A stretch of 64,000 nucleotides of DNA from positions 66,860 to 130,859 of the forward strand of contig JAPHSX010000038.1 of assembly GCA_026196575.1 (NCBI GenBank). Direction: 5' to 3'. This document shows, in pieces, positions 1-64,000 of the stretch (its first letter is position 1; each line of letters begins with the position of its first letter). A model generated the notes under the pieces. The model saw nothing but the letters and a program-made list of their open reading frames with translations, made no database searches and had not been told where the DNA came from. The DNA is from Gammaproteobacteria bacterium (GTDB lineage: Bacteria; Pseudomonadota; Gammaproteobacteria; Thiohalomonadales; Thiohalomonadaceae). The position numbers and the translations under genes were made by a program.

Positions 1-585
1 TGCGGCGAAGGCAACAAATATATCCCAATTAGGGTTAAAGCATGGCTAAAGCATCATCAGATGACTGCAAGTTATGGCACGGAGCTCTTTCTAAGTCCCC
101 TTCCAGCTTGTCTTATTGATGAAATGAACGTTAAGTCCATTGAGCGAGAAATCAAAAGACTTGTTAGAGTTCACTCAGTAAAACCAACGTTAATCATTAT
201 TGACACACTTGCGAGCAATATTGGTGATGCAGACGAAAATCACAATGGTGTGATTAACGGGCTTTTCTATAATCTACGCACTCAACTTCAGAAAGACTGG
301 AATGCCGCGGTCTTGATCGCGTGTCATGTCGGGAATAATCAACCTGATCGTGAAAGGGGGGCAACAGCATTGCCATCCAATGCTGACGGGAGGATTAAAG
401 TCGAAAGGGATGAGAATGACAATATCAAAATGGTCTGCATGAAGGTCAAAGATGGTCCTGATTGGGAGACAACATTATTCAAAACTGAGAGCGTCACGAT
501 TCCTGATATATCCATCAATAATGGTGACCCTGCTACCTCTCTAGTCTTAGATGAGATTTCAGACAATATTCCACAGAATGAGTAA
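1..585 (+). CDS. RepA-like AAA_25 helicase, C-terminal part
   Basis: The frame is open from the left edge, so only the last 194 residues are visible and the start lies outside the window. The visible part has a Walker B-like strand, PTLIIIDTL (about residues 62-70), followed by VLIACHVG and RGATALPSNADG. The same order (a strand ending in a His, then RG-x-x-AL-x-x-x-AD) is seen in RecA-fold AAA_25/RepA hexameric helicases of small plasmids and integrated elements. The Walker A loop would lie just upstream; the CGEG and IRVKAW residues at the edge fit the stretch after it. Codon use and base composition are AT-rich, unlike the core genes to the right. With the mob genes next door it suggests a plasmid-type replication module. 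The call rests on motifs only. Confidence 0.65.
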   Translation, partial: CGEGNKYIPIRVKAWLKHHQMTASYGTELFLSPLPACLIDEMNVKSIEREIKRLVRVHSVKPTLIIIDTLASNIGDADENHNGVINGLFYNLRTQLQKDWNAAVLIACHVGNNQPDRERGATALPSNADGRIKVERDENDNIKMVCMKVKDGPDWETTLFKTESVTIPDISINNGDPATSLVLDEISDNIPQNE

Positions 586-635
586 TTTCTCACATATCGC
601 TGAAATTACTTGTGGAATTTTTGTTGACACATGAT

Positions 636-690
636 TTAGACTCATAATAGACGCTCACCCTTAAAAGGTGAGCGTCTATTATGAGTCTAA
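636..690. repeat. Perfect 24-bp inverted repeat between convergent genes
   Basis: Arms 636-659 and 667-690 are exact reverse complements around the 7-nt loop CTTAAAA. The palindrome lies between the stop of the helicase gene (585) and the stop of the convergent mobC-like gene (687-689), and its right arm overlaps that stop. The position fits a bidirectional terminator, but the stem is not GC-rich. Only a short T run (697-701) follows on the plus strand. It could equally be a recombination or replication site of the element. Confidence 0.75.
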
Positions 691-926
691 CCACTATTTT
701 TAAACAGCTTTCTATCCCTATCATCCATTATATTAATGCATGCGTTATAGACTCGCTGAGCCATTATGTCGTCAGAATTCTTTAGAAGTGACATAAGAGA
801 TGCCCCAAGGATGATTTTTTTCCTTGTTTCCTCCTTACGCATTTTAGTTTTTTCCCTTTGTTCAGCGTCTCTAATTCTCGCAGTTAGCTGATCTCTTTTC
901 TTTTTCAAGTGTCCTATATCGTTCAT
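687..926 (-). CDS. MobC/TraD-like mobilization accessory protein
   Basis: A 79-residue, highly charged protein divergent from the relaxase gene. The ATG at 926 is preferred because a GGAG lies six bases upstream; an earlier ATG at 938 and a far longer upstream extension have no such support. The N-terminal half is a Lys/Arg/Glu-rich helix, likely a coiled coil. It is followed by KMRKEETRKKIILGASL, which resembles the R-K-x-R-T-R-R-L-I-x-L-G-G motif of TraD/MobC accessory proteins of MobA/MobL systems. In that family the protein is thought to help the relaxase at oriT. The divergent placement across a repeat-rich region supports this role. The similarity is by eye only. Confidence 0.55.
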   Translation of the reverse strand: MNDIGHLKKKRDQLTARIRDAEQREKTKMRKEETRKKIILGASLMSLLKNSDDIMAQRVYNACINIMDDRDRKLFKNSG

Positions 927-1045
927 GGCTTTCTCCATTCGCTCTGGGAGCGGAAATAATGCCGTAATTGTATATGTCGTTTTTGACAAAAGTCTCAGGT
1001 TGAAAAATAAAAGTGTTATTTCCCTGTTTGAGGTAATGCAAAATA

Positions 1046-1182
1046 AAAACTCGCATGCTATTACTTCTGCGTGACAAGGTCGCAAGCTCCCGCAGTCATA
1101 AAACGAGCATGCGAGTTTTGAAGACAAGGGCACGGTTATACATTGCGAGGCAATGACCGTGCCATAGGGGTAGACAACCCCT
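1046..1182. other. Candidate origin of transfer (oriT) with three inverted repeats
   Basis: This non-coding stretch between the divergent mobC-like and mobA-like genes holds three nested or successive inverted repeats. The first has 14-bp perfect arms at 1046-1059 and 1106-1119. The second pairs 1129-1136 plus 1141-1146 with 1150-1163, with a 4-nt TATA bulge and a 3-nt loop. The third is a 6-bp stem at 1166-1171 and 1177-1182. An oriT with hairpins next to divergent mob genes is the usual arrangement for MobA/MobL elements. No nic site could be assigned with confidence. Confidence 0.5.
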
Positions 1183-1203
1183 CTGGACACCCGGCAACTA
1201 AAG

Positions 1204-1821
1204 ATGATTAGGATCGAAGTTAAAGTGGCGAGTAGAAATAAGGGGCAATCAACGGTTGCAATGGCCTGCTATCGTTCTGCTGCAAAAATCAAAGATAAAA
1301 GACTTGGGGTTACACACAACTATCATCGTAGGACGGGCGTTGATAAGTCACTAATACTTACGCCTTTTGGTGCGCCTGAAATATTTGAGAATCGCGATAC
1401 TCTTTGGAACGAAGTGGAGAAGGTTGAGAGACGTAAAGACGCACAGCTATCGCGAGAGTTCTTGTTATCTCTTCCTAATATCGTCGCGAAAGAAGAAAAC
1501 TATGATCTCGCACTTGATTGGGTGAAAAAAAATCTGGTATCAGAGGGAATGATCGCTGACATATCATTCCATGACATGGATACACATAATCCGCACGCAC
1601 ATGTAATGACCACAATGCGCACAATAACAAGAGATGGATTTGGGAAAAAAATGCGGTCTTGGAATAAAAAGGAAGCGCTCTATGAGTGGCGGCGAACGTG
1701 GAGTGACGCTGTATCACATGCCATAACATCCGCCAAGCAATCTTCGCCATCAAGGATGGTTAAGTTTTCAAAAAAGACAACGAAAAAGCAACATATGACT
1801 ACTGGAATTAATTTTAAATAA
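1204..1821 (+). CDS. MobA/MobL-family relaxase, C-terminally shortened
   Basis: A 205-residue protein with the hallmarks of the MobA/MobL relaxase domain. The N-terminal strand is followed by ACYRS, holding the probable catalytic Tyr, at about residues 21-25. LWNEVEKVERRKDAQLSREF follows at about 66-85. The metal-binding motif HDMDTHNPHAHVMTTMR is at about residues 119-135. In the family the domain continues past WRRTWSDAV into a conserved D-x-RS segment and often a helicase or primase part. Here the protein ends soon after WSDAVSHAI in a Lys-rich tail. No continuation was found in other frames just downstream. The active-site motifs are kept, so nicking activity is possible but uncertain. 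Confidence 0.7.
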   Translation: MIRIEVKVASRNKGQSTVAMACYRSAAKIKDKRLGVTHNYHRRTGVDKSLILTPFGAPEIFENRDTLWNEVEKVERRKDAQLSREFLLSLPNIVAKEENYDLALDWVKKNLVSEGMIADISFHDMDTHNPHAHVMTTMRTITRDGFGKKMRSWNKKEALYEWRRTWSDAVSHAITSAKQSSPSRMVKFSKKTTKKQHMTTGINFK

Positions 1822-1839
1822 ACCTGATGGAGGTTAGCT

Positions 1840-2139
1840 ATGTCTGTTCACGAACTCGATGATTTGAAAACAATAGCCCTTTCCAAGCAAACCTTAGATG
1901 AGCTTCGTATTCTTTCTGAGCTAGATACGGCAGCCAATATGAAAGCTAGAATTTATGGTGAATATCCAGCTGGTGTTGGTGTAGTCCTATGGCAATCTAA
2001 CGAGAAGCCTTCTATAGAGACTGATGAAGTTTGCGTAAAACGTCCAGGTTCATTTAACGAGTACTACAAGTATGCGGTATATTGCAAAGCAACTAATGAA
2101 ATACAGCCGAATTATTTCGATATGGTTGGTAAGACCTAG
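1840..2139 (+). CDS. Hypothetical 99-aa protein
   Basis: A short frame 18 bases after the relaxase gene with a good ribosome binding site (GGAGG six bases before the ATG). The product is soluble, mildly acidic and without recognisable motifs, signal peptide or membrane segment. A helical N-terminal third (DLKTIALSKQTLDELRIL) is followed by a mixed region rich in aromatic residues. It may be co-transcribed with mobA. It is separated by only 11 bases from the stop of the convergent gene at 2151. I do not recognise the family. Confidence 0.55.
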   Translation: MSVHELDDLKTIALSKQTLDELRILSELDTAANMKARIYGEYPAGVGVVLWQSNEKPSIETDEVCVKRPGSFNEYYKYAVYCKATNEIQPNYFDMVGKT

Positions 2140-2150
2140 TGTTGAAGAAA

Positions 2151-2843
2151 TTATCTGTTTGCGTACTCAACAACTGCATTAAGAAGCTGAGCAGCAGGTT
2201 TTTTTACTTGTTCAGCTCCGTGAGGTGGTGTTTCTAAAGTAGCGGCCACAGCAACCTCTTCCGGCTTGTAACGTGCGCAACCCTTAGCAATCAACCCCTT
2301 TTGATACCTCAAGTAGTCATGTATATATGAAGCGCTTTCTCCCATCTTTTTGAGCGTCTTCTCGACTACCTGTAATATTTGACCTTGCCACCGCTTATCT
2401 GCTTTTCGGTGCTTCCACTTTGTTGTATCTATTATGGGTAGTGCTTGCGATTGATATAGTTGAATGACGAATGTTGCGCAGGTTAATCCAGCGTATGGAT
2501 TTGTTGATTCAAATTTGCCCTGTTCATTGAAGCCTGTATCATCCAGCCCAATGCCATAGGGGATACCTTCAGCGTTCGAATCTTTCACTAATGCACACAC
2601 TGTAGCGAGATGAATCTTATTTATCTCATCAAGTGGTGACTCAAGCCAGAGATAATCATCGGAGAAGGCGTCGTCGGACAGAATGTAGTGCCACGCAAGG
2701 TGCAACAAGCGAACGTTTCCACTACCGTCTTTATATACGATGCCTACATGCTGCTGTGAGCGTTTCTTATCAGGTCTATATATCGCAGTTCCGATATGCT
2801 CTAGGTCATCGATAGAGCTATCAATTATGCTCTTTATTTCCAT
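2151..2843 (-). CDS. Unknown protein, possible permuted papain-like (NlpC/P60-like) fold
   Basis: A 230-residue protein, last of a three-gene minus-strand operon; it starts six bases after the preceding stop. Two segments suggest a circularly permuted papain-like fold of the YiiX/LRAT type, in which His comes before Cys. The first is QHVGIVYKDGSG...LLHLAWH at about residues 31-52. The second is YAGLTCATFVIQLYQS at about 117-132, where the Cys sits at a predicted helix start. The C-terminal 60 residues are charged and then Ala/Pro-rich. There is no signal peptide, so any activity would be cytoplasmic. It might be a hydrolase effector of the operon. Fold and function are inferences from spacing and motif shape only. 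Confidence 0.5.
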   Translation of the reverse strand: MEIKSIIDSSIDDLEHIGTAIYRPDKKRSQQHVGIVYKDGSGNVRLLHLAWHYILSDDAFSDDYLWLESPLDEINKIHLATVCALVKDSNAEGIPYGIGLDDTGFNEQGKFESTNPYAGLTCATFVIQLYQSQALPIIDTTKWKHRKADKRWQGQILQVVEKTLKKMGESASYIHDYLRYQKGLIAKGCARYKPEEVAVAATLETPPHGAEQVKKPAAQLLNAVVEYANR

Positions 2844-2849
2844 ATTTCT

Positions 2850-3383
2850 TCAGAGTAACCCGCGCAGAATCACTTCCTTATCAAGACCTCGTCGCCCGAC
2901 TTCGTTCTGTACGTCCCCAGATAAATTTTTCCAACTTGGTAGCTGATCCCTAAAGCGATATGTCAGCCTTAGAACACCTACTAGTAATACTTCGCTCAAT
3001 TGCTCTACATTGATACGATTAATAATCATATCTAGTGTTTCAAAATCTTTTGCAGCTATTAGCTCATTAAAATGTGAGTAGTAAGGTAATAACGAAGATA
3101 CGTCATTTAGTGAAGCTGAATTTGAAAAGAAATCAGCTACCCACTGGTTCTTAGACACTAACTTGGCGTAATCATTATCATACGCAAGAATGTAACTCCC
3201 CGTTCCTGCGTTAAATGATAAAGGTATCAAATAAATCTGCGAATCAGAACTGGAAACAATTGCGACCTTATTCGGAAATACGTCCACACGATCTTGAAAC
3301 GATATTATTGCCTGCGGCTCACGTTTTGTGATGGATACTATATTGTTTGTAACAGTATCTGGTTGGACACTAGTAGTTATCAT
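2850..3383 (-). CDS. Hypothetical protein coupled to the TIGR04255 gene
   Basis: A 177-residue protein whose ATG overlaps the stop of the upstream TIGR04255-family gene by 4 bp (ATGA), which implies translational coupling. The N-terminal half looks beta-rich (VAIVSSSDSQIYLIPLSF, then SYILAYDNDYAKLVSKNQWV). The C-terminal half is helical and ends in RGLDKEVILRGLL. No signal peptide, membrane helix or catalytic motif was seen. Its role is probably tied to its two operon partners. I do not recognise the family. Confidence 0.6.
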   Translation of the reverse strand: MITTSVQPDTVTNNIVSITKREPQAIISFQDRVDVFPNKVAIVSSSDSQIYLIPLSFNAGTGSYILAYDNDYAKLVSKNQWVADFFSNSASLNDVSSLLPYYSHFNELIAAKDFETLDMIINRINVEQLSEVLLVGVLRLTYRFRDQLPSWKNLSGDVQNEVGRRGLDKEVILRGLL

Positions 3384-4153
3384 TTGCTGTATGAACTCTT
3401 TTTGACCAGTGAGTTAAACGCATGTCGTTGTAGATCGTGTGCAGCATCTGCCCACTCAAGGAGGTTCTCAGTGGTGTACTGGCTGAGAACGTCGTGAGCA
3501 TTAGATTGGACTATTGTTTCCATGAGTAAACCTGGGCGGCCACCGATAATGGCACTAACGAGACTTATGGATATATCGCCAATCGGCTTAGCTGCTGAGG
3601 TGTTAAAGCGGAAATGAATATCCTTAAGATCGGGCGATAGCAGCGATGACGAAGTATATTCAGCTGGTAAGCTTACTGTAATATTAAAATATTTCTGAAT
3701 ATAGTCGTAGGCTGTCATGCCTTGATCAGGGTAGAAGGCATCTTGATAGCGGAGTATAAGCGTTGCATCTTTTCGCTTGCTGTCGAGTACCTCAGGCTCG
3801 GCACTATGAAATATGCCATAGCCAATACCTATATCTTTTCGAAATATTTCCCAGTCATAACCGTCAGCAATTTGATTAACCGTGAATATTCCAAGGCCCA
3901 ATTGCAAGCATGGCCAATTTCCTTGCTCCCTTCGAAATCTGTACAAAGGCTGCATAGGAAAAGCAACGCCATGACCGCCCTCACGATCGAGATATTCAGT
4001 GATCTTGAAGCGCTTTTTCGTTGCTTGAGAGGTAACTAAACCCGGTAATATATTTTGTTCCTGAGGAGTATATTCGAATTTGCCGGGCGAACGCTCACCC
4101 CATCGTATCTCGAATATTGCTTCGAGTAATGGCGGATTGGCAAGAGTAGTCAT
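3380..4153 (-). CDS. TIGR04255-family protein
   Basis: A 257-residue protein whose opening ANPPLLEAIFEIRWGE matches the N-terminus typical of TIGR04255 (NPPLVE-x-IFE-x-RW). The central segment LQLGLGIFTVNQIADGYDWEIFRKDI matches the family core, in which a short LQLG-x-G-x-x-x-VN strand precedes a Y-x-W motif. The family is sporadically distributed and, to my knowledge, has no established biochemical function. It is the first gene of a tightly coupled three-gene operon on AT-rich DNA beside a tRNA gene. No Shine-Dalgarno sequence is obvious. A TATATT-like element about 30 bases upstream could serve as a -10. Confidence 0.75.
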   Translation of the reverse strand: MTTLANPPLLEAIFEIRWGERSPGKFEYTPQEQNILPGLVTSQATKKRFKITEYLDREGGHGVAFPMQPLYRFRREQGNWPCLQLGLGIFTVNQIADGYDWEIFRKDIGIGYGIFHSAEPEVLDSKRKDATLILRYQDAFYPDQGMTAYDYIQKYFNITVSLPAEYTSSSLLSPDLKDIHFRFNTSAAKPIGDISISLVSAIIGGRPGLLMETIVQSNAHDVLSQYTTENLLEWADAAHDLQRHAFNSLVKKSSYSK

Positions 4154-4508
4154 GAAATTTTCAGTCGGCCGAGGTTGTTATCCATAATATAGCCAATAAT
4201 ATCCTTTTGAACGCCCCTAAAGTTTAATTAAATAGCGCTAAATTTATTCAAATAACTTTATCATAGTGATTTGATGAAATATAGGTTAACCGGCTGTTCT
4301 AGCGGGATAAAACCTTCAACTACTGACAATGAATCCTTAGTATTTAAGCTAGTAGTACATCGAGGCTGTAGTATTTACTGAAATCTATGCGTGTAATAGT
4401 GACAGGTCCAGACTCTCTTAACAGCCAGAACTGTCTACATGACGTCTACACATGAACTAAATAAGCGATAACGTTAGTGGGTACTAACCGCCTATCTGTT
4501 GAATTTAT
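4154..4508. other. AT-rich intergenic region between tRNA-Ile2 and the TIGR04255 operon
   Basis: About 355 bases with no credible coding frame. It presumably holds the promoter of the minus-strand operon near its left end. The right boundary is the 3' end of the tRNA gene, where an island attachment site would be expected. I saw no second copy of the tRNA 3' sequence within the visible accessory region. A short imperfect direct repeat based on GTCTACA occurs near 4434-4455. Confidence 0.6.
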
Positions 4509-4585
<77 letters not shown>

Positions 4586-4595
4586 GGCGCGGGCA

Positions 4596-4624
4596 AGTAT
4601 ACCTTGTCGTGCCGGGATTGTGCA
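4596..4624 (-). promoter_or_regulatory. Candidate promoter of the tRNA-Ile2 gene
   Basis: A TATACT -10 box (4596-4601 on the minus strand) is preceded by TGCACA (4619-4624) at a 17-bp spacing. The -10 lies about 10 bases before the tRNA 5' end, with a GC-rich discriminator (TTGCCCGCGCC). Such a discriminator is typical of stable-RNA promoters under stringent control. The -35 match is weak. Confidence 0.45.
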
Positions 4625-4629
4625 GTGGA

Positions 4630-6447
4630 TCAGCTCTCGGAGTCGAGGAAGCTGCGCAGCTGTTCGGAGCGGCTGGGGTGGCGCAGTTTGCGCAGCGCCT
4701 TGGCCTCTATCTGACGGATACGCTCGCGGGTGACATCGAACTGTTTGCCGACCTCTTCGAGGGTGTGGTCGGTGTTCATGTCGATACCGAAGCGCATGCG
4801 CAGTACCTTGGATTCGCGCGCGGTGAGTCCCTCCAGCACCTCCTGGGTGGCCTCGCTGAGCCCCTGGGCGGTGGCAGCCTCGACCGGCGAGAGGACGTTG
4901 CCGTCCTCGATAAAGTCGCCAAGATGCGAATCTTCATCGTCGCCGATGGGTGTCTCCATGGAGATGGGTTCCTTGGCAATCTTCAGCACCTTGCGGATCT
5001 TGTCCTCGGGCATCTCCATGCGTACGGAGAGCTCCTCCGGGGTCGCCTCGCGGCCCATCTCCTGCAGCATTTGCCGGGATACACGGTTGAGCTTGTTGAT
5101 GGTCTCGATCATATGTACCGGGATGCGAATGGTGCGGGCCTGATCCGCGATGGAGCGGGTGATGGCCTGACGGATCCACCAGGTGGCGTAGGTGGAGAAC
5201 TTGTAGCCACGACGGTATTCGAACTTGTCGACCGCCTTCATCAGGCCGATGTTGCCCTCCTGAATCAGATCGAGGAACTGCAGGCCGCGGTTGGTATATT
5301 TCTTGGCGATGGAGATCACCAGGCGCAGGTTGGCCTCTACCATCTCTTTCTTGGCGCGGCGCGCCTTGGCCTCGCCGATGGACATCAGGCGATTGATGTC
5401 CTTGATCTCGGCGATCGACATGCCGCTCTCTTTCTCCAGCGTGGCGAGCCTGGCCTGGATGCGTTGCACCTCCTCAAGCTGCTCCTTGAGCGCCTTGGCG
5501 CAGGGCTTGCTCGATTTGGTGTAGCCGACGAGCCATTCGAGATTGGTTTCGTTGTCGGGAAAGCTGGAGATGAACTCCTTGCGCGGCATCTTCGCGTTAT
5601 CGATACAGAGCGCCATAATCGTGCGCTCATGGCTGCGGATGCGCTCCACCAGTCCGCGCAGGTTCTGCACCATGCGCTCCAGCAGTTTGGGCGCAAGGCG
5701 GAACTCCATGAAGGCGGTGGTCAGCTCTTCCTGCAGTTTGACCGCTTGCCGGGACTCTTTGCCATGTTTGCCGATGGCACCAAGTGTGCGTTTGTGCAGC
5801 TTCTCCAGTGCCTTGATGCGGGCGCGTACCTCTTCAATGTCGAGCCCGGTATCTTCCTCGACCGCGCTCTCGTCGTCATCGTCGCTGCTCCCGGCCTCGA
5901 CACGGACGGCGGGCGGTGGCAGGGTGTCGTCGGCATTGGGGTCGATAAAGCCGGTGATCACATCGGTCAGACGCTGCCCCCCCTCCTCAACCTGGGCAAA
6001 CTCGCGCAGCAGTACGGCGATGGTCTCGGGGTGGCTGGCCAGTGCCTGGCGCATCTGATTCATGCCATCTTCGATGCGCTTGGCGATCTTGATCTCGCCC
6101 TCGCGGGTGAGCAGCTCGACCGCGCCCATTTCACGCATGTACATGCGAACCGGGTCGGTGGTACGGCCAAACTCGCTGTCCACCGAGGCGAGTGCCGCGG
6201 CGGCCTCCTCGGCGGCGTCCTCATCGGTGCTGACGGCATCACTGGCGATCAGCAGGGAGTCGGCGTCGGGGGCCTTTTCATGAACGGTGATGCCCATATC
6301 GTTGATCATGCTGACGATGTCTTCAATTTGGTCAGGATCAACAATATCACTCGGCAGATGGTCATTGACCTCGGCATAGGTCAGGTATCCCTGCTCTTTA
6401 CCACGGGCGATAAGTAGTTTAAGTTGTGATTCCTGCTGTTGCATCAT
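4630..6447 (-). CDS. rpoD: RNA polymerase sigma-70 factor RpoD
   Basis: A 605-residue primary sigma factor that directs RNA polymerase to housekeeping promoters. The N-terminus (QSQ-type [20 protein letters not shown]) is region 1.1 of gammaproteobacterial RpoD. An acidic non-conserved insert follows at about residues 165-215. Region 2 includes the -10 recognition stretch [20 protein letters not shown] at about 410. Regions 3 and 4 end with the helix-turn-helix [20 protein letters not shown] and the tail RSFLDSES. It is the last gene of the rpsU-yqeY-dnaG-rpoD operon but has a 200-base gap with its own strong promoter candidate. Two ATGs (6447, 6444) are possible starts and neither has a clear Shine-Dalgarno. 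Confidence 0.99.
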
Positions 6448-6505
6448 GGTCTGGGTTACTCACTACATTCATGTTCAGGGCCCGATGGGCGTAGAAAAAC
6501 ATTGC

Positions 6506-6534
6506 ATTATAGACTGAATCGGCGCGATTCCGCA
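6506..6534 (-). promoter_or_regulatory. Candidate internal promoter for rpoD
   Basis: A perfect TATAAT (6506-6511, minus strand) is preceded at 17 bp by TGCGGA (6529-6534). It lies in the dnaG-rpoD gap about 60 bases before the rpoD start. Internal rpoD promoters are well known in this operon in other gammaproteobacteria, so the position makes sense even though the -35 is poor. Confidence 0.55.
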
Positions 6535-6647
6535 CGCCACCTGCCGGATGAATGGTGATCCGGGCCTCCAAAATATAGACAAATCTCACCGTTGTGCCAT
6601 GTCGAATGTGACAACTATTCGACAAACAGGCGACAAATGTGTGACCG

Positions 6648-8411
6648 TCATCGCAATTTCTGTAACAGCGCCTGATATTCGCGACGCTCGATAGCCGTGA
6701 GCTCGCTGAAGGGGCGTTGTGACAATTCGCGCTGGCGCTGGTGCAGCATCTGCTGGCGCAGGCCGTGGATGGCGCCGAGGAACTCCTTTTCCAGGTCATC
6801 CTGTTCGGCATCAAGCAGCAGCTCGCGCCGTGCCAGGGTAAAGAGGTGGCGCTCCTCCTCACGGCCGCGCCAGTGCTCCAGCAGTGCGGCGGTGGTTAGA
6901 TGGGGGTTGGCCTGCAGCAGTTCCAGCAGTTCGATCAGCAGGGAGACGCCGGGCTGTTGCAGGGCGGCGAAGCGCGGCGGCTCGCCGGCGATGGCGGCCA
7001 GTTGCGGGTGTTGCAGCAGCAGGCCGATGGCGTGGCGTAGCTGCGAGGGTGGCTGTTTGCCGGTGCCAGGACGGGGTGGTGCAGGGCGCCGGGTCCGGCC
7101 GGCTGTGCCGCTGCTGCCCCCCAGCCCCAGCATCTGCGCCAGCCGCTCCGGGGCGATATTGGCCAGCGGGGCGAGGCGCTCCAGCAGCTGGTGACGGTAG
7201 ACCCCCTCGGGCAGTTTGGCCAGCAGCGGGCGGCTCTGCTCCACCAGTCGGGCCTGACCGTCGACGCGCTTAAAGTCGCCCTGCTGTTTGAACTGCTCGA
7301 TCAGAAATTCGTCCAGCGGTTGCGCCTGGCTCAGCTGCTGTTCGAACGCCTCGCGCCCGATCTGCCGCACCAGCGTATCCGGATCCTCGCCCTCGGGCAT
7401 GAACATAAAGCGCAAGCGGCGGCCATCACGCATCTGCGGCAGGGCGATCTCCAGGCCGCGCCAGGCGGCGTCGCGGCCGGCGCGATCGCCATCGAAGCAG
7501 AACACCACCTCATCGCAGGCGCGAAACAGCTGCTCGATATGCTCTGCAGTGACGGCGGTGCCCAGGCTGGCCACGGCGTAGCGGATGCCGTACTGCGCCA
7601 GCGCCACCACATCCATATATCCCTCGACCACCAGCAGGCGGGGCAGTTCGCGATGTGCCTGGCGTGCCTCGTAGAGGCCGTAGAGTTCATGCCCCTTGTG
7701 AAAGATGGGCGTTTCCGGCGAGTTGAGATATTTGGGCTTGTCGTCCCCCAGCACCCGCCCGCCAAAACCGATCACCCGACCGCGCCGGTCGCGAATGGGA
7801 AACATAATGCGCTCGCGAAAGCGGTCGTAGCGCTTGCCCCCCTCCTTCTCCACCAGCAGACCGGCGGTAATTAGCAGCTGCTGGTTCTCCCCGCCCAGTG
7901 CCTTGAACAGGTTATCCCAGCCGGCGGGAGCGTAGCCGATACCAAAGTCGCGCACCACCTCGCCGGAGAGCCCTCGGCCCTTCAGGTAGGCGATGGCCGG
8001 GTTGGATTCGGGGTGGTGGCGCAGTTGCTGGCTGTAGAAGTTGGCGGCGCGTTGCATCAGCTCGTAGAGATCGGGGGCGCTTTTATCCTGCCGCGCGCGC
8101 TGGTCGCTGACCTCGCGCGGCACCTCCACCCCGACATGGCGAGCCAGCTCCTCGATCGCCTCGACGAACTCCATGTGATCATATTCCATGAGGAAGCCGA
8201 CGGCGGTGCCATGGGCGCCACAGCCAAAGCAGTGGTAGAACTGTTTGGCAGGGCTAACCGTGAAGGAGGGGGTCTTTTCGTTATGGAAGGGGCAACAGGC
8301 GTGATATTCGCGTCCGGCCTTTTTCAGCGGGACACGTCCGTCGATGAGCTCGACGATATCGACACGACTTAACAGCTCGTCGATGAAATGTTGGGGGATC
8401 TTGCCTGCCAT
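6648..8411 (-). CDS. dnaG: DNA primase DnaG
   Basis: A 587-residue primase that makes RNA primers at the replication fork. The N-terminal CHC2 zinc-binding domain shows CCPFHNEKTPSF and YHCFGCG (about residues 40-66). The TOPRIM catalytic core follows with LLVVEGYMDVVALA (about 260) and FDGDRAGRDAAWRG (about 308), carrying the acidic metal ligands. The C-terminal region from about 440 is the helicase-binding domain after a Pro/Gly-rich linker. Length is normal for the family. It lies between yqeY (43-base gap) and rpoD in the classic macromolecular-synthesis operon. Confidence 0.99.
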   Translation of the reverse strand: MAGKIPQHFIDELLSRVDIVELIDGRVPLKKAGREYHACCPFHNEKTPSFTVSPAKQFYHCFGCGAHGTAVGFLMEYDHMEFVEAIEELARHVGVEVPREVSDQRARQDKSAPDLYELMQRAANFYSQQLRHHPESNPAIAYLKGRGLSGEVVRDFGIGYAPAGWDNLFKALGGENQQLLITAGLLVEKEGGKRYDRFRERIMFPIRDRRGRVIGFGGRVLGDDKPKYLNSPETPIFHKGHELYGLYEARQAHRELPRLLVVEGYMDVVALAQYGIRYAVASLGTAVTAEHIEQLFRACDEVVFCFDGDRAGRDAAWRGLEIALPQMRDGRRLRFMFMPEGEDPDTLVRQIGREAFEQQLSQAQPLDEFLIEQFKQQGDFKRVDGQARLVEQSRPLLAKLPEGVYRHQLLERLAPLANIAPERLAQMLGLGGSSGTAGRTRRPAPPRPGTGKQPPSQLRHAIGLLLQHPQLAAIAGEPPRFAALQQPGVSLLIELLELLQANPHLTTAALLEHWRGREEERHLFTLARRELLLDAEQDDLEKEFLGAIHGLRQQMLHQRQRELSQRPFSELTAIERREYQALLQKLR

Positions 8412-8454
8412 GGCCTATTGTAGCCGATCCCCTACTGGAGGCAGAGGGTAGGGT

Positions 8455-8907
8455 TCAGACGCCGAGACGCGCCTTGATCTTGCCGCTGACCTGACCCATG
8501 TCGGCGCGGCCCTGCAACTTGGGTTTTAGCTGGCCCATCACCTTGCCCATGTCTTGCATCCCGGCAGCACCGCTGGCGGCGACGGCCTCATCAATCAGCT
8601 GATTGATCTCCTCCTCACTGAGGGCGGTGGGCAGATAGTGCTGGATCACGGCGATCTCGTTCTCTTCCACCGCCGCCAGCTCTTCGCGTCCGGCATCGCG
8701 GTACTGCTTGATGGAGTCGCGGCGCTGCTTCACCATCTTGTCCAGCACCACCAGCACCTGGGTGTCGTCCAGTTCGATCCGCTCATCTACCTCTCGTTGC
8801 TTGATCGCCGCGAGGATGAGGCGGATGGTGCCAAGGCGCTCTTTCTCCTTGGCGCGCATGGCATCCTTCATCTCTGCGGTGATCTGCTCTTTCAACGTAG
8901 TGGCCAT
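8455..8907 (-). CDS. yqeY: GatB/YqeY domain protein
   Basis: A 150-residue all-helical protein of the GatB/YqeY family (LKEQITAEMKDAMRAKEKERLGTIR at the N-terminus, then a C-terminal helical domain with MGQVMG-like MGKVMGQLKPKLQGRADM). The C-terminal part resembles the tRNA-binding tail domain of GatB. The exact function is unsettled in the literature I know. The gene commonly sits between rpsU and dnaG in gammaproteobacteria, as here, 36 bases after rpsU. Confidence 0.95.
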   Translation of the reverse strand: MATTLKEQITAEMKDAMRAKEKERLGTIRLILAAIKQREVDERIELDDTQVLVVLDKMVKQRRDSIKQYRDAGREELAAVEENEIAVIQHYLPTALSEEEINQLIDEAVAASGAAGMQDMGKVMGQLKPKLQGRADMGQVSGKIKARLGV

Positions 8908-8943
8908 CGGAGTGGACTTTTCGGTACGTGGTGACGGCGTGGA

Positions 8944-9159
8944 TCAGTAAAGACGCTTGGAGCGGTTCTGCTCGCGGAAGGTCTTCTTCTCCTGGCGCTT
9001 GACGGCAGCGGCTTGCTTGCGCTTGCGAACGGCGGTGGGCTTCTCATAGGCCTGGCGACCACGGATCTCGGCCAGGATACCGGCTTTCTCACAGCTGCGC
9101 TTGAAGCGACGCAGGGCGACGTCGAAGGGCTCGTTCTCTTTTACGCGTACGGAAGGCAT
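8944..9159 (-). CDS. rpsU: 30S ribosomal protein S21
   Basis: A 71-residue basic protein starting [20 protein letters not shown] and ending EQNRSKRLY, the full length of bacterial S21. S21 helps the 30S subunit engage mRNA during initiation. The ATG at 9159 is chosen over an in-frame GTG at 9171 because it gives the conserved N-terminus and has AGAGGTG-type pairing upstream. First gene of the rpsU-yqeY-dnaG-rpoD operon. Confidence 0.98.
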
Positions 9160-9222
9160 ATGCCTCTTCACCTCTTTAAAAAATTCAATTGAATTGGCTC
9201 CCCATAGGGTGCGGAACCCGCA

Positions 9223-9251
9223 ATTCTAAATACCCTCTCGGGAAAATGCAA
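9223..9251 (-). promoter_or_regulatory. Promoter of the rpsU operon
   Basis: On the minus strand, TTGCAT (9246-9251) and TAGAAT (9223-9228) are spaced by exactly 17 bp, giving a good sigma-70 promoter about 65 bases before the rpsU start. A MITE-like element begins only 20 bases upstream of the -35, so upstream regulatory DNA may have been displaced. Confidence 0.65.
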
Positions 9252-9260
9252 TCTTGGGTG

Positions 9261-9556
9261 CGACAGGTTGCAGGGCAAGAGCATTATAACTTTGTGTGCG
9301 TCCACTCCCCTGACACCGGGGGCCTCCAAAAAGATATTTTCACCGCAGAGACGCAAAGGCGCAGAGGTGTTCAATAATGTATTTGCACCGATGCTCCCCC
9401 TCACCAGGGTATCAAGCAGCTCTTTGACGCATGGTTTGCCCCAAATCCTCTGCGCCTTTGCGTCTCTGCGGTGAAATGTGTTTTTTGCCTGGTTTTGTCC
9501 CAATATCAATGAACGGCCTCGGGCTTCGCATAATGCTCTTGCCCTGCGACAGGTTG
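9261..9556. mobile_element. MITE-like element with 17-bp terminal inverted repeats and 10-bp target duplication
   Basis: The element itself spans 9271-9546 (276 bp). Its ends are exact 17-bp inverted repeats: CAGGGCAAGAGCATTAT at 9271-9287 and the reverse complement at 9530-9546. They are directly flanked by the 10-bp direct repeat CGACAGGTTG at 9261-9270 and 9547-9556, the expected footprint of transposition. Inside is a second perfect inverted repeat of 30 bp (9338-9367 and 9447-9476). No transposase gene is present, so it would be non-autonomous and moved in trans. Target duplications of about this size occur in the IS4 and ISAs1 families, but the family is not assigned. It sits between the divergent rpsU and tsaD genes. 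Confidence 0.8.
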
Positions 9557-9596
9557 GCACTTGTGCCCCGTGGGGCAAGCGGAGACAATGCGCGCC

Positions 9597-10613
9597 ATGT
9601 TGATATTAGGCATTGAAACCTCCTGCGACGAGACCGGCATCGCCCTCTACCATGGTGAGCGTGGTCTGCTCAGCCACACCCTCTTTAGCCAGGTGGCGAT
9701 GCATAGCGAGTTCGGCGGTGTGGTGCCGGAACTCGCCTCGCGTGACCATGTACACCGCCTGCTGCCGCTGCTCGGTGAGGCGCTGGAGCAGGCGGGGGTG
9801 AGCCGTCGGGAGATCGACGGCGTGGCCTACACCTCGGGTCCGGGGCTGATCGGCGCGTTGCTGGTCGGTGTCTCGATGGGGCGCAGCCTGGCCTGGGCGC
9901 TGGGGGTGCCTGCGGTCGGGGTGCACCATATGGAGGGGCACCTGCTGGCGCCGATGCTGGAGGAGGATCCGCCCGACTTTCCCTTTGTCGCGCTGCTGGT
10001 CTCCGGTGGCCATACCCTGCTGGTGGCGGTGCAGGGGGTGGGGCGCTACACCATCCTTGGCGAGTCGCTGGACGACGCCGCCGGCGAGGCCTTCGACAAG
10101 ACCGCCAAGATGCTGGGACTCGGCTACCCCGGCGGGCCGGTGCTGGCCAAATTGGCGGGGGAGGGACGCCCGGGGCGCTACCGTTTTCCCCGGCCGATGA
10201 CCGATCGCCCCGGCCTTGACTTCAGCTTCTCCGGTCTCAAGACCTTTGCACTGACCACCTGGCAGCAGAGTGATCAGAGCGCGCAGGCACAGGCCGATAT
10301 CGCCCTTGCCTTTCAGGAGGCGGTGGTCGATACCCTGGCCATCAAGTGCAAGCGCGCCCTGCAACAGAGCGGCCTCAAGCGGCTGGTGGTGGCGGGTGGC
10401 GTGAGTGCCAACAAAGGGTTGCGAGAGCGTCTGGCGCTGCTGGGGGAGGAGCTGGGGGCCAAGGTCTACTATCCGCGTCCCGAGTTTTGCACCGACAACG
10501 GCGCGATGATCGCCTATGCCGGTTACCTGCGGTTAAAGGCGGGGCAGGGCGTGCCGCTCGCCTTTGGTGCCACACCACGCTGGCCCATCGAGGCGCTGCC
10601 GCCGCTCGATTGA
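9597..10613 (+). CDS. tsaD: tRNA N6-threonylcarbamoyladenosine synthase subunit TsaD
   Basis: A 338-residue ASKHA-fold protein that, with TsaB and TsaE, transfers the threonylcarbamoyl group to A37 of ANN-decoding tRNAs. The start [19 protein letters not shown] matches the family; a slightly longer start at 9588 is possible. The metal-binding VGVHHMEGH motif is at about residues 107-115. Further signatures are [42 protein letters not shown] and [13 protein letters not shown]. The length is normal. The gene is divergent from rpsU, a common arrangement in gammaproteobacteria, and convergent with plsY with only 7 bases between stops. Confidence 0.98.
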
Positions 10614-10620
10614 GAGCGGG

Positions 10621-11217
10621 CTAACTCTGTTTGCCAATCTTCCCCTCGCGGCCGCTGAGCAGGTTCTGGATATTGGAGCGGTGGCGCCAGAGCAGCAGCA
10701 GGCTGATCACCAGCAGCAGGGCGATGAACTCCGGTTGCGGTGTCAGCAGCCAGCAGTAGAGCGGCGTCAGCACTGCGGCGGTCAGCGCCGAGAGTGAGGA
10801 GATCCGGAACACCTTGGCCATCAGCAGCCAGGTCAGTAGCGCCGCCACTGCCACCTGCCAGGAGAGCCCCAGCATCACCCCCAGCGCCGTCGCCACCCCC
10901 TTGCCGCCCTGAAAGCGGAAGAAGATCGGGTAGAGGTGGCCGAGGAAGGCGGCCAGCGCGATGAGGGCGAGGGTCTGCGGCCCCATCTCCAGCGCCAGGC
11001 CGAGCAGCACCGGCAACAGCCCCTTGAGAAAGTCACCGAACAGCGTCAGCGCCGCCGCCTTTTTGTTGCCGGTACGCAGTACGTTGGTCGCCCCTGGGTT
11101 TTTTGAGCCCATGGTGCGCGGGTCGGGCAACCCCATCAGCTTGCAGGTGATGATGGCGGTGGAGAGCGAGCCGAGCAGGTAGGCGAAGAGGATGAGGGCG
11201 GGTTGCAGGAGGGTCAT
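10621..11217 (-). CDS. plsY: Acyl-phosphate:glycerol-3-phosphate acyltransferase PlsY
   Basis: A 198-residue integral membrane protein with five to six hydrophobic segments. It acylates glycerol-3-phosphate using acyl-phosphate made by PlsX, the first step of phospholipid synthesis. Conserved cytoplasmic loops are visible: GSKNPGATNVLRTGNKKAA (about 37-55) for substrate binding, HLYPIFFRFQGGKGVATALG (about 93-112), and WRHRSNIQNLLSGRE near the C-terminus. The gene neighbours tsaD and folB as in many gammaproteobacteria. Confidence 0.97.
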   Translation of the reverse strand: MTLLQPALILFAYLLGSLSTAIITCKLMGLPDPRTMGSKNPGATNVLRTGNKKAAALTLFGDFLKGLLPVLLGLALEMGPQTLALIALAAFLGHLYPIFFRFQGGKGVATALGVMLGLSWQVAVAALLTWLLMAKVFRISSLSALTAAVLTPLYCWLLTPQPEFIALLLVISLLLLWRHRSNIQNLLSGREGKIGKQS

Positions 11218-11335
11218 GGGTCGGGAGTCATCTGGGTTAGGGTGCGGGGATTATACGGCCTTGCCCCCTTGGCTTCGAGCTTGGCAGTGAATTCCCTGAA
11301 TCGGTATAGTGGCCCCCGAATCTTCTGGAGCAGCT

Positions 11336-11704
11336 ATGGATATCATCTACCTCAACGAGCTGAATATCGACACCGTGATCGGCATCTACGACTGGGAGCG
11401 GCGAATTCGCCAGACCGTCTGCTTCGACCTGGAGATGGCCGCCGATATCCGTCGTGCCGCCGCCAGCGATGCCATCGAGGATACTCTCGACTACAAGGCG
11501 GTGGCCAAGCGCCTCATCGAATTCGTCGGCGAGAGCCGGTTTCAACTGGTGGAGACCCTGGCCGAGCGGGTCGCCGAGCTGGTGATCACCGAGTTCAACG
11601 TGCCTTGGGTGCGGGTGCGCCTCAACAAGCGGGGGGCGGTGCGCCACGCCGCCGGGGTGGGGATCCTCATCGAGCGTCAACGCGCGGATTACGAGGCGGC
11701 GTGA
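11336..11704 (+). CDS. folB: Dihydroneopterin aldolase FolB
   Basis: A 122-residue enzyme of folate synthesis that converts 7,8-dihydroneopterin to 6-hydroxymethyl-dihydropterin and glycolaldehyde. The family start MDIIYLNELNIDTVIGIYDWER is intact. The core DTLDYKAVAKRLIEFV and the C-terminal VRVRLNKRGAVRHAAGVG carry the substrate-binding Glu/Tyr region and the catalytic Lys. The ATG at 11336 has GGAG five bases upstream. The stop overlaps the folK start (TGATG), so the two are coupled. Confidence 0.97.
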   Translation: MDIIYLNELNIDTVIGIYDWERRIRQTVCFDLEMAADIRRAAASDAIEDTLDYKAVAKRLIEFVGESRFQLVETLAERVAELVITEFNVPWVRVRLNKRGAVRHAAGVGILIERQRADYEAA

Positions 11705-12198
11705 TGGCGCGGGTCTACCTTGGGATTGGCAGCAATATTGAGCGTGAACGCAACATTCGCGGCGGCGTTGCCGATTTGAAAGGGATCTTCGGCACGCTCA
11801 CCCTCTCCCGTGTCTTCGAGAGCGAGCCGGTCGGCTTTAGCGGCGACAACTTTTACAATCTGGTTGTCGCCTTCGATACCGAGATGCCGGTCGAGGCACT
11901 CTCGCAGACGCTCCACCAGATCGAGGCGGCGCACGGGCGCACTCGCGAGGGGCCGCGCCTCTCCTCGCGCACCCTGGATATCGACCTGCTGCTCTACGGC
12001 GATGTGGTGATGCGCGAGGGCAGGTTTGAGTTGCCGCGCGGCGAGATCACCCAAAACGCCTTTGTCCTCTGGCCGCTCGCCGAGATCGCCCCCGACCGTG
12101 AACATCCCCTGCTGCACCAGCGCTACGCCGAGCTGTGGGCGGCCTTCGACCAGGCCAGGCAGCCGCTGTGGCCGGTGCCGTTCGCATGGCAGAATTGA
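11704..12198 (+). CDS. folK: 2-amino-4-hydroxy-6-hydroxymethyldihydropteridine pyrophosphokinase FolK
   Basis: A 164-residue kinase that pyrophosphorylates the FolB product from ATP. Signatures: YLGIGSNIERERNI at the N-terminus, FYNLVVAFDTEM, the signature LSSRTLDIDLLLYGD at about residues 89-103, and a C-terminal LPRGEITQNAFVLWPLAEIAP. The ATG overlaps the folB stop by one base. Its own 3' end overlaps the downstream acetyltransferase gene by 13 bases, so the three genes probably form one operon. Confidence 0.97.
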   Translation: MARVYLGIGSNIERERNIRGGVADLKGIFGTLTLSRVFESEPVGFSGDNFYNLVVAFDTEMPVEALSQTLHQIEAAHGRTREGPRLSSRTLDIDLLLYGDVVMREGRFELPRGEITQNAFVLWPLAEIAPDREHPLLHQRYAELWAAFDQARQPLWPVPFAWQN

Positions 12199-12662
12199 TC
12201 CGGGAGGTCGACCTTGGCCGGGATGGCGGGGCGCTGCTGACACTCCTGCAGGCCTATGCCGAAGATCCCATGGGTGGGGGTGCCGCGCTGCCGCAAGCGG
12301 TGCTGGACAACCTGGTGCCACGGCTCGAATTGCGCAGCGACTACCGGGGCGTTATCGCCTCTATTGATGATCAACCCGCAGGCCTCATCAACGCCTTCGA
12401 GGGCTTCTCCACCTTTGCCGCCCGCCCGCTGCTGAATATCCACGATGTGATCGTCGCCCCGCCGTTTCGCGGCCGCGGCCTGTCACAACGCATGATGGAG
12501 GTGGTGGAGCAACTGGCCCGCGAGCGCGGTTGCTGCAAACTCACCCTTGAGGTGCTTGGCAACAACACCGTGGCGCAGGGGGCCTATCGCAAGTTCGGTT
12601 TCGGCCCCTACCGGCTCGACCCTGCAGCGGGGCAGGCGCTCTTCTGGCAGAAGGCCTTGTGA
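12186..12662 (+). CDS. GNAT-family N-acetyltransferase
   Basis: A 158-residue acetyl-CoA-dependent acetyltransferase. Motif A is clear: IHDVIVAPPFRGRGLSQRMM (about residues 85-104) with the R-G-R-G-L acetyl-CoA pyrophosphate loop. It is followed by LTLEVLGNNTVAQGAYRKFGF, motif B with the usual N-x-x-A-x-x-x-Y-x-x-x-GF signature. The substrate is unknown; nothing links it to folate chemistry except position. The start ATG at 12186 lies within the 3' end of folK. Confidence 0.9.
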   Translation: MAELIREVDLGRDGGALLTLLQAYAEDPMGGGAALPQAVLDNLVPRLELRSDYRGVIASIDDQPAGLINAFEGFSTFAARPLLNIHDVIVAPPFRGRGLSQRMMEVVEQLARERGCCKLTLEVLGNNTVAQGAYRKFGFGPYRLDPAAGQALFWQKAL

Positions 12663-12677
12663 ATATTCGTGCGCCCC

Positions 12678-13451
12678 TCAGCTGTTGAGTGAGCGCCCCC
12701 CGTCCACCGTGAGGATGTGACCGCTGGTGTAGTGGGCGTCGCGGGCGAGGAACAGCACCGCGTTGGCGATATCCTGCGGGTTGCCCTGACGCTTAAGGAA
12801 GGTGCGTTCCAGGATCTTGTTTTTGGTCTCTTCGTCCATCTCGCTCTGCGGCCACAATATCGCCCCCGGCGCCACGCCGTTGACCCGCACCTCCGGCCCC
12901 AGCTCACAGGCCAGCGCCCTGGTCATCATCACCAGCCCCGCCTTGGCCATGGAGTAGATCGGGTGCCCCTTCAGTGGCCGCTCGGCATGGATGTCGACGA
13001 TATTGACGATGCTGCCGCGTTCCATTTTGAGATGGGGCGCCGCCGCCTGGGCAAGAAAGAAGGGGGCCTTGAGATTGGTGCCGATAAGGTCGTTCCACTG
13101 CGCCTCGTCCACGCTGCCGATGGGGGTGGGGTAGAAGGTGGAGGCGTTGTTGACCAAGAGATCCAGTCGTCCCCAGGCAGCGTGGGCCTGCTCCACTATC
13201 CTCGGCAGGGCGGCGAAGTCGTGCAGGTCGCCCTGCAGCAACGTCACCGAGTCGGGGCGCTGCGCCTGCAGCTCCTCCCGTAGCGTCTCGGCCCCGGCGG
13301 CGGAACTTCTATAGTGCAGCACGATATTGGCCTCCGCCGCGTGCAGGACGCGGGCGATGGTGGCGCCGATGCGATGGGCGCCACCGGTAATGAGCGCCAC
13401 CTTGCCCTCAAGGGTGTGGGTTGGATTCACTGACTTCTCCATGCTGGCCAT
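12678..13451 (-). CDS. folM: Pteridine reductase (FolM-like SDR)
   Basis: A short-chain dehydrogenase/reductase of about 257 residues. The NADPH-binding loop is TGGAHRIGATIARVLH, with the YRSS variant after beta-2 typical of pteridine reductases. NNASTFYPTPIG follows, and the catalytic Tyr-Lys are in HPIYSMAKAGLVMM. These features match the FolM/PTR1-like subgroup that reduces dihydromonapterin or dihydrofolate, and the location beside folB and folK agrees. It is convergent with the GNAT gene. The start is uncertain between a GTG at 13460 and ATGs at 13451 and 13442; none has a clear ribosome binding site. Confidence 0.88.
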   Translation of the reverse strand: MASMEKSVNPTHTLEGKVALITGGAHRIGATIARVLHAAEANIVLHYRSSAAGAETLREELQAQRPDSVTLLQGDLHDFAALPRIVEQAHAAWGRLDLLVNNASTFYPTPIGSVDEAQWNDLIGTNLKAPFFLAQAAAPHLKMERGSIVNIVDIHAERPLKGHPIYSMAKAGLVMMTRALACELGPEVRVNGVAPGAILWPQSEMDEETKNKILERTFLKRQGNPQDIANAVLFLARDAHYTSGHILTVDGGRSLNS

Positions 13452-13498
13452 GAGTGGCACACTGTGTGCCCTATTCTAGCGCATCCGGGTTAAAGACC

Positions 13499-14683
13499 AT
13501 GAAGGGGACAACAGCACAGGGCAGCGCGGGCGAGTTGCCACCGCCCGACGCCGCGCAGCAGGCCCATAGCGAGCGGCTGCAGGACCATATTCGTGAGGCA
13601 ATTGTGGCGAATGGCGGCCGTATCGACTTCGCGCGATTTATGGAGTTGGCCCTCTACGCCCCCGGTCTCGGTTACTACAGCGCCGGCAGCCGCAAGTTTG
13701 GTGAGGCGGGGGATTTTATCACCGCCCCCGAGCGTTCCGCCCTCTTCTCCCGCGCCCTGGCGCGCCAGGGTCAGGAGGTGTTGGCGCGCATCGGCGGCGA
13801 TATCCTGGAGTTTGGTGCCGGTAGCGGGGTGATGGCCGCCGATATTCTCGCCGAACTGGAGCGCCTCGACTCCCTGCCCGGACACTACTACATCCTTGAG
13901 ATCAGCGCCGACCTGCGCCAGCGCCAGCGCGAGACCATCAGCCGCAAGGTGCCGCAACTGGCCGGGCGGGTGGTCTGGCTCGACGCCCTGCCCGAGCGTT
14001 TCGAGGGGGTGGTGCTGGGCAATGAGCTGCTCGATGCCCTGCCGGTTCACCGTTTCTGCATCCGCGACGGTGAGCCGCAAGAGCTCTTCGTGGAGTGGAA
14101 TGGTGAGCGGTTTCAGCTTAACGCGGGGCCAGTAGAGGGGGCGCTGCTGTCACGGCTGCAGGCGCTGCAGGAGGAGTTTGCCCTCGCCGAGGGGTACGAA
14201 TCGGAGCTCAATCTGCTGGCCGAAGAGTGGGTGGCCGGGCTGGGGCGATGGCTCACACGCGGCGTCGCCCTGCTCATCGACTACGGCTTTCCCCGCAGCG
14301 AGTACTACCATCCGCAGCGCACCGGCGGCACCCTCATGTGCCACTACCGCCACCGTGCCCATGACGATGCGCTCATCCTCATCGGCCTGCAGGACATCAC
14401 CGCCCACGTCGACTTTACCGCCGTGGCCGAGGCGGCGCAGGTAGCGGGCCTGGCGGTGCGCGGCTTTGCCAACCAGGCCAATTTTCTGCTCGGTTGCGGA
14501 CTCACCGAGCTGCTGGCTGCCGAGGAGGGGGATCCCCGTACTCGCCTCATCCGGGCCGCCGAGGTGAAGGCACTCACCCTGCCCGCCGAGATGGGAGAGC
14601 TGTTCAAGGTGATCGCCCTCAGTCGCGGCTGGGAGGGGGGGTTGCGGGGCTTTGCCCTGCGCGATGAGCGCTGCCGGTTGTGA
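13499..14683 (+). CDS. MidA/NDUFAF7-like SAM-dependent methyltransferase (COG1565)
   Basis: A 394-residue protein of the COG1565/MidA family. In mitochondria the NDUFAF7 member methylates an arginine of complex I; the bacterial role is not settled. Features: FARFMELALYAPGLGYYSAG (typical family N-terminus), the SAM-binding loop LEFGAGSGVMAADIL (about 112-126), GNELLDALPVHRF, and LIDYGFPRSEYYHPQRTGGT. The gene is divergent from the pteridine reductase gene, as in many gammaproteobacteria. The ATG at 13499 gives the better start; an upstream in-frame extension into the divergent promoter region is unlikely to be coding. Confidence 0.92.
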   Translation: MKGTTAQGSAGELPPPDAAQQAHSERLQDHIREAIVANGGRIDFARFMELALYAPGLGYYSAGSRKFGEAGDFITAPERSALFSRALARQGQEVLARIGGDILEFGAGSGVMAADILAELERLDSLPGHYYILEISADLRQRQRETISRKVPQLAGRVVWLDALPERFEGVVLGNELLDALPVHRFCIRDGEPQELFVEWNGERFQLNAGPVEGALLSRLQALQEEFALAEGYESELNLLAEEWVAGLGRWLTRGVALLIDYGFPRSEYYHPQRTGGTLMCHYRHRAHDDALILIGLQDITAHVDFTAVAEAAQVAGLAVRGFANQANFLLGCGLTELLAAEEGDPRTRLIRAAEVKALTLPAEMGELFKVIALSRGWEGGLRGFALRDERCRL

Positions 14684-14769
14684 GTTGTAACGGGCCGGCT
14701 GGTAGTGGGAGAGTCACCTGCCGTACAATCTTTCGTAATCGAGAATTTTGCAATCATTCTGGCGACGCA

Positions 14770-17751
14770 GTGCAACGGTTTATTCACCACATGCTGATCA
14801 TTATCCCCCGCGCCATGGGGGTGGGGATATTTGTGTTGGCCCTGTCGATGCTGGCCGATCAGCTCTTTGGCATGGATACGGTGGTGAAACAGACGGCCGA
14901 GCACATGGAACCTCCGCTGTTTTGTGCCGCCACCATCCTGCTGGCGGGTGGCGGCTTGCTGGCACTTGGTTTCGAGCGTTACCGATGGACACTGATTGCC
15001 GGTCTGTTGCTGCTGCCACTGGTGTTGTGGCGGCTGCTCTCCGCGCTCTTTGTGCAGGGCGAGATGCCTATCAGCGCCCCCGCCTTTCTGCTGGCCGCTA
15101 TTACACTCATCGCCCTGAGTCGCGAACGGTGCCTTCGTTGTCTCTATATTGCGGGAGTTGGCGGTAGCGCGGTGGCGCTGCTGGGCCTGGTTGCACTCGT
15201 TGATGCCGTCGCCGACCTGCAGACACTCTATCCTTGGTGGCCTTTTTACTCCCTCTCCCCCTACATCGCAGCGGTGCTGGTACTGCTTGGCACCGGCCTG
15301 GTCGCCCGTGCCCACCATCAACTGGCCAGCGGGGTGGAGGATCTCTTCTTCTGGGTGCGGTGGATCACCGTCGGTAGCCTCATCCTGATCTCGGTTTTGC
15401 TCTGGGACAGCCTCAAACGGATGGAGGTGCGCAGTCTGAACGGCTACGTCGCGGTCGAGACCCGGGCCATCGCCCGCTCCTTCGAACTGGCCATTAACGA
15501 GCGCATTCATGCGGTGAATCGCATGGCGCAGCGCTGGGAGGTGGCGGGCGGTACGCCGCGGGCGCTCTGGGAGATGGATGCCAGTGCCTATATCAACGAC
15601 CTGCCGGGGGGCTTTTTCGGCATGCGCTGGGTCGATGCCGATGCGGTCGTTCGCTGGGTGGTTCCGCTGCAGCACCACGAGGCATTGGTCGGCAATGAGA
15701 TGAACCGCGACCCCCAGCGTCGGGAGATGCTGGAGCGGGCGCGCCACTCCACCCGGCCGGTCTTCGGTTTCGTCAAGACCCTCTCCGGCGAGGAGGCGCT
15801 GGTCCTGGCCCGCGCCCTCACCGTCGACGGGAAGTTGGCCGGCTACCTTACCGCCGGGTTTAGAATTGAAGAGCTCTTTACCACCCTGGCAAAAGAGGCG
15901 GTTGGCAAGGGGTATGGCCTGCGGGTCAGCTGCAACGGCACCACGATTGCCCAGGTGGGCGATTCATCCCCCACGCCCGAGGCGCCGGGGATCATTGCCG
16001 CCTTTAGCGGCGGTGATTGTGACTGGCGTCTTGCACTCTGGCCGGGCCGGTCGTTGATCGAACACCACCAGACCCTGATCCCCACCCTGACCCTTGGGGT
16101 CGGTCTCCTCTTCTCCCTGCTCACCACGTTCCTCTTCTGGCTCTGGCGTCAGAGCCACCAGCGGGAGCTGGCGGCGCAGCAGGCGCTGGCCAAGGCAGAG
16201 GCGGCGGAGCTGCAGCAGCGCCTCGCCGCTACCGTCTTCGAGCGCAGCCAGGAGGGGGTGACGATCACCGATGCGCGGGCCAATATCATCCGGGTCAACC
16301 GCGCCTTTACCGAGATCACCGGTTATACGCCGGAGGAGGTGATCGGCAAGAACCCGCGGATTCTCGGCTCCGGTCGTCAGGATCGCGCCTTTTACCAGCA
16401 GATGTGGCGGGAACTCAACACCACGGGTCACTGGCGTGGCGATGTCTGGAACCGGCGCAAGAGCGGTGAGATCTACCCCGAGATCCTCTCCATTACCCGG
16501 GTCGATGACGACCAGGGCAGGCCGCTCCACTACCTGGCCGTCTTTACCGACATCACCGCCCACAAGGCGCTGGAGGAGTCGCTGCTGCAGGCCAAGGAGC
16601 ACGCCGAGCGGGCCAATCGGGCCAAGAGCGAGTTTCTCGCCAGCATGAGCCACGAGCTGCGCACCCCGCTCAACGCCATTCTCGGCTTCTCCCAGCTCTT
16701 CACCCTCGACGAGGCGCTCTCGGAGGAGGGCCGCGACCATGCGCGTGAGATCGAGCGGGCCGGAAACCACCTGTTAACGCTGATCAACGACCTCATCGAC
16801 CTCTCGCGTATCGAGGTGGGTCAGTTGAGCCTCTCGATGGAGCCGGTGGTGGTGGCGGCGGTGCTGGGGGATGTGTTGAACATGGTCGGGCCGCTGGCGC
16901 GAAGTCGTGGCATCGCCCTGATCAATGAGTGCGAGAGGGCGGAAAAGGCGATGGTTCACGCCGACTACGTCCGGTTGCGCCAGGTGCTGATCAATCTGCT
17001 GAGCAATGCCATCAAGTACAACCACCCGAATGGCGAGGTGCGGATCACGCTGCAGCCGTTGGCAGGGTGGCTGCAGATCCGGGTCAGCGATACCGGCCCG
17101 GGGATCCCGCCCGCCCTGCAAAGTCGCCTCTTTACCATGTTCGATCGCCTCGGCGCCGAGCGTGGTCGTGCCGAGGGGAGCGGGATCGGTCTCTTCGTCA
17201 CCCGCCACCTGATGGAGGCGATGGGGGGCGAGATCGGCTTCAGCAGCCGCGAGGGGGAGGGGAGCACCTTCTGGGTCTCCCTGCCGAACGACGCCGCGGC
17301 GGCCAGCGCCGAGGAGCAGGAGGCGGAGCGGCCGCAGGCGCCCGACACCACCCATCGCCACCAGCGCATCCTGCACATCGAAGACAACCCGATGAACCAG
17401 CGGCTGATGCGACAGATCCTCACCCGCCTGGAGGCGATCGAGCTTATCGAGGCGGACTCGGCGGAGTCCGGTCTGGTGCTGGCGCACGAACACCCGCCCT
17501 CCCTCATCCTGATGGATATCAACCTGCCGGGGATCGATGGCTATGAGGCGCTGCAGCAACTGCAGGCCGACCCGGCCACCGCCACCATCCCGGTCATCGC
17601 CATCTCGGCCAACGCCATGAAGGGGGATGCCGAGCGCGGCCTCGCGGCGGGGTTTGCCGATTACATCACCAAGCCGATCAATGTCCAGCAGCTCTTCGCT
17701 GCCATTGCCAGAGTGCTGCCCACGGCCGCCGCCGACAACAACACGCCATAG
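14770..17751 (+). CDS. Membrane hybrid histidine kinase (7TM-CHASE-PAS-HisKA-HATPase-REC)
   Basis: A sensor kinase of about 993 residues. The first 215 residues hold about seven hydrophobic helices of a MASE-like membrane domain. A periplasmic CHASE-type sensor follows (about 220-400, with FFGMRWVDADAVVRWVVP), then a further helix (about 435-460). After it come one PAS domain (about 487-597), HisKA with MSHELRTPLNAILGF (His near 628), HATPase (about 730-840) and a receiver (865-983) with LILMDINLPG (Asp near 915). The start is uncertain. The GTG at 14770 is chosen because the sequence from 14684 looks non-coding; an ATG at 14791 and a GTG at 14680 are alternatives. The next kinase gene begins 17 bases downstream. 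Confidence 0.9.
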   Translation: MQRFIHHMLIIIPRAMGVGIFVLALSMLADQLFGMDTVVKQTAEHMEPPLFCAATILLAGGGLLALGFERYRWTLIAGLLLLPLVLWRLLSALFVQGEMPISAPAFLLAAITLIALSRERCLRCLYIAGVGGSAVALLGLVALVDAVADLQTLYPWWPFYSLSPYIAAVLVLLGTGLVARAHHQLASGVEDLFFWVRWITVGSLILISVLLWDSLKRMEVRSLNGYVAVETRAIARSFELAINERIHAVNRMAQRWEVAGGTPRALWEMDASAYINDLPGGFFGMRWVDADAVVRWVVPLQHHEALVGNEMNRDPQRREMLERARHSTRPVFGFVKTLSGEEALVLARALTVDGKLAGYLTAGFRIEELFTTLAKEAVGKGYGLRVSCNGTTIAQVGDSSPTPEAPGIIAAFSGGDCDWRLALWPGRSLIEHHQTLIPTLTLGVGLLFSLLTTFLFWLWRQSHQRELAAQQALAKAEAAELQQRLAATVFERSQEGVTITDARANIIRVNRAFTEITGYTPEEVIGKNPRILGSGRQDRAFYQQMWRELNTTGHWRGDVWNRRKSGEIYPEILSITRVDDDQGRPLHYLAVFTDITAHKALEESLLQAKEHAERANRAKSEFLASMSHELRTPLNAILGFSQLFTLDEALSEEGRDHAREIERAGNHLLTLINDLIDLSRIEVGQLSLSMEPVVVAAVLGDVLNMVGPLARSRGIALINECERAEKAMVHADYVRLRQVLINLLSNAIKYNHPNGEVRITLQPLAGWLQIRVSDTGPGIPPALQSRLFTMFDRLGAERGRAEGSGIGLFVTRHLMEAMGGEIGFSSREGEGSTFWVSLPNDAAAASAEEQEAERPQAPDTTHRHQRILHIEDNPMNQRLMRQILTRLEAIELIEADSAESGLVLAHEHPPSLILMDINLPGIDGYEALQQLQADPATATIPVIAISANAMKGDAERGLAAGFADYITKPINVQQLFAAIARVLPTAAADNNTP

Positions 17752-17767
17752 CTGGAGCAACCACCCC

Positions 17768-20700
17768 ATGAGTCACACGCCAGGGAGTTCATCAGGCAAC
17801 AATGAAGCCCATTTCCAGGCCCTCTTTGAGCTGCTGCCCGATGGGGTCTTGATTATCGATGCCGAGACCGCCTTGCCGATCGTCTTTAACCGCATGGCTC
17901 ACCAGCAGCTGGGTTACAGTGCCGATGAGTTTGCCCAGCTGCCGATCCCCGCTTACGAGGCACAGGAGACGCCGGCGCAGGTGAAGCAGCACATCGAGAC
18001 GTTGATGTGTAGCGGGCGTGACGATTTTGAGACTCGGCACCGGCGCAAGGATGGTTCGTTGATGGATGTGCAGGTCACGGTGTTGTTGATGCAGGATGGG
18101 GCAAGGCAGTATTTTCTGGCGGTCTTCAGAGATATTACGGTGCTCAAGGCGGCAGAGCGGCAGCTGACCATCAAGGCCCAGTTGCTCAACGAGGCGCAGC
18201 AGATTGCCGGCATGGGTTCCTGGGAGCTCGATCTCGGCAACAACCACCTGATCTGGAGCGAGGAGATCTTTCGCCTGTTTGAAATTGATCCGGCCCGTTT
18301 TGCCGCCAGTTACGAGGCCTTTCTGCAGGCTATCCACCCTGAAGATCGCGATGCCGTCAACCTCGCCTACCAGCAGTCGCTGGAGAACCGTCAGCCCTAT
18401 GAGATCACCCACCGTCTGCAGATGCCGGATGGTCGCATCAAGTGGGTGCATGAGCGCTGCCGTACCGAGTTTGACTCACAGGGACGGCCACTGCGCTCCA
18501 TCGGTACCGTGCACGACATCACCGATCGTCATCAGGCGCAGCTGGCGCTGCGCCAACTCAACGACGAGCTGGAGGAGCGGGTCAGACAGCGCACTGCGGC
18601 ACTCAAGGCGGCCAAGGTCGAGGCTGAAGCGGCCAATCGGGCCAAGAGCCGCTTTCTGGCCAGCATGAGCCATGAGTTGCGCACACCGCTCAATGCCATC
18701 CTCGGTTACGCGCAACTGATGTCATTGCAGGAGGATGTCTCCGCCGATGTGCGGGAAAATGCCGAGGAGATCTACCAGGCAGGGCAGCATCTGCTGGAGC
18801 TGGTCGACAATATTCTCGACTTGACGCGCTTGGAGAGCGGGCATATCGAGCTGAATATCGAGCCGGTATCGTTCGATAGCCTGTTGAACCACGCCATCGC
18901 CATCAATCGCCAGTACGCTGCCAGGCAGGGCGTGACACTGAAGGGCGATGACCGCTGTACCGATTTACGGCTGGAGGGCGATCCACAACGGCTGCTGCAG
19001 GTGCTGAATAATCTGATCTCCAATGCCATCAAATACAACCATCGCGGTGGGCGGGTAACGATCACCTGCACGGCGACGGACAGTCGTGGAGTGGGACGTA
19101 TCGAGGTGACCGATACCGGTCCGGGGCTTAGTCACGAACGGCAACAGCAGTTGTTCCAGTTATTCAATCGTCTTGGCTCCGAGATGAGCAGGATTCAGGG
19201 CAGCGGGCTGGGTCTGGTGATCGCGCAACAACTGATTAACGCCATGGGCGGGCGGCTTGGTGTCAAGAGCGAGGAGGGGCACGGCGCTACCTTCTGGGTT
19301 GAGTTGCCGTTGCGCCAATCCGCCCCGGTAGCATCCGCTACTGCCGGCAAAACAGATACCCCGATGACCGCCGTGCGGCTGTTGGTGGCCGAGGACTATG
19401 CGCCGAATCAGGCGCTGTTGCGTCAACAACTGCGACGTCTGGGGTACGGGATGGAGATCGCGGCAAACGGTGTCGAGGCGCTGGAGCGCTGGCAAAGTGG
19501 TGACTACCCGCTGATCTTTACTGATCTCAATATGCCGCAGATGGATGGTCTGGAGTTGACGCGAACCATTCGCGAGCGCGAGCGTCAACGGGGTGTGCAT
19601 ACCCCGATCATCGGCATCACTGCCGTCTCGGTGCGTGAGGAGCTGGATCGTTGCCGAGCCGCCGGCATGGACGATGTGCTGACCAAACCCGTCGCGCTGG
19701 AGCGTCTGCGCGAGGTGCTCGATAGCTGGCTGGGGACGGCCAGCCCGACGGCGCCGCCAGCCCCCTCCGAGCCACCCCGGTTGGACGCCAGCGCCACCAT
19801 AGAGATGGAGAGCCAGTTGGCGCTCGACCAGCTTTACGCCCTGTTGGGTGACAGGGACCCACAACAGGCGCGTGAGCTTATCGACTGTTTTCTCTACTCC
19901 TCCAGCGAGGGGCTGGATGCACTGGAGTCTGCCCATGTCAGCGGCGAGGATGTGGCGCGGGAGATGCACCGGCAGAAATCGGCGGCACGCACCGTGGGGG
20001 CGACGCGCTATGCGATTCGCGCCGAGGCGCTGGAGAAACAGGCCAAGGCGGGAGAGATCGGGGAGCTCTCAACCGGTCTGCGGATACTGCGCCGTAAACT
20101 GACCGAGATTAAAAAGGCGGCGAGCGAGCAGCTCGCCGCTGCCCCGCTGCAGCAGCTGCCCCCTGCCGAGGGGATCGCCATCGACAAAAACGCCTGTATC
20201 CTCATCATCGACGATGACCCCGTGGTGCTGATGCAATTGAGCACCATGATTAAACGTCTGGGTGTGGCCAAGGTCGGTACCAGTCAAAACGCGCGTGAGG
20301 CCCTGGCGATCATCGCGCGCGGTGATCCGCTGCCGCAACTGCTCATCGTCGATCTCAACATGCCGGAGATGGATGGCGTTGAATTCGCCAGGGAGCTGGC
20401 CAGCCAGCACTATCCGGGCGGGGTCATTATGGTCAGTGGCGAGCAGGAGCGTACCCTGCAGGCGGCGGAAAAACTGTTTCAGGCCCACGGTCTGAATGTG
20501 GCAGGCAGCCTCTGCAAACCGGTCGCCCCGCAGGAACTGATGCCCCTGCTGCGCGCCATCGCCCCCGCCCAGAACAGCACCCGCAACAGAACCGATAAAG
20601 AGTATGGCGTTGAAGAGCTGGAGAGGGCGATCACCGGCGGCCAACTGCTCAATCACTATCAACCCAAGGTCGATCTGGCGAGCGGCAAGGTGGTCGGGGT

Positions 20701-21385
20701 GGAGACGCTGGTACGCTGGAACCATCCGCGTGATGGCCTGATCTATCCCGATCAATTTATCGCCCTGGCCGAGGAGCATGGGTTGATCAATGCGCTGACT
20801 CGCGCCGTGATTAACGCCGCGCTGATTCAGGCGGGAGGATGGCGCACACAGGGAATACGGCTCAAGGTCGCCATCAATGTGTCGATGAAAAATCTCGATG
20901 CGCTCGACTTCCCCGACGAGATCTCACGTTGCGCCAGCGAGGCGGGGGTTGATCCGGAGGATGTGATACTGGAGATCACCGAGAGTTACCTGATGACGGA
21001 TCTGCGGAGCACCCTGGATGTCCTCACCCGCCTGCGACTCAAACGTTTTGTCCTCTCCATTGACGATTTTGGTACGGGCCACTCCTCGCTCAGCCAGCTG
21101 CGCGACATCCCCTTCGACGAGCTGAAGGTGGATCGGGGTTTTGTCCATAAAGCCTGGCAGGATGAGACCCGCCGCGCCATCTACGAGGCCAGCCTGGGGA
21201 TGGCTAAAAAGCTGGGGATGCAGGTCGTCGGCGAGGGGGTGGAGACCGAGCAGGATTGGGATTTTCTCTGCCGTAGTGGTTGCGATCTGGCGCAAGGTTA
21301 TTTTATCGCCAAACCGATGCCCGCCGAGGCCCTTGCCCAGTGGCTGCAGGAGTGGTGTCCTCCCGGTGTGAAGAGCGGTGGCTGA
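17768..21385 (+). CDS. Cytoplasmic hybrid kinase with full phosphorelay and EAL domain (PAS-PAS-HisKA-HATPase-REC-Hpt-REC-EAL)
   Basis: A 1205-residue protein without membrane helices. In order: two PAS domains (about 15-125 and 145-258), HisKA with MSHELRTPLNAILGY (His near 301), HATPase (about 405-515), receiver 1 (about 535-655, Asp in FTDLNMP), an Hpt-like helical domain (about 680-770, MHRQKSAARTVGA), receiver 2 (about 809-930, Asp in IVDLNMP) and EAL (about 945-1197). The EAL domain keeps ETL in place of EAL, the Asn of INVSMKNL, ITESYL, DDFGTGHSS, ELKVDR, GEGVE and QGYFIAKP. It should therefore be an active c-di-GMP phosphodiesterase. The ATG has a GGAG 11 bases upstream. It is probably co-transcribed with the preceding kinase. 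Confidence 0.92.
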   Translation: MSHTPGSSSGNNEAHFQALFELLPDGVLIIDAETALPIVFNRMAHQQLGYSADEFAQLPIPAYEAQETPAQVKQHIETLMCSGRDDFETRHRRKDGSLMDVQVTVLLMQDGARQYFLAVFRDITVLKAAERQLTIKAQLLNEAQQIAGMGSWELDLGNNHLIWSEEIFRLFEIDPARFAASYEAFLQAIHPEDRDAVNLAYQQSLENRQPYEITHRLQMPDGRIKWVHERCRTEFDSQGRPLRSIGTVHDITDRHQAQLALRQLNDELEERVRQRTAALKAAKVEAEAANRAKSRFLASMSHELRTPLNAILGYAQLMSLQEDVSADVRENAEEIYQAGQHLLELVDNILDLTRLESGHIELNIEPVSFDSLLNHAIAINRQYAARQGVTLKGDDRCTDLRLEGDPQRLLQVLNNLISNAIKYNHRGGRVTITCTATDSRGVGRIEVTDTGPGLSHERQQQLFQLFNRLGSEMSRIQGSGLGLVIAQQLINAMGGRLGVKSEEGHGATFWVELPLRQSAPVASATAGKTDTPMTAVRLLVAEDYAPNQALLRQQLRRLGYGMEIAANGVEALERWQSGDYPLIFTDLNMPQMDGLELTRTIRERERQRGVHTPIIGITAVSVREELDRCRAAGMDDVLTKPVALERLREVLDSWLGTASPTAPPAPSEPPRLDASATIEMESQLALDQLYALLGDRDPQQARELIDCFLYSSSEGLDALESAHVSGEDVAREMHRQKSAARTVGATRYAIRAEALEKQAKAGEIGELSTGLRILRRKLTEIKKAASEQLAAAPLQQLPPAEGIAIDKNACILIIDDDPVVLMQLSTMIKRLGVAKVGTSQNAREALAIIARGDPLPQLLIVDLNMPEMDGVEFARELASQHYPGGVIMVSGEQERTLQAAEKLFQAHGLNVAGSLCKPVAPQELMPLLRAIAPAQNSTRNRTDKEYGVEELERAITGGQLLNHYQPKVDLASGKVVGVETLVRWNHPRDGLIYPDQFIALAEEHGLINALTRAVINAALIQAGGWRTQGIRLKVAINVSMKNLDALDFPDEISRCASEAGVDPEDVILEITESYLMTDLRSTLDVLTRLRLKRFVLSIDDFGTGHSSLSQLRDIPFDELKVDRGFVHKAWQDETRRAIYEASLGMAKKLGMQVVGEGVETEQDWDFLCRSGCDLAQGYFIAKPMPAEALAQWLQEWCPPGVKSGG

Positions 21386-21486
21386 TAGCCAGCCCTTCAT
21401 GGCGGGCGATAAGATGCAACGCCTGCAAACCAGCGATAACGTCATACTGAAAAATAACTGCTGCGGACTGTCGGCGGAGCGATCGA

Positions 21487-22509
21487 ATGAAAAAATTGGT
21501 GAACGGGTTCCTCCTTGGTGGGGTGATTTTGACGCTGGCTATACTGACCATCTATCGCCTCTGGCTTTATTTGCCAGCGGTGGCCGTGAGCACGGCGCAC
21601 GAGGGGCGCGTGGCGCACCGGATTCATGCCCCCGGCACCATACAGGCACGCTATCCGATCACCGTCGGCGCGCGCACTGCCTCGGCCGTCACCGAGCTCC
21701 ATGCCGATCAGGGCGACAGGGTCGAGCGGGGGGCGCTACTCGCCCTTCTCGATGATCGGGAGCTGGCGGCGCGTCTGGCCGCCGCCCGCGCCGAGTTGCA
21801 GCTGGTGCTGGCGAATCATCGCCGCGACCGCGAGCTGTTCGAGAAGGATATGAAGCTCATCTCGCGCAGCGAGCTTGATGTCTCGGCGGCGGCCGTGGAG
21901 GCCGCCCGGGCGCGTGAAACCGAGGCGCTCGCCACCCTCTCCCATACCCGCATCACGGCACCGGCCGCCGGCGTGATCACGGCGCGCCTGGTCGAGCAGG
22001 GCCAGATTGTGGGTGCCGGTACCCCGCTCTTTCGTCTGGTAGACCCCGGCACGCTATGGATCGCGGCCCGGGTCGACGAGTCGGTGGTGGGTGATTTGGC
22101 GCCGGGACAGCCAGCGGCGGTCGTGTTGCGCAGTGGTGAAGAGACAGCGGGGAGGGTGGCGCGTATCGGCCGGGAGTCGGATGCGGTGAGCCGCGAGCTG
22201 GAGGTCAATATTGCCCTTGATCAGCCACCGGCGCGCTTCGCCATTGACCTTGAGGCGGAGGTCACCATTCATGCCGGAGAGGTGCGCGGGGTGGTGGTGC
22301 CGATCGGTTCACTTTCGTACGGTGATGGCGGTCAGGCGGTGCTGGTGATCCGGGAGGGACGCGTCCGGCGCCAGCCGGTTAAGACAGGGATCGACGATGG
22401 CCAGTATGTGCTGGTGCGCCACGGCATCAAGGCGGGCGAGCAGGTCGTGACAGTGCCACAGCAGGTGCGGGTAGGGCAGCGGGCCAGGCCGCTGCCGGAA
22501 GTACGCTGA
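21487..22509 (+). CDS. HlyD-family periplasmic adaptor of an ABC exporter
   Basis: A 340-residue membrane fusion protein. A single N-terminal membrane helix (about 10-30) anchors it in the inner membrane. A lipoyl-like half (IHAPGTIQARYPITVGARTA) is followed by an alpha-helical hairpin (about 85-150) and the second lipoyl half (ITAPAAGVITARLVEQGQIV). Beta-barrel and membrane-proximal domains come last. Adaptors of this type link an inner-membrane transporter to an outer-membrane channel. GGAG lies seven bases before the ATG. Its stop overlaps the permease start (TGATG), so the two are translationally coupled. Confidence 0.9.
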   Translation: MKKLVNGFLLGGVILTLAILTIYRLWLYLPAVAVSTAHEGRVAHRIHAPGTIQARYPITVGARTASAVTELHADQGDRVERGALLALLDDRELAARLAAARAELQLVLANHRRDRELFEKDMKLISRSELDVSAAAVEAARARETEALATLSHTRITAPAAGVITARLVEQGQIVGAGTPLFRLVDPGTLWIAARVDESVVGDLAPGQPAAVVLRSGEETAGRVARIGRESDAVSRELEVNIALDQPPARFAIDLEAEVTIHAGEVRGVVVPIGSLSYGDGGQAVLVIREGRVRRQPVKTGIDDGQYVLVRHGIKAGEQVVTVPQQVRVGQRARPLPEVR

Positions 22510-23705
22510 TGGACCTTGCCGTCAAGGATGTGCGCCACCACCTCGGCAAATTTTTTGCCACCATCGCCGGTGTCGGCCTGCTGGTGGCCATTGTGCTGAT
22601 CATGAACGGTATCTTTCAGGGCAACATCGCCGATGGTGTCTGGCTTATCGAAAACACCCGCGCCGATCTGTGGGTGGTGGAGCGCGGCCGCGGTGGCCCC
22701 TTCAACGAATCCTCGCGCATTCCGACCGACAGTTTTCGCAGCGTGGCGGCCACGCCGGGGGTGGCCCAGGCCAGCCCCTTTATCAGCTATGCCGTGCAGC
22801 GCGAGATCGGTGGGCGTGAGCAGCAGTTCACCATCATCGGTTACGACCCCTTTGGCGGGCTTGGTGAGCCGGGGCGGCTCATCGCCGGACGGCCAATCCG
22901 CCACGCCCACTATGAACTGGTGGCCGACCTCAAGCTGGGGCTGGCCCTGGGGCAGCGGGTGCGCCTGGGGGTGCATGACTATACGGTGGTGGGGCTGACC
23001 AAAGGGGCGGTCGATTCCGGCGGTAATCCGCTCGCCTACCTCTCGTTGCCGGATGCCCAGGAGGTGCTCTACCAGCAGGACAACCGGGCGCTGGAGAGCC
23101 AGCGGGCAGGCGATCGCCAACGCCTGGCGCGGGCCGGTTATGCGCCGGCCGAGGTGAACCGGCTGCTGCCGCTGCTCGGCGGCAGCGGTGGCGGCACCAT
23201 CAATGCGGTGCTGGTGACGCTGGAGCCCGGCGCCGACCGCGACGCAGTGGCCCGCCACATCGAACGCTGGCTCTACCTCAGCGCCTACACCACCGAGCAG
23301 GAGCGCGTCCTGATGCTGGAGGGGCGGCTCAAGAAGATGACCGCGATCCTTGGCGTCTTTCGCATCCTGCTGTTGGTGGTGGCGATCGTCATTATCGCCC
23401 TGCTGATCTACGTCCTCACCATGGAGAAGGTGCGGGCCATCGCCACCCTCAAGATTATCGGCGCGGGCAACAGCGTGATCGTGCGCCTTATCCTGGAGCA
23501 GGCGCTGGTGCTCACCCTCGGCAGTTTCGCCTTCGGCTACGCCCTGACCATCGCCACCCAGGATAAATTTCCGCGCAATCTGGTGCTGTTGCCCGAAGAG
23601 ACCCTGATCACCTTTATCATCATGCTGGTCGGCGGCGTGCTGGCGAGCCTGATGGGGATCTGGCACGCCTTGCGCACACCGCCTTCACTGGCGCTGGGGG
23701 GGTAG
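22509..23705 (+). CDS. FtsX/DevC-like ABC transporter permease
   Basis: A 398-residue permease. One membrane helix near the N-terminus (FFATIAGVGLLVAIVLIMNGIF) precedes a large periplasmic domain (about 40-270). Three C-terminal helices follow (ILGVFRILLLVVAIVIIALLIYV, the segment around LEQALVLTLGSFAFGY, and TLITFIIMLVGGVLASLMGIW). This is the MacB/DevC type VII ABC layout without a fused ATPase. The substrate is unknown. Together with the adaptor and the ATPase five bases downstream, it forms a DevBCA-like exporter. Confidence 0.9.
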   Translation: MDLAVKDVRHHLGKFFATIAGVGLLVAIVLIMNGIFQGNIADGVWLIENTRADLWVVERGRGGPFNESSRIPTDSFRSVAATPGVAQASPFISYAVQREIGGREQQFTIIGYDPFGGLGEPGRLIAGRPIRHAHYELVADLKLGLALGQRVRLGVHDYTVVGLTKGAVDSGGNPLAYLSLPDAQEVLYQQDNRALESQRAGDRQRLARAGYAPAEVNRLLPLLGGSGGGTINAVLVTLEPGADRDAVARHIERWLYLSAYTTEQERVLMLEGRLKKMTAILGVFRILLLVVAIVIIALLIYVLTMEKVRAIATLKIIGAGNSVIVRLILEQALVLTLGSFAFGYALTIATQDKFPRNLVLLPEETLITFIIMLVGGVLASLMGIWHALRTPPSLALGG

Positions 23706-23709
23706 TCAG

Positions 23710-24402
23710 ATGGCAGTCCTCAGTGTCAACCACCTCAAGCACGTCTTTGGCAGCGGCGAGCTGGCGGTAACCGCCCTGGAGGAGATCGATTTTGCCGTGG
23801 AGGCGGGCGAGCTGATGGCCCTGCTCGGCCCCAGCGGCTCGGGCAAGAGTACGTTGCTGCTCTGTATCAGTCTGATCCTGACACCCAGTGCTGGCAGCAT
23901 CGAGATTGGGGGTGAGACGGTCTTCAAGGATGGCTGGGCGCACAAGGAGGCGCGCCGTCTGCGGCGTGAAAAGATCGGCTTTATCTTTCAGGGCCACAAC
24001 CTGATCCCCTTCCTCAGCGCCCGCGAGAACATCATGCTGGCCCTGGAGCTGGACGGGGCGGGGCGGCGGCGGGCACGGCAGCGGGCCGATGAGTTGCTGG
24101 ACTATCTGGAGGTGGGCCACCGCGCCAATGCCCTGCCGGGCAGTCTCTCCGGCGGCGAGCAGCAGCGGGTCGCCATCGGCCGCGCCCTGGCCAATGAGCC
24201 GCCGCTGATCCTTGCCGATGAGCCGACCGCCTCCCTTGATACCGAGCGCGGCGGCCGCGTGATGGAGCTGCTCAAACGCATCGCCCGTGAGCGCAATTCG
24301 GCGGTGATCACCGTCACCCATGATGAGCGCATGATTGCCGGCTTCGACACCGTACGGCGGCTGCGCGACGGGCGACTGCTGGAGGCGAGCGGCCAAAGAT
24401 GA
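23710..24402 (+). CDS. DevA/MacB/LolD-type ABC transporter ATPase
   Basis: A 230-residue ATPase subunit. Walker [14 protein letters not shown] is at about residues 39-51. The Q-loop region is [19 protein letters not shown]. The signature [21 protein letters not shown] is followed by Walker [13 protein letters not shown] and the switch His in VTHDERM. The length and the [11 protein letters not shown] stretch place it in the MacB/LolD/DevA group that powers FtsX-like permeases. It is the third gene of the exporter operon. Confidence 0.95.
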
Positions 24403-24423
24403 ATCTGAATGAGGTGACGCAAC

Positions 24424-24999
24424 ATGGCAAAGGTACTCCCGGAGATTGATAGCCAACTGGCGGCATGGATCGCGCAACAGCCGCTCTTTTTTGTCGCCTC
24501 CGCACCGTTAATCGGTGAGGGACACGTCAACCTCTCGCCGCGCGGCCTCGACACGCTGCGTCTGCTCGGCCCCCACGAGGCCGCCTTCTACGACCTTAAC
24601 GGCAGCGGCAACGAGACCGCCGCCCACCTGGCGGAGAATGGCCGCATTACCCTGATGTTCTGCGCCTTTAGCGGGGCGCCGCGCATCCTGCGCCTTTACG
24701 GCCGTGGCGAGGTGGTGCGTCCCGGTGATGGTGACTGGACGGCGCTGCGCCGGCATTTTGGTGATGCGCTGCCAGCGGCACGCCAGATCATTCGGATCGC
24801 CGTGACGCGGGTGCAGAGCTCCTGTGGCTACGGGGTGCCGCTAATGGCGCTGCAGGGGCAGCGCGACGAGCTGGTGCAATGGTCCGCGAAAAAGGGGGAG
24901 GCGGGGTTGCTCGACTACCAGCGGCAAAAAAACCACCAGAGCATCGATGGCCTGCCCGCGCCCGGCATCACCCCGCTTCAGGTAGACAACGGGGAGTAA
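24424..24999 (+). CDS. Pyridoxamine 5'-phosphate oxidase-family (PPOX) flavoprotein
   Basis: A 191-residue split-barrel protein. The N-terminal [30 protein letters not shown] is typical of the PPOX-related, FMN- or F420-binding group. [17 protein letters not shown] and [21 protein letters not shown] follow, matching the barrel core. The C-terminal [18 protein letters not shown] resembles family members annotated as general stress or flavin-binding proteins. The substrate is unknown. It starts 22 bases after the exporter ATPase, so co-transcription is possible but a shared function is not evident. Confidence 0.88.
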
Positions 25000-25098
25000 G
25001 GTTTTCGCAAAGCGACCGGGCTATACTGCGCCCCGTTACCTTCACCCTTTTTCATACGGAAACCCTGCCACTTGGTTGCAAACGGAAAAAAACGCTCA

Positions 25099-26520
25099 AT
25101 GGAGCAGTGGGTCGCCCTGATCCGCGATCAGGAGATGCCGATCTTCGGCCACACGGTACAGAGCATTGTCAGCGTCGCCGAGGATGATGACGCCCCCGCT
25201 GCCGAACTGGCCGGCGTGGTGCTCAAGGATGCCTCACTGACGGCCCGTGTCCTCAAGCTGGTCAACTCCATCTACTACAATCCACAGCGCCAGCAAATGA
25301 GCACCATCAGCCGCGCAGTGGTCGTGCTCGGCTTCAACACGGTGCGCAACATGTGCCTCTCCATCAGCCTGGTGGATGCCTTTGTGCGAGGCAATGCCCG
25401 CGACCGCCTCACCCACGCCCTGGCCCGCGCCATCCACGCCGCGGTACAGGCCCGCTCCATCGCTATCACACGCGGCGACGACTCCCCCGAGGAGGTTTTT
25501 ATCGCCACCCTGCTCTACCACATCGGCGACATGGCCTTCTGGTGTTTCAGCGGCGAGGCCGGTGATGAGCTGGACGCGGTAATGAAGCAGCCGGGTTACA
25601 CCCCGGAGCAGGCGCAACAGGAGGTGCTCGGTTTTCCGCTGCGGGCACTCAGCAACAGCCTGGCCAACGAGTGGCAGCTCTGCACGCTGCTGCAGGATGT
25701 GATCAACCACCCCCGCGATGCCGGGGAGCGCGGCCGCAACATCCTCCTCGCCCATGAGGTGGCGGAGAGCGCCGAGAAGCAGGGGTGGGAGAGCCCGGAG
25801 ACGCAGGAGGTGATTCAACGGATTGCCAAACTGAGCGGCCGCTCCGGCAAAAACTGTATCGATCAGATCCACCACAACGCCCGCGAGGCCGCCGAGATCG
25901 CCACCTATTACGGCGCCGCCAGCGCCGCCCAGGCAATCCCCGTCCCCAGCGGCGGGGCACGCACAATGGCGGTGGAACCCGTCATCGACTACCCGCAGCC
26001 CGACGGCATGCTGCAACTGAGGATTTTGCGCGAACTCTCAATGCAGCTTGATAGTGGCACCGATCTGAACACGATGATGGAGATGGTGATGGAGGGGATC
26101 TACCGAGGGGTCGGCATGGATCGGGTGCTCTTCGCCATGCTCACCCCCGACCAAAAGGGGCTGCGCGCCAAATTCTGCCTGGGGCACGGCAACGAGAAGC
26201 TGAAAAACAGCTTCCACTTCATCCGCCTGCCCGAGGCCCGCAACATCTTCTTCGAGGTCATCGACCAGGGCAACAGCATGCTTGTCGACTGTGAGCGGCA
26301 CAAGGAGCTGCGCGCCCTGGTCGGCAACGCGGTTACCAGCGTCATCGGCCGGTGTCCCTTTCTGCTCTCGGCCGTCGCCATCAATGGCCGCGGGATTGGC
26401 CTGTTGTTCGCCGATCGCGCCCTGAGCGGGCGCGCCATGGACGAGGAGAGCGAGGAGAGTTTCAAACACTTCGCCAAACAGGCCAATATGGGACTCGCCC
26501 TGCTCGCCGGCCGCCGCTGA
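25099..26520 (+). CDS. HDOD-GAF signalling protein
   Basis: A protein of about 473 residues. The first 220 form an HDOD domain: PIFGHTVQSIVSVAEDDDAPAAELAGVVLKD, TARVLKLVNSIYYN and an L-x-x-IGDM segment. This is the metal-free HD-related fold used by output regulators such as GSU0919-like proteins. A linker rich in Ala and Pro follows, then a GAF domain (about 320-470, with LDSGTDLNTMMEMVMEGIYRGVGMDRVLF). It probably links a ligand-sensing GAF to HDOD-based protein interactions; no enzymatic site is visible. The ATG at 25099 is preferred; a TTG at 25072 is possible. Confidence 0.88.
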   Translation: MEQWVALIRDQEMPIFGHTVQSIVSVAEDDDAPAAELAGVVLKDASLTARVLKLVNSIYYNPQRQQMSTISRAVVVLGFNTVRNMCLSISLVDAFVRGNARDRLTHALARAIHAAVQARSIAITRGDDSPEEVFIATLLYHIGDMAFWCFSGEAGDELDAVMKQPGYTPEQAQQEVLGFPLRALSNSLANEWQLCTLLQDVINHPRDAGERGRNILLAHEVAESAEKQGWESPETQEVIQRIAKLSGRSGKNCIDQIHHNAREAAEIATYYGAASAAQAIPVPSGGARTMAVEPVIDYPQPDGMLQLRILRELSMQLDSGTDLNTMMEMVMEGIYRGVGMDRVLFAMLTPDQKGLRAKFCLGHGNEKLKNSFHFIRLPEARNIFFEVIDQGNSMLVDCERHKELRALVGNAVTSVIGRCPFLLSAVAINGRGIGLLFADRALSGRAMDEESEESFKHFAKQANMGLALLAGRR

Positions 26521-26558
26521 GCGAATCGCGGCAATACACAATAATCCCCCTGGTGACA

Positions 26559-26580
26559 AGCCCCGTGAGGCTCTTTTTTT
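26559..26580 (+). terminator. Candidate rho-independent terminator after the HDOD-GAF gene
   Basis: A short AGCC/GGCT stem with a 6-nt loop is followed by C and seven T residues. The stem is only 4 bp. An alternative longer pairing uses CCCCG upstream and CGGGG after the T run. It lies 38 bases after the stop codon, so the position is right, but the hairpin is weak. Confidence 0.4.
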
Positions 26581-26585
26581 CGGGG

Positions 26586-26816
26586 TTATGCACACCAAAA
26601 ACCAGGCCGGGCACGGATGTCAACAGTCAGGGCGAAATTTTTTCTGCTCGCCACGCCGCCAATGTAACTCACTGATTTTAATGGAAAATAAAATTTGTTC
26701 ACTTTCTCGCCGATCTAACCGCGCTACAGCAGTGATGCGGCCTGCAACCACTTTACCCCAAACCATCCACAAAGTTATCCACAGTTTTTGTGGATAACCC
26801 GACTACCCCAGTCGGG
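26586..26816. promoter_or_regulatory. DnaA-box cluster with hairpins upstream of priA
   Basis: Three sites match the DnaA-box consensus TTATNCACA: TTATGCACA at 26586-26594 (+), TTATCCACA at 26775-26783 (+) and the inverted TGTGGATAA at 26789-26797. The last two form a perfect 10-bp inverted repeat (26774-26783 and 26789-26798) around a 5-nt loop. An adjoining 7-bp hairpin is at 26798-26804 and 26810-26816. A degenerate box (CCATCCACA) is at 26763. An AT-rich stretch lies between the first and second boxes (26632-26700). The 392-base gap 26521-26912 holds no gene. DnaA binding could regulate priA. Confidence 0.6.
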
Positions 26817-26912
26817 ACAACGGGTTAGCGCACTATTGCTAGATTTCCCCTTAAGCATAAAGGCTAAATTGGTGCGGGAATTTTTCCAAAAAAGTCGTGA
26901 TAAACTCGCCCC

Positions 26913-29114
<2,202 letters not shown>

Positions 29115-29244
29115 CGTCAGGTAACAGCTCTCAGGCTGAGCAGTCACCTGTTGGCTGCTTACACTGGCCTTGCGGCTCTACCGCAAGAGCGGGGATAATG
29201 GCCGACCTACTATTCATCGCTACAACCCGGTCTCTATTGCCCCT

Positions 29245-31011
29245 ATGAAAGCCCACCTTCAGCAACTCGTTACCGCCGCCCTGCACGACCTTACCAGTGC
29301 CGGGGTGTTCGACTTTGATCTGCCCGCCAACATTGTCATTGAGCGCGCCCGCGACAGCGCCCACGGCGATTTTGCCTGCAACATTGCGATGGTGCTGGCG
29401 AAGGCGGCGCGCAGCAAACCGCGCGAGCTGGCGGAGAAGATCGTCGCCCACCTGCCCCCCTCCGAGTATCTGGCCAGGGTGGAGATCGCCGGGCCTGGCT
29501 TTATCAACCTCACCCTGACCCCGGGCGCCTATCACGCCGAGGTGGGGGCGGTGCTGGAGGCGGGCGAGGCCTATGGTCGCTCCGCTATCGGTGCCGGCAA
29601 GCGGGTGCAGGTGGAGTTTGTCTCGGCCAATCCGACCGGTCCGCTGCATGTCGGCCACGGTCGTGGTGCCGCCTACGGCGCCACCGTCGCCGACCTGCTG
29701 GCGGCGGTCGGCTTTCAGGTACACCGCGAATACTATGTGAACGATGCCGGGCGGCAGATGGATATCCTCGCCACCTCGGTCTGGCTGCGTTACCTGGAGC
29801 TGGCCGGCGAGAGCCTCACCTTCCCCAGCAACGGCTACAAGGGCGACTACGTCTGGGACATCGCCGCCGGGCTGCACCGCGAGCACGGCGACGCCTGGCG
29901 CAAGGTGTCCAGCGAGGTGTTCGACGGCATTCCGCCCGATGAGCCGGCCGGTGGCGACAAGGAGGTGCACATCGACGCCCTTATCATGCAGGCGCGCTCA
30001 ATGCTGGGCGATGAGGCATATCTGCGGATCTTCGATCGGGCGCTCAATGTGATCCTCGACGATATCCGCAAGGATCTGGCCGAGTTCGGGGTGGTCTACG
30101 ATGAGTGGTTTGCCGAGCGCTCGCTGGTCTCCTCGGGCAAGGTGGATGCGGCGATCGAGCAGCTGAAGAGATCGGGCCACGTCTACGAGGAGAAGGGGGC
30201 GTTCTGGTTCCGCTCCACCGATTTTGGCGACGAGAAGGATCGGGTGGTGGTGCGCGACAATGGGGTGAAGACCTACTTCGCCTCCGATATTGCCTACCAC
30301 TGGCACAAGCTGGAGCGCGGCTTTGACCGGGTGATCGATATCTGGGGCGCCGACCATCACGGCTATGTGCCACGGGTCAAGGCGGCGCTCACCGCGATGG
30401 GTGACAAGGCCGATGCCGACAGGCTCGACGTGTTGCTGGTGCAGTTCGCCATCCTCTATCGCAACGGCGTCAAGGCGCAGATGTCGACCCGCTCCGGCGA
30501 GTTTGTCACCCTGCGCGAGCTGCGCGAGGAGGTGGGCAACGATGCGGCGCGCTTCTTCTATGTGATGCGCAAGTGCGAGCAGCACATGGACTTTGACCTC
30601 GACCTGGCCAAGTCGCAGTCCACCGACAACCCGCTGTTCTACATCCAGTACGCCCACGCCCGCGTCTGCAGCGTGCTGCGGCAGCTGGCGGAGAAGGGTT
30701 TCTCCTACGACCGTCAAAACGGCCTCGACAATCTGGCCCTGCTCGGCGAATCGCACGAACAGGCACTGCTGCGCAACCTCAGCCGCTACCCCGAGGTGGT
30801 GGAGGGGGCGGCGCTCAACCACGAGCCGCACCAGCTCGCCCACTACCTGCGCGAGCTGGCCAACGACTTTCACACCTACTACAACGCCCACCAGTTCCTG
30901 GTCGATGAGGGCGCGCTGCGCGATGCACGCCTCACTCTCATTCAGGCAGCCCGCCAGGTGCTGGCCAACGGTCTCGGCCTGCTCGGCGTCTCCGCCCCGG
31001 AGAGCATGTAA
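29245..31011 (+). CDS. argS: Arginyl-tRNA synthetase
   Basis: A 588-residue class I synthetase that charges tRNA-Arg. The N-terminal add-1 domain ([16 protein letters not shown]) is followed by [21 protein letters not shown], containing the HIGH-type HVGH (about 134-137). [13 protein letters not shown] and [15 protein letters not shown] (a relaxed KMSKS, as usual in ArgS) come next. The C-terminal anticodon-binding domain ends [12 protein letters not shown]. The ATG at 29245 gives the family N-terminus. Its stop overlaps the start of the SPOR-protein gene (TAATG). Confidence 0.98.
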
Positions 31012-31586
31012 TGGCGCGTGACTACGCCAAGCGCACCACCACCCGTAAGCCGCCCCCAAAGCCGCTGCCCGGCTGGTTGTGGCTGCTGGGCGGTCTGTTG
31101 GTAGGGCTTTTTATTGCCTTTCTGGTCTATCTGCAACAGCAGGGGGGAAGCCCCTTCAAGGGCACGACCAAACCGGGGCCCGCTGCTACCGATACCCGCG
31201 CCGTTACCAAGCCGGTGATCCCCAAGGCCCCCATGACGCCGCCAAAGAGGGAGGGGATTAACTTCGACTTCTACAGCATCCTTCCCGAACAGGAGGTGGT
31301 GATCCCCGAGTCGGAGCTGGCAAAGGGCCGGACGATACAGGAGAAGGCCAACTACTACCTGCAGGTCGGCTCCTTCAAGAGCAACGAGGATGCCCAGGCA
31401 CGGATGGCCGAACTGTTCCTGCTCAACCTCAACCCGACCATTCAAAAGGTGACGATCGACGGTGGCAACAGCTGGCACCGGGTGCGGGTCGGCCCCTACA
31501 CCGACCAGCGCAAGCTCGACCAGGCGCGGCGGCGATTGCAGGATAACGGCATCGACTTCTTCGTGGTCAAGGAGCGGCAGGGGTAG
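31011..31586 (+). CDS. FtsN-like SPOR-domain protein
   Basis: A 191-residue protein with a short basic cytoplasmic N-terminus, one membrane helix (about 23-43, WLWLLGGLLVGLFIAFLVYL), a Pro/Lys-rich periplasmic linker and a C-terminal SPOR domain (about 115-190). The SPOR domain shows YYLQVGSFKSNEDAQARMAE and WHRVRVGPYTD, which bind glycan strands lacking stem peptides at division sites. Topology and the argS linkage match FtsN-type division proteins of gammaproteobacteria. The family is loose, so ftsN itself is not certain. Confidence 0.85.
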   Translation: MARDYAKRTTTRKPPPKPLPGWLWLLGGLLVGLFIAFLVYLQQQGGSPFKGTTKPGPAATDTRAVTKPVIPKAPMTPPKREGINFDFYSILPEQEVVIPESELAKGRTIQEKANYYLQVGSFKSNEDAQARMAELFLLNLNPTIQKVTIDGGNSWHRVRVGPYTDQRKLDQARRRLQDNGIDFFVVKERQG

Positions 31587-31688
31587 TCAGTGGCAAACTG
31601 GCCGCTATGCACGGGGTCTTTATCCTGTGCGCCCTGATCACCCAACGTGCCTTCCGGCAGTACGGTAGGTAACCCCTTTCAGGTACGG

Positions 31689-33551
31689 CTACACGCGATA
31701 GCGGCTTACCAGGGTGTGCAGGTGGCTGGAGAGCTGCGCCAGATCGCCGCTGGCCATGGTGATTTGGCTGACGCTGTTGCCGGTATCGTCCACGCTCTGT
31801 TTGATGGCGCCCACGCTCCGTGCCACATCGGCGGCCACCTGACCCTGCTGCTGCGAGGCGCTGGCGATGTGGGTCGCCATTTCGTGGATGGTGCGAATGG
31901 CCGAGGTGATCTCCCCCAGGGCCTTGTTCGCCTCACCGGCGTGCCTGACACCGGTTTGTGCACTCAGCTTTCCCTGTTCCATGGCGGTTACTGCCTGCTG
32001 GGTTCCATCCTGGAGTCTGGCGATCATTTCGTTGATCTCGCGCGTGGAGGCTTGTGTGCGTGAGGCCAGTGAGCGTACCTCGTCGGCCACCACCGCGAAG
32101 CCGCGTCCCTGTTCACCGGCGCGCGCTGCCTCGATGGCGGCATTGAGGGCCAGCAGATTGGTCTGTTCGGCGATCCCCCTGATTACATCGAGCACGCTGC
32201 CGATGCGGCCGCTCTCCTGTTCCAGATTGGCAATGACCGTACCGGTGCGTGCGACCTCGTCGGCCAGCGAGTTGATGGTGGCGACCGTCGCGCTAACCAC
32301 CTGACTGCCGCGCTTGACCGCCTCTTCTGCCAGTTCGGTGGTCTGTGCCGTCTCCGCGGTGCTGTTGGCCACCTCCTGTACCGAGGCGCTCATCTCCTCG
32401 ATGGCGGCGGCAACCGTTTCGGTGTCATTGGTCTGCTGCTGCATGCGCCCATCGGTCTCCGCGGTAATGGAGGAGAGCTCCTCGGCGGCGGCGCTCACCT
32501 GGGTGGTGGAGCTGATGACCGCTTCAATGACATCCTGGAAGTCGCCGAGCAGTTTATTGAGGTCGTCGCCCATTGCCGCCACCTCATCCTTGCCGCTGGT
32601 GGCCACCCGCAGACTCAGGTCATTGTCCCTGCGGATACGCCCCATCGTCTCCATCATGTGATGGATGGGCCGGATGATGGAGCCTGCCAGGGTGGCTATC
32701 ACGCCGAGTGCGAGCAGGATGATGAAGATGGAAAAGAGGGTGACGGTGGTGTGAAGGGTGGTGATCTTGCCTGTGGCGGTCGCACTGACCGAGGCGACCA
32801 TCTCTTCGAGCAGGGTCTCGGTCTGATGCACGGTGTCACGCATCTTGCCGTTGAGCCCCTCTTTGCTGCCCATCCCCTTTTCGCGATAGCCGTCGACCAG
32901 GGCGTGAAAGTCGCGGGCATAGAGGTCGAGCTGACGGTTGAGTCGCTGCTTTAACTCGCTCGCGTAGGTGGAGTCGGCGATGGCGATCCGCATCCTGGCC
33001 AGGTTGTCATCCAGGCTTTTCACATACTTGATATTCTCGCGCAGCATGAAGTCCTTCTCATTGCGGCGCAGGGTCAGCATCATGCCGGTCAGGCGATCGT
33101 CGTTGAGTGTCTTCAGTTCACCCTCCACGTTATGTACCGCCTCGCGAAGCGAGCCGTAGAGTCCATCCTTTTCGTGCAGTCCGATCCGTTTCTGTGTCGC
33201 GACCAGCTCCAGGAAGATCTGTTGGTACTGGTGCAGAATTTCCGCCAGCCGCTCGGCCGTGCTGTGATCCATGCCGTATTTGGCCATGCCGGTGGCGAGC
33301 TCCCCCACCTTGGCGATGAGCGTGGCGTGATCCTCCTTAAAACCCTTTTCATACTTGAGGTCAAAGCGGGCCAGGAAATCCTTCTCGCGGCGGCGCAGCA
33401 GCAACATGCCGCTGTTTGCCTGCTCGATGTTGAGGCGTACCGTGTCCAGCCCGGAGGTGACGCGCGTGCTGTATTGCACCAGTGCCGCTTGTAGCAACAT
33501 GCTGATGGTAACCAGTGCGGCGAGGAGGATGAGGCGTTTTTTTATGGTCAT
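31689..33551 (-). CDS. Methyl-accepting chemotaxis protein with HBM-type sensor
   Basis: A 620-residue receptor. TM1 is at about residues 7-27. A long helical periplasmic domain (about 30-275) contains two related motifs, [17 protein letters not shown] and [16 protein letters not shown]. This is the pattern of the helical bimodular (HBM) domain found in McpS-type receptors for organic acids. TM2 is near 285-305, then HAMP and a signalling domain with the hairpin tip [20 protein letters not shown]. The ATG at 33551 has AGGAG ten bases upstream; a longer in-frame extension is not supported. No C-terminal CheR-binding pentapeptide is seen. The ligand is not determinable here. Confidence 0.9.
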
Positions 33552-33887
33552 TGCCGGTGAGCTCCTGCTCGGGTTGTTTTTAACCGGTACTCTCCCGCGG
33601 ACGTCAGCAGACGGGCAACCGATACTGGCGCCAGCGAGGGGGTTCTTGCATGGGGTAAGGAGGCACTCCATCCCTGAGTCATTAGCCCTGTCTCCAGACA
33701 GTTGTGTGGCGGGGCCGGGCGTGTGGAGTGGATGCCCGGATAGGGTCTCAGACTAGTAAGCAGGGGTGCGGCTGTCAATACCGGTTCATCACGATCCTTG
33801 ATGAAGGTCACGTTTTGGCCGGGGTGACAAGGGGGTGTGGAGGAGGGGTGGGAGGGGACTACGCCCCGCTCTTATGGTGCCGTGTCG
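33552..33887. other. Intergenic region between two chemoreceptor genes
   Basis: About 336 bases with no credible gene. It holds the upstream region of the minus-strand HBM receptor, including a candidate promoter at 33750-33778, and the 3' flank of the second receptor. No convincing terminator was found. Confidence 0.6.
33750..33778 (-). promoter_or_regulatory. Candidate promoter of the HBM chemoreceptor gene
   Basis: A perfect TTGACA (33773-33778, minus strand) is followed after 17 bp by TAGTCT (33750-33755), which matches the -10 consensus at three of six positions. It lies about 200 bases before the ATG, leaving a long leader. Confidence 0.4.
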
Positions 33888-35912
33888 TCAGGTCTTGAAC
33901 TGCCCGACCAGCTGGTGCAGTTCGGCGGCGAGCTGCGCCAGCCCTTCGCTGGCCTGTGCGGTACGGGCGGAGCCGTCGGCGGTCTGTGTGGAGAGGGTGT
34001 TGATGGTGCTGATGTTGCGGCTCATCTCCGTGGCCACCGCGCTCTGCTCCTCGGCGGCGCTGGCGATAAGGGCGTTCATTTCGTTAATCGAGGCGACCGC
34101 GCCGGCGATGGTCTCCAGGGCGCTGTCTGCCGCAGCCGCCTGGGTCACTCCGTCGTTCGCCTGGGCGCGCCCCTGCTCCATCACCGTCACGGCGTTGCGT
34201 GTGCCCTGTTGCAGCCTTTCGATCATTGCCTGGATCTCTTGCGTGGATTGGCGGGTGCGCGAGGCAAGGGTGCGAACCTCGTCGGCCACCACGGCGAAGC
34301 CGCGTCCCTGTTCGCCGGCGCGCGCCGCCTCGATGGCGGCATTGAGTGCCAGCAGGTTGGTCTGCTCGGCAACGCCCTGGATCACGTCGAGCACCGAGCC
34401 GATGTTTTCACTCTCCAGCGCCAGTTGCTGGATGGTGGCGGAGGCGTCTGTGACCGCCTCGGCCAGGGTGTTGATGGTGGCGACGGTGCGGCCGACTACC
34501 TGGCGCCCCTGTCGGGTGGCGGTATCGGCCCGGGTGGCAGAGTCGGCGGCACTGGCGGCGTTGTGCGCCACCTCCTGCACCGTGACCGCCATCTGTTCCA
34601 TCGCCGTGGCGATCTGGCCGGTCTGCGACTGCTGTTGTGTCATGTTGTGGTTGGTCTGTTCGGTGACCGTGGTGAGCGCGGCGACGGACGTCTCCAGCCT
34701 GGCACTGGAGAGGGTGACCCGCTCGATGGTGTCGCGGATCTTCGCCACGAAGTGGTTGAAGCCATGGGCGATATCGCCGATCTCATCATTGCTGGTGGCG
34801 TTGAGGGCGACGTTGAGGTTGCCCTCACCCTGGCCGATGTCGAGCAGGCTATCGGCCACCCTTTTCAGCGGTCGCGCGATGTTCAGTACACTGATGAGGA
34901 TGGCGGCGATGGCCACTACCAGACCGAGTAGCATGGCGATGGTGAGCAGGGTGTAGGCGGAGCCCCTGGAATTTTCGGCCTGTGCGGCCTCTGCCTCGAC
35001 CACGCGGGTGGTGATGCCCTCCAGGGCATCGAGCTGTTGCAGCAGGGTCTCGCTGCTGTCGATAAAGCGTTGGTGGCTGTCGTGAAATTTGATGAAGTGG
35101 CTGATGCCCTCACTGGCGCTGGCGCGGTGTTGCTGCAACAGCGTGTGCAATACGTCGATATAGCTCTCGCCTCCATACTTTACCGCAAGGATCGGTTCCT
35201 GAAAGGCCTCCAGTTTGCCGAGCTGCACCGTCAATGCCTCAAGCTCGATGGCGGAGTTGTCGAGGGTGGCCACCGCGCGGTCGACCACCACGCTGCCGCT
35301 GGTCAGTTGGCGGTAGTCGCGCAGGCGGTTGAGTAGCAGGATGCGCAGCCGCAGCGCCCCGTTGGCGCCTGTCCAGCGCTCTTCGATATCGTGCCAGCTG
35401 AAGGCGCGCTCCGCTTCGTCGCGCAGTGCATCCATGGCGTCGTTGCCGAGGCGCTCGACCACCTCGGTAAAGGCCACGAACTCGGCGACGTTTGCCTGCA
35501 GGAGGGCGTAGGCCATGGCGTAGTCGTGTGAGGCGGTACGCAGGGCATCACGCCGCTGGCCGAAGATGTCGACCGTCTGTTGCAGCGCTTCGCCGATCTG
35601 GGGCGGGATGCGCTCGGCGGCGAACATGCGCCGCAACGCCTCGTCCGCCGCCTGCTGGGCGCTGTCCAGTGCCGGCGGCTCCATCACCTTGCCGGTGCGG
35701 GCGGCCTGTACCATGGTATCGATGGCGATAATCTGGCGTTGCAGCGAGATCTTTCCCTCCATGGCGCCATCGGCGGTCTCCCAGGCAGGGCCCATAATGG
35801 TGTCGATGGCGGTGGAGAGGCGGTTGACCGAGATAAAGCCGGTGGCGCTGGCGATCAGCAACATCACGGTAATCAGCGCAAAACTGGTGACAAGTTTTGT
35901 GGTTAATTTCAT
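33888..35912 (-). CDS. Methyl-accepting chemotaxis protein
   Basis: A 674-residue receptor. TM1 is at about 8-28 ([20 protein letters not shown]). A large helical periplasmic domain (about 30-325) has no motif that I recognise. TM2 is at about 333-353 ([24 protein letters not shown]), then HAMP and a methyl-accepting signalling domain. The conserved tip is [20 protein letters not shown], followed by [15 protein letters not shown]. There is no C-terminal CheR-binding pentapeptide. Its signalling domain is closely similar to that of the neighbouring receptor, but the sensor differs, suggesting a pair with different ligands. Confidence 0.9.
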
Positions 35913-36061
35913 TCTGCCCTGCCTGCTCTGTGTTAGTGGATCGGTTACAGCGCGGTGCGGGTGGCTTGGTGGGGTGCGGTGGACTCCCCGCCCACGGCGA
36001 CGGCGCGAATATTAGTGAAGACTAATTTACTGGTGCAGTGTAGGGGGGGGAGATGTCGGTT

Positions 36062-36745
36062 TTATGACAAGGGTGGCGCGTTGCCGGGGGTGGTGGTGCC
36101 AACCCTTTCGAGCTGCTGTTGCAGGTGGGTGAGAAGTTGTGCGGAGAGCCGTTCCATGTTGGCGATGCTGCTGCCGAGGCCAAGGCGGCGCAGGTCGGTA
36201 ACGGCCATGCCGGGGTGGCCACAGGGGTTGATGCGGGAGAAGGGGTCGAGATCCATGGCGACGTTGAGGCTGAGGCCGTGGTAGCTGCAGCCGCGTTTTA
36301 TGCGCAGCCCGAGGGCGGCGACCTTGGCCCCCGCCACGTAGACCCCGGGGGCGTCGGGGCGGGCATGGGCGTCAATGTGGTGGTCGGCCAGCAGGCCGAT
36401 CACCGCCTGTTCCAGCGCGCTTACCAGCTGGCGTACCCCCATCTTGCGGCGGCGCAGATCCAGCAGCAGATAGACGATGAGCTGGCCGGGGCCGTGGTAG
36501 GTGGCCTGGCCGCCGCGATCGACTTCGATCACCGGGATGTCGCCGGGGGTCAGCAGGTGCTCGGCCTTGCCGTTCATCCCCTGGGTGAAGGTGGGGGGGT
36601 GTTGCAGCAGCCAGATTTCATCGGTGGTGCTGGCCGTGCGCGCGGCGGTGAAGTCGCGCATCGCGGTGAAGGTTTGCTGGTAATCAACCAGCCCCAGGTG
36701 GCGTATCAGCAAGGGGTGGGCAGTGACCGGTGACGGGGAGGGCAT
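36062..36745 (-). CDS. lipB: Octanoyltransferase LipB
   Basis: A 227-residue enzyme that moves the octanoyl group from acyl carrier protein to lipoyl domains of pyruvate and 2-oxoglutarate dehydrogenases, the first step of lipoate synthesis. The fold motifs [18 protein letters not shown] (about 77-94) and [14 protein letters not shown] (catalytic Lys, about 138-151) are present, as is the catalytic Cys in NPCGHPG (about 174). AGAG lies eight bases before the ATG. It follows ybeD, the usual gammaproteobacterial order. Confidence 0.97.
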
Positions 36746-36789
36746 CGGGTTTCTCTTGAACGGGTTACCGGAGGCTGCTTGCCCTGGTG

Positions 36790-37059
36790 CTACAGCGCCA
36801 TCAGCACCTGCTCGCAGGCGGTCAATTCGTAGTAGATGCTGTCGAGCTGCTCGCGGCTGGTGGCGCAGACGGTGACGGTGACGGCGAGGTATTTGCCGCC
36901 GCTGGAGTTGCGGCTGACCACTGCCCCCTCCCCCAGGTCGGGGCAGTGCTTGCGCACCAGCGAGACTACCTGCGCCTCGAAATCGGTGCTGTTCGGCCCC
37001 ATCGCCTTGATCGGAAACTGGCAGGGGAACTCCAGCGGGCTCTGCGCCTTGTCGCTCAT
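36790..37059 (-). CDS. ybeD: YbeD/DUF493-family protein
   Basis: An 89-residue protein of the YbeD family ([22 protein letters not shown], then [17 protein letters not shown]). The fold resembles the ACT-like regulatory domain, and a role in lipoate or D-serine-related regulation has been proposed, not proven. The ATG at 37059 gives the correct family length; the longer upstream frame lies in the aminotransferase gene. It starts one base after the aminotransferase stop and precedes lipB. Confidence 0.93.
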
Positions 37060-37060
37060 G

Positions 37061-37924
37061 TTACGCCTCCCGGCCCTCGCGAAAGGCCTGTTTGTACGCC
37101 TGATAGTGGCGGCTGATCTCCCCCCAGATGGGGCCGGGACGGCCATTTGCAACGGGCTGGCGGTTCAGCTCGACCACCGGCACGATCTCGCGGGTCGAGG
37201 AGGTGAGCCAGATCTCGTCGGCCTGGCGCAGCGCCTCCTCGTCGAGGCGCTGCTCCTGGCACGGGATCTGGTGGCGTTGGCACAGCTCCACCACCAGGTC
37301 GCGGGTGATGCCGGGCAGCAGCAACTGCCCGGTGGGTGGGGTGGTGACCAAGCCGTCGCGCACCACGAAGATGTTGCTGGCGGTCCCCTCGGTCACCGCG
37401 CCATCGCGCACCATGATCGCCTCGTCCGCCCCGGCCTCAAGCGCCTGCTGGCGCAGCAGGATGTTGGGCAGCAGGGCGATGCTCTTGATGTGGCAGAGCT
37501 GCCAGCGGATATCCTCGACGGTGATGGCGTGGCTCGGCGCGGGCGCCTCCGCGCTCACCGCAAGCGGGGTGCTCATGGCAAAGAGGGTGGGCGGGGTGTT
37601 GAGGGGGAAACGGTGGTCGCGCGCGGAGACGCCGCGGGTGAGCTGCAGGTAGAGCGACTGGTCGCCACCGCCGTTGCGTCTGACCAGCTCCTCCAGCAGC
37701 GTCTGCCACTGCGGGTGGGAGAGGGGGTTGGCGAGGTGGATGGCCTGCAGGCTCTGATCGAGCCGTTGCAGATGGTGCGCCAGACGGAACAGGCGGCCGC
37801 CGTAGACCGGAATCACCTCATAGATGCCGTCGCCGAAGATAAAGCCGCGATCCAGCACCGAGACCTTCGCCTCGGCCAGCGGCATGAACTCACCATTCAG
37901 ATAGACATCGCCCTGTCCGCTCAT
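37061..37924 (-). CDS. dat: D-amino acid aminotransferase (class IV PLP enzyme)
   Basis: A 287-residue fold-type IV aminotransferase. VSVLDRGFIFGDGIYEVIPVY marks the N-terminal part, the PLP Lys is in CHIKSIALLPNILLRQQAL (about 146), and EGTASNIFVV and LLPGITRD bind the phosphate and substrate. The DRGFIFGDGIYEV pattern and context favour D-alanine/D-glutamate transamination over branched-chain or aminodeoxychorismate chemistry. The start overlaps the dacA stop by 4 bp, coupling it to a peptidoglycan enzyme. Supplying or recycling D-amino acids for the wall is a reasonable inference. Confidence 0.9.
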   Translation of the reverse strand: MSGQGDVYLNGEFMPLAEAKVSVLDRGFIFGDGIYEVIPVYGGRLFRLAHHLQRLDQSLQAIHLANPLSHPQWQTLLEELVRRNGGGDQSLYLQLTRGVSARDHRFPLNTPPTLFAMSTPLAVSAEAPAPSHAITVEDIRWQLCHIKSIALLPNILLRQQALEAGADEAIMVRDGAVTEGTASNIFVVRDGLVTTPPTGQLLLPGITRDLVVELCQRHQIPCQEQRLDEEALRQADEIWLTSSTREIVPVVELNRQPVANGRPGPIWGEISRHYQAYKQAFREGREA

Positions 37925-39063
37925 TGCAGCAGCAACAGCACACTATCCTTGAGGCGCTGCAGCACGCCCCCCTCGGCAACATCGTGCAGGGCGATGAGCG
38001 GGCGCTCCGCCAGCAGCTGTTCCCCAAGGTGGATCTGCACGCTGCCAAAGGGCTGGCCGCGGCTGGCAGGGGCGGTAATCGTCTTGTCGACGTTGAGTGA
38101 GGCGTTGAGCTGCTTGTACTGGCCGCGCGGCACGGTGACGTAGAGTTCGTCCTGCAGTCCGAGCTTGAGCGACTCGCCCTCCCCCTTCCAGATCCGCATC
38201 TCCTTCAGCTCCTGAGCGGCGCCGTAGAGGCGGTGCGTCTCGTAGAACCGGAAGCCGTAGTTGAGCAGTTTCTGGCTCTCCTGGGTGCGTGCCTTCTCGC
38301 TCTTGGTGCCCATTACCACCGAGATCAGGCGCATCTGTTCGCGCATGGCCGAGGCCACCAGACAGTAACCGGCCGCCTCGGTGTGGCCGGTCTTCAGGCC
38401 ATCGACGCTCTCGTCGCGAAACAGCAGCAGGTTGCGGTTGTTCTGCGAGATGCCGTTGTAGGCATAGCTCTTCTCGGCATACCACGCATAGTGACCGGGA
38501 AAGTCGCGAATGATCGCCGCCGCCAGCCGCGCCATATCCTGCGGGGTGGTGTAGTGCTCCGGGTGGGGCAGGCCGGTGCTGTTGGCAAACTGGGTGCCGC
38601 TTAGTCCCAACCGTTTGGCGTGGGCGTTCATCAGCGGCACGAAACTCTCCTCGCTGCCGGCCACATGCTCCGCCAGTGCCACGCTGGCGTCATTGCCCGA
38701 CTGAATGATCAGCCCCTTCAACAGCTGCTCCACCGAGACCGTGGTGCCGACCTCGATAAACATGCGCGAGCCGGGCATGCGCCACGCCTTTTCGCTGACG
38801 CGCACCTTGTCCTCCAGGGTGATGTGGCCGGAGTCGAGCTCATGCGAGACGACGTAGGCGGTCATCATCTTGGTCAGGCTGGCCGGTTCCAGGCGCTGGG
38901 TGGCGTTCTCCTCGGCAATCACCTGGCCACTCTGATAGTCCATCAGCAGATAGCCGGTGGTCGCCAGACTGGGTGGCGAGGGGATGATGGAGGGGGCGGC
39001 GGCCTGGGCGATGGTGACAAGGGCGAGGAGCAGCGCAGCGATGGGTAATTTGATGAAATTCAT
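37921..39063 (-). CDS. dacA: D-alanyl-D-alanine carboxypeptidase (PBP5/6 type)
   Basis: A 380-residue low-molecular-mass penicillin-binding protein that trims the terminal D-Ala of peptidoglycan stem peptides. A signal peptide occupies the first 22 residues (LPIAALLLALVTIAQAA). The active-site motifs are SLTKMM (SxxK), SGNDASV (SxN) and LKTGHTEAAG (KTG). The C-terminal region is the PBP5 beta domain followed by a weak amphipathic anchor (RLKDSVLLLLQ). It lies 103 bases downstream of rlpA, in the cell-shape cluster. Confidence 0.96.
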   Translation of the reverse strand: MNFIKLPIAALLLALVTIAQAAAPSIIPSPPSLATTGYLLMDYQSGQVIAEENATQRLEPASLTKMMTAYVVSHELDSGHITLEDKVRVSEKAWRMPGSRMFIEVGTTVSVEQLLKGLIIQSGNDASVALAEHVAGSEESFVPLMNAHAKRLGLSGTQFANSTGLPHPEHYTTPQDMARLAAAIIRDFPGHYAWYAEKSYAYNGISQNNRNLLLFRDESVDGLKTGHTEAAGYCLVASAMREQMRLISVVMGTKSEKARTQESQKLLNYGFRFYETHRLYGAAQELKEMRIWKGEGESLKLGLQDELYVTVPRGQYKQLNASLNVDKTITAPASRGQPFGSVQIHLGEQLLAERPLIALHDVAEGGVLQRLKDSVLLLLQ

Positions 39064-39166
39064 ACTCTACTTGACGCGATATTGCAGCGTGTTGGTGACA
39101 AGTGGTCGCACATTCTACCGTTTTGCCGGGGGGAAATGAAATGTGGCGCGCTGGCCAACAGCCGGG

Positions 39167-40033
39167 TTAATCGATGACGATACTCGGTACCCCCATCCCC
39201 AGCTCGTTGATGCGTGAGGCGAGGCTGTCGGCCTCCTCAATCGAGACGATGGGGCCGATACGCACCCGGTAGATGTGTTTGCGGTCCACCTCGGTCTGTT
39301 GCACCGCGGCGCGGGTGACGTTGTTCAGTGCCAGCTGCGCCCGCAGCGATTCGGCGTTGTCGGCGCTGATAAAGGAGCCGAGCTGCAGAAAGAGTTGATT
39401 GGCGGCTGGCGCGGTGGATGCGATGGTGGTGGGCGGCGTTGTGTCGACGTCCGCCGTGGCGCTGGTGATGGTCGTCGGCTGACCGGGTTCGATGGCCCGC
39501 AGCTCCACCTTGCCGGTACCGTTCTGGGCGAAGCCGAGCTTGCTGGCGGCGGCGTAGGAGAGGTCGATGATGCGGTTGCCGTGGAACGGGCCGCGATCAT
39601 TGACCCGCACCACCACGCTCTTGCCATTGTCCAGATTGGTCACCTGCAGATAGGAGGGGATGGGCAGGGTTTTGTGGGCGGCGGTCATCGCATACATGTT
39701 GTAGGTCTCGCCGTTGGAGGTCTTGCGGCCGTGAAACTTTTTGCCGTACCAGGAGGCGACGCCGCGCTCGACATAGCCGGTGCTCTGCTGCATTACATGG
39801 TAGCGCTTGCCCAATACCACATAGGTCGGCGGGTTGCCGGCGCGGGTACGCTGCTCATGCCGGGGTACGGCGTCGGGCAGGTGGGAGAAGTCCCGCGGTT
39901 GGCTGGGGCCGGAGTCACGCGGCGCGAGGCTGCAGCCGCCCAGTAATAGTAGCCCTGCCAGAGTGGCCAGTGTCACCAGTGTGACCCGTGTGATCGATCG
40001 CGTGCGGTGGACTCTGCTGATCAGTGACCTCAT
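39167..40033 (-). CDS. rlpA: RlpA septal-ring lytic transglycosylase, lipoprotein
   Basis: A 288-residue outer-membrane lipoprotein. A basic N-terminus and hydrophobic segment lead to the lipobox LGGC (Cys near 34). The double-psi beta-barrel domain has VASWYGKKFHGRKTSNGE (about 92-109) and VVRVNDRGPF with the catalytic-type Asp. A C-terminal SPOR domain (about 210-286) shows LFLQLGSFISADNAE and YRVRIGP. In Pseudomonas RlpA cleaves naked glycan strands at the septum. It lies 4 bases after mltB. Confidence 0.95.
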   Translation of the reverse strand: MRSLISRVHRTRSITRVTLVTLATLAGLLLLGGCSLAPRDSGPSQPRDFSHLPDAVPRHEQRTRAGNPPTYVVLGKRYHVMQQSTGYVERGVASWYGKKFHGRKTSNGETYNMYAMTAAHKTLPIPSYLQVTNLDNGKSVVVRVNDRGPFHGNRIIDLSYAAASKLGFAQNGTGKVELRAIEPGQPTTITSATADVDTTPPTTIASTAPAANQLFLQLGSFISADNAESLRAQLALNNVTRAAVQQTEVDRKHIYRVRIGPIVSIEEADSLASRINELGMGVPSIVID

Positions 40034-40037
40034 CTCT

Positions 40038-41057
40038 CTATCCTGTAACGCGGGCGCTCTTGCGCAGTTCGGCGGCGCGCGAACTCGCTATCGCCTCACT
40101 GAGCTGATGTACCGCCATGGCGTAGAGCGGACTGCGGTTATAGCGGGTGATCACATAAAAGTTGTGCAGCGTGATCCAGTACTCCTTCGCCTCCGCGCTG
40201 CTGTCGAGGGCGAGGAGGGAGACCTCCTGTGCCGTCGTCAGCGGGTGCTGCGGCTCGATCCCCGCTGCCTGTAGCGTGTCGAGCGCGGTAGACGGTTTGA
40301 GCTCGCCGTTAAGGAATGGTTCCATCGCGCTGGCCGTGCCGCGGGCCGGCGTGGTAACCGGCTCATCGGGCCGCCAGTGGTGGCGGTGAAAGTAGTTGGC
40401 GACGCTGCCGATGATGTCGGCGGGGTTCTCCCACAGGTCACGGCGCCCATCCTGGTCAAAGTCGACCGCGTAGTGACGGAAGCTGCTGGGGATGAATTGC
40501 GGCATTCCCATCGCCCCGGCGTAGGAGCCGAGGAAGCTCAGCGGGTCGCGCTGCTCCTCGCGTGCCATCAGCAGAAACTCCTTGATCTGGCCACGGAAGA
40601 AGGGGCTGCGCTGGGGGTATCCGAAGCCGAGGGTGCTCAGGGCATCGAGCACCCGGTAGCTCCCCTTGTGGCGACCGTAGAAGGTCTCCACGCCGATGAT
40701 GGCGACGATGATGTGCGCCGGCACGCCGTACTCCCGCTCGGCGCGCGCCAGCAGTTCGCTGTGCTCCTGCCAGAAGGCGACGCCGCCGCGAATCCGCGCC
40801 TCGGTCAGAAAGATGGGGCGGTAGAGATACCACGGCTTGCTCTCGGCGGGGCGGCTGATGGCCTCGATGATTTTGGGTTGAAACGCCACCTGGCGGAAAA
40901 GCTGTTGCAGCGCCGCCGGTTCGAATTGGTGCTCCTGCGCCATCTCGTCGATCAGCTGCCGCACCTCGGGAAACTGCTCGATGAGATCCTGCGCCACGAG
41001 GGGCGGGGCGCACAGGGCGAGGGGCAAACAGAGCAGGGGGAGAAGCCGTTTCATCAC
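40038..41057 (-). CDS. mltB: Membrane-bound lytic murein transglycosylase B
   Basis: A 339-residue exported transglycosylase with an N-terminal signal peptide ending ALCAPPLVAQ; there is no clear lipobox Cys context. The catalytic Glu is in AIIGVETFYGRHKGSY (about 122). SYAGAMGMPQFIPSSFRHYA and the EF-hand-like FDQDGRRDLWENPADIIGS follow. Two adjacent ATGs (41057, 41054) are possible starts. It is 7 bases after rodA in the envelope operon. Confidence 0.95.
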   Translation of the reverse strand: MMKRLLPLLCLPLALCAPPLVAQDLIEQFPEVRQLIDEMAQEHQFEPAALQQLFRQVAFQPKIIEAISRPAESKPWYLYRPIFLTEARIRGGVAFWQEHSELLARAEREYGVPAHIIVAIIGVETFYGRHKGSYRVLDALSTLGFGYPQRSPFFRGQIKEFLLMAREEQRDPLSFLGSYAGAMGMPQFIPSSFRHYAVDFDQDGRRDLWENPADIIGSVANYFHRHHWRPDEPVTTPARGTASAMEPFLNGELKPSTALDTLQAAGIEPQHPLTTAQEVSLLALDSSAEAKEYWITLHNFYVITRYNRSPLYAMAVHQLSEAIASSRAAELRKSARVTG

Positions 41058-41064
41058 AAAATAT

Positions 41065-42177
41065 TCAATCCTTCAACAACTTGCGGTGGGTGTGGATAGA
41101 CATCAGGATACCGAATCCCGCCATCAGGGTCACCATGGAGCTGCCGCCGAAGCTGATCAGGGGCAGTGGCACGCCAACCACCGGTAGCAGGCCGCTCACC
41201 ATGCCGATATTGACAAAAATATAGATCAAAAAGGTCATGCTGAGCGCCCCGGCCAGCAGACGGCTAAAGCTGTCCTGTGCCTGGGTGGCGATGTAGAGGC
41301 CGCGCAGCACGATAAAGAGGTAGAGCGAGAGCAGCAGCACGATGCCCATAAAGCCGAACTCCTCGCCGAAGACGGCGAAGATGAAGTCGGTGTGGCGCTC
41401 CGGCAGGAACTCCAGGTGTGACTGGGTGCCATTGAGCCACCCCTTGCCGTAGGTGCCCCCGGAGCCGATGGCGATCTTCGATTGAATGATGTGATAACCG
41501 GCCCCCAGTGGGTCGTTCTCCGGGTTGATAAAGGTCAGTACCCGGCGACGCTGATAGTCGTGCATGCCGAAGGTCCAGAGTAGCCAGGAGGCGGGGATCG
41601 CCAGCAGTGCCGCACTGCCAATGACACGCCACTGCAGCCCGGCAAAGAGCAGCACGAAGATGCCGGAGGTGGCGATTAGCAGGGCGGTGCCCAGGTCCGG
41701 CTGTCTGGCGATGAGCAGGGTCGGCACCAGGGCGATGAGGGTGGCGATGGCGAGGTGGCCAAGACGCGGTGGCAGCGGCTTTTCGGCTAGATACCAGGCG
41801 ACCATCATCGGTACCGCCAGCTTCATCAGCTCCGAGGGTTGAAAGCGGATGGAGCCGAGGCGCAGCCAGCGTTGTGCCCCCTTGCCGGTGTCGCCGAACA
41901 GCAGTACCGCCACCAGCATGATGAGGCCGATGGCGAAGATCCAGTGGGTCCAGCGCAGCAGGGTATCGGGGGCGATCTGGGCAAACAGCAGCATCACCCC
42001 GAAGGATACGGCCAGGCGGGTGACCTGGCGCCACAGCTGCGCCTCGTCCTGGCTGACGGCACTAAAGAGGATCACCAGGCCGACCGCCGCCAGCAGCAGC
42101 AGCCCGCCCAGCAGCGGCGGGTCGAGATGCAGGCGGCGAAACAGGCCGTGGCTGGAGGAGACATCACTTAGCAACAT
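41065..42177 (-). CDS. rodA: Rod-shape peptidoglycan glycosyltransferase RodA
   Basis: A 370-residue SEDS-family membrane protein that polymerises glycan strands in the elongasome with PBP2. Ten or so membrane helices are visible. Family signatures include GAQRWLRLGSIRFQPSELMKLAVP (loop with WL and QPSE), RQPDLGTALL and GSGGTYGKGWLNGTQ, plus a C-terminal VPLPLISFGGSSMV. The ATG at 42177 overlaps the mrdA 3' end by 14 bases, so the pair is coupled. Confidence 0.97.
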   Translation of the reverse strand: MLLSDVSSSHGLFRRLHLDPPLLGGLLLLAAVGLVILFSAVSQDEAQLWRQVTRLAVSFGVMLLFAQIAPDTLLRWTHWIFAIGLIMLVAVLLFGDTGKGAQRWLRLGSIRFQPSELMKLAVPMMVAWYLAEKPLPPRLGHLAIATLIALVPTLLIARQPDLGTALLIATSGIFVLLFAGLQWRVIGSAALLAIPASWLLWTFGMHDYQRRRVLTFINPENDPLGAGYHIIQSKIAIGSGGTYGKGWLNGTQSHLEFLPERHTDFIFAVFGEEFGFMGIVLLLSLYLFIVLRGLYIATQAQDSFSRLLAGALSMTFLIYIFVNIGMVSGLLPVVGVPLPLISFGGSSMVTLMAGFGILMSIHTHRKLLKD

Positions 42178-44047
42178 CGGTTTTTCTCTCCTCGGTGACC
42201 GGGTTGTCCTGCAGGTAGCGATCAATTACCTGACGGGCGATGGGGGCCGCCACCGCACCGCCGCTGCCGCCATTCTCCACAATCAGTGCCACCGCGATGC
42301 GCGGTTTATCCACCGGGGCGAAGGCGATGAAGAGGGCATGGTCGCGCAGCCGCTTGGCCAGCTCCTCGGCCTCGTATTCGGCATCCTGGCCGAGGGTGAA
42401 GACCTGCGAGGTGCCGGTCTTGCCCGCCATCTGATAGCCGAGACCGTGGCTGATGCCGCGTGCGGTGCCATTGGGGTCGTGCACCACCTTGGCCATGGCA
42501 CGCTCGATGCGCCACCAGTTGCCCTCGTCAACGACAGGCAGCTGGGCCAGGAGGGTGGGCGGCAGGGGGGTGCGCTGTTCGCTACCAGGCTCTTCGATCT
42601 CGCGCACCACCAGCGGGCGCATGTGCCTGCCGCGCAGCGCGAGGGTGGCGGTGGCGCTACCTAGCTGCAGCGGGGTGGCGAGGTTAAATCCCTGGCCGAT
42701 GCTGGTGATCAGGGTCTCGCCGGGGAACCACGGCTCCTTGCGCACCCGCCGCTTCCACTCGCGGCTGGGGAGCAGGCCGCTGGCCTCGCCGCCGAGGTCG
42801 CTGCCGGTCTTTGCGCCGAAGCCGAACTGTGCCAGAAAGGTGGAGATCTGGTCGATGCCCAGTTTCAGAGAGAGTTCGTAGAAGAAGACGTCGCACGACT
42901 CGACGATGGCGCGGGTGAGGCCGATCTCGCCGTGCCCGATCTTCTTCCAGTCGCGGTAGCGGTGGTCGTCGTTCTTCAGACTGAACCACCCCTTGCAGCT
43001 GACCGAGTCGAGGGTGGTGATCTGATTGAGCTCCAGTCCCGCCAGACCGATGAACGGTTTGATGGTGGAGCCGGGCGGGTACTGACCGCGCAGGGCGCGG
43101 TTAAACAGCGGCTGGTCGCGGTCGGTGCTGAGCTTCTCGTAGGTGCTGAGCGGCACGCCATTGACGAAGATGTTGGGGTCATAGCCGGGCACGCTGACCA
43201 GGCTGAGAATGGCCCCACTCTGCGGCTCGATCGCCACCAGCGCGCCGCGCTCCTCGCCGAAGGCCTGGTGCGCCACCCGTTGCAGGGCGGTATCGATGTT
43301 CAGGTAGAGGTTTTTTCCCGGCCGGGGCGGGGTGCGCTCCAGTATCCGCTGTACCCGCCCACGGGCATTGGTCTCCACCTGCTGGTGGCCGATCTCGCCG
43401 TGCAGCAGCCCCTCATAGCTCCTCTCCACCCCGATCTTGCCGACGTAGTGGGTGGCGGCATAGTTGGTGGGGTCGAGGCTGGTCAGCTCGTTTTCGTTGA
43501 TGCGCCCCACATAGCCGACGGTGTGGGCGGTCAGTTCGCCCTGCGGGTAGTGGCGGGTGAGGCTGGAGTTGATCTCCACCCCGGGAAGGCGGTGGAGGTT
43601 GACCGCGATGAGCGCCACCTCTTTGTCGTCGAGGCGAAAGCGCAGCGGTACCGCCTCAAAGCGGCGGCGCCGCTGCAGCTCGCGCCGGAAGCGATTTAGG
43701 TCATCCTCCTCGACCTGGATCAGTTTGCCGATCTCCTCCAGGGTCCACTCCATCTCCTCTACCCGTTCGCGTACCAGTTCCAGGCTGTAGGTGGGGATGT
43801 TTTGCGCCAGGATCACGCCGTTGCGGTCGTAGATGAGGCCACGGGTGGGGGCGAGAGGCTGCACGCTGACCCGGTTGTTGGTGGAGAGGGTGATGTAGTG
43901 GTCGTGCTGCAGTCGCTGCAGGTAGAAGAGGCGGCCGAGCAGGATCAGCAACAGCAGCAGGGTGAGCAGCAGGGCGATGATGGCACGAACCTGAAACAGC
44001 TGGCGCTCCCGGCTCGGGTTTTTCAGTAAGGTGACCCGCCGTCTCAC
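42164..44047 (-). CDS. mrdA: Penicillin-binding protein 2 (transpeptidase)
   Basis: A 627-residue class B PBP and partner of RodA in cell elongation. One membrane anchor lies at about 22-45. The pedestal domain has the sequence LAPTRGLIYDRNGVILAQNIP. The transpeptidase motifs are GSTIKPF (SxxK, about 303), SCDVFFYELS (SxC/SxN position) and GKTGTSQV (KTG, about 512). Length is typical. It lies one base after mreD's stop in a continuous mreB-to-lipB gene string. Confidence 0.97.
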   Translation of the reverse strand: MRRRVTLLKNPSRERQLFQVRAIIALLLTLLLLLILLGRLFYLQRLQHDHYITLSTNNRVSVQPLAPTRGLIYDRNGVILAQNIPTYSLELVRERVEEMEWTLEEIGKLIQVEEDDLNRFRRELQRRRRFEAVPLRFRLDDKEVALIAVNLHRLPGVEINSSLTRHYPQGELTAHTVGYVGRINENELTSLDPTNYAATHYVGKIGVERSYEGLLHGEIGHQQVETNARGRVQRILERTPPRPGKNLYLNIDTALQRVAHQAFGEERGALVAIEPQSGAILSLVSVPGYDPNIFVNGVPLSTYEKLSTDRDQPLFNRALRGQYPPGSTIKPFIGLAGLELNQITTLDSVSCKGWFSLKNDDHRYRDWKKIGHGEIGLTRAIVESCDVFFYELSLKLGIDQISTFLAQFGFGAKTGSDLGGEASGLLPSREWKRRVRKEPWFPGETLITSIGQGFNLATPLQLGSATATLALRGRHMRPLVVREIEEPGSEQRTPLPPTLLAQLPVVDEGNWWRIERAMAKVVHDPNGTARGISHGLGYQMAGKTGTSQVFTLGQDAEYEAEELAKRLRDHALFIAFAPVDKPRIAVALIVENGGSGGAVAAPIARQVIDRYLQDNPVTEERKTDVAK

Positions 44048-44048
44048 A

Positions 44049-44540
44049 CTAACGCACCCTGTAGTGGCGACGCAGATCCCGCAATATCACGAACAGCCAG
44101 GGCCACAACAGCATGGTGGTGAGTGAAGGGATCCAGTAGCGCAGACTGTCGGGGGATTCGCCAAGAAAGCCCTTAATCCAGATCACCTGCAGCTGCTGGA
44201 ACAGCACCAGCAGCAGCACCACCAGCGCCTGTTGACCCATCGGATAGACGCGCAGGCGCTGATGCAGGGTGAGGGTGAAGTAGGCGATGAGCGCCAGTGC
44301 CATGGCGTACTGCCCCAGCACCGCGCCATGCACCACGTCAAGAAAGAGTCCGGCCAGCCAGCCGCTGCCGACCCCCACCCGTTCGGGCAGTGCCATGCAC
44401 CAGTAGATCAGCACTATCGTCACCCACTCGGGGCGCAGATAGGTGGCCCACTCCGGTAGCGGGATCAGGGTCAGCATCAGGGCGGTGACAAAGCTCAGAA
44501 AGATCACCCAGCCCCCCCGGTGTTGCGCCGACCGCATCAC
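44049..44540 (-). CDS. mreD: Rod-shape determining protein MreD
   Basis: A 163-residue inner-membrane protein with five to six hydrophobic helices (VIFLSFVTALMLTLIPLP; WVTIVLIYWCMALPERVGVG; GWLAGLFLDVVHGAVLGQYA). The LPERVGVG and L-x-G-L-x-x-D-x-x-x-G motifs are typical of the family. It works with MreC and MreB in the elongasome. Its start overlaps the mreC stop by 4 bp (ATGA). Confidence 0.95.
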   Translation of the reverse strand: MMRSAQHRGGWVIFLSFVTALMLTLIPLPEWATYLRPEWVTIVLIYWCMALPERVGVGSGWLAGLFLDVVHGAVLGQYAMALALIAYFTLTLHQRLRVYPMGQQALVVLLLVLFQQLQVIWIKGFLGESPDSLRYWIPSLTTMLLWPWLFVILRDLRRHYRVR

Positions 44541-45373
44541 TCTTCACCCTCCTCGGCGGCGGGCCACACCAGCAGCACCTCCCGGGTCTGTTTGAGCTGG
44601 GCCAGCGGGGTGGCGCGCACGGTGGCGAAGGGCTCGGTGGGGTTGCGTTCAATCCGGCTTACCCGGGCCACCGGATAGCCGGGGGGAAAGCGCAGCCCCA
44701 GCCCGGAGGTGACCAGCAGGTCGCCCACCTCGATGTCGCTGTTGTTGGGCAGGTGGGGGATGTCGAGCTCTTCGCTGCTGGCGGTACCCACCGCCAGGGC
44801 GCGCAGCCCGTTGCGGTTTACCTGCACCGGCACCGCATGGCTGGGGTCGGTAATGAGGATGGCGCTGCTGGAGAGGGGGGAGACATGCACCACCTGCCCC
44901 AGCACCCCATGGGCATCGAGCAGCGGATGGCCGACAAAGACGCCATCGCTGCTCCCCTTGTTGAGCAGCACCAGCTGACGGAAGGGGTCGAAGTCGACCC
45001 GCAGCAGTTCGGCGATCAGCACCCGCTCCCACTGGCGACTGGAGGACTGCAACAGGGAGCGCAGGCGCTGGTTCTCGCTCTCCAGCGCCTCGAACTTCTG
45101 CAGCTTGAACTGCAGCGTTAGCTGCTGCTCCCGCAAGGTGCTGTTCTGCTCAAGCAGGGCGTGGCGGCTGGCGAGATTCTCGCTGGCCCAGCCGCCGATG
45201 GCAAAGGGGAGGTCGACCAGGTATTGCAACGGGTAGACCACCACCGCGAGGGTGGCGCGGATCCCTTCGAGGTGGTGCTGGCGGTGGTCCAGGGTCATCA
45301 GGGAGAGGGAGGCGAGTACCAGCAGGGCGGCGCGAAGGGTGATCGATGGCCCCTGGGCAAACAGCAGTTTAAT
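44537..45373 (-). CDS. mreC: Rod-shape determining protein MreC, apparent ATT start
   Basis: A bitopic periplasmic scaffold of the elongasome, 278 residues if translation starts at ATT 45373. The first ATG (45298) would remove the N-terminal membrane segment. Reading from the ATT gives I/M-KLLFAQGPSITLRAALLVL, which matches the conserved MreC N-terminus. A GGAGG lies eight bases upstream, and an in-frame TAG two codons before the ATT excludes a longer start. The rest is normal: coiled coil (about 70-105), then the beta domain with VLLNKGSSDGVFVGHPLLDAHG and VGDLLVTSGLGLRFPPGYPV. ATT starts are known for infC and pcnB in E. coli. A base-calling error in an ATG remains possible. Confidence 0.93.
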   Translation of the reverse strand: MKLLFAQGPSITLRAALLVLASLSLMTLDHRQHHLEGIRATLAVVVYPLQYLVDLPFAIGGWASENLASRHALLEQNSTLREQQLTLQFKLQKFEALESENQRLRSLLQSSSRQWERVLIAELLRVDFDPFRQLVLLNKGSSDGVFVGHPLLDAHGVLGQVVHVSPLSSSAILITDPSHAVPVQVNRNGLRALAVGTASSEELDIPHLPNNSDIEVGDLLVTSGLGLRFPPGYPVARVSRIERNPTEPFATVRATPLAQLKQTREVLLVWPAAEEGEE

Positions 45374-45450
45374 GGTCTACTCCTCCCCAGGAATGCTGGA
45401 TGGTTCTTGCGGATTGCGCCCACGGCGGGCGGGCTCCGCGTGGTTCATGC

Positions 45451-46644
<1,194 letters not shown>

Positions 46645-46651
46645 TCACCCT

Positions 46652-46939
46652 ATGGCACTGGACAAAAGTGATGTCGAGAGCATCGCGCACCTGGCGCGGC
46701 TCGCCATCGGCGAGGCGGATGTCCCCGCCTATGCTGAAAACCTGTCGAATATCCTCACCCTGGTGGAGCAGATGAGCAGCGTCGACACCCGGGGGGTGGC
46801 CCCCATGGCCCACCCCTTCGAGATGGTGCAGCGCCTGCGCGAGGATGTGGTGAGCGAGGAGAACCAGCGCGAGCACCTGCAACAGCACGCCCCGGCGGTG
46901 CAGGATGGCCTCTTTCTGGTGCCGAAGGTTATTGAATGA
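46652..46939 (+). CDS. gatC: Glu-tRNA(Gln)/Asp-tRNA(Asn) amidotransferase subunit C
   Basis: A 95-residue subunit that stabilises GatA in the GatCAB amidotransferase. The N-terminal [21 protein letters not shown] and the central [15 protein letters not shown] are family signatures. GGAG lies eight bases before the ATG. It is the first gene of gatCAB and is divergent from mreB. Confidence 0.96.
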
Positions 46940-46989
46940 ATTTTTTGCCGCGATTGGCGGCAAACGCACTCTGCTGAAGGGAACCCCCC

Positions 46990-48444
46990 ATGCATACCAA
47001 AACCATTGCCGAGCTGGCAGCTGGCCTCAAGGCCGGCGAGTTTACCAGTGAGGAGCTGACGAAGGCCTTTCTTGAGCGCATCAAGGCGCACGATGGTCGG
47101 CTCAACAGCTACATCACCGTCACCGGGGAGCTGGCGCTGGCGCAGGCGCGTGCCGCCGATGCGCGTATCGCCGCCGGCACCGCCGGACCGCTGACCGGCG
47201 TGCCTATCGCCCATAAGGATATCTTCTGCACCGATGGTGTGCGCACCTCCTGCGCCTCGCGGATGCTCGACCCCTTTATCGCCCCCTACGATGCCACCGT
47301 GGTGCGCCGCTTCAAGGAGGCGGGGGTGGTGATGCTGGGCAAGACCAACATGGATGAGTTCGCCATGGGCTCCTCCAATGAGACCAGTTTCTATGGCCCG
47401 GTGAAAAATCCCTGGGATCTGAAGGCGGTGCCGGGCGGCTCCTCCGGCGGTTCGGCCGCGGCGGTAGCGGCGCGTCTCGCCCCCGGCGCCACCGGTACCG
47501 ATACCGGCGGCTCCATCCGCCAGCCGGCGGCGCTCTGCGGCATCACCGGCCTCAAGCCGACCTACGGGCGGGTCTCGCGCTACGGCATGATCGCCTTCGC
47601 CTCCTCGCTGGATCAGGCAGGCCCGATGGCGCGCACCGCCGAGGATTGTGCCCTGCTGCTCGGTGTGATGGCCGGTTTTGACGAGCGCGACTCCACCTCG
47701 GTGGAGCGTGATGTCCCCGACTACAGTGCCGGGCTCAATAACGACCTCAAGGGGCTGAAGATCGGCCTGCCGAAGGAGTACTTTGGCGAGGGGCTGGAGG
47801 CAGCGGTGGCGAGCACCATCGAGGCGGCTATCGAGGAGTACAAAAAACTCGGTGCCGAGGTGGTAGCGATCTCCCTGCCCAACACCCATCTTGCCGTCCC
47901 CACCTACTACGTGGTGGCCCCCGCCGAGTGCTCCTCCAACCTATCGCGTATGGACGGGGTGCGTTTCGGCCACCGTTGCGAGAACCCGAAGGATCTGGAA
48001 GACCTCTACAAGCGCTCCCGTGGCGAGGGCTTCGGCGCCGAGGTGAAGCGGCGCATCATGGTCGGCACCTACGCCCTCTCCTCCGGTTACTACGACGCCT
48101 ACTACCTTAAGGCACAGCAGTTGCGCCAGCTCATCTCCAATGATTTTAAAAAGGCCTTCGAGCAGGTCGACGTGATCATGGGGCCGACCACGCCGACCCC
48201 CGCCTTCAACCTGGGCGAGAAGGCGGACGACCCGGTGGCGATGTACCTGGCCGATATCTACACCATCGCGGTGAATCTGGCGGGACTGCCCGGGATGTCG
48301 GTGCCGGCCGGGCTGGTGAATGGACGTCCTGTGGGGCTGCAGATTATCGGCAACTATTTTGACGAGGCGCGGCTGCTCAACGTGGCGCACAAATATCAGC
48401 AGGCGACCGACTGGCACAGCCGTGACCCGGAAGGTTTCAACTAA
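46990..48444 (+). CDS. gatA: Glu-tRNA(Gln)/Asp-tRNA(Asn) amidotransferase subunit A
   Basis: A 484-residue amidase-signature enzyme that releases ammonia from glutamine for transamidation. The Ser-cisSer-Lys triad lies in [12 protein letters not shown] (Lys, about 76), [15 protein letters not shown] (cis-Ser) and [16 protein letters not shown] (nucleophilic Ser, about 175). Length is normal. The gatC-gatA gap is 50 bases. A 134-base palindromic repeat separates it from gatB. Confidence 0.98.
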
Positions 48445-48454
48445 ATTAAATATC

Positions 48455-48588
48455 CACCGCAAAGGCGCAAAGTACGCAAAGGTTGTGAATGCGAAATAAC
48501 AGAGATTCAGTGAGCCATCTGCCCAATGCCTCTGCGGATGAGCAAAACACTTCAATTATTTCTTTGCGCTCTTCGCGCCTTTGCGGTG
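48455..48588. repeat. Palindromic intergenic repeat, copy between gatA and gatB
   Basis: Arms 48455-48482 and 48561-48588 are inverted repeats matching at about 24 of 28 positions, based on CACCGCAAAGGCG. They resemble the 30-bp arms inside the MITE at 9338-9476 and the copy at 50068-50193. No flanking terminal repeats or target duplication were found for this copy. Confidence 0.65.
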
Positions 48589-48604
48589 AATAAGGGGTTT
48601 TAAA

Positions 48605-50059
<1,455 letters not shown>

Positions 50060-50067
50060 AAACCATT

Positions 50068-50193
50068 CACCGCGAAGGACGCGAAGGAGCGCAAGCAAAC
50101 CTGGTAAGGGTGCTCGCCTCAAACCAACTGGATGTTGGCTTTGAGGGATTATACTTTTCGAGTTACTTCGCGTTCCTTTGCGACCTTTGCGGT
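50068..50193. repeat. Palindromic intergenic repeat, copy between gatB and hslO
   Basis: Arms starting at 50068 (CACCGCGAAGGACGCGAAGG) and ending at 50193 are imperfect inverted repeats of about 28 bp, related to the copies at 48455 and within the MITE. The spacer differs in sequence from the other copies. It lies just after the gatB stop, so it may also act as a terminator-like structure. Confidence 0.6.
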
Positions 50194-50215
50194 TTCATTA
50201 TTAAATCGGTAAACC

Positions 50216-51115
50216 ATGAGCGATACCCTGCAACGCTTTCTCTTTGAAAATGCCAATATCCGCGGCGAGCTGGTGCAGCTCGATGCCTCGTGGCAGGCGG
50301 CGCTGGCGCATCATGACTATCCGCAGAGTGTGCGCGAGCCGCTGGGCGAGATGCTGGTGGCGGCGGTGCTGCTCACGGCGACGATGAAGTTCGAGGGCAA
50401 CATTTCGTTGCAGGTGCGTGGCAATGGCCCCATCACCATGCTGGTGGTCGATTGCACCCCGCGTCGCGTCGAGGGTGAGGAGGGGGCGCTCTATCACATT
50501 CGCGGCATGGCGCTATGGCAGGGCGAGGTGCCGGAGGGTGACCTGCGCAGTCGCTTCGGCGACGGCAGCCTGGTGATCACCATCTACCCCGGCACCGGTG
50601 GGCAGCGCTATCAGGGGGTGGTGGCGCTGAGCGGTCACTCTCTGGCCGATGCCATCGATGACTATCTGGAACGATCCGAACAGCTCCCTACCCGCATGTG
50701 GCTGCGCTGTAGCGGCGAGCGGGCGGCGGGAATGCTGTTGCAGAAACTGCCCGCCTCCGGCGGGGAGGAGGATGCCGATGGTTGGGAGCGGGTGAATGCC
50801 CTTGCCGCCACGGTGCGCGATGAGGAGCTGTTGCAGCTGGGGCAGGGCGAGCTGATTCACCGTCTGTTTCACGAGGAGGATCTGCGCCTCTTCGCCCCCG
50901 AGCCGGTGGCCTTTCACTGCCACTGCTCCCGCCAGCGGGTGGCTGATTCACTGCGTGGCCTGGGCCGCGATGAGGTGATGGGTATTTTGAAAAAAGAGCA
51001 AAAGATTGAGGTGAGCTGCCACTTCTGTAACCGCCACTACCGGTTCGACGCCGTTGATGCCGCACAGCTGTTTATCGAGCCGCCACCGCCCCCTGCCAGG
51101 GGCGTGCCGCACTAG
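50216..51115 (+). CDS. hslO: 33-kDa redox-regulated chaperonin Hsp33
   Basis: A 299-residue holdase chaperone switched on by oxidative unfolding. The N-terminal domain shows LLTATMKFEGNISLQVRGNGP. The C-terminal redox switch has the zinc-binding Cys pairs CHC (about 242-244) and CHFC (about 275-278), separated by about 30 residues as the family requires. A Pro-rich tail ends the protein. It follows gatB after a repeat-bearing gap of 156 bases. Confidence 0.97.
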   Translation: MSDTLQRFLFENANIRGELVQLDASWQAALAHHDYPQSVREPLGEMLVAAVLLTATMKFEGNISLQVRGNGPITMLVVDCTPRRVEGEEGALYHIRGMALWQGEVPEGDLRSRFGDGSLVITIYPGTGGQRYQGVVALSGHSLADAIDDYLERSEQLPTRMWLRCSGERAAGMLLQKLPASGGEEDADGWERVNALAATVRDEELLQLGQGELIHRLFHEEDLRLFAPEPVAFHCHCSRQRVADSLRGLGRDEVMGILKKEQKIEVSCHFCNRHYRFDAVDAAQLFIEPPPPPARGVPH

Positions 51116-51135
51116 CCCACGGCACCACCACACCC

Positions 51136-51198
51136 CGTAGGAGCGGTCTGCGACTGCGAAGAATCTGCCACCGCTGTTCGCGACGGAAATCGCCCCTA
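51136..51198. repeat. Degenerate REP-like palindrome (GTAGGAGC type)
   Basis: A GTAGGAGCGGTCTGCGACTG arm is partly matched by an inverted arm containing CGCGACGGAAATCGCCCCTA. The core resembles the better-preserved REP units at 54603-54820. It lies between the convergent hslO and trkA-like genes, a typical REP position. Confidence 0.5.
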
Positions 51199-51199
51199 T

Positions 51200-51853
51200 C
51201 TATCCCGTCTTTGGCACCCAGCGCGCCTCCAGTTGCGGCAGGTTGTCGCGGTGGGTGATTACCACCACCTCATCGCCACCCTTGATCTTGTCGTCACCGC
51301 CGGGAAGGATGAAGCTGCCCTCACGATAGATGCAGATCACACGGCTCTTGCTCGGCAGTTCCAGATCCTTAAATTCCCCCTCATCGGCCTCATGGGCGAC
51401 GAAGGAGAAGATCCGTGCCTCGTCGCGGATCATGGTGGAGAGCTCCAGCGGGTCGCGCCCCTCGAACAGGTCGGCAAGAAAGCGGCCGATGGTGCGGGCC
51501 GGCACGATGGTGTTCTCCAGCCCCAGTTCGATGCAGATGTGCTCCAGCTCCGGGTCCTCGATGCGGGTGACGATGCGGGCGAAACCGAGCGAGCGCCCCA
51601 CCAGGCTGGCGAGGATGTTGGTCTGGTCGTTGCCGGTGAGGCAGAAGAGCAGATCGGTGTGCTCGGGGTCGGCCTCGCGCAGCAGCGCCGGTTTGCTGCC
51701 ATTGCCGTGCAGCAGGCCGCAGTCCAGCTCGCCGGCCAGGGCGTTGAGGTGCGCCTTGTCCTCGTCGATGATCACCACCTCGTGACCGTGCCGCAGCAGC
51801 TGCCGCGCCGTCATTACGGTGAGTGAACCGGCACCAATAAATACGGCGCGCAT
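51200..51853 (-). CDS. trkA: TrkA/KtrA-type potassium uptake regulator (RCK protein)
   Basis: A 217-residue cytoplasmic ring protein that gates a TrkH/KtrB channel. The N-terminal Rossmann fold starts MRAVFIGAGSLTVMTARQLL and has the acidic ligand site in VVIIDEDKAHL. A second nucleotide-site segment LLFCLTGNDQTNILAS follows. A C-terminal RCK_C domain (about 135-215) ends IKGGDEVVVITHRDNL. At one RCK unit it is half the length of E. coli TrkA, so it is closer to KtrA in build. It starts directly after the trkH stop. Confidence 0.9.
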   Translation of the reverse strand: MRAVFIGAGSLTVMTARQLLRHGHEVVIIDEDKAHLNALAGELDCGLLHGNGSKPALLREADPEHTDLLFCLTGNDQTNILASLVGRSLGFARIVTRIEDPELEHICIELGLENTIVPARTIGRFLADLFEGRDPLELSTMIRDEARIFSFVAHEADEGEFKDLELPSKSRVICIYREGSFILPGGDDKIKGGDEVVVITHRDNLPQLEARWVPKTG

Positions 51854-53308
51854 CTAGACCTCCGTCCGTCTTCCAAGCCAGGTGGGGGGATACAATACTA
51901 CCAGGAGGGCGATGATCTCCAGGCGTCCCAGTAACATGTTGAGCATCAGCAGCGCCTGCAGCTCCCCCTCCAGCGCCGGGCCGCTGATGCCGCTGGAGAG
52001 CCCCACCGTGGCGCTGGCCGACACCACCTCGAACAGGGCATCGAGCGGCGGGTAGCCATAGCCGACGAAGATGAGCCAGGAGAGCATCACCAGCAGCAGG
52101 AACAGCAGGATCAGCAGCAGCGCGTTCTGAATCTCCCCCCCCTCCAGATCGTGCCCGGCCAGCTGCGTGTTGCTTACGGCATGGTTCGCCAGCGCGGTGC
52201 GCCGCAGCAGCAGTTGCAGCAGCCGCAGCAGGATCAGCAGGCGCAGCACCTTGATACCGCCGGCGGTCGAGCCGACACCGCCGCCGATAAACATCAGCAC
52301 GATCAGGCCGAGCTTGCCAGTATCGTCCAGGGTGGCGATGTCGAGGGAGGCAAAGCCGCTGGTGGAGAGGGCGGAGAGCGCCTGGATGGTGCCGTGAAAC
52401 AGGGCCTCGTTCCAGGCCATACCCTCCTGGCGTAGCAGCAGGCTCAGCAGTGCGGCACCGAGCAGCGCCAGCAGCAGCAGGGTACGAAATTCGCTATCGC
52501 GCCCCAGCTGTGCCAGCCCCTGCTGGCGCACCCGGTAATAGAGATGCAGGGGAATGGCGCCACACAGACCGACCATAATCACCACCATCCCCTGGCTGGC
52601 GGAGAGAGCGGCCAGACTACGGTCATGGTGCGAGAAGCCCCCGGTGGAGATCGCCGCGAGGGTATGCAGCAGCGCGTCGAACCCCCCCATGCCGCTGGCC
52701 AGCAGGGCCAGCAGTGCGATGCCGGTAAGGCCAAGGTAGACCACCAGCATGCGCCGGGCATAGGTGCGGGTGGTGGTGGCTAGTCCCTCGCCGCTCAGCG
52801 GTTCGGCAAGGCGACGGCTGGCAATGTGGTGCCCCAGCAGCAGCGCCACCGAGAGCACCACGATGCCCAGGCCGCCATACCACTGCATCCAGACGCGGGC
52901 GAAGAGAAAGGCGGGTGAGGCCCCCTCTACCGAGGGCAGTATGGTGAGCCCGGTGGTGGTGACGGCGGAGACCGCCTCGAACAGCGCTTGTGGCAGGGTG
53001 AGACCGGCCCCGCTCATCGGGTAACTCATCAGCAGCGGCGAGAGGAGAAAGGCGAGGGCAACGATAACAAGCGCCTCGTTCTGCTGCAGTTGTGCCGGCG
53101 AGGGGAGGCGCGCCAGCAGCAGCGACACGGCCAGCAGCGCCAGCTCCACCTGCAGGTAGCGCAGGCTCAAGGCATAGTCGGCAAAATAGAGCGAGGCCAG
53201 CAGCGGCGCCAGCGTCAGCAGCGCCAGCATCACCCCGAGCTGCCCCAGATATTTGCCCAGCACCGGCAGGCGCACCGCATAACTGAGGGCGCGACTCCCC
53301 TCACCCAC
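51854..53308 (-). CDS. trkH: TrkH-family potassium uptake channel
   Basis: A 484-residue membrane protein with four M1-P-M2 repeats. The pore-loop selectivity segments are visible as TTTGLTILPSVEG, ISTGGFSHHD, LSTSGFASLD and ATVGLSSGISG, each with the single conserved Gly. It forms a K+ channel with the adjacent RCK protein. The proposed start is a GTG at 53308 without a clear ribosome binding site, so the N-terminus is uncertain. Confidence 0.92.
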   Translation of the reverse strand: MGEGSRALSYAVRLPVLGKYLGQLGVMLALLTLAPLLASLYFADYALSLRYLQVELALLAVSLLLARLPSPAQLQQNEALVIVALAFLLSPLLMSYPMSGAGLTLPQALFEAVSAVTTTGLTILPSVEGASPAFLFARVWMQWYGGLGIVVLSVALLLGHHIASRRLAEPLSGEGLATTTRTYARRMLVVYLGLTGIALLALLASGMGGFDALLHTLAAISTGGFSHHDRSLAALSASQGMVVIMVGLCGAIPLHLYYRVRQQGLAQLGRDSEFRTLLLLALLGAALLSLLLRQEGMAWNEALFHGTIQALSALSTSGFASLDIATLDDTGKLGLIVLMFIGGGVGSTAGGIKVLRLLILLRLLQLLLRRTALANHAVSNTQLAGHDLEGGEIQNALLLILLFLLLVMLSWLIFVGYGYPPLDALFEVVSASATVGLSSGISGPALEGELQALLMLNMLLGRLEIIALLVVLYPPTWLGRRTEV

Positions 53309-53541
53309 GGCGTGCTATCCGGCTGGGATGCGGCCACATGGCGTTTTTTCTCCTCTCTCCATCGATAGTGTTCACGGACAGAGCGTAGCGCAGCGGGGCC
53401 ATGCACCACCAGCCGGATTTCATTGATCCCGATCAATTACAGTGCAGGGGCGTTCCATTAAATTGTTTGGTCTTTTCCCACTCACCCCATATTGTTATCC
53501 TTTACTGCCATCTCCAGCGCAAAGACTTAACGAGGTTTCCC

Positions 53542-54474
53542 ATGACCAGTGCCCAACAGAAATTCAATGCCGTATCCAGCCCGTTCAATCTCGACAACGA
53601 CGACCTCTATCAGCGGTGGCGCGACCAGAAGCTCGAAGGCTACCCCACCGGACTGGGTGATCTGCTGGTGGAGATCAACGACCCCCGTACCCTGACGGAG
53701 AGCGAGCACGCCGCCCTGCTGCAACGCTGCCGCAAGGCCAACATGGCCCTCTATGCCAGCAACACCGGCACCGATACCGACCCGGAGATCCCGCTGGCGA
53801 TGGCACGCCGCTTTGGCCTGCAGCAACTGAACAAGAACTGGCTGGCCGATGACAGCGGCCTTACCTCGCTCACCGTGCGTGACGATGGCGTGCGCCAGAA
53901 TTACATCCCCTTCAGTAACCGCGCCATCAACTGGCACACCGACGGTTATTACAACAGCGCTGAGCGGCAGATCCATGCCCTCAACCTGCACGTCACCCAG
54001 CAGGCCGCCACTGGCGGTGAGAACGCCCTGATGGATCACGAGATCGCCTATATCCTGTTGCGCGACAAAAATCCGGAGTACATCCGTGCCCTGATGGGTC
54101 CGCGGGCGATGACCATCCCGGCACGCATCGACGAGGGCGGCACCGTGGCCCGTCAGGAGGAGCCAGGCCCGATCTTCATCGTCATGCCCTCGGGCGACCT
54201 GCACATGCGCTACACCATTCGCGTCAACAACGTGATCTGGCCCGAGGATGCGGTAAGTCAGGAGGCGCTGGCCTATCTGGAAGAGATCCTCGGCAGCGAC
54301 TCACCCTACATCTACCGCGGCCGTCTGGAGTCAGGCATGGGGCTGGTGAGCAACAACGTGCTGCACGACCGTGCCGCCTTCACCGACGACGCCACCCACA
54401 AGCGCCACTACTACCGCGCCCGCTACTTCGATCGCCTGGCCGGCACCGGCATTGCGGAGATCTATGACCTGTAG
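53542..54474 (+). CDS. TauD/TfdA-family Fe(II)/2-oxoglutarate dioxygenase
   Basis: A 310-residue non-heme iron dioxygenase. The facial triad begins with the His-x-Asp of INWHTDGYYN (about residues 133-135). The distal His is probably in NNVLHDRAAFTD (about 277). A 2-oxoglutarate-binding Arg would lie in RHYYRARYFDRL. Substrates in this family range from taurine to many organic acids and cannot be inferred here. GAGG lies seven bases before the ATG. The gene stands alone and ends at a strong terminator. Confidence 0.85.
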   Translation: MTSAQQKFNAVSSPFNLDNDDLYQRWRDQKLEGYPTGLGDLLVEINDPRTLTESEHAALLQRCRKANMALYASNTGTDTDPEIPLAMARRFGLQQLNKNWLADDSGLTSLTVRDDGVRQNYIPFSNRAINWHTDGYYNSAERQIHALNLHVTQQAATGGENALMDHEIAYILLRDKNPEYIRALMGPRAMTIPARIDEGGTVARQEEPGPIFIVMPSGDLHMRYTIRVNNVIWPEDAVSQEALAYLEEILGSDSPYIYRGRLESGMGLVSNNVLHDRAAFTDDATHKRHYYRARYFDRLAGTGIAEIYDL

Positions 54475-54511
54475 GGTCGATGGTTGAGGGCAGCGGCCAG
54501 GGGCCGCATTG

Positions 54512-54538
54512 AAAAGGGGCGCGAAGGCGCCCCTTTTT
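54512..54538 (+). terminator. Rho-independent terminator of the dioxygenase gene
   Basis: An 11-bp perfect stem (AAAAGGGGCGC with GCGCCCCTTTT) closes a GAAG tetraloop and is followed by T residues. It lies 37 bases after the stop codon. The A-rich 5' side means it could also work on the other strand. Confidence 0.9.
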
Positions 54539-54587
54539 CGTGCCGTCGTACCCACGCCCCCCATTGTCGTTCCCACGTCGTAACCAC

Positions 54588-54870
54588 CTTCCCGCGTATC
54601 GCTGTTTCGGAGCGGCTCTGCCGCGATAGAGGGTGAGGGAGCCACCGGCCTATCGCGCCATAGGCGCTCCTACGGTTTTCCCGCTGCCCCGATGTGAAGA
54701 GTTGGTACCTGTGTCAGGGGGCGGGTAGTTACTTCCCGAGTATCGCTGTTTCGTAGGAGCGGCTCTGCCGCGATAGAGGGTGAGGTAGCCACCGGCCTAT
54801 CGCGCCATAGGCGCTCCTACGGTTTTCACCGCTGCCCCGATGTGAAGAGCTGGTACCTGTGTCAGGGGGT
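54588..54870. repeat. Tandem duplication of a 144-bp REP-containing unit
   Basis: Two near-identical units start at 54588 and 54732. Each contains a REP-type palindrome: an arm reading GGAGCGGCTCTGCCGCGATA and an inverted arm TATCGCGCCATAGGCGCTCC about 35 bases later. Each then has a shared tail ending in GGTACCTGTGTCAGGGGG. The first unit lacks the GTA of GTAGGAGC. The 609-base gap 54475-55083 contains no gene, only the terminator, these repeats and a third half-REP at 55042-55061. Confidence 0.85.
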
Positions 54871-55041
54871 GGGGGAGCGTGGTGAGGCGATAAAGTCAGC
54901 GCCAACTTTCCGCCGCATAATAATGGTCGCGCCCTGGCGATAAACAAAATGTTTGCCGCATGGCATGGAAATAATTACCCTTTATGACCAAGGGATCACT
55001 GCGGGATGACCAGTGGGCGGCCCCCGCCGCGGCGTGGGGCC

Positions 55042-55061
55042 CTCCGCGGCAGAGCCGCTCC
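55042..55061. repeat. REP half-palindrome remnant
   Basis: CTCCGCGGCAGAGCCGCTCC is an inverted copy of the left REP arm at 54610. It lies just upstream of the kinase start and helps show that the sequence before 55084 is not coding. Confidence 0.6.
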
Positions 55062-55083
55062 AACCACTAGCCGGGGGTTTCCA

Positions 55084-58000
55084 TTGCATCGATTCAAGGT
55101 GCGCCATCTATTCTACGCCCTGTTTGGAATCATGGCGCTCATCACCCTCGCGGCGGTTGTCTGGGGTGGCCGGGCGGCATGGTATGAGTTCCAGCTCTCC
55201 CGCTTCCTGCTGCTCGGTAACGAGCTCTCTGATCTCACCCTTAAGGTCAACACCTCCGCGGCCATGGAGCGTGGCCTGACCAGCGCCATGCTGGCTCGCC
55301 CCTCCGAGGTATCCCCCTCCATGTATGCCGAGATGGAACGTCTGCGCAGGCAGAGCGGGCGGCAGGTGGCCGTCACCCTGGAGGCCGCCGAGCGGCTGCT
55401 GGCCAGGAGGGTGACGCCCACGCTGCATGGTGCACTGGAGGGGGTGCAGGTGCGTTGGCAGGCGCTGATGGAGGCGCGGCGTGTCGCGGATCGGTTGCTG
55501 GAGAGTGACCAGGCGGGCGGGAGCACCGATTTTTATGTTGCCATTACCCACTTTATTGAGGCGACCGCCGCCTTGCGTAATGCCGCGCAGAGTGCGGCGA
55601 TCGATCGGACATGGGCTCAGAACGGTAACCAGATGTTCAAGGAGAGCATCTATGTAGCCACCGAATATTTTGGCCGCGAACGTGCCATTTGGGGGGTCGC
55701 CATCGCCCAGGGGCGCACGCTCACCCCGGCCGGGCGGGATGAGCTGCTGCGCTATCGCAGCATGGCGGAGATGGCGCTGGAGAAGATGGAGCTGGCGATC
55801 GTCAGCCTCAGCCATCACACCATCATTGCCGAGGCGTATGCGGCGCTGCAGGAGGAGTTCACCACCCACTACCACCCCTTGCACGATGCCATCCTGGCCG
55901 CGAATGACCGGGGCGGCCTCTACCCGATGGATGCAGAGCAGTGGTATCGGGAGGCGTCGATTGGTATCGAGTCAATCATTCGGCTGGGCGCTGCGGTCAA
56001 TACCGTGCAGGCGCAGGAGGCCGAACAGCGGATGCAGGGCGCAAGCCTCAAGTTGCTGCTGTTTGGGCTCTCCTCACTGCTGGTGGTGACGGTACTGCTG
56101 ATTACGGCATGGCTGATCCATCGCCGTGTGGTCGTGCCGCTCAAGTTGCTGGAGCGGGCGGCGGAGGCGATTGGTGCGGGCGATTATGCCCAGACCTTGC
56201 AGCTGCAGGGTGGCGACGAGCTGGCCGAGGTGGGCGATGCCTTCGACAAAATGCGCTGCGGCCTGCTGGAACAGATGGCGGCCCGTGATCGGGCAGAGAC
56301 CCAATTGCAGGCCAGCGCGCGGCGCTTTCGCAACCTGGTGGAGAGCACCAACGACTGGCTGTGGGAGGTCGATGAGGCGGGCCGCTACACCTATGTCAGT
56401 CCGCAGGTGAAGGCCATCCTCGGTTACGCGCCGCACGAGGTGCTGGGGCGCTCGCCGTTCGAGCTGATGCCGCCGGAGGAGGCGGCCCGGCTGGAGCCGC
56501 TGCTGGCCGAGCGGGTGGCGCGGCGTGAGCCGTTTCGTGCGGTGGAGAATGTCAACCGGCACAAGGATGGCCGGCTGGTGGTGCTGGAGTCCAGCGCCGT
56601 GCCGGTGGTCGACGAGGGTGGCGGATTCAGTGGCTACCGGGGTATCGACCGCGATATCACCGAGCGCCGCCATGCCGAGCAGGCGCAGCATGAGTCGGAG
56701 CGCCGCTTCCGCGACCTGCTGGAAAACATGCAGCTGCTGGCGGTGATGCTGGACGAGGCCGGCAACATCACCTTTGTCAACCACCACCTGCTGCAGAGTA
56801 CCGGCTGGACGCGCGAGGAGGTGCTGGGACACGGCTGGATTGAGCGGTTTGTCCCGGCGGAGTTGCACGCCACCCTGCAAGAGACCTATATGCAGGCCAT
56901 GGCCAGTGATCAGCCGGTATCGCCCCATGAGTATGTGATCCTCACCCGCGACGCGGAGCGGCGCCGCATCGTCTGGAACAGCATCGTGATTCACGACGCC
57001 GATGGGCGGGTGGTCGGTTGTGCCAGTGTCGGCAGCGATGTTACCGAGCAGCGGCGCAGCGAGGCGGAGATGCAGAAGCTGCTGCGGGTGGTGGAGCAGA
57101 CCGATGACGCGGTGGTGATCTCTGACCCCGCCGGCATCATCGAGTATGTCAATCCCGCCTTCGAGCGGCTCACCGGCTACAGCCGCGACGAGGTCGTGGG
57201 GGAGCACACGCGCCTGCTGAGTTCCGACATGCACGATGAGGAGTTTTATCGCCGTCTGTGGCAAACCATCTCGGCCGGCAGGCCCTTCCAGGCACTGATG
57301 ACCAGCCGGCGCAAGGACGGCGAACTGTTCCACGAGGAGAAGACCATCAGCCCGCTGCGCGACACCGCCGGCGCCATTACCCACTATGTCGCCACCTCGA
57401 AGGATGTCACCGAGCGGCGGCGCATGGACGAGCAGCTGCAGCAGTCGGAAAAGCTCGCCTCCATCGGCCAGCTGGCGGCGGGGGTGGCCCACGAGATCAA
57501 CAATCCGGTGGGCTATATCAGCTCCAACATCACCACCCTTGCCCGCTATCTGGAGGAGATCTTCCAGCTGCTCGATGGCTACGAAAGGGCCGAGGCGGCC
57601 CTCTGCGATTCGGCCGTGGTGCAGGAGCTGCAGGCGCTCAAGGCGAAGATCGATCTGGCCTATCTGCGCACGGACGTTCGTGACCTTATCGACGAGTCCG
57701 GCGAGGGGATCAGCCGGGTGAAGAAGATCGTGCAGGACCTCAAGGATTTCTCCCGCCAGGAGGAGGCAGAGTGGCAGATGGCCGACCTGCACAAGGGGCT
57801 GGAGAGCACCCTCAACATCGTCCACAACGAACTCAAGTACAAGGCCGAGGTGGTGCGCGAATTCGGCGACCTGCCGCCGGTGGAGTGCATCCCCTCACAG
57901 CTCAATCAGGTCTTCATGAACCTGCTGGTCAACGCCGCCCATGCCATCGAGCAGTACGGCGTGGTCACGGTGCGTACCGGTACGGAGCGGGAGTGGGCCT

Positions 58001-58245
58001 GGGTGGAGGTGGAGGACAGCGGCAAGGGGATCGCCCCCGAGCACCTCAACCGCCTGTTCGATCCCTTCTTTACCACCAAGCCGGTGGGCACTGGGACCGG
58101 GCTCGGCCTCTCCATCTCCTACGGTATCGTGCAGAAGCACGGTGGCCGAATCGAGGTGGAGAGCGAGGTAGGCAAGGGGACCAAATTCCGTGTCTGGCTG
58201 CCGCTCAGGCAAGAGCCCGTTGGGACGACAAGCGATGGACAGTAG
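55084..58245 (+). CDS. Membrane sensor kinase, NtrB-like (sensor-HAMP-PAS-PAS-PAS-HisKA-HATPase)
   Basis: A kinase of about 1053 residues. TM1 is at about 9-27. A helical periplasmic sensor (about 30-315) carries AMERGLTSAMLARPSEVSP, which recalls the ERG-type motif of nitrate/nitrite-sensing NIT domains. TM2 is at about 323-343, then HAMP. Three PAS domains follow (about 412-525, 538-655, 662-778). HisKA has QLAAGVAHEINNPVGYISSN (His near 803), and HATPase (about 935-1042) has NLLVNAAHAIEQ and GTGLGLSISYGIV. TTG 55084 is taken as the start because upstream sequence contains a REP remnant and the product then opens with a normal membrane helix. There is no receiver domain. The gene overlaps the next by 11 bases. 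Confidence 0.88.
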   Translation: MHRFKVRHLFYALFGIMALITLAAVVWGGRAAWYEFQLSRFLLLGNELSDLTLKVNTSAAMERGLTSAMLARPSEVSPSMYAEMERLRRQSGRQVAVTLEAAERLLARRVTPTLHGALEGVQVRWQALMEARRVADRLLESDQAGGSTDFYVAITHFIEATAALRNAAQSAAIDRTWAQNGNQMFKESIYVATEYFGRERAIWGVAIAQGRTLTPAGRDELLRYRSMAEMALEKMELAIVSLSHHTIIAEAYAALQEEFTTHYHPLHDAILAANDRGGLYPMDAEQWYREASIGIESIIRLGAAVNTVQAQEAEQRMQGASLKLLLFGLSSLLVVTVLLITAWLIHRRVVVPLKLLERAAEAIGAGDYAQTLQLQGGDELAEVGDAFDKMRCGLLEQMAARDRAETQLQASARRFRNLVESTNDWLWEVDEAGRYTYVSPQVKAILGYAPHEVLGRSPFELMPPEEAARLEPLLAERVARREPFRAVENVNRHKDGRLVVLESSAVPVVDEGGGFSGYRGIDRDITERRHAEQAQHESERRFRDLLENMQLLAVMLDEAGNITFVNHHLLQSTGWTREEVLGHGWIERFVPAELHATLQETYMQAMASDQPVSPHEYVILTRDAERRRIVWNSIVIHDADGRVVGCASVGSDVTEQRRSEAEMQKLLRVVEQTDDAVVISDPAGIIEYVNPAFERLTGYSRDEVVGEHTRLLSSDMHDEEFYRRLWQTISAGRPFQALMTSRRKDGELFHEEKTISPLRDTAGAITHYVATSKDVTERRRMDEQLQQSEKLASIGQLAAGVAHEINNPVGYISSNITTLARYLEEIFQLLDGYERAEAALCDSAVVQELQALKAKIDLAYLRTDVRDLIDESGEGISRVKKIVQDLKDFSRQEEAEWQMADLHKGLESTLNIVHNELKYKAEVVREFGDLPPVECIPSQLNQVFMNLLVNAAHAIEQYGVVTVRTGTEREWAWVEVEDSGKGIAPEHLNRLFDPFFTTKPVGTGTGLGLSISYGIVQKHGGRIEVESEVGKGTKFRVWLPLRQEPVGTTSDGQ

Positions 58246-58642
58246 CCATGAGCGGCAGCTGTTTGACGGGTTGCAGGAGTTATCCGCCGGCGCCTTCCCC
58301 AAGGTGTGCGCCAACTGCGGTCGGGTCTTCGAGGATCTGCCGCAGTTTCTGGCGGAGACGGTACCGATCGCCAGGGATCGCAGCGGTCTCAAGGCGAGTG
58401 TGGATGATGACGAGCAGCCACTGGTCGAGCTGTTTCGCAACTGCCCGTGCGGCTCGACGTTGATGGACTTCTGCCGCTCGCGGCGCGACGAGACGGCGGA
58501 TGGCCAGCGGCGGCGTGCCGTCTTTGCCCGCATGCTGGAGCTGTTGGTGGGGCGGGGAATGGCGAGCGAGACGGCGCGCGCCGAGCTGCTCAAGGTCGTG
58601 CATGGCGGTAGCGGCGAACGGCTGCAGAGGTTGTTAAAGTGA
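58235..58642 (+). CDS. Small Cys-rich, putative zinc-binding protein
   Basis: A 135-residue protein whose ATG lies inside the end of the kinase gene (11-base overlap), implying coupled expression. It has a CANCGRVFEDLPQF motif (about 25-38) and a second cluster NCPCGSTLMDFC (about 71-82), together five cysteines that could form a zinc ribbon. An Arg-rich helix and a C-terminal helical segment (RRRAVFARMLELLVGRG) follow. No catalytic motif is seen. An accessory role to the sensor kinase is suggested by position only. I do not recognise the family. Confidence 0.7.
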   Translation: MDSSHERQLFDGLQELSAGAFPKVCANCGRVFEDLPQFLAETVPIARDRSGLKASVDDDEQPLVELFRNCPCGSTLMDFCRSRRDETADGQRRRAVFARMLELLVGRGMASETARAELLKVVHGGSGERLQRLLK

Positions 58643-58887
58643 GGCGGCTTACCCTCGCTCTTGCATGGCGCCTCAGTCGGCTCCCTTCAGTCTCTAGTGA
58701 GGATCGCATGATACTCCTTGAACCCCCCATTGGACCTGCCGCACACCATGCGTCGCGACAGATAACGTCGCTGCCGGAAGGCGGGGACGCCTGCCCCGGT
58801 GTCGGTATGTGCACTGCCCGCAAGTGGCTGGCCGGGGGTGTGCGATGAGCGCCTGGGCCAGCGACATGACGTTGATTCCCTTCATCT
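58643..58887. other. Intergenic region with possible gene remnant
   Basis: About 245 bases between the Cys-rich protein and the NarL-type kinase. No full gene is credible. A 32-codon frame at 58845-58943 begins MSAWASDMTLIPFIYDAAF, which reads like a protein N-terminus but stops early and overlaps the kinase start. It may be a leftover of a lost gene. Confidence 0.4.
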
Positions 58888-61716
58888 ATGACGCCGCCTT
58901 TCAGCAATACGAGTGCAGCGTCTCCCGGAGAAACGACGGGTGAGCGTGTGAGGGGGGTTGGCGAAGAGGAGACGGGCCGCCAGCGGCGCTCGGCCCATGG
59001 CGCCAGGATCACCCTGGTCAGCACCCTGGTGCTCGTTACCGTCTCCCTGTGCGTCGCGCTGGCGGTTGGCGCGGTGGCCCTGCGCCACCTTCTCGATGGC
59101 GAGCGGCGTGCGGTAGGGCTGGTGCTGGATGAGCGCGAGCGTGTCCTGGCCCGTGGGCTGGCGTGGCGGCTGAACGAGGTAGAGGCGGTGGCCACTCGCC
59201 TGGCCTATGTGGCGCGCCAGCCACGGGACGCCCGTTTTGATCTGGGCAACGTCATGGCGTTGCTCTCCCGCACCTCCGACTTTCACGCGCTCAGTGTGGT
59301 GCGTGCCGACGGCACGCGGCTGGCCGGCTTCGGGCCGGAGGCACCCGACGGCGAACCCCTCTTTGTGTTGCGCACGCGCCTGCCGTCCGAACTGCTATGG
59401 GATGGCCACCTCGTGCTGCAGGTTCGCGCGCCCTTCACCCTGGCGGACGGGACCCTGTTGGAGGTGCGTGCCTGGGGGCCGCTCACCGCCTTCAGCGAGG
59501 CGATGCACGATGTGCGTGGTCTGCGTGACAGCGGTGAGGTCTTCATCTGTGGCATCGGGACGGCGGAGGCCCTGCAGTGCCTGCCCACGCGCCATCATGC
59601 GGAGCCGTTCATGGCAGAGTCCGCGCCGGCGGATCAACAGCTGCCGGTGGCGCGGGCGCTGGCGGGCGAACACGGTACCTCGTTTGGCCGCGACTACCGC
59701 GGGGTGGAGGTGCTGGCGGCCTTCAAGCCGGTCGCGCAGACCGGCCTGGGAATAGTGGCCAAGCTGGATGTGGCGGAGCTCTACCCGGCACTGCTGCGCG
59801 ATCTGGCACCGGTGCCGCTGTTGTGGCTTGGCATGGTGCTGCTGGGGCTGCTCCTGATCCGGCTACAGGTGGTGCCGCTGATCCGTAACCTGGTGCGCAC
59901 GGAGTACCACTACCGCGCCCTGGTCGAGGCCTCGCCCGACTGGGTCTGGGAGGTGGATCGTGACGGTCTCTACACCTACAGCAACCCCGGGGTGGTGGCG
60001 TTGTTGGGCTACGGGCCGGAGGAGCTTGTCGGCAGGAGCCCCTTCGAGCTGATGCCGCCGGCGGAGGCGGCCCGTCTCAAGGCACTGTTCCACGACATCA
60101 CCGCGCGGCAACAGCCGTTTCATGCGCTGGAGAGTGTGGGCCTGCACAAGGATGGACGGCGTGTCGTGCTGGAGAGCAGCGGTGCGCCGCTTTACGACGG
60201 GGAGGGGCGCTGGTGCGGTTATCACGGCAGCGCGCGGGACGTTACCGCCCAGCAGCAGGTCATCGAGGCGTTGCGCCACAGTGAGTTGAAATTCCGCACG
60301 GTGGTGGAACAGGCCTCGGATGGCATCGTGCTGCTGGGGCGGGATCGCCGTTTCCTGGAGCTGAACGATGCCGCCTGCCGCCTGCTGGGCGGTAGCCGTG
60401 AGCAGCTGCTCGGGCTGCGCCCCGACGATCTCCTGCAGGCCGACAATGTGGCAGAGATGTTACGCACGGTGGTGGCGCTGCAGCAAGGCGGCAGCGCCAG
60501 GACGCTACGCCATTTGCGCCGCCTGGATGGCCACGCGATCACTGTCGAGGTCAGCAGTCAGGGGTTGAGTGACGGTCGGGTGATCTCCCTGCTACGGGAC
60601 GTTACCCGGCAGCACGAGCAGGCGCAGGAGCTGCAACGCAGCGAGCAACTGAAACGCACCATCGTGGAGGTGCTGGCGGAGGGGGTGGTGGTACATGATG
60701 TGTCCGGGGCGATCGTGGAGATTAACCAGGCGGCAGCGGCCATGCTGGGGCAGGACGGGAGTGAGGTGCGGGGCCGTGATTCGCTGGACCCCGTCTGGGC
60801 GGTGATCCACGAGGACGGTAGCCCGTTTCCCGGCGAGACGCACCCGGCCATGGTGACCCTGCGTAGCGGCCAACCCCAGCGCGGCGTCATCATGGGGGTG
60901 TTGCGCCCGAATGGCCAGCGGGTGTGGTTGTCAGTCAACAGTGCGGTGCTGCGCGATGGCGCGGCGGGCGAGCCGTTGGGGGTGGTCGCCTCGTTTCAGG
61001 ACATCAGTGTCCAGCGCGAGTTGGAGCAGGTGTTGCGCGGCTCGCGGGAGCGGCTGCGCGTCCTGACCAGCCACCTCCAGCAGGTGCGCGAAGAGGAGAA
61101 GGCGACCATCGCGCGCGAGGTGCACGATGAGCTGGGCAGCACGCTGACCGCGCTCAAGATGGATGGCGCCTGGCTGCAGCGGGCGTTGTCGCCCGCGCAG
61201 CCACGGCTGCACGAAAAGCTCGATGCAATGATGGCACTGGTCGATTCGGCGGTGGCCAGTGTGCGCCGTATCGTCACCGAGCTGCGCCCCACCGTGTTGT
61301 ATGACCTGGGGTTGCGGGTGGCCATCGAATGGCTGGTGAATGACTTCGCCTCCCGCAGCGGTCTGCGCTGTAGTCTGGGGCTCTACTGTGACGAGATCGC
61401 CCTCTCCGAGCCGGCGGCCCTGGCGGTATTTCGCGCCCTGCAGGAGTCGCTGACCAACGTGGCGCGCCATGCCCAGGCCACGACCCTGCATGTTGATTGC
61501 TGGATCGACGACGCGCTGTTTCATCTGACGGTGAATGATGATGGCATCGGCATGCCTGACGACAAGGAGACGGCGGTCACCTCCTTCGGCATTCGCGGCA
61601 TGTATGAGCGGCTCGGGGAGGTGGGCGGCAGGCTCTCATACCACGGTGCGCCGGGTGAGGGCACACTAATCGAAATGGAGGTGCCACTGATGGCGCCAGA
61701 GGGTGATGCAGAATGA
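58888..61716 (+). CDS. NarL-type sensor kinase (sensor-PAS-PAS-PAS-HisKA_3-HATPase)
   Basis: A 942-residue membrane kinase. TM1 is at about 40-62. An extracytoplasmic Cache-like sensor (about 65-300, with FHALSVVRADGTRLAGF) and TM2 (about 305-328) follow. Three PAS domains lie at about 340-455, 460-580 and 585-720. The dimerisation domain is HisKA_3 type (EEEKATIAREVHDELGSTLT, His near 745), and HATPase has ESLTNVARHAQA and GIRGMYERL. The first PAS strongly resembles the first PAS of the kinase at 55084. The stop overlaps the response-regulator start by 4 bp, which identifies its partner. The start is uncertain; a GTG near 58948 is an alternative. Confidence 0.92.
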   Translation: MTPPFSNTSAASPGETTGERVRGVGEEETGRQRRSAHGARITLVSTLVLVTVSLCVALAVGAVALRHLLDGERRAVGLVLDERERVLARGLAWRLNEVEAVATRLAYVARQPRDARFDLGNVMALLSRTSDFHALSVVRADGTRLAGFGPEAPDGEPLFVLRTRLPSELLWDGHLVLQVRAPFTLADGTLLEVRAWGPLTAFSEAMHDVRGLRDSGEVFICGIGTAEALQCLPTRHHAEPFMAESAPADQQLPVARALAGEHGTSFGRDYRGVEVLAAFKPVAQTGLGIVAKLDVAELYPALLRDLAPVPLLWLGMVLLGLLLIRLQVVPLIRNLVRTEYHYRALVEASPDWVWEVDRDGLYTYSNPGVVALLGYGPEELVGRSPFELMPPAEAARLKALFHDITARQQPFHALESVGLHKDGRRVVLESSGAPLYDGEGRWCGYHGSARDVTAQQQVIEALRHSELKFRTVVEQASDGIVLLGRDRRFLELNDAACRLLGGSREQLLGLRPDDLLQADNVAEMLRTVVALQQGGSARTLRHLRRLDGHAITVEVSSQGLSDGRVISLLRDVTRQHEQAQELQRSEQLKRTIVEVLAEGVVVHDVSGAIVEINQAAAAMLGQDGSEVRGRDSLDPVWAVIHEDGSPFPGETHPAMVTLRSGQPQRGVIMGVLRPNGQRVWLSVNSAVLRDGAAGEPLGVVASFQDISVQRELEQVLRGSRERLRVLTSHLQQVREEEKATIAREVHDELGSTLTALKMDGAWLQRALSPAQPRLHEKLDAMMALVDSAVASVRRIVTELRPTVLYDLGLRVAIEWLVNDFASRSGLRCSLGLYCDEIALSEPAALAVFRALQESLTNVARHAQATTLHVDCWIDDALFHLTVNDDGIGMPDDKETAVTSFGIRGMYERLGEVGGRLSYHGAPGEGTLIEMEVPLMAPEGDAE

Positions 61717-62360
61717 TACGGATAATTATTGCCGATGATCACGCCATCGTGCGGCGCGGCGTGCGCCTCATCCTGGAGGAGGCGGGCGATATGGCGGTGA
61801 TCGCCGAGGCGGAGAATGGCGCGCAGGTGCTGGCGCAGTTGCGCCGCGAGACGGTGGATGTGTTGCTGCTGGATATCGCGATGCCCGGTGCCAACGGGTT
61901 CGAGGTGCTGCAGCGCCTGCAGTGCGAATTTCCCACCGTGGCGGTGCTGATTCTCAGCATGTATCCGGAGGAGCAGTATGCGCTGCGCCTGCTCAAGGCC
62001 GGGGCCGCCGGTTATCTGACCAAGGAGTCGGCGCCGAACCTGTTGGCGCAGGCGGTGCGCGAGGTGGCGGCGGGACGGCGCTTTATCGGCCAGCGGGTGG
62101 CGGAGCTGCTGGCCGACAGGCTATCGGGTGGCGAGCGGGACGATGCGCTGCATCTGCGCCTCTCCGATCGCGAATACCAGGTGTTGTGCCGCATCGCCTC
62201 CGGCCGCACGCCAACCCAAATCGCCGAGGAGATGGCGCTTTCGGTGCGCACCGTCAGTACCTACCGCAGCCGTATCCTGGCCAAGATGCGGATGAAGACC
62301 AACGCCGAACTCACCCACTACGCCCTCAAGCACGACCTGATCGACTCGTTTCAGGCGTAG
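61713..62360 (+). CDS. NarL/FixJ-family response regulator
   Basis: A 215-residue regulator with a receiver domain (about 1-120; IIADDHAIVRRGV for the acidic pocket, LLLDIAMPG with the phosphorylated Asp near 54, and TKESAP with the Lys). A LuxR-type helix-turn-helix follows (about 145-210; LSDREYQVLCRIASGRTPTQ, then RTVSTYRSRIL). It is translationally coupled to the upstream HisKA_3 kinase, so the two form a cognate pair. Target genes are unknown. Confidence 0.96.
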   Translation: MIRIIIADDHAIVRRGVRLILEEAGDMAVIAEAENGAQVLAQLRRETVDVLLLDIAMPGANGFEVLQRLQCEFPTVAVLILSMYPEEQYALRLLKAGAAGYLTKESAPNLLAQAVREVAAGRRFIGQRVAELLADRLSGGERDDALHLRLSDREYQVLCRIASGRTPTQIAEEMALSVRTVSTYRSRILAKMRMKTNAELTHYALKHDLIDSFQA

Positions 62361-62499
62361 GGCAGCGCCCGTCTGTAGTACAAAAACGGACGGCAGCATC
62401 GTAATAGACACCACCGCTGAATCATCCTTTTCACCATGGCAGCCTGCTGCCGCCTTGCCGATACTCGATCGCACATGACAACACCATGGGCCGCAGGGT

Positions 62500-62922
62500 A
62501 TGCGTATCTACATTATCGAACACTCTGACATCATCGTCTGGCGCCTGGTGGAGCTGCTCCAGGGGCTGGAGTGCGCGGAGCTGGTCGGCCGGGCCATGGG
62601 GAGAGAGGTGGCGCGGCGCGAGTTGCCGAATGTGGCCCCCGATGTCCTGATCCTCGACATGCACATTGTTGAGGGCAGGGGGTTTGAGGTGCTGGACTTT
62701 GCACAGCGACTGGCAAAGCGCCCCATCACCATCGCCCTGGCGGATGAACCCTCGCCGGAGTACCGCGCCGAATGTCTGCGCCACGGCGCGGACCATTTTT
62801 TCGATAAAACCAATGAATTCGCCGGTGTGCGGGCCACCCTGGCCACCTTGCTGCAGGCAAGGTGTACACCGCCTGAAACAGTACAGTCACCAGCGCCGCT
62901 GCGCACTTGGCAAGGGAAGTGA
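62500..62922 (+). CDS. Receiver-only response-regulator-like protein
   Basis: A 140-residue protein with a receiver fold. [18 protein letters not shown] forms the first strand and helix, the Asp is in [10 protein letters not shown] (about 53), and a KTNEF Lys lies near 105. The first acidic pocket has Glu-His rather than the usual Asp-Asp, so phosphorylation may be altered. There is no output domain. The last 25 residues are a Pro/Thr-rich tail. The start of an MCP-like gene follows within two bases, suggesting that it feeds a chemotaxis-like output. Confidence 0.8.
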
Positions 62923-62923
62923 G

Positions 62924-64000
62924 ATGACTTTTTCGTACAACATCGAACAGTTACCCGTGGTGGTCGGGATACCGACGGTTACCGCTGTTGCCGGCGCCCT
63001 GGCCCTTGTCGTCGCGGCGCCCCTGTCGTGGTTGACACTGCTGTTGGGCGTGGCGCTGCTGGCGCTGGGCAGCAGCGGCGGATTATGGCTGCGCCAGCGG
63101 TGGCGTGCGCAGCTGGCAGAGCTGCGCCGCGCCCAGCAGGAGGCGGAGGCGGAGGCGCGTCAGGGGATCTCGGGGCTGGACAAGGTCTGCGAGCAGGTGT
63201 TGCCGATCTGGTCACGGCAAATCACCACCGCGCGCACCCAGGCCGAGGGGGCAATCACCGACCTCACCGGACAATTCTCCGACATGGCGGTGCGACTGGG
63301 GCACGCCAGTGAGGCCTCGCAGCGTGTTTCCGGCGGGCAGGGCGGTATCGACGCCACCACCATTCTGGTGGACAGCAACACGCGGCTGACCGAGGTGATG
63401 CACTCGCTGAAGGTGGTGGTGACCAGCCGTGATGCCATGCTGAACGAGGTGCAGGGGTTGCTGAGCTACACCGCGGAGCTGAAAAAGATGGCGTCCGAGG
63501 TGGTGGCCATCGCCCAGCAAACCAATCTGCTGGCGCTCAACGCCGCCATCGAGGCGGCACGCGCCGGTGAGGCGGGGCGGGGCTTTGCAGTGGTGGCCGA
63601 TGAGGTGCGGCTGCTCTCCAGCCGCTCACGCGAGACGGCGAACGTGATGACGCAACGGGTGCAGTTAATCAGCGATGCGATTGTCGGCGCCTGTGATGCC
63701 GCCGAGCGTTCGTCGGATGCGGAGAACGAAAACATGGGGCACTCCGAAGAGTCGATCCGCACGGTGCTGACCAATTTTGAACACATCATGCAGGAGCTGA
63801 CACAGTCGGCGGTGCAGCTGCGCACCGAGAACGATGCCATTCGGGAGGAGATCTCCGGCGTGCTGGTGGCGTTTCAGTTTCAGGATCGCATGAGCCAGAT
63901 TCTGCAGCAGGTGTGCGACAACATGGGGGCGCTGCGTGACCATGTGGCCGATGCCGATGCCGCCTGCAGTGCCGATCGGCACACAACCATCGATGCGGAG
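62924..64000 (+). CDS. Short methyl-accepting chemotaxis-like protein, 3' end outside window
   Basis: The frame runs from ATG 62924 to the window edge (359 codons visible). Two close hydrophobic segments (about 15-60, [21 protein letters not shown] and [16 protein letters not shown]) form a membrane hairpin with almost no periplasmic loop. The following cytoplasmic part has the MCP hairpin core [20 protein letters not shown], then [20 protein letters not shown] (about 190-230). Near the end is [16 protein letters not shown], a motif seen in short MCP-like proteins and reminiscent of CheZ. With no external sensor it may read an internal signal or the preceding receiver protein. AGTGAG precedes the ATG. 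Confidence 0.85.

Follow-up and report, generated by a model that had tools for sequence, protein, structure and literature searches.

What occupies the divergent gap between rpsU and tsaD, and is it one mobile element or two? The window analysed here, a stretch of 64,000 nt from a draft genome of the Thiohalomonadaceae (2.74 Mb in 74 contigs), carries in this gap a 276-bp palindromic element (9271-9546) with a further palindrome inside it. We consider it very probable that these are two elements, one nested in the other, namely an ISAs1-type MITE that carries a gene-less hairpin of a palindromic family associated with GxxExxY genes. The relevant features of the window are the following:

8944-9171, minus strand: rpsU (75 aa), promoter candidate TTGCAT (9251-9246) / TAGAAT (9228-9223), spacer 17, outside the MITE
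9261-9270, plus strand: target site duplication, left copy CGACAGGTTG, identical at 10/10 positions to 9547-9556
9271-9546, no strand: ISAs1-type MITE of 276 bp, non-autonomous and without a gene, as judged by ends, duplication, copies and empty sites
9271-9287, plus strand: left terminal inverted repeat CAGGGCAAGAGCATTAT, exact complement of 9530-9546
9288-9337, plus strand: left subterminal part of the MITE, with 88% identity of its outer part to the copy on contig C46
9338-9367, plus strand: left arm of the inner hairpin, TTTCACCGCAGAG-A-CGCAAAG-G-CGCAGAGG, exact complement of 9447-9476
9368-9446, no strand: hairpin loop of 79 bp, resembling the loop of the copy on contig C46 in inverted orientation
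9447-9476, minus strand: right arm of the inner hairpin, complement of the left arm and a match to the arm pattern
9477-9529, plus strand: right subterminal part of the MITE, containing motif TTGATATTGGG (reverse strand), common to the G009 and G010 copies
9530-9546, minus strand: right terminal inverted repeat, matching the left end
9547-9556, plus strand: target site duplication, right copy, exact match to the left copy
9597-10613, plus strand: tsaD, promoter candidate TTGTGC (9561-9566) / GACAAT (9584-9589), spacer 17, outside the MITE
48454-48590, no strand: solo GxxExxY-type hairpin in the gatA/gatB gap; site empty in G001, different hairpins there in G008, G009 and G010
50066-50197, no strand: solo GxxExxY-type hairpin in the gatB/hslO gap, recognised by the arm pattern

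The repeats reported in the earlier note are all exact: the 17-bp terminal inverted repeats (17/17), the 10-bp target duplication and the 30-bp inner inverted repeat (30/30, or 41 nt at 88% when extended). When the complete window was screened for inverted repeats (minimum 12 bp) bordered immediately by direct repeats (minimum 8 bp), this element was the sole match; 40 simulated sequences gave none. The single-stranded fold of the element has an energy 10 SD under that of shuffles, and an Rfam scan of the region gave no match.

The outer structure has relatives both within the genome and beyond it. The leftmost 26 bp of the MITE had no exact match in the contigs, and the second copy that the earlier note proposed to look for was found on contig C46 (107596-107901, 306 bp). 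It shares the left end, with one mismatch, shows the ends CGGGGC.../CAGGGC... within the flanks ATGGCCGTGG/ATGGCCGTGA, and is bordered by an imperfect duplication (9/10) of ATGGCCGTG[G/A]. Two other genomes of the same bacterial family, from another genus, contain elements with the same ends, one of 287 bp in G010 with a 9-bp duplication (ATGGCATAA) and one of 268 bp in G009, likewise with 9 bp (TCATGGCAT); the subterminal parts are homologous among the copies. Moreover, G015 from the same family harbours an intact ISAs1-family IS of 1220 bp with the ends CAGGGCAAGATCATTAT / CAGGGCAAGAGCATTTT and a transposase of 371 residues (PF13808 and PF01609). The left end of the window element differs by 0-1 mismatches from those of the G009 and G010 MITEs and of this IS. 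An autonomous IS with shared ends, as sought by the earlier note, thus exists intact and with near-identical ends in G015, and the window's own 74-contig draft yielded only relics, all truncated or frameshifted, with no intact ISAs1 transposase; one decayed relic retains the left end CAGGGCAAGATC. Most of the genomes are draft assemblies, in which a missing gene or a missing intact transposase is weak evidence.

The element is absent from the rpsU-tsaD gap of G001 (same genus), G009 and G010, and the single copy of CGACAGGTTG that had been predicted for an empty site is not visible, with the intergenic DNA of these three genomes too diverged to display one intact target copy. The ISAs1 family duplicates 8-10 bp of its target, and the duplications found here have this length, with 10 bp for the window element, 9-10 bp for the C46 copy and 9 bp for those of G009 and G010. 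Together, the second copy, the copies in another genus, the empty sites and the matching IS bear out the reading as a MITE, and we assign 9271-9546 to the ISAs1 family.

It had also been suggested that the insertion may affect the rpsU operon and tsaD, which our analysis does not support: the MITE sits between the two candidate promoters, both of which lie outside it. Their hexamers were picked by eye and were not flagged by a consensus promoter scan; AAAATGCAA at the candidate rpsU promoter is conserved in three relatives, and the candidate tsaD promoter is partially conserved in relatives. An effect of the MITE on rpsU or tsaD is possible.

The inner palindrome is of a different nature. It consists of multiple units (CCGCAGAG-A-CGCAAAG-G-CGCAGAG), with (T)TCACC and CRCRRAG units in triplicate, and both of its arms fit the strict arm pattern ACCRCRRAGN{1,3}CRCRRAGN{1,3}CRCRRAG, i.e. 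ACC followed by three CRCRRAG units with spacers of 1-3 nt. The same arms occur without MITE ends at approximately ten further sites of the window's own genome and in many other genomes, and such solo hairpins are abundant in some relatives. Thus the 'second palindrome layer' of the earlier note is present, but it belongs to a different and far more widespread family of elements, two further members of which in the window itself (48454-48590 and 50066-50197) had been overlooked. Translated fragments of the repeat, e.g. AQRRRG and APLRLCGE, show up in spurious ORFs of the window.

Inner arms are found in three of the four MITE copies, in near-symmetric placement; the G009 copy has the MITE ends and lacks such arms. 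The orientation of the hairpin core is opposite in the two genomic copies. The window element matches C46:107780-107831 on the minus strand (90% over 52 nt), and the similarity between the window loop and the reverse complement of the C46 loop was reached in 3 of 5000 shuffles. The idea that the two genomic copies have unrelated loops was therefore rejected, since the loops match once one of them is reverse-complemented. The loop of the G010 copy is unrelated.

The CRCRRAG hairpins are located in narrow intra-operon gaps (gatA/gatB, leuD/leuB, ahcY/metF and upstream of hemE); genes next to hairpins, such as leuD, gatA, ahcY, metF, hemE and hslO, were named from translated flanks, not from database annotation. 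Several of these sites are empty in G001, a genome with neither arms nor the gene, and some of the same gaps are filled by different hairpins in G008, G009 and G010. Arms agree within an element at 0.905, versus 0.794 for arms shuffled among elements (sd 0.0145), and neither the loops nor the arm subtypes are related from genus to genus. Exact hairpin ends and a target duplication were sought at orthologous sites, but the relatives (70-84% identical, with scrambled intergenic DNA) have diverged too far there for either to be defined. Two solo hairpins of the window's own genome (L051:1780-1990 on C46 and L052:1870-2080 on C58) have loops that are 86% identical and an outward inverted repeat extension (TACTCGCCCC.GAAAA / TTTTGTTTTGAGG.CGAGTA), possibly another carrier element. 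The loop of a further one (L284:1018-1151 on C4) holds an additional palindrome, GTAGGATGGGCAAAG...CTTTGCCCATCCTAC, so that one repeat is nested in another.

A possible association of CRCRRAG repeats with genes for GxxExxY (TIGR04256/PF13366, PD-(D/E)XK) was put to the test by scoring the bracketing of genes by inverted flanks against the 99th percentile of random intervals. This limit was exceeded at 42 of 48 proteobacterial GxxExxY loci and, among named loci of many phyla, at 64 of the 78 that could be tested; the arms closely flank the reading frame and are, with few exceptions, of a single pattern. These loci had been collected by searching for the gene and not the arms; the arms-first direction was tested through co-occurrence. 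Among 200 genomes, the strict arm pattern was present in 41 (reversed-pattern control: 0), with gene and arms together in 28, arms only in 13, the gene only in four and neither in 155. The same count within one well-sampled family, which limits the effect of shared ancestry and does not remove it, gave 26, 12, 0 and 9 (p=2e-4), so the gene occurred without arms in no genome. Some of the 13 genomes with arms and no detected gene contain more than 100 arms (G175); here, either the gene was lost or the arms were moved by another factor.

The window's own genome encodes a GxxExxY gene (C14:18325-18672; locus L288, C14:18288-18715) in the leuD/leuB gap, inside ACCGCAAAGGACGCGAAGG arms, and the arm subtype around this gene also exists as solo hairpins in the same genome. 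The leuD/leuB gap of G003, G009 and G010 holds gene-less hairpins with other arm subtypes. A hairpin in G008 (L111) has intact arms around only the last ~41 codons of a GxxExxY gene and is, read from its sequence, an internal-deletion intermediate that links gene-bearing and gene-less hairpins. Plasmids gave four GxxExxY matches, and both of the two loci examined among them have CRCRRAG-like arms, one on a Bacteroides plasmid with the gene beside radA and one on a Sphingomonas replicon in the fabD/fabG gap. The latter (L320, Sphingomonas parapaucimobilis NZ_CP155749.1, 479891-486259) places GxxExxY between two genes of the fatty-acid operon, within CGCGAAG-type arms. A single query against phages gave no match, and no description of the repeat or of its link to GxxExxY was found in open-licence full texts, an absence that carries little weight. 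Genes of PF05635 (IVP) in the same genomes exceeded the same 99th-percentile limit in 10 of 18 cases with other arm units, so that hairpins around small genes are a wider phenomenon. Seven IVP loci (L147, L150, L151, L154, L158, L160, L161) show inverted arrays of short units, e.g. TTCAAGG, AGTGCTA and GGGGCTA.

The structure model of GxxExxY (pLDDT 97) has as its best PDB match Cas4 SSO0001 (4ic1; Z 10.2, rmsd 3.3 over 100 residues), with less close likenesses to other PD-(D/E)XK nucleases and lambda exonuclease. An alignment of 34 sequences shows D66, K78 and Y94 as invariant and E76 and Q90 as near-invariant, as in RecB/Cas4-type nucleases. A sequence search of solved structures gave no match, and PHROGs and PADLOC returned weak matches only (RusA-like and Cas4, respectively). 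GxxExxY thus resembles Cas4/RecB nucleases in its predicted fold and is a putative nuclease; to our knowledge, no activity has been described.

In our preferred explanation, the outer element is an IS of which little but the ends is left; its insertion duplicated 9-10 bp of target DNA, and an ISAs1-type transposase that recognises the CAGGGCAAGAGCATTAT ends may have moved it in trans. The inner 9338-9476 belongs to another palindromic family and is a copy without the gene; in full, a member of this family is a unit of ~400-430 bp with inverted arms of three CRCRRAG units around one gene, GxxExxY. This protein may recognise the folded arms, as a DNA or RNA hairpin, and could drive hairpin copying or homing in trans into tight intergenic gaps, with solo hairpins as its passengers. 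The MITE seems to have acquired such a hairpin and would now act as its carrier. Exchange between the inverted arms could flip the loop, and the opposite core orientation in the two MITE copies is what would be expected if this were so. We give an even chance to the broader proposal that CRCRRAG hairpins and GxxExxY form one undescribed class of mobile elements in many phyla, in which a nuclease spreads its own arms, with gene-less passengers in intra-operon gaps and further carriage by unrelated MITEs.

One alternative is that the whole 276 bp is a plain ISAs1 MITE whose inner palindrome did not arise separately but is just a second inverted repeat of the MITE. The near-symmetric arms in three of four copies would fit this, but the solo arms away from MITE ends, the armless G009 copy and the same arm type around GxxExxY genes in many phyla all speak against it and make it very improbable. 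In another reading, the hairpins are host regulatory RNA structures under selection that stabilise mRNA within operons or serve as processing sites, a role proposed for REP, with GxxExxY as a passenger. Their narrow intra-operon positions, the maintained complementarity of the arms and the different hairpins at the same sites in three relatives are consistent with such a role; however, the closest relative, G001, lacks hairpins at several of these sites, loops and arm subtypes are unrelated across genera, and the bracketing of one gene family in many phyla would be left unexplained. We regard host selection as an unlikely origin of the hairpins.

Alternatively, hairpins and GxxExxY might constitute an RNA-level element like the 23S rRNA intervening sequences and their IVP, inserted via RNA or reverse transcription instead of a DNA nuclease. 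The IVP genes of the same genomes also lie within inverted arms of short units, the architecture of one ~120-residue gene in a hairpin is shared, and insertion within operons would be tolerable if the RNA hairpin were processed. On the other hand, the predicted fold of GxxExxY is that of the DNA nucleases Cas4 and lambda exonuclease, and the RNA route seems to us rather doubtful. The MITE with its GxxExxY-type hairpin remains our preferred reading. The MITE by itself is ordinary; through its inner palindrome, a bacterial repeat that is very common and has had no explanation is connected with a single uncharacterised gene family, GxxExxY. If this link is causal, it would provide a function for both and reveal a nuclease-driven analogue of REPIN/RAYT based on neither HUH nor DDE enzymes. 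A direct test of the link would need no more than a single small protein and an arm sequence of 25 bp.

Among known systems, ISAs1 insertion sequences and IS-derived MITEs resemble the outer element, which has CAGGG... ends, 9-10-bp duplications and no gene, and whose ends recur in an intact ISAs1-family IS from the same bacterial family; unlike these, it encloses a palindrome that belongs to a different repeat family and faces opposite ways in the two copies of this genome. The 23S rRNA intervening sequences likewise consist of a ~120-residue gene in an imperfect palindrome, and PF05635 genes of the same genomes have inverted arms, but these arms are built of TTCAAGG, AGGGGCTA and similar units and GxxExxY is another protein family; moreover, PF05635 had no match in the window's genome, and the window element occupies the rpsU-tsaD gap, not 23S rRNA. 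With Cas4/RecB-family nucleases, GxxExxY shares the predicted fold and the conserved D66, E76, K78, Q90 and Y94, whereas it has only ~124 residues and is encoded within a hairpin. REPIN/RAYT systems (TnpA_REP with inverted REP pairs) are similar in combining a one-gene element in inverted repeats with many solo pairs between genes, yet the enzyme here is a Cas4-like PD-(D/E)XK protein (PF13366/TIGR04256) instead of a Y1 HUH transposase, and the arms are three tandem CRCRRAG units instead of REP.
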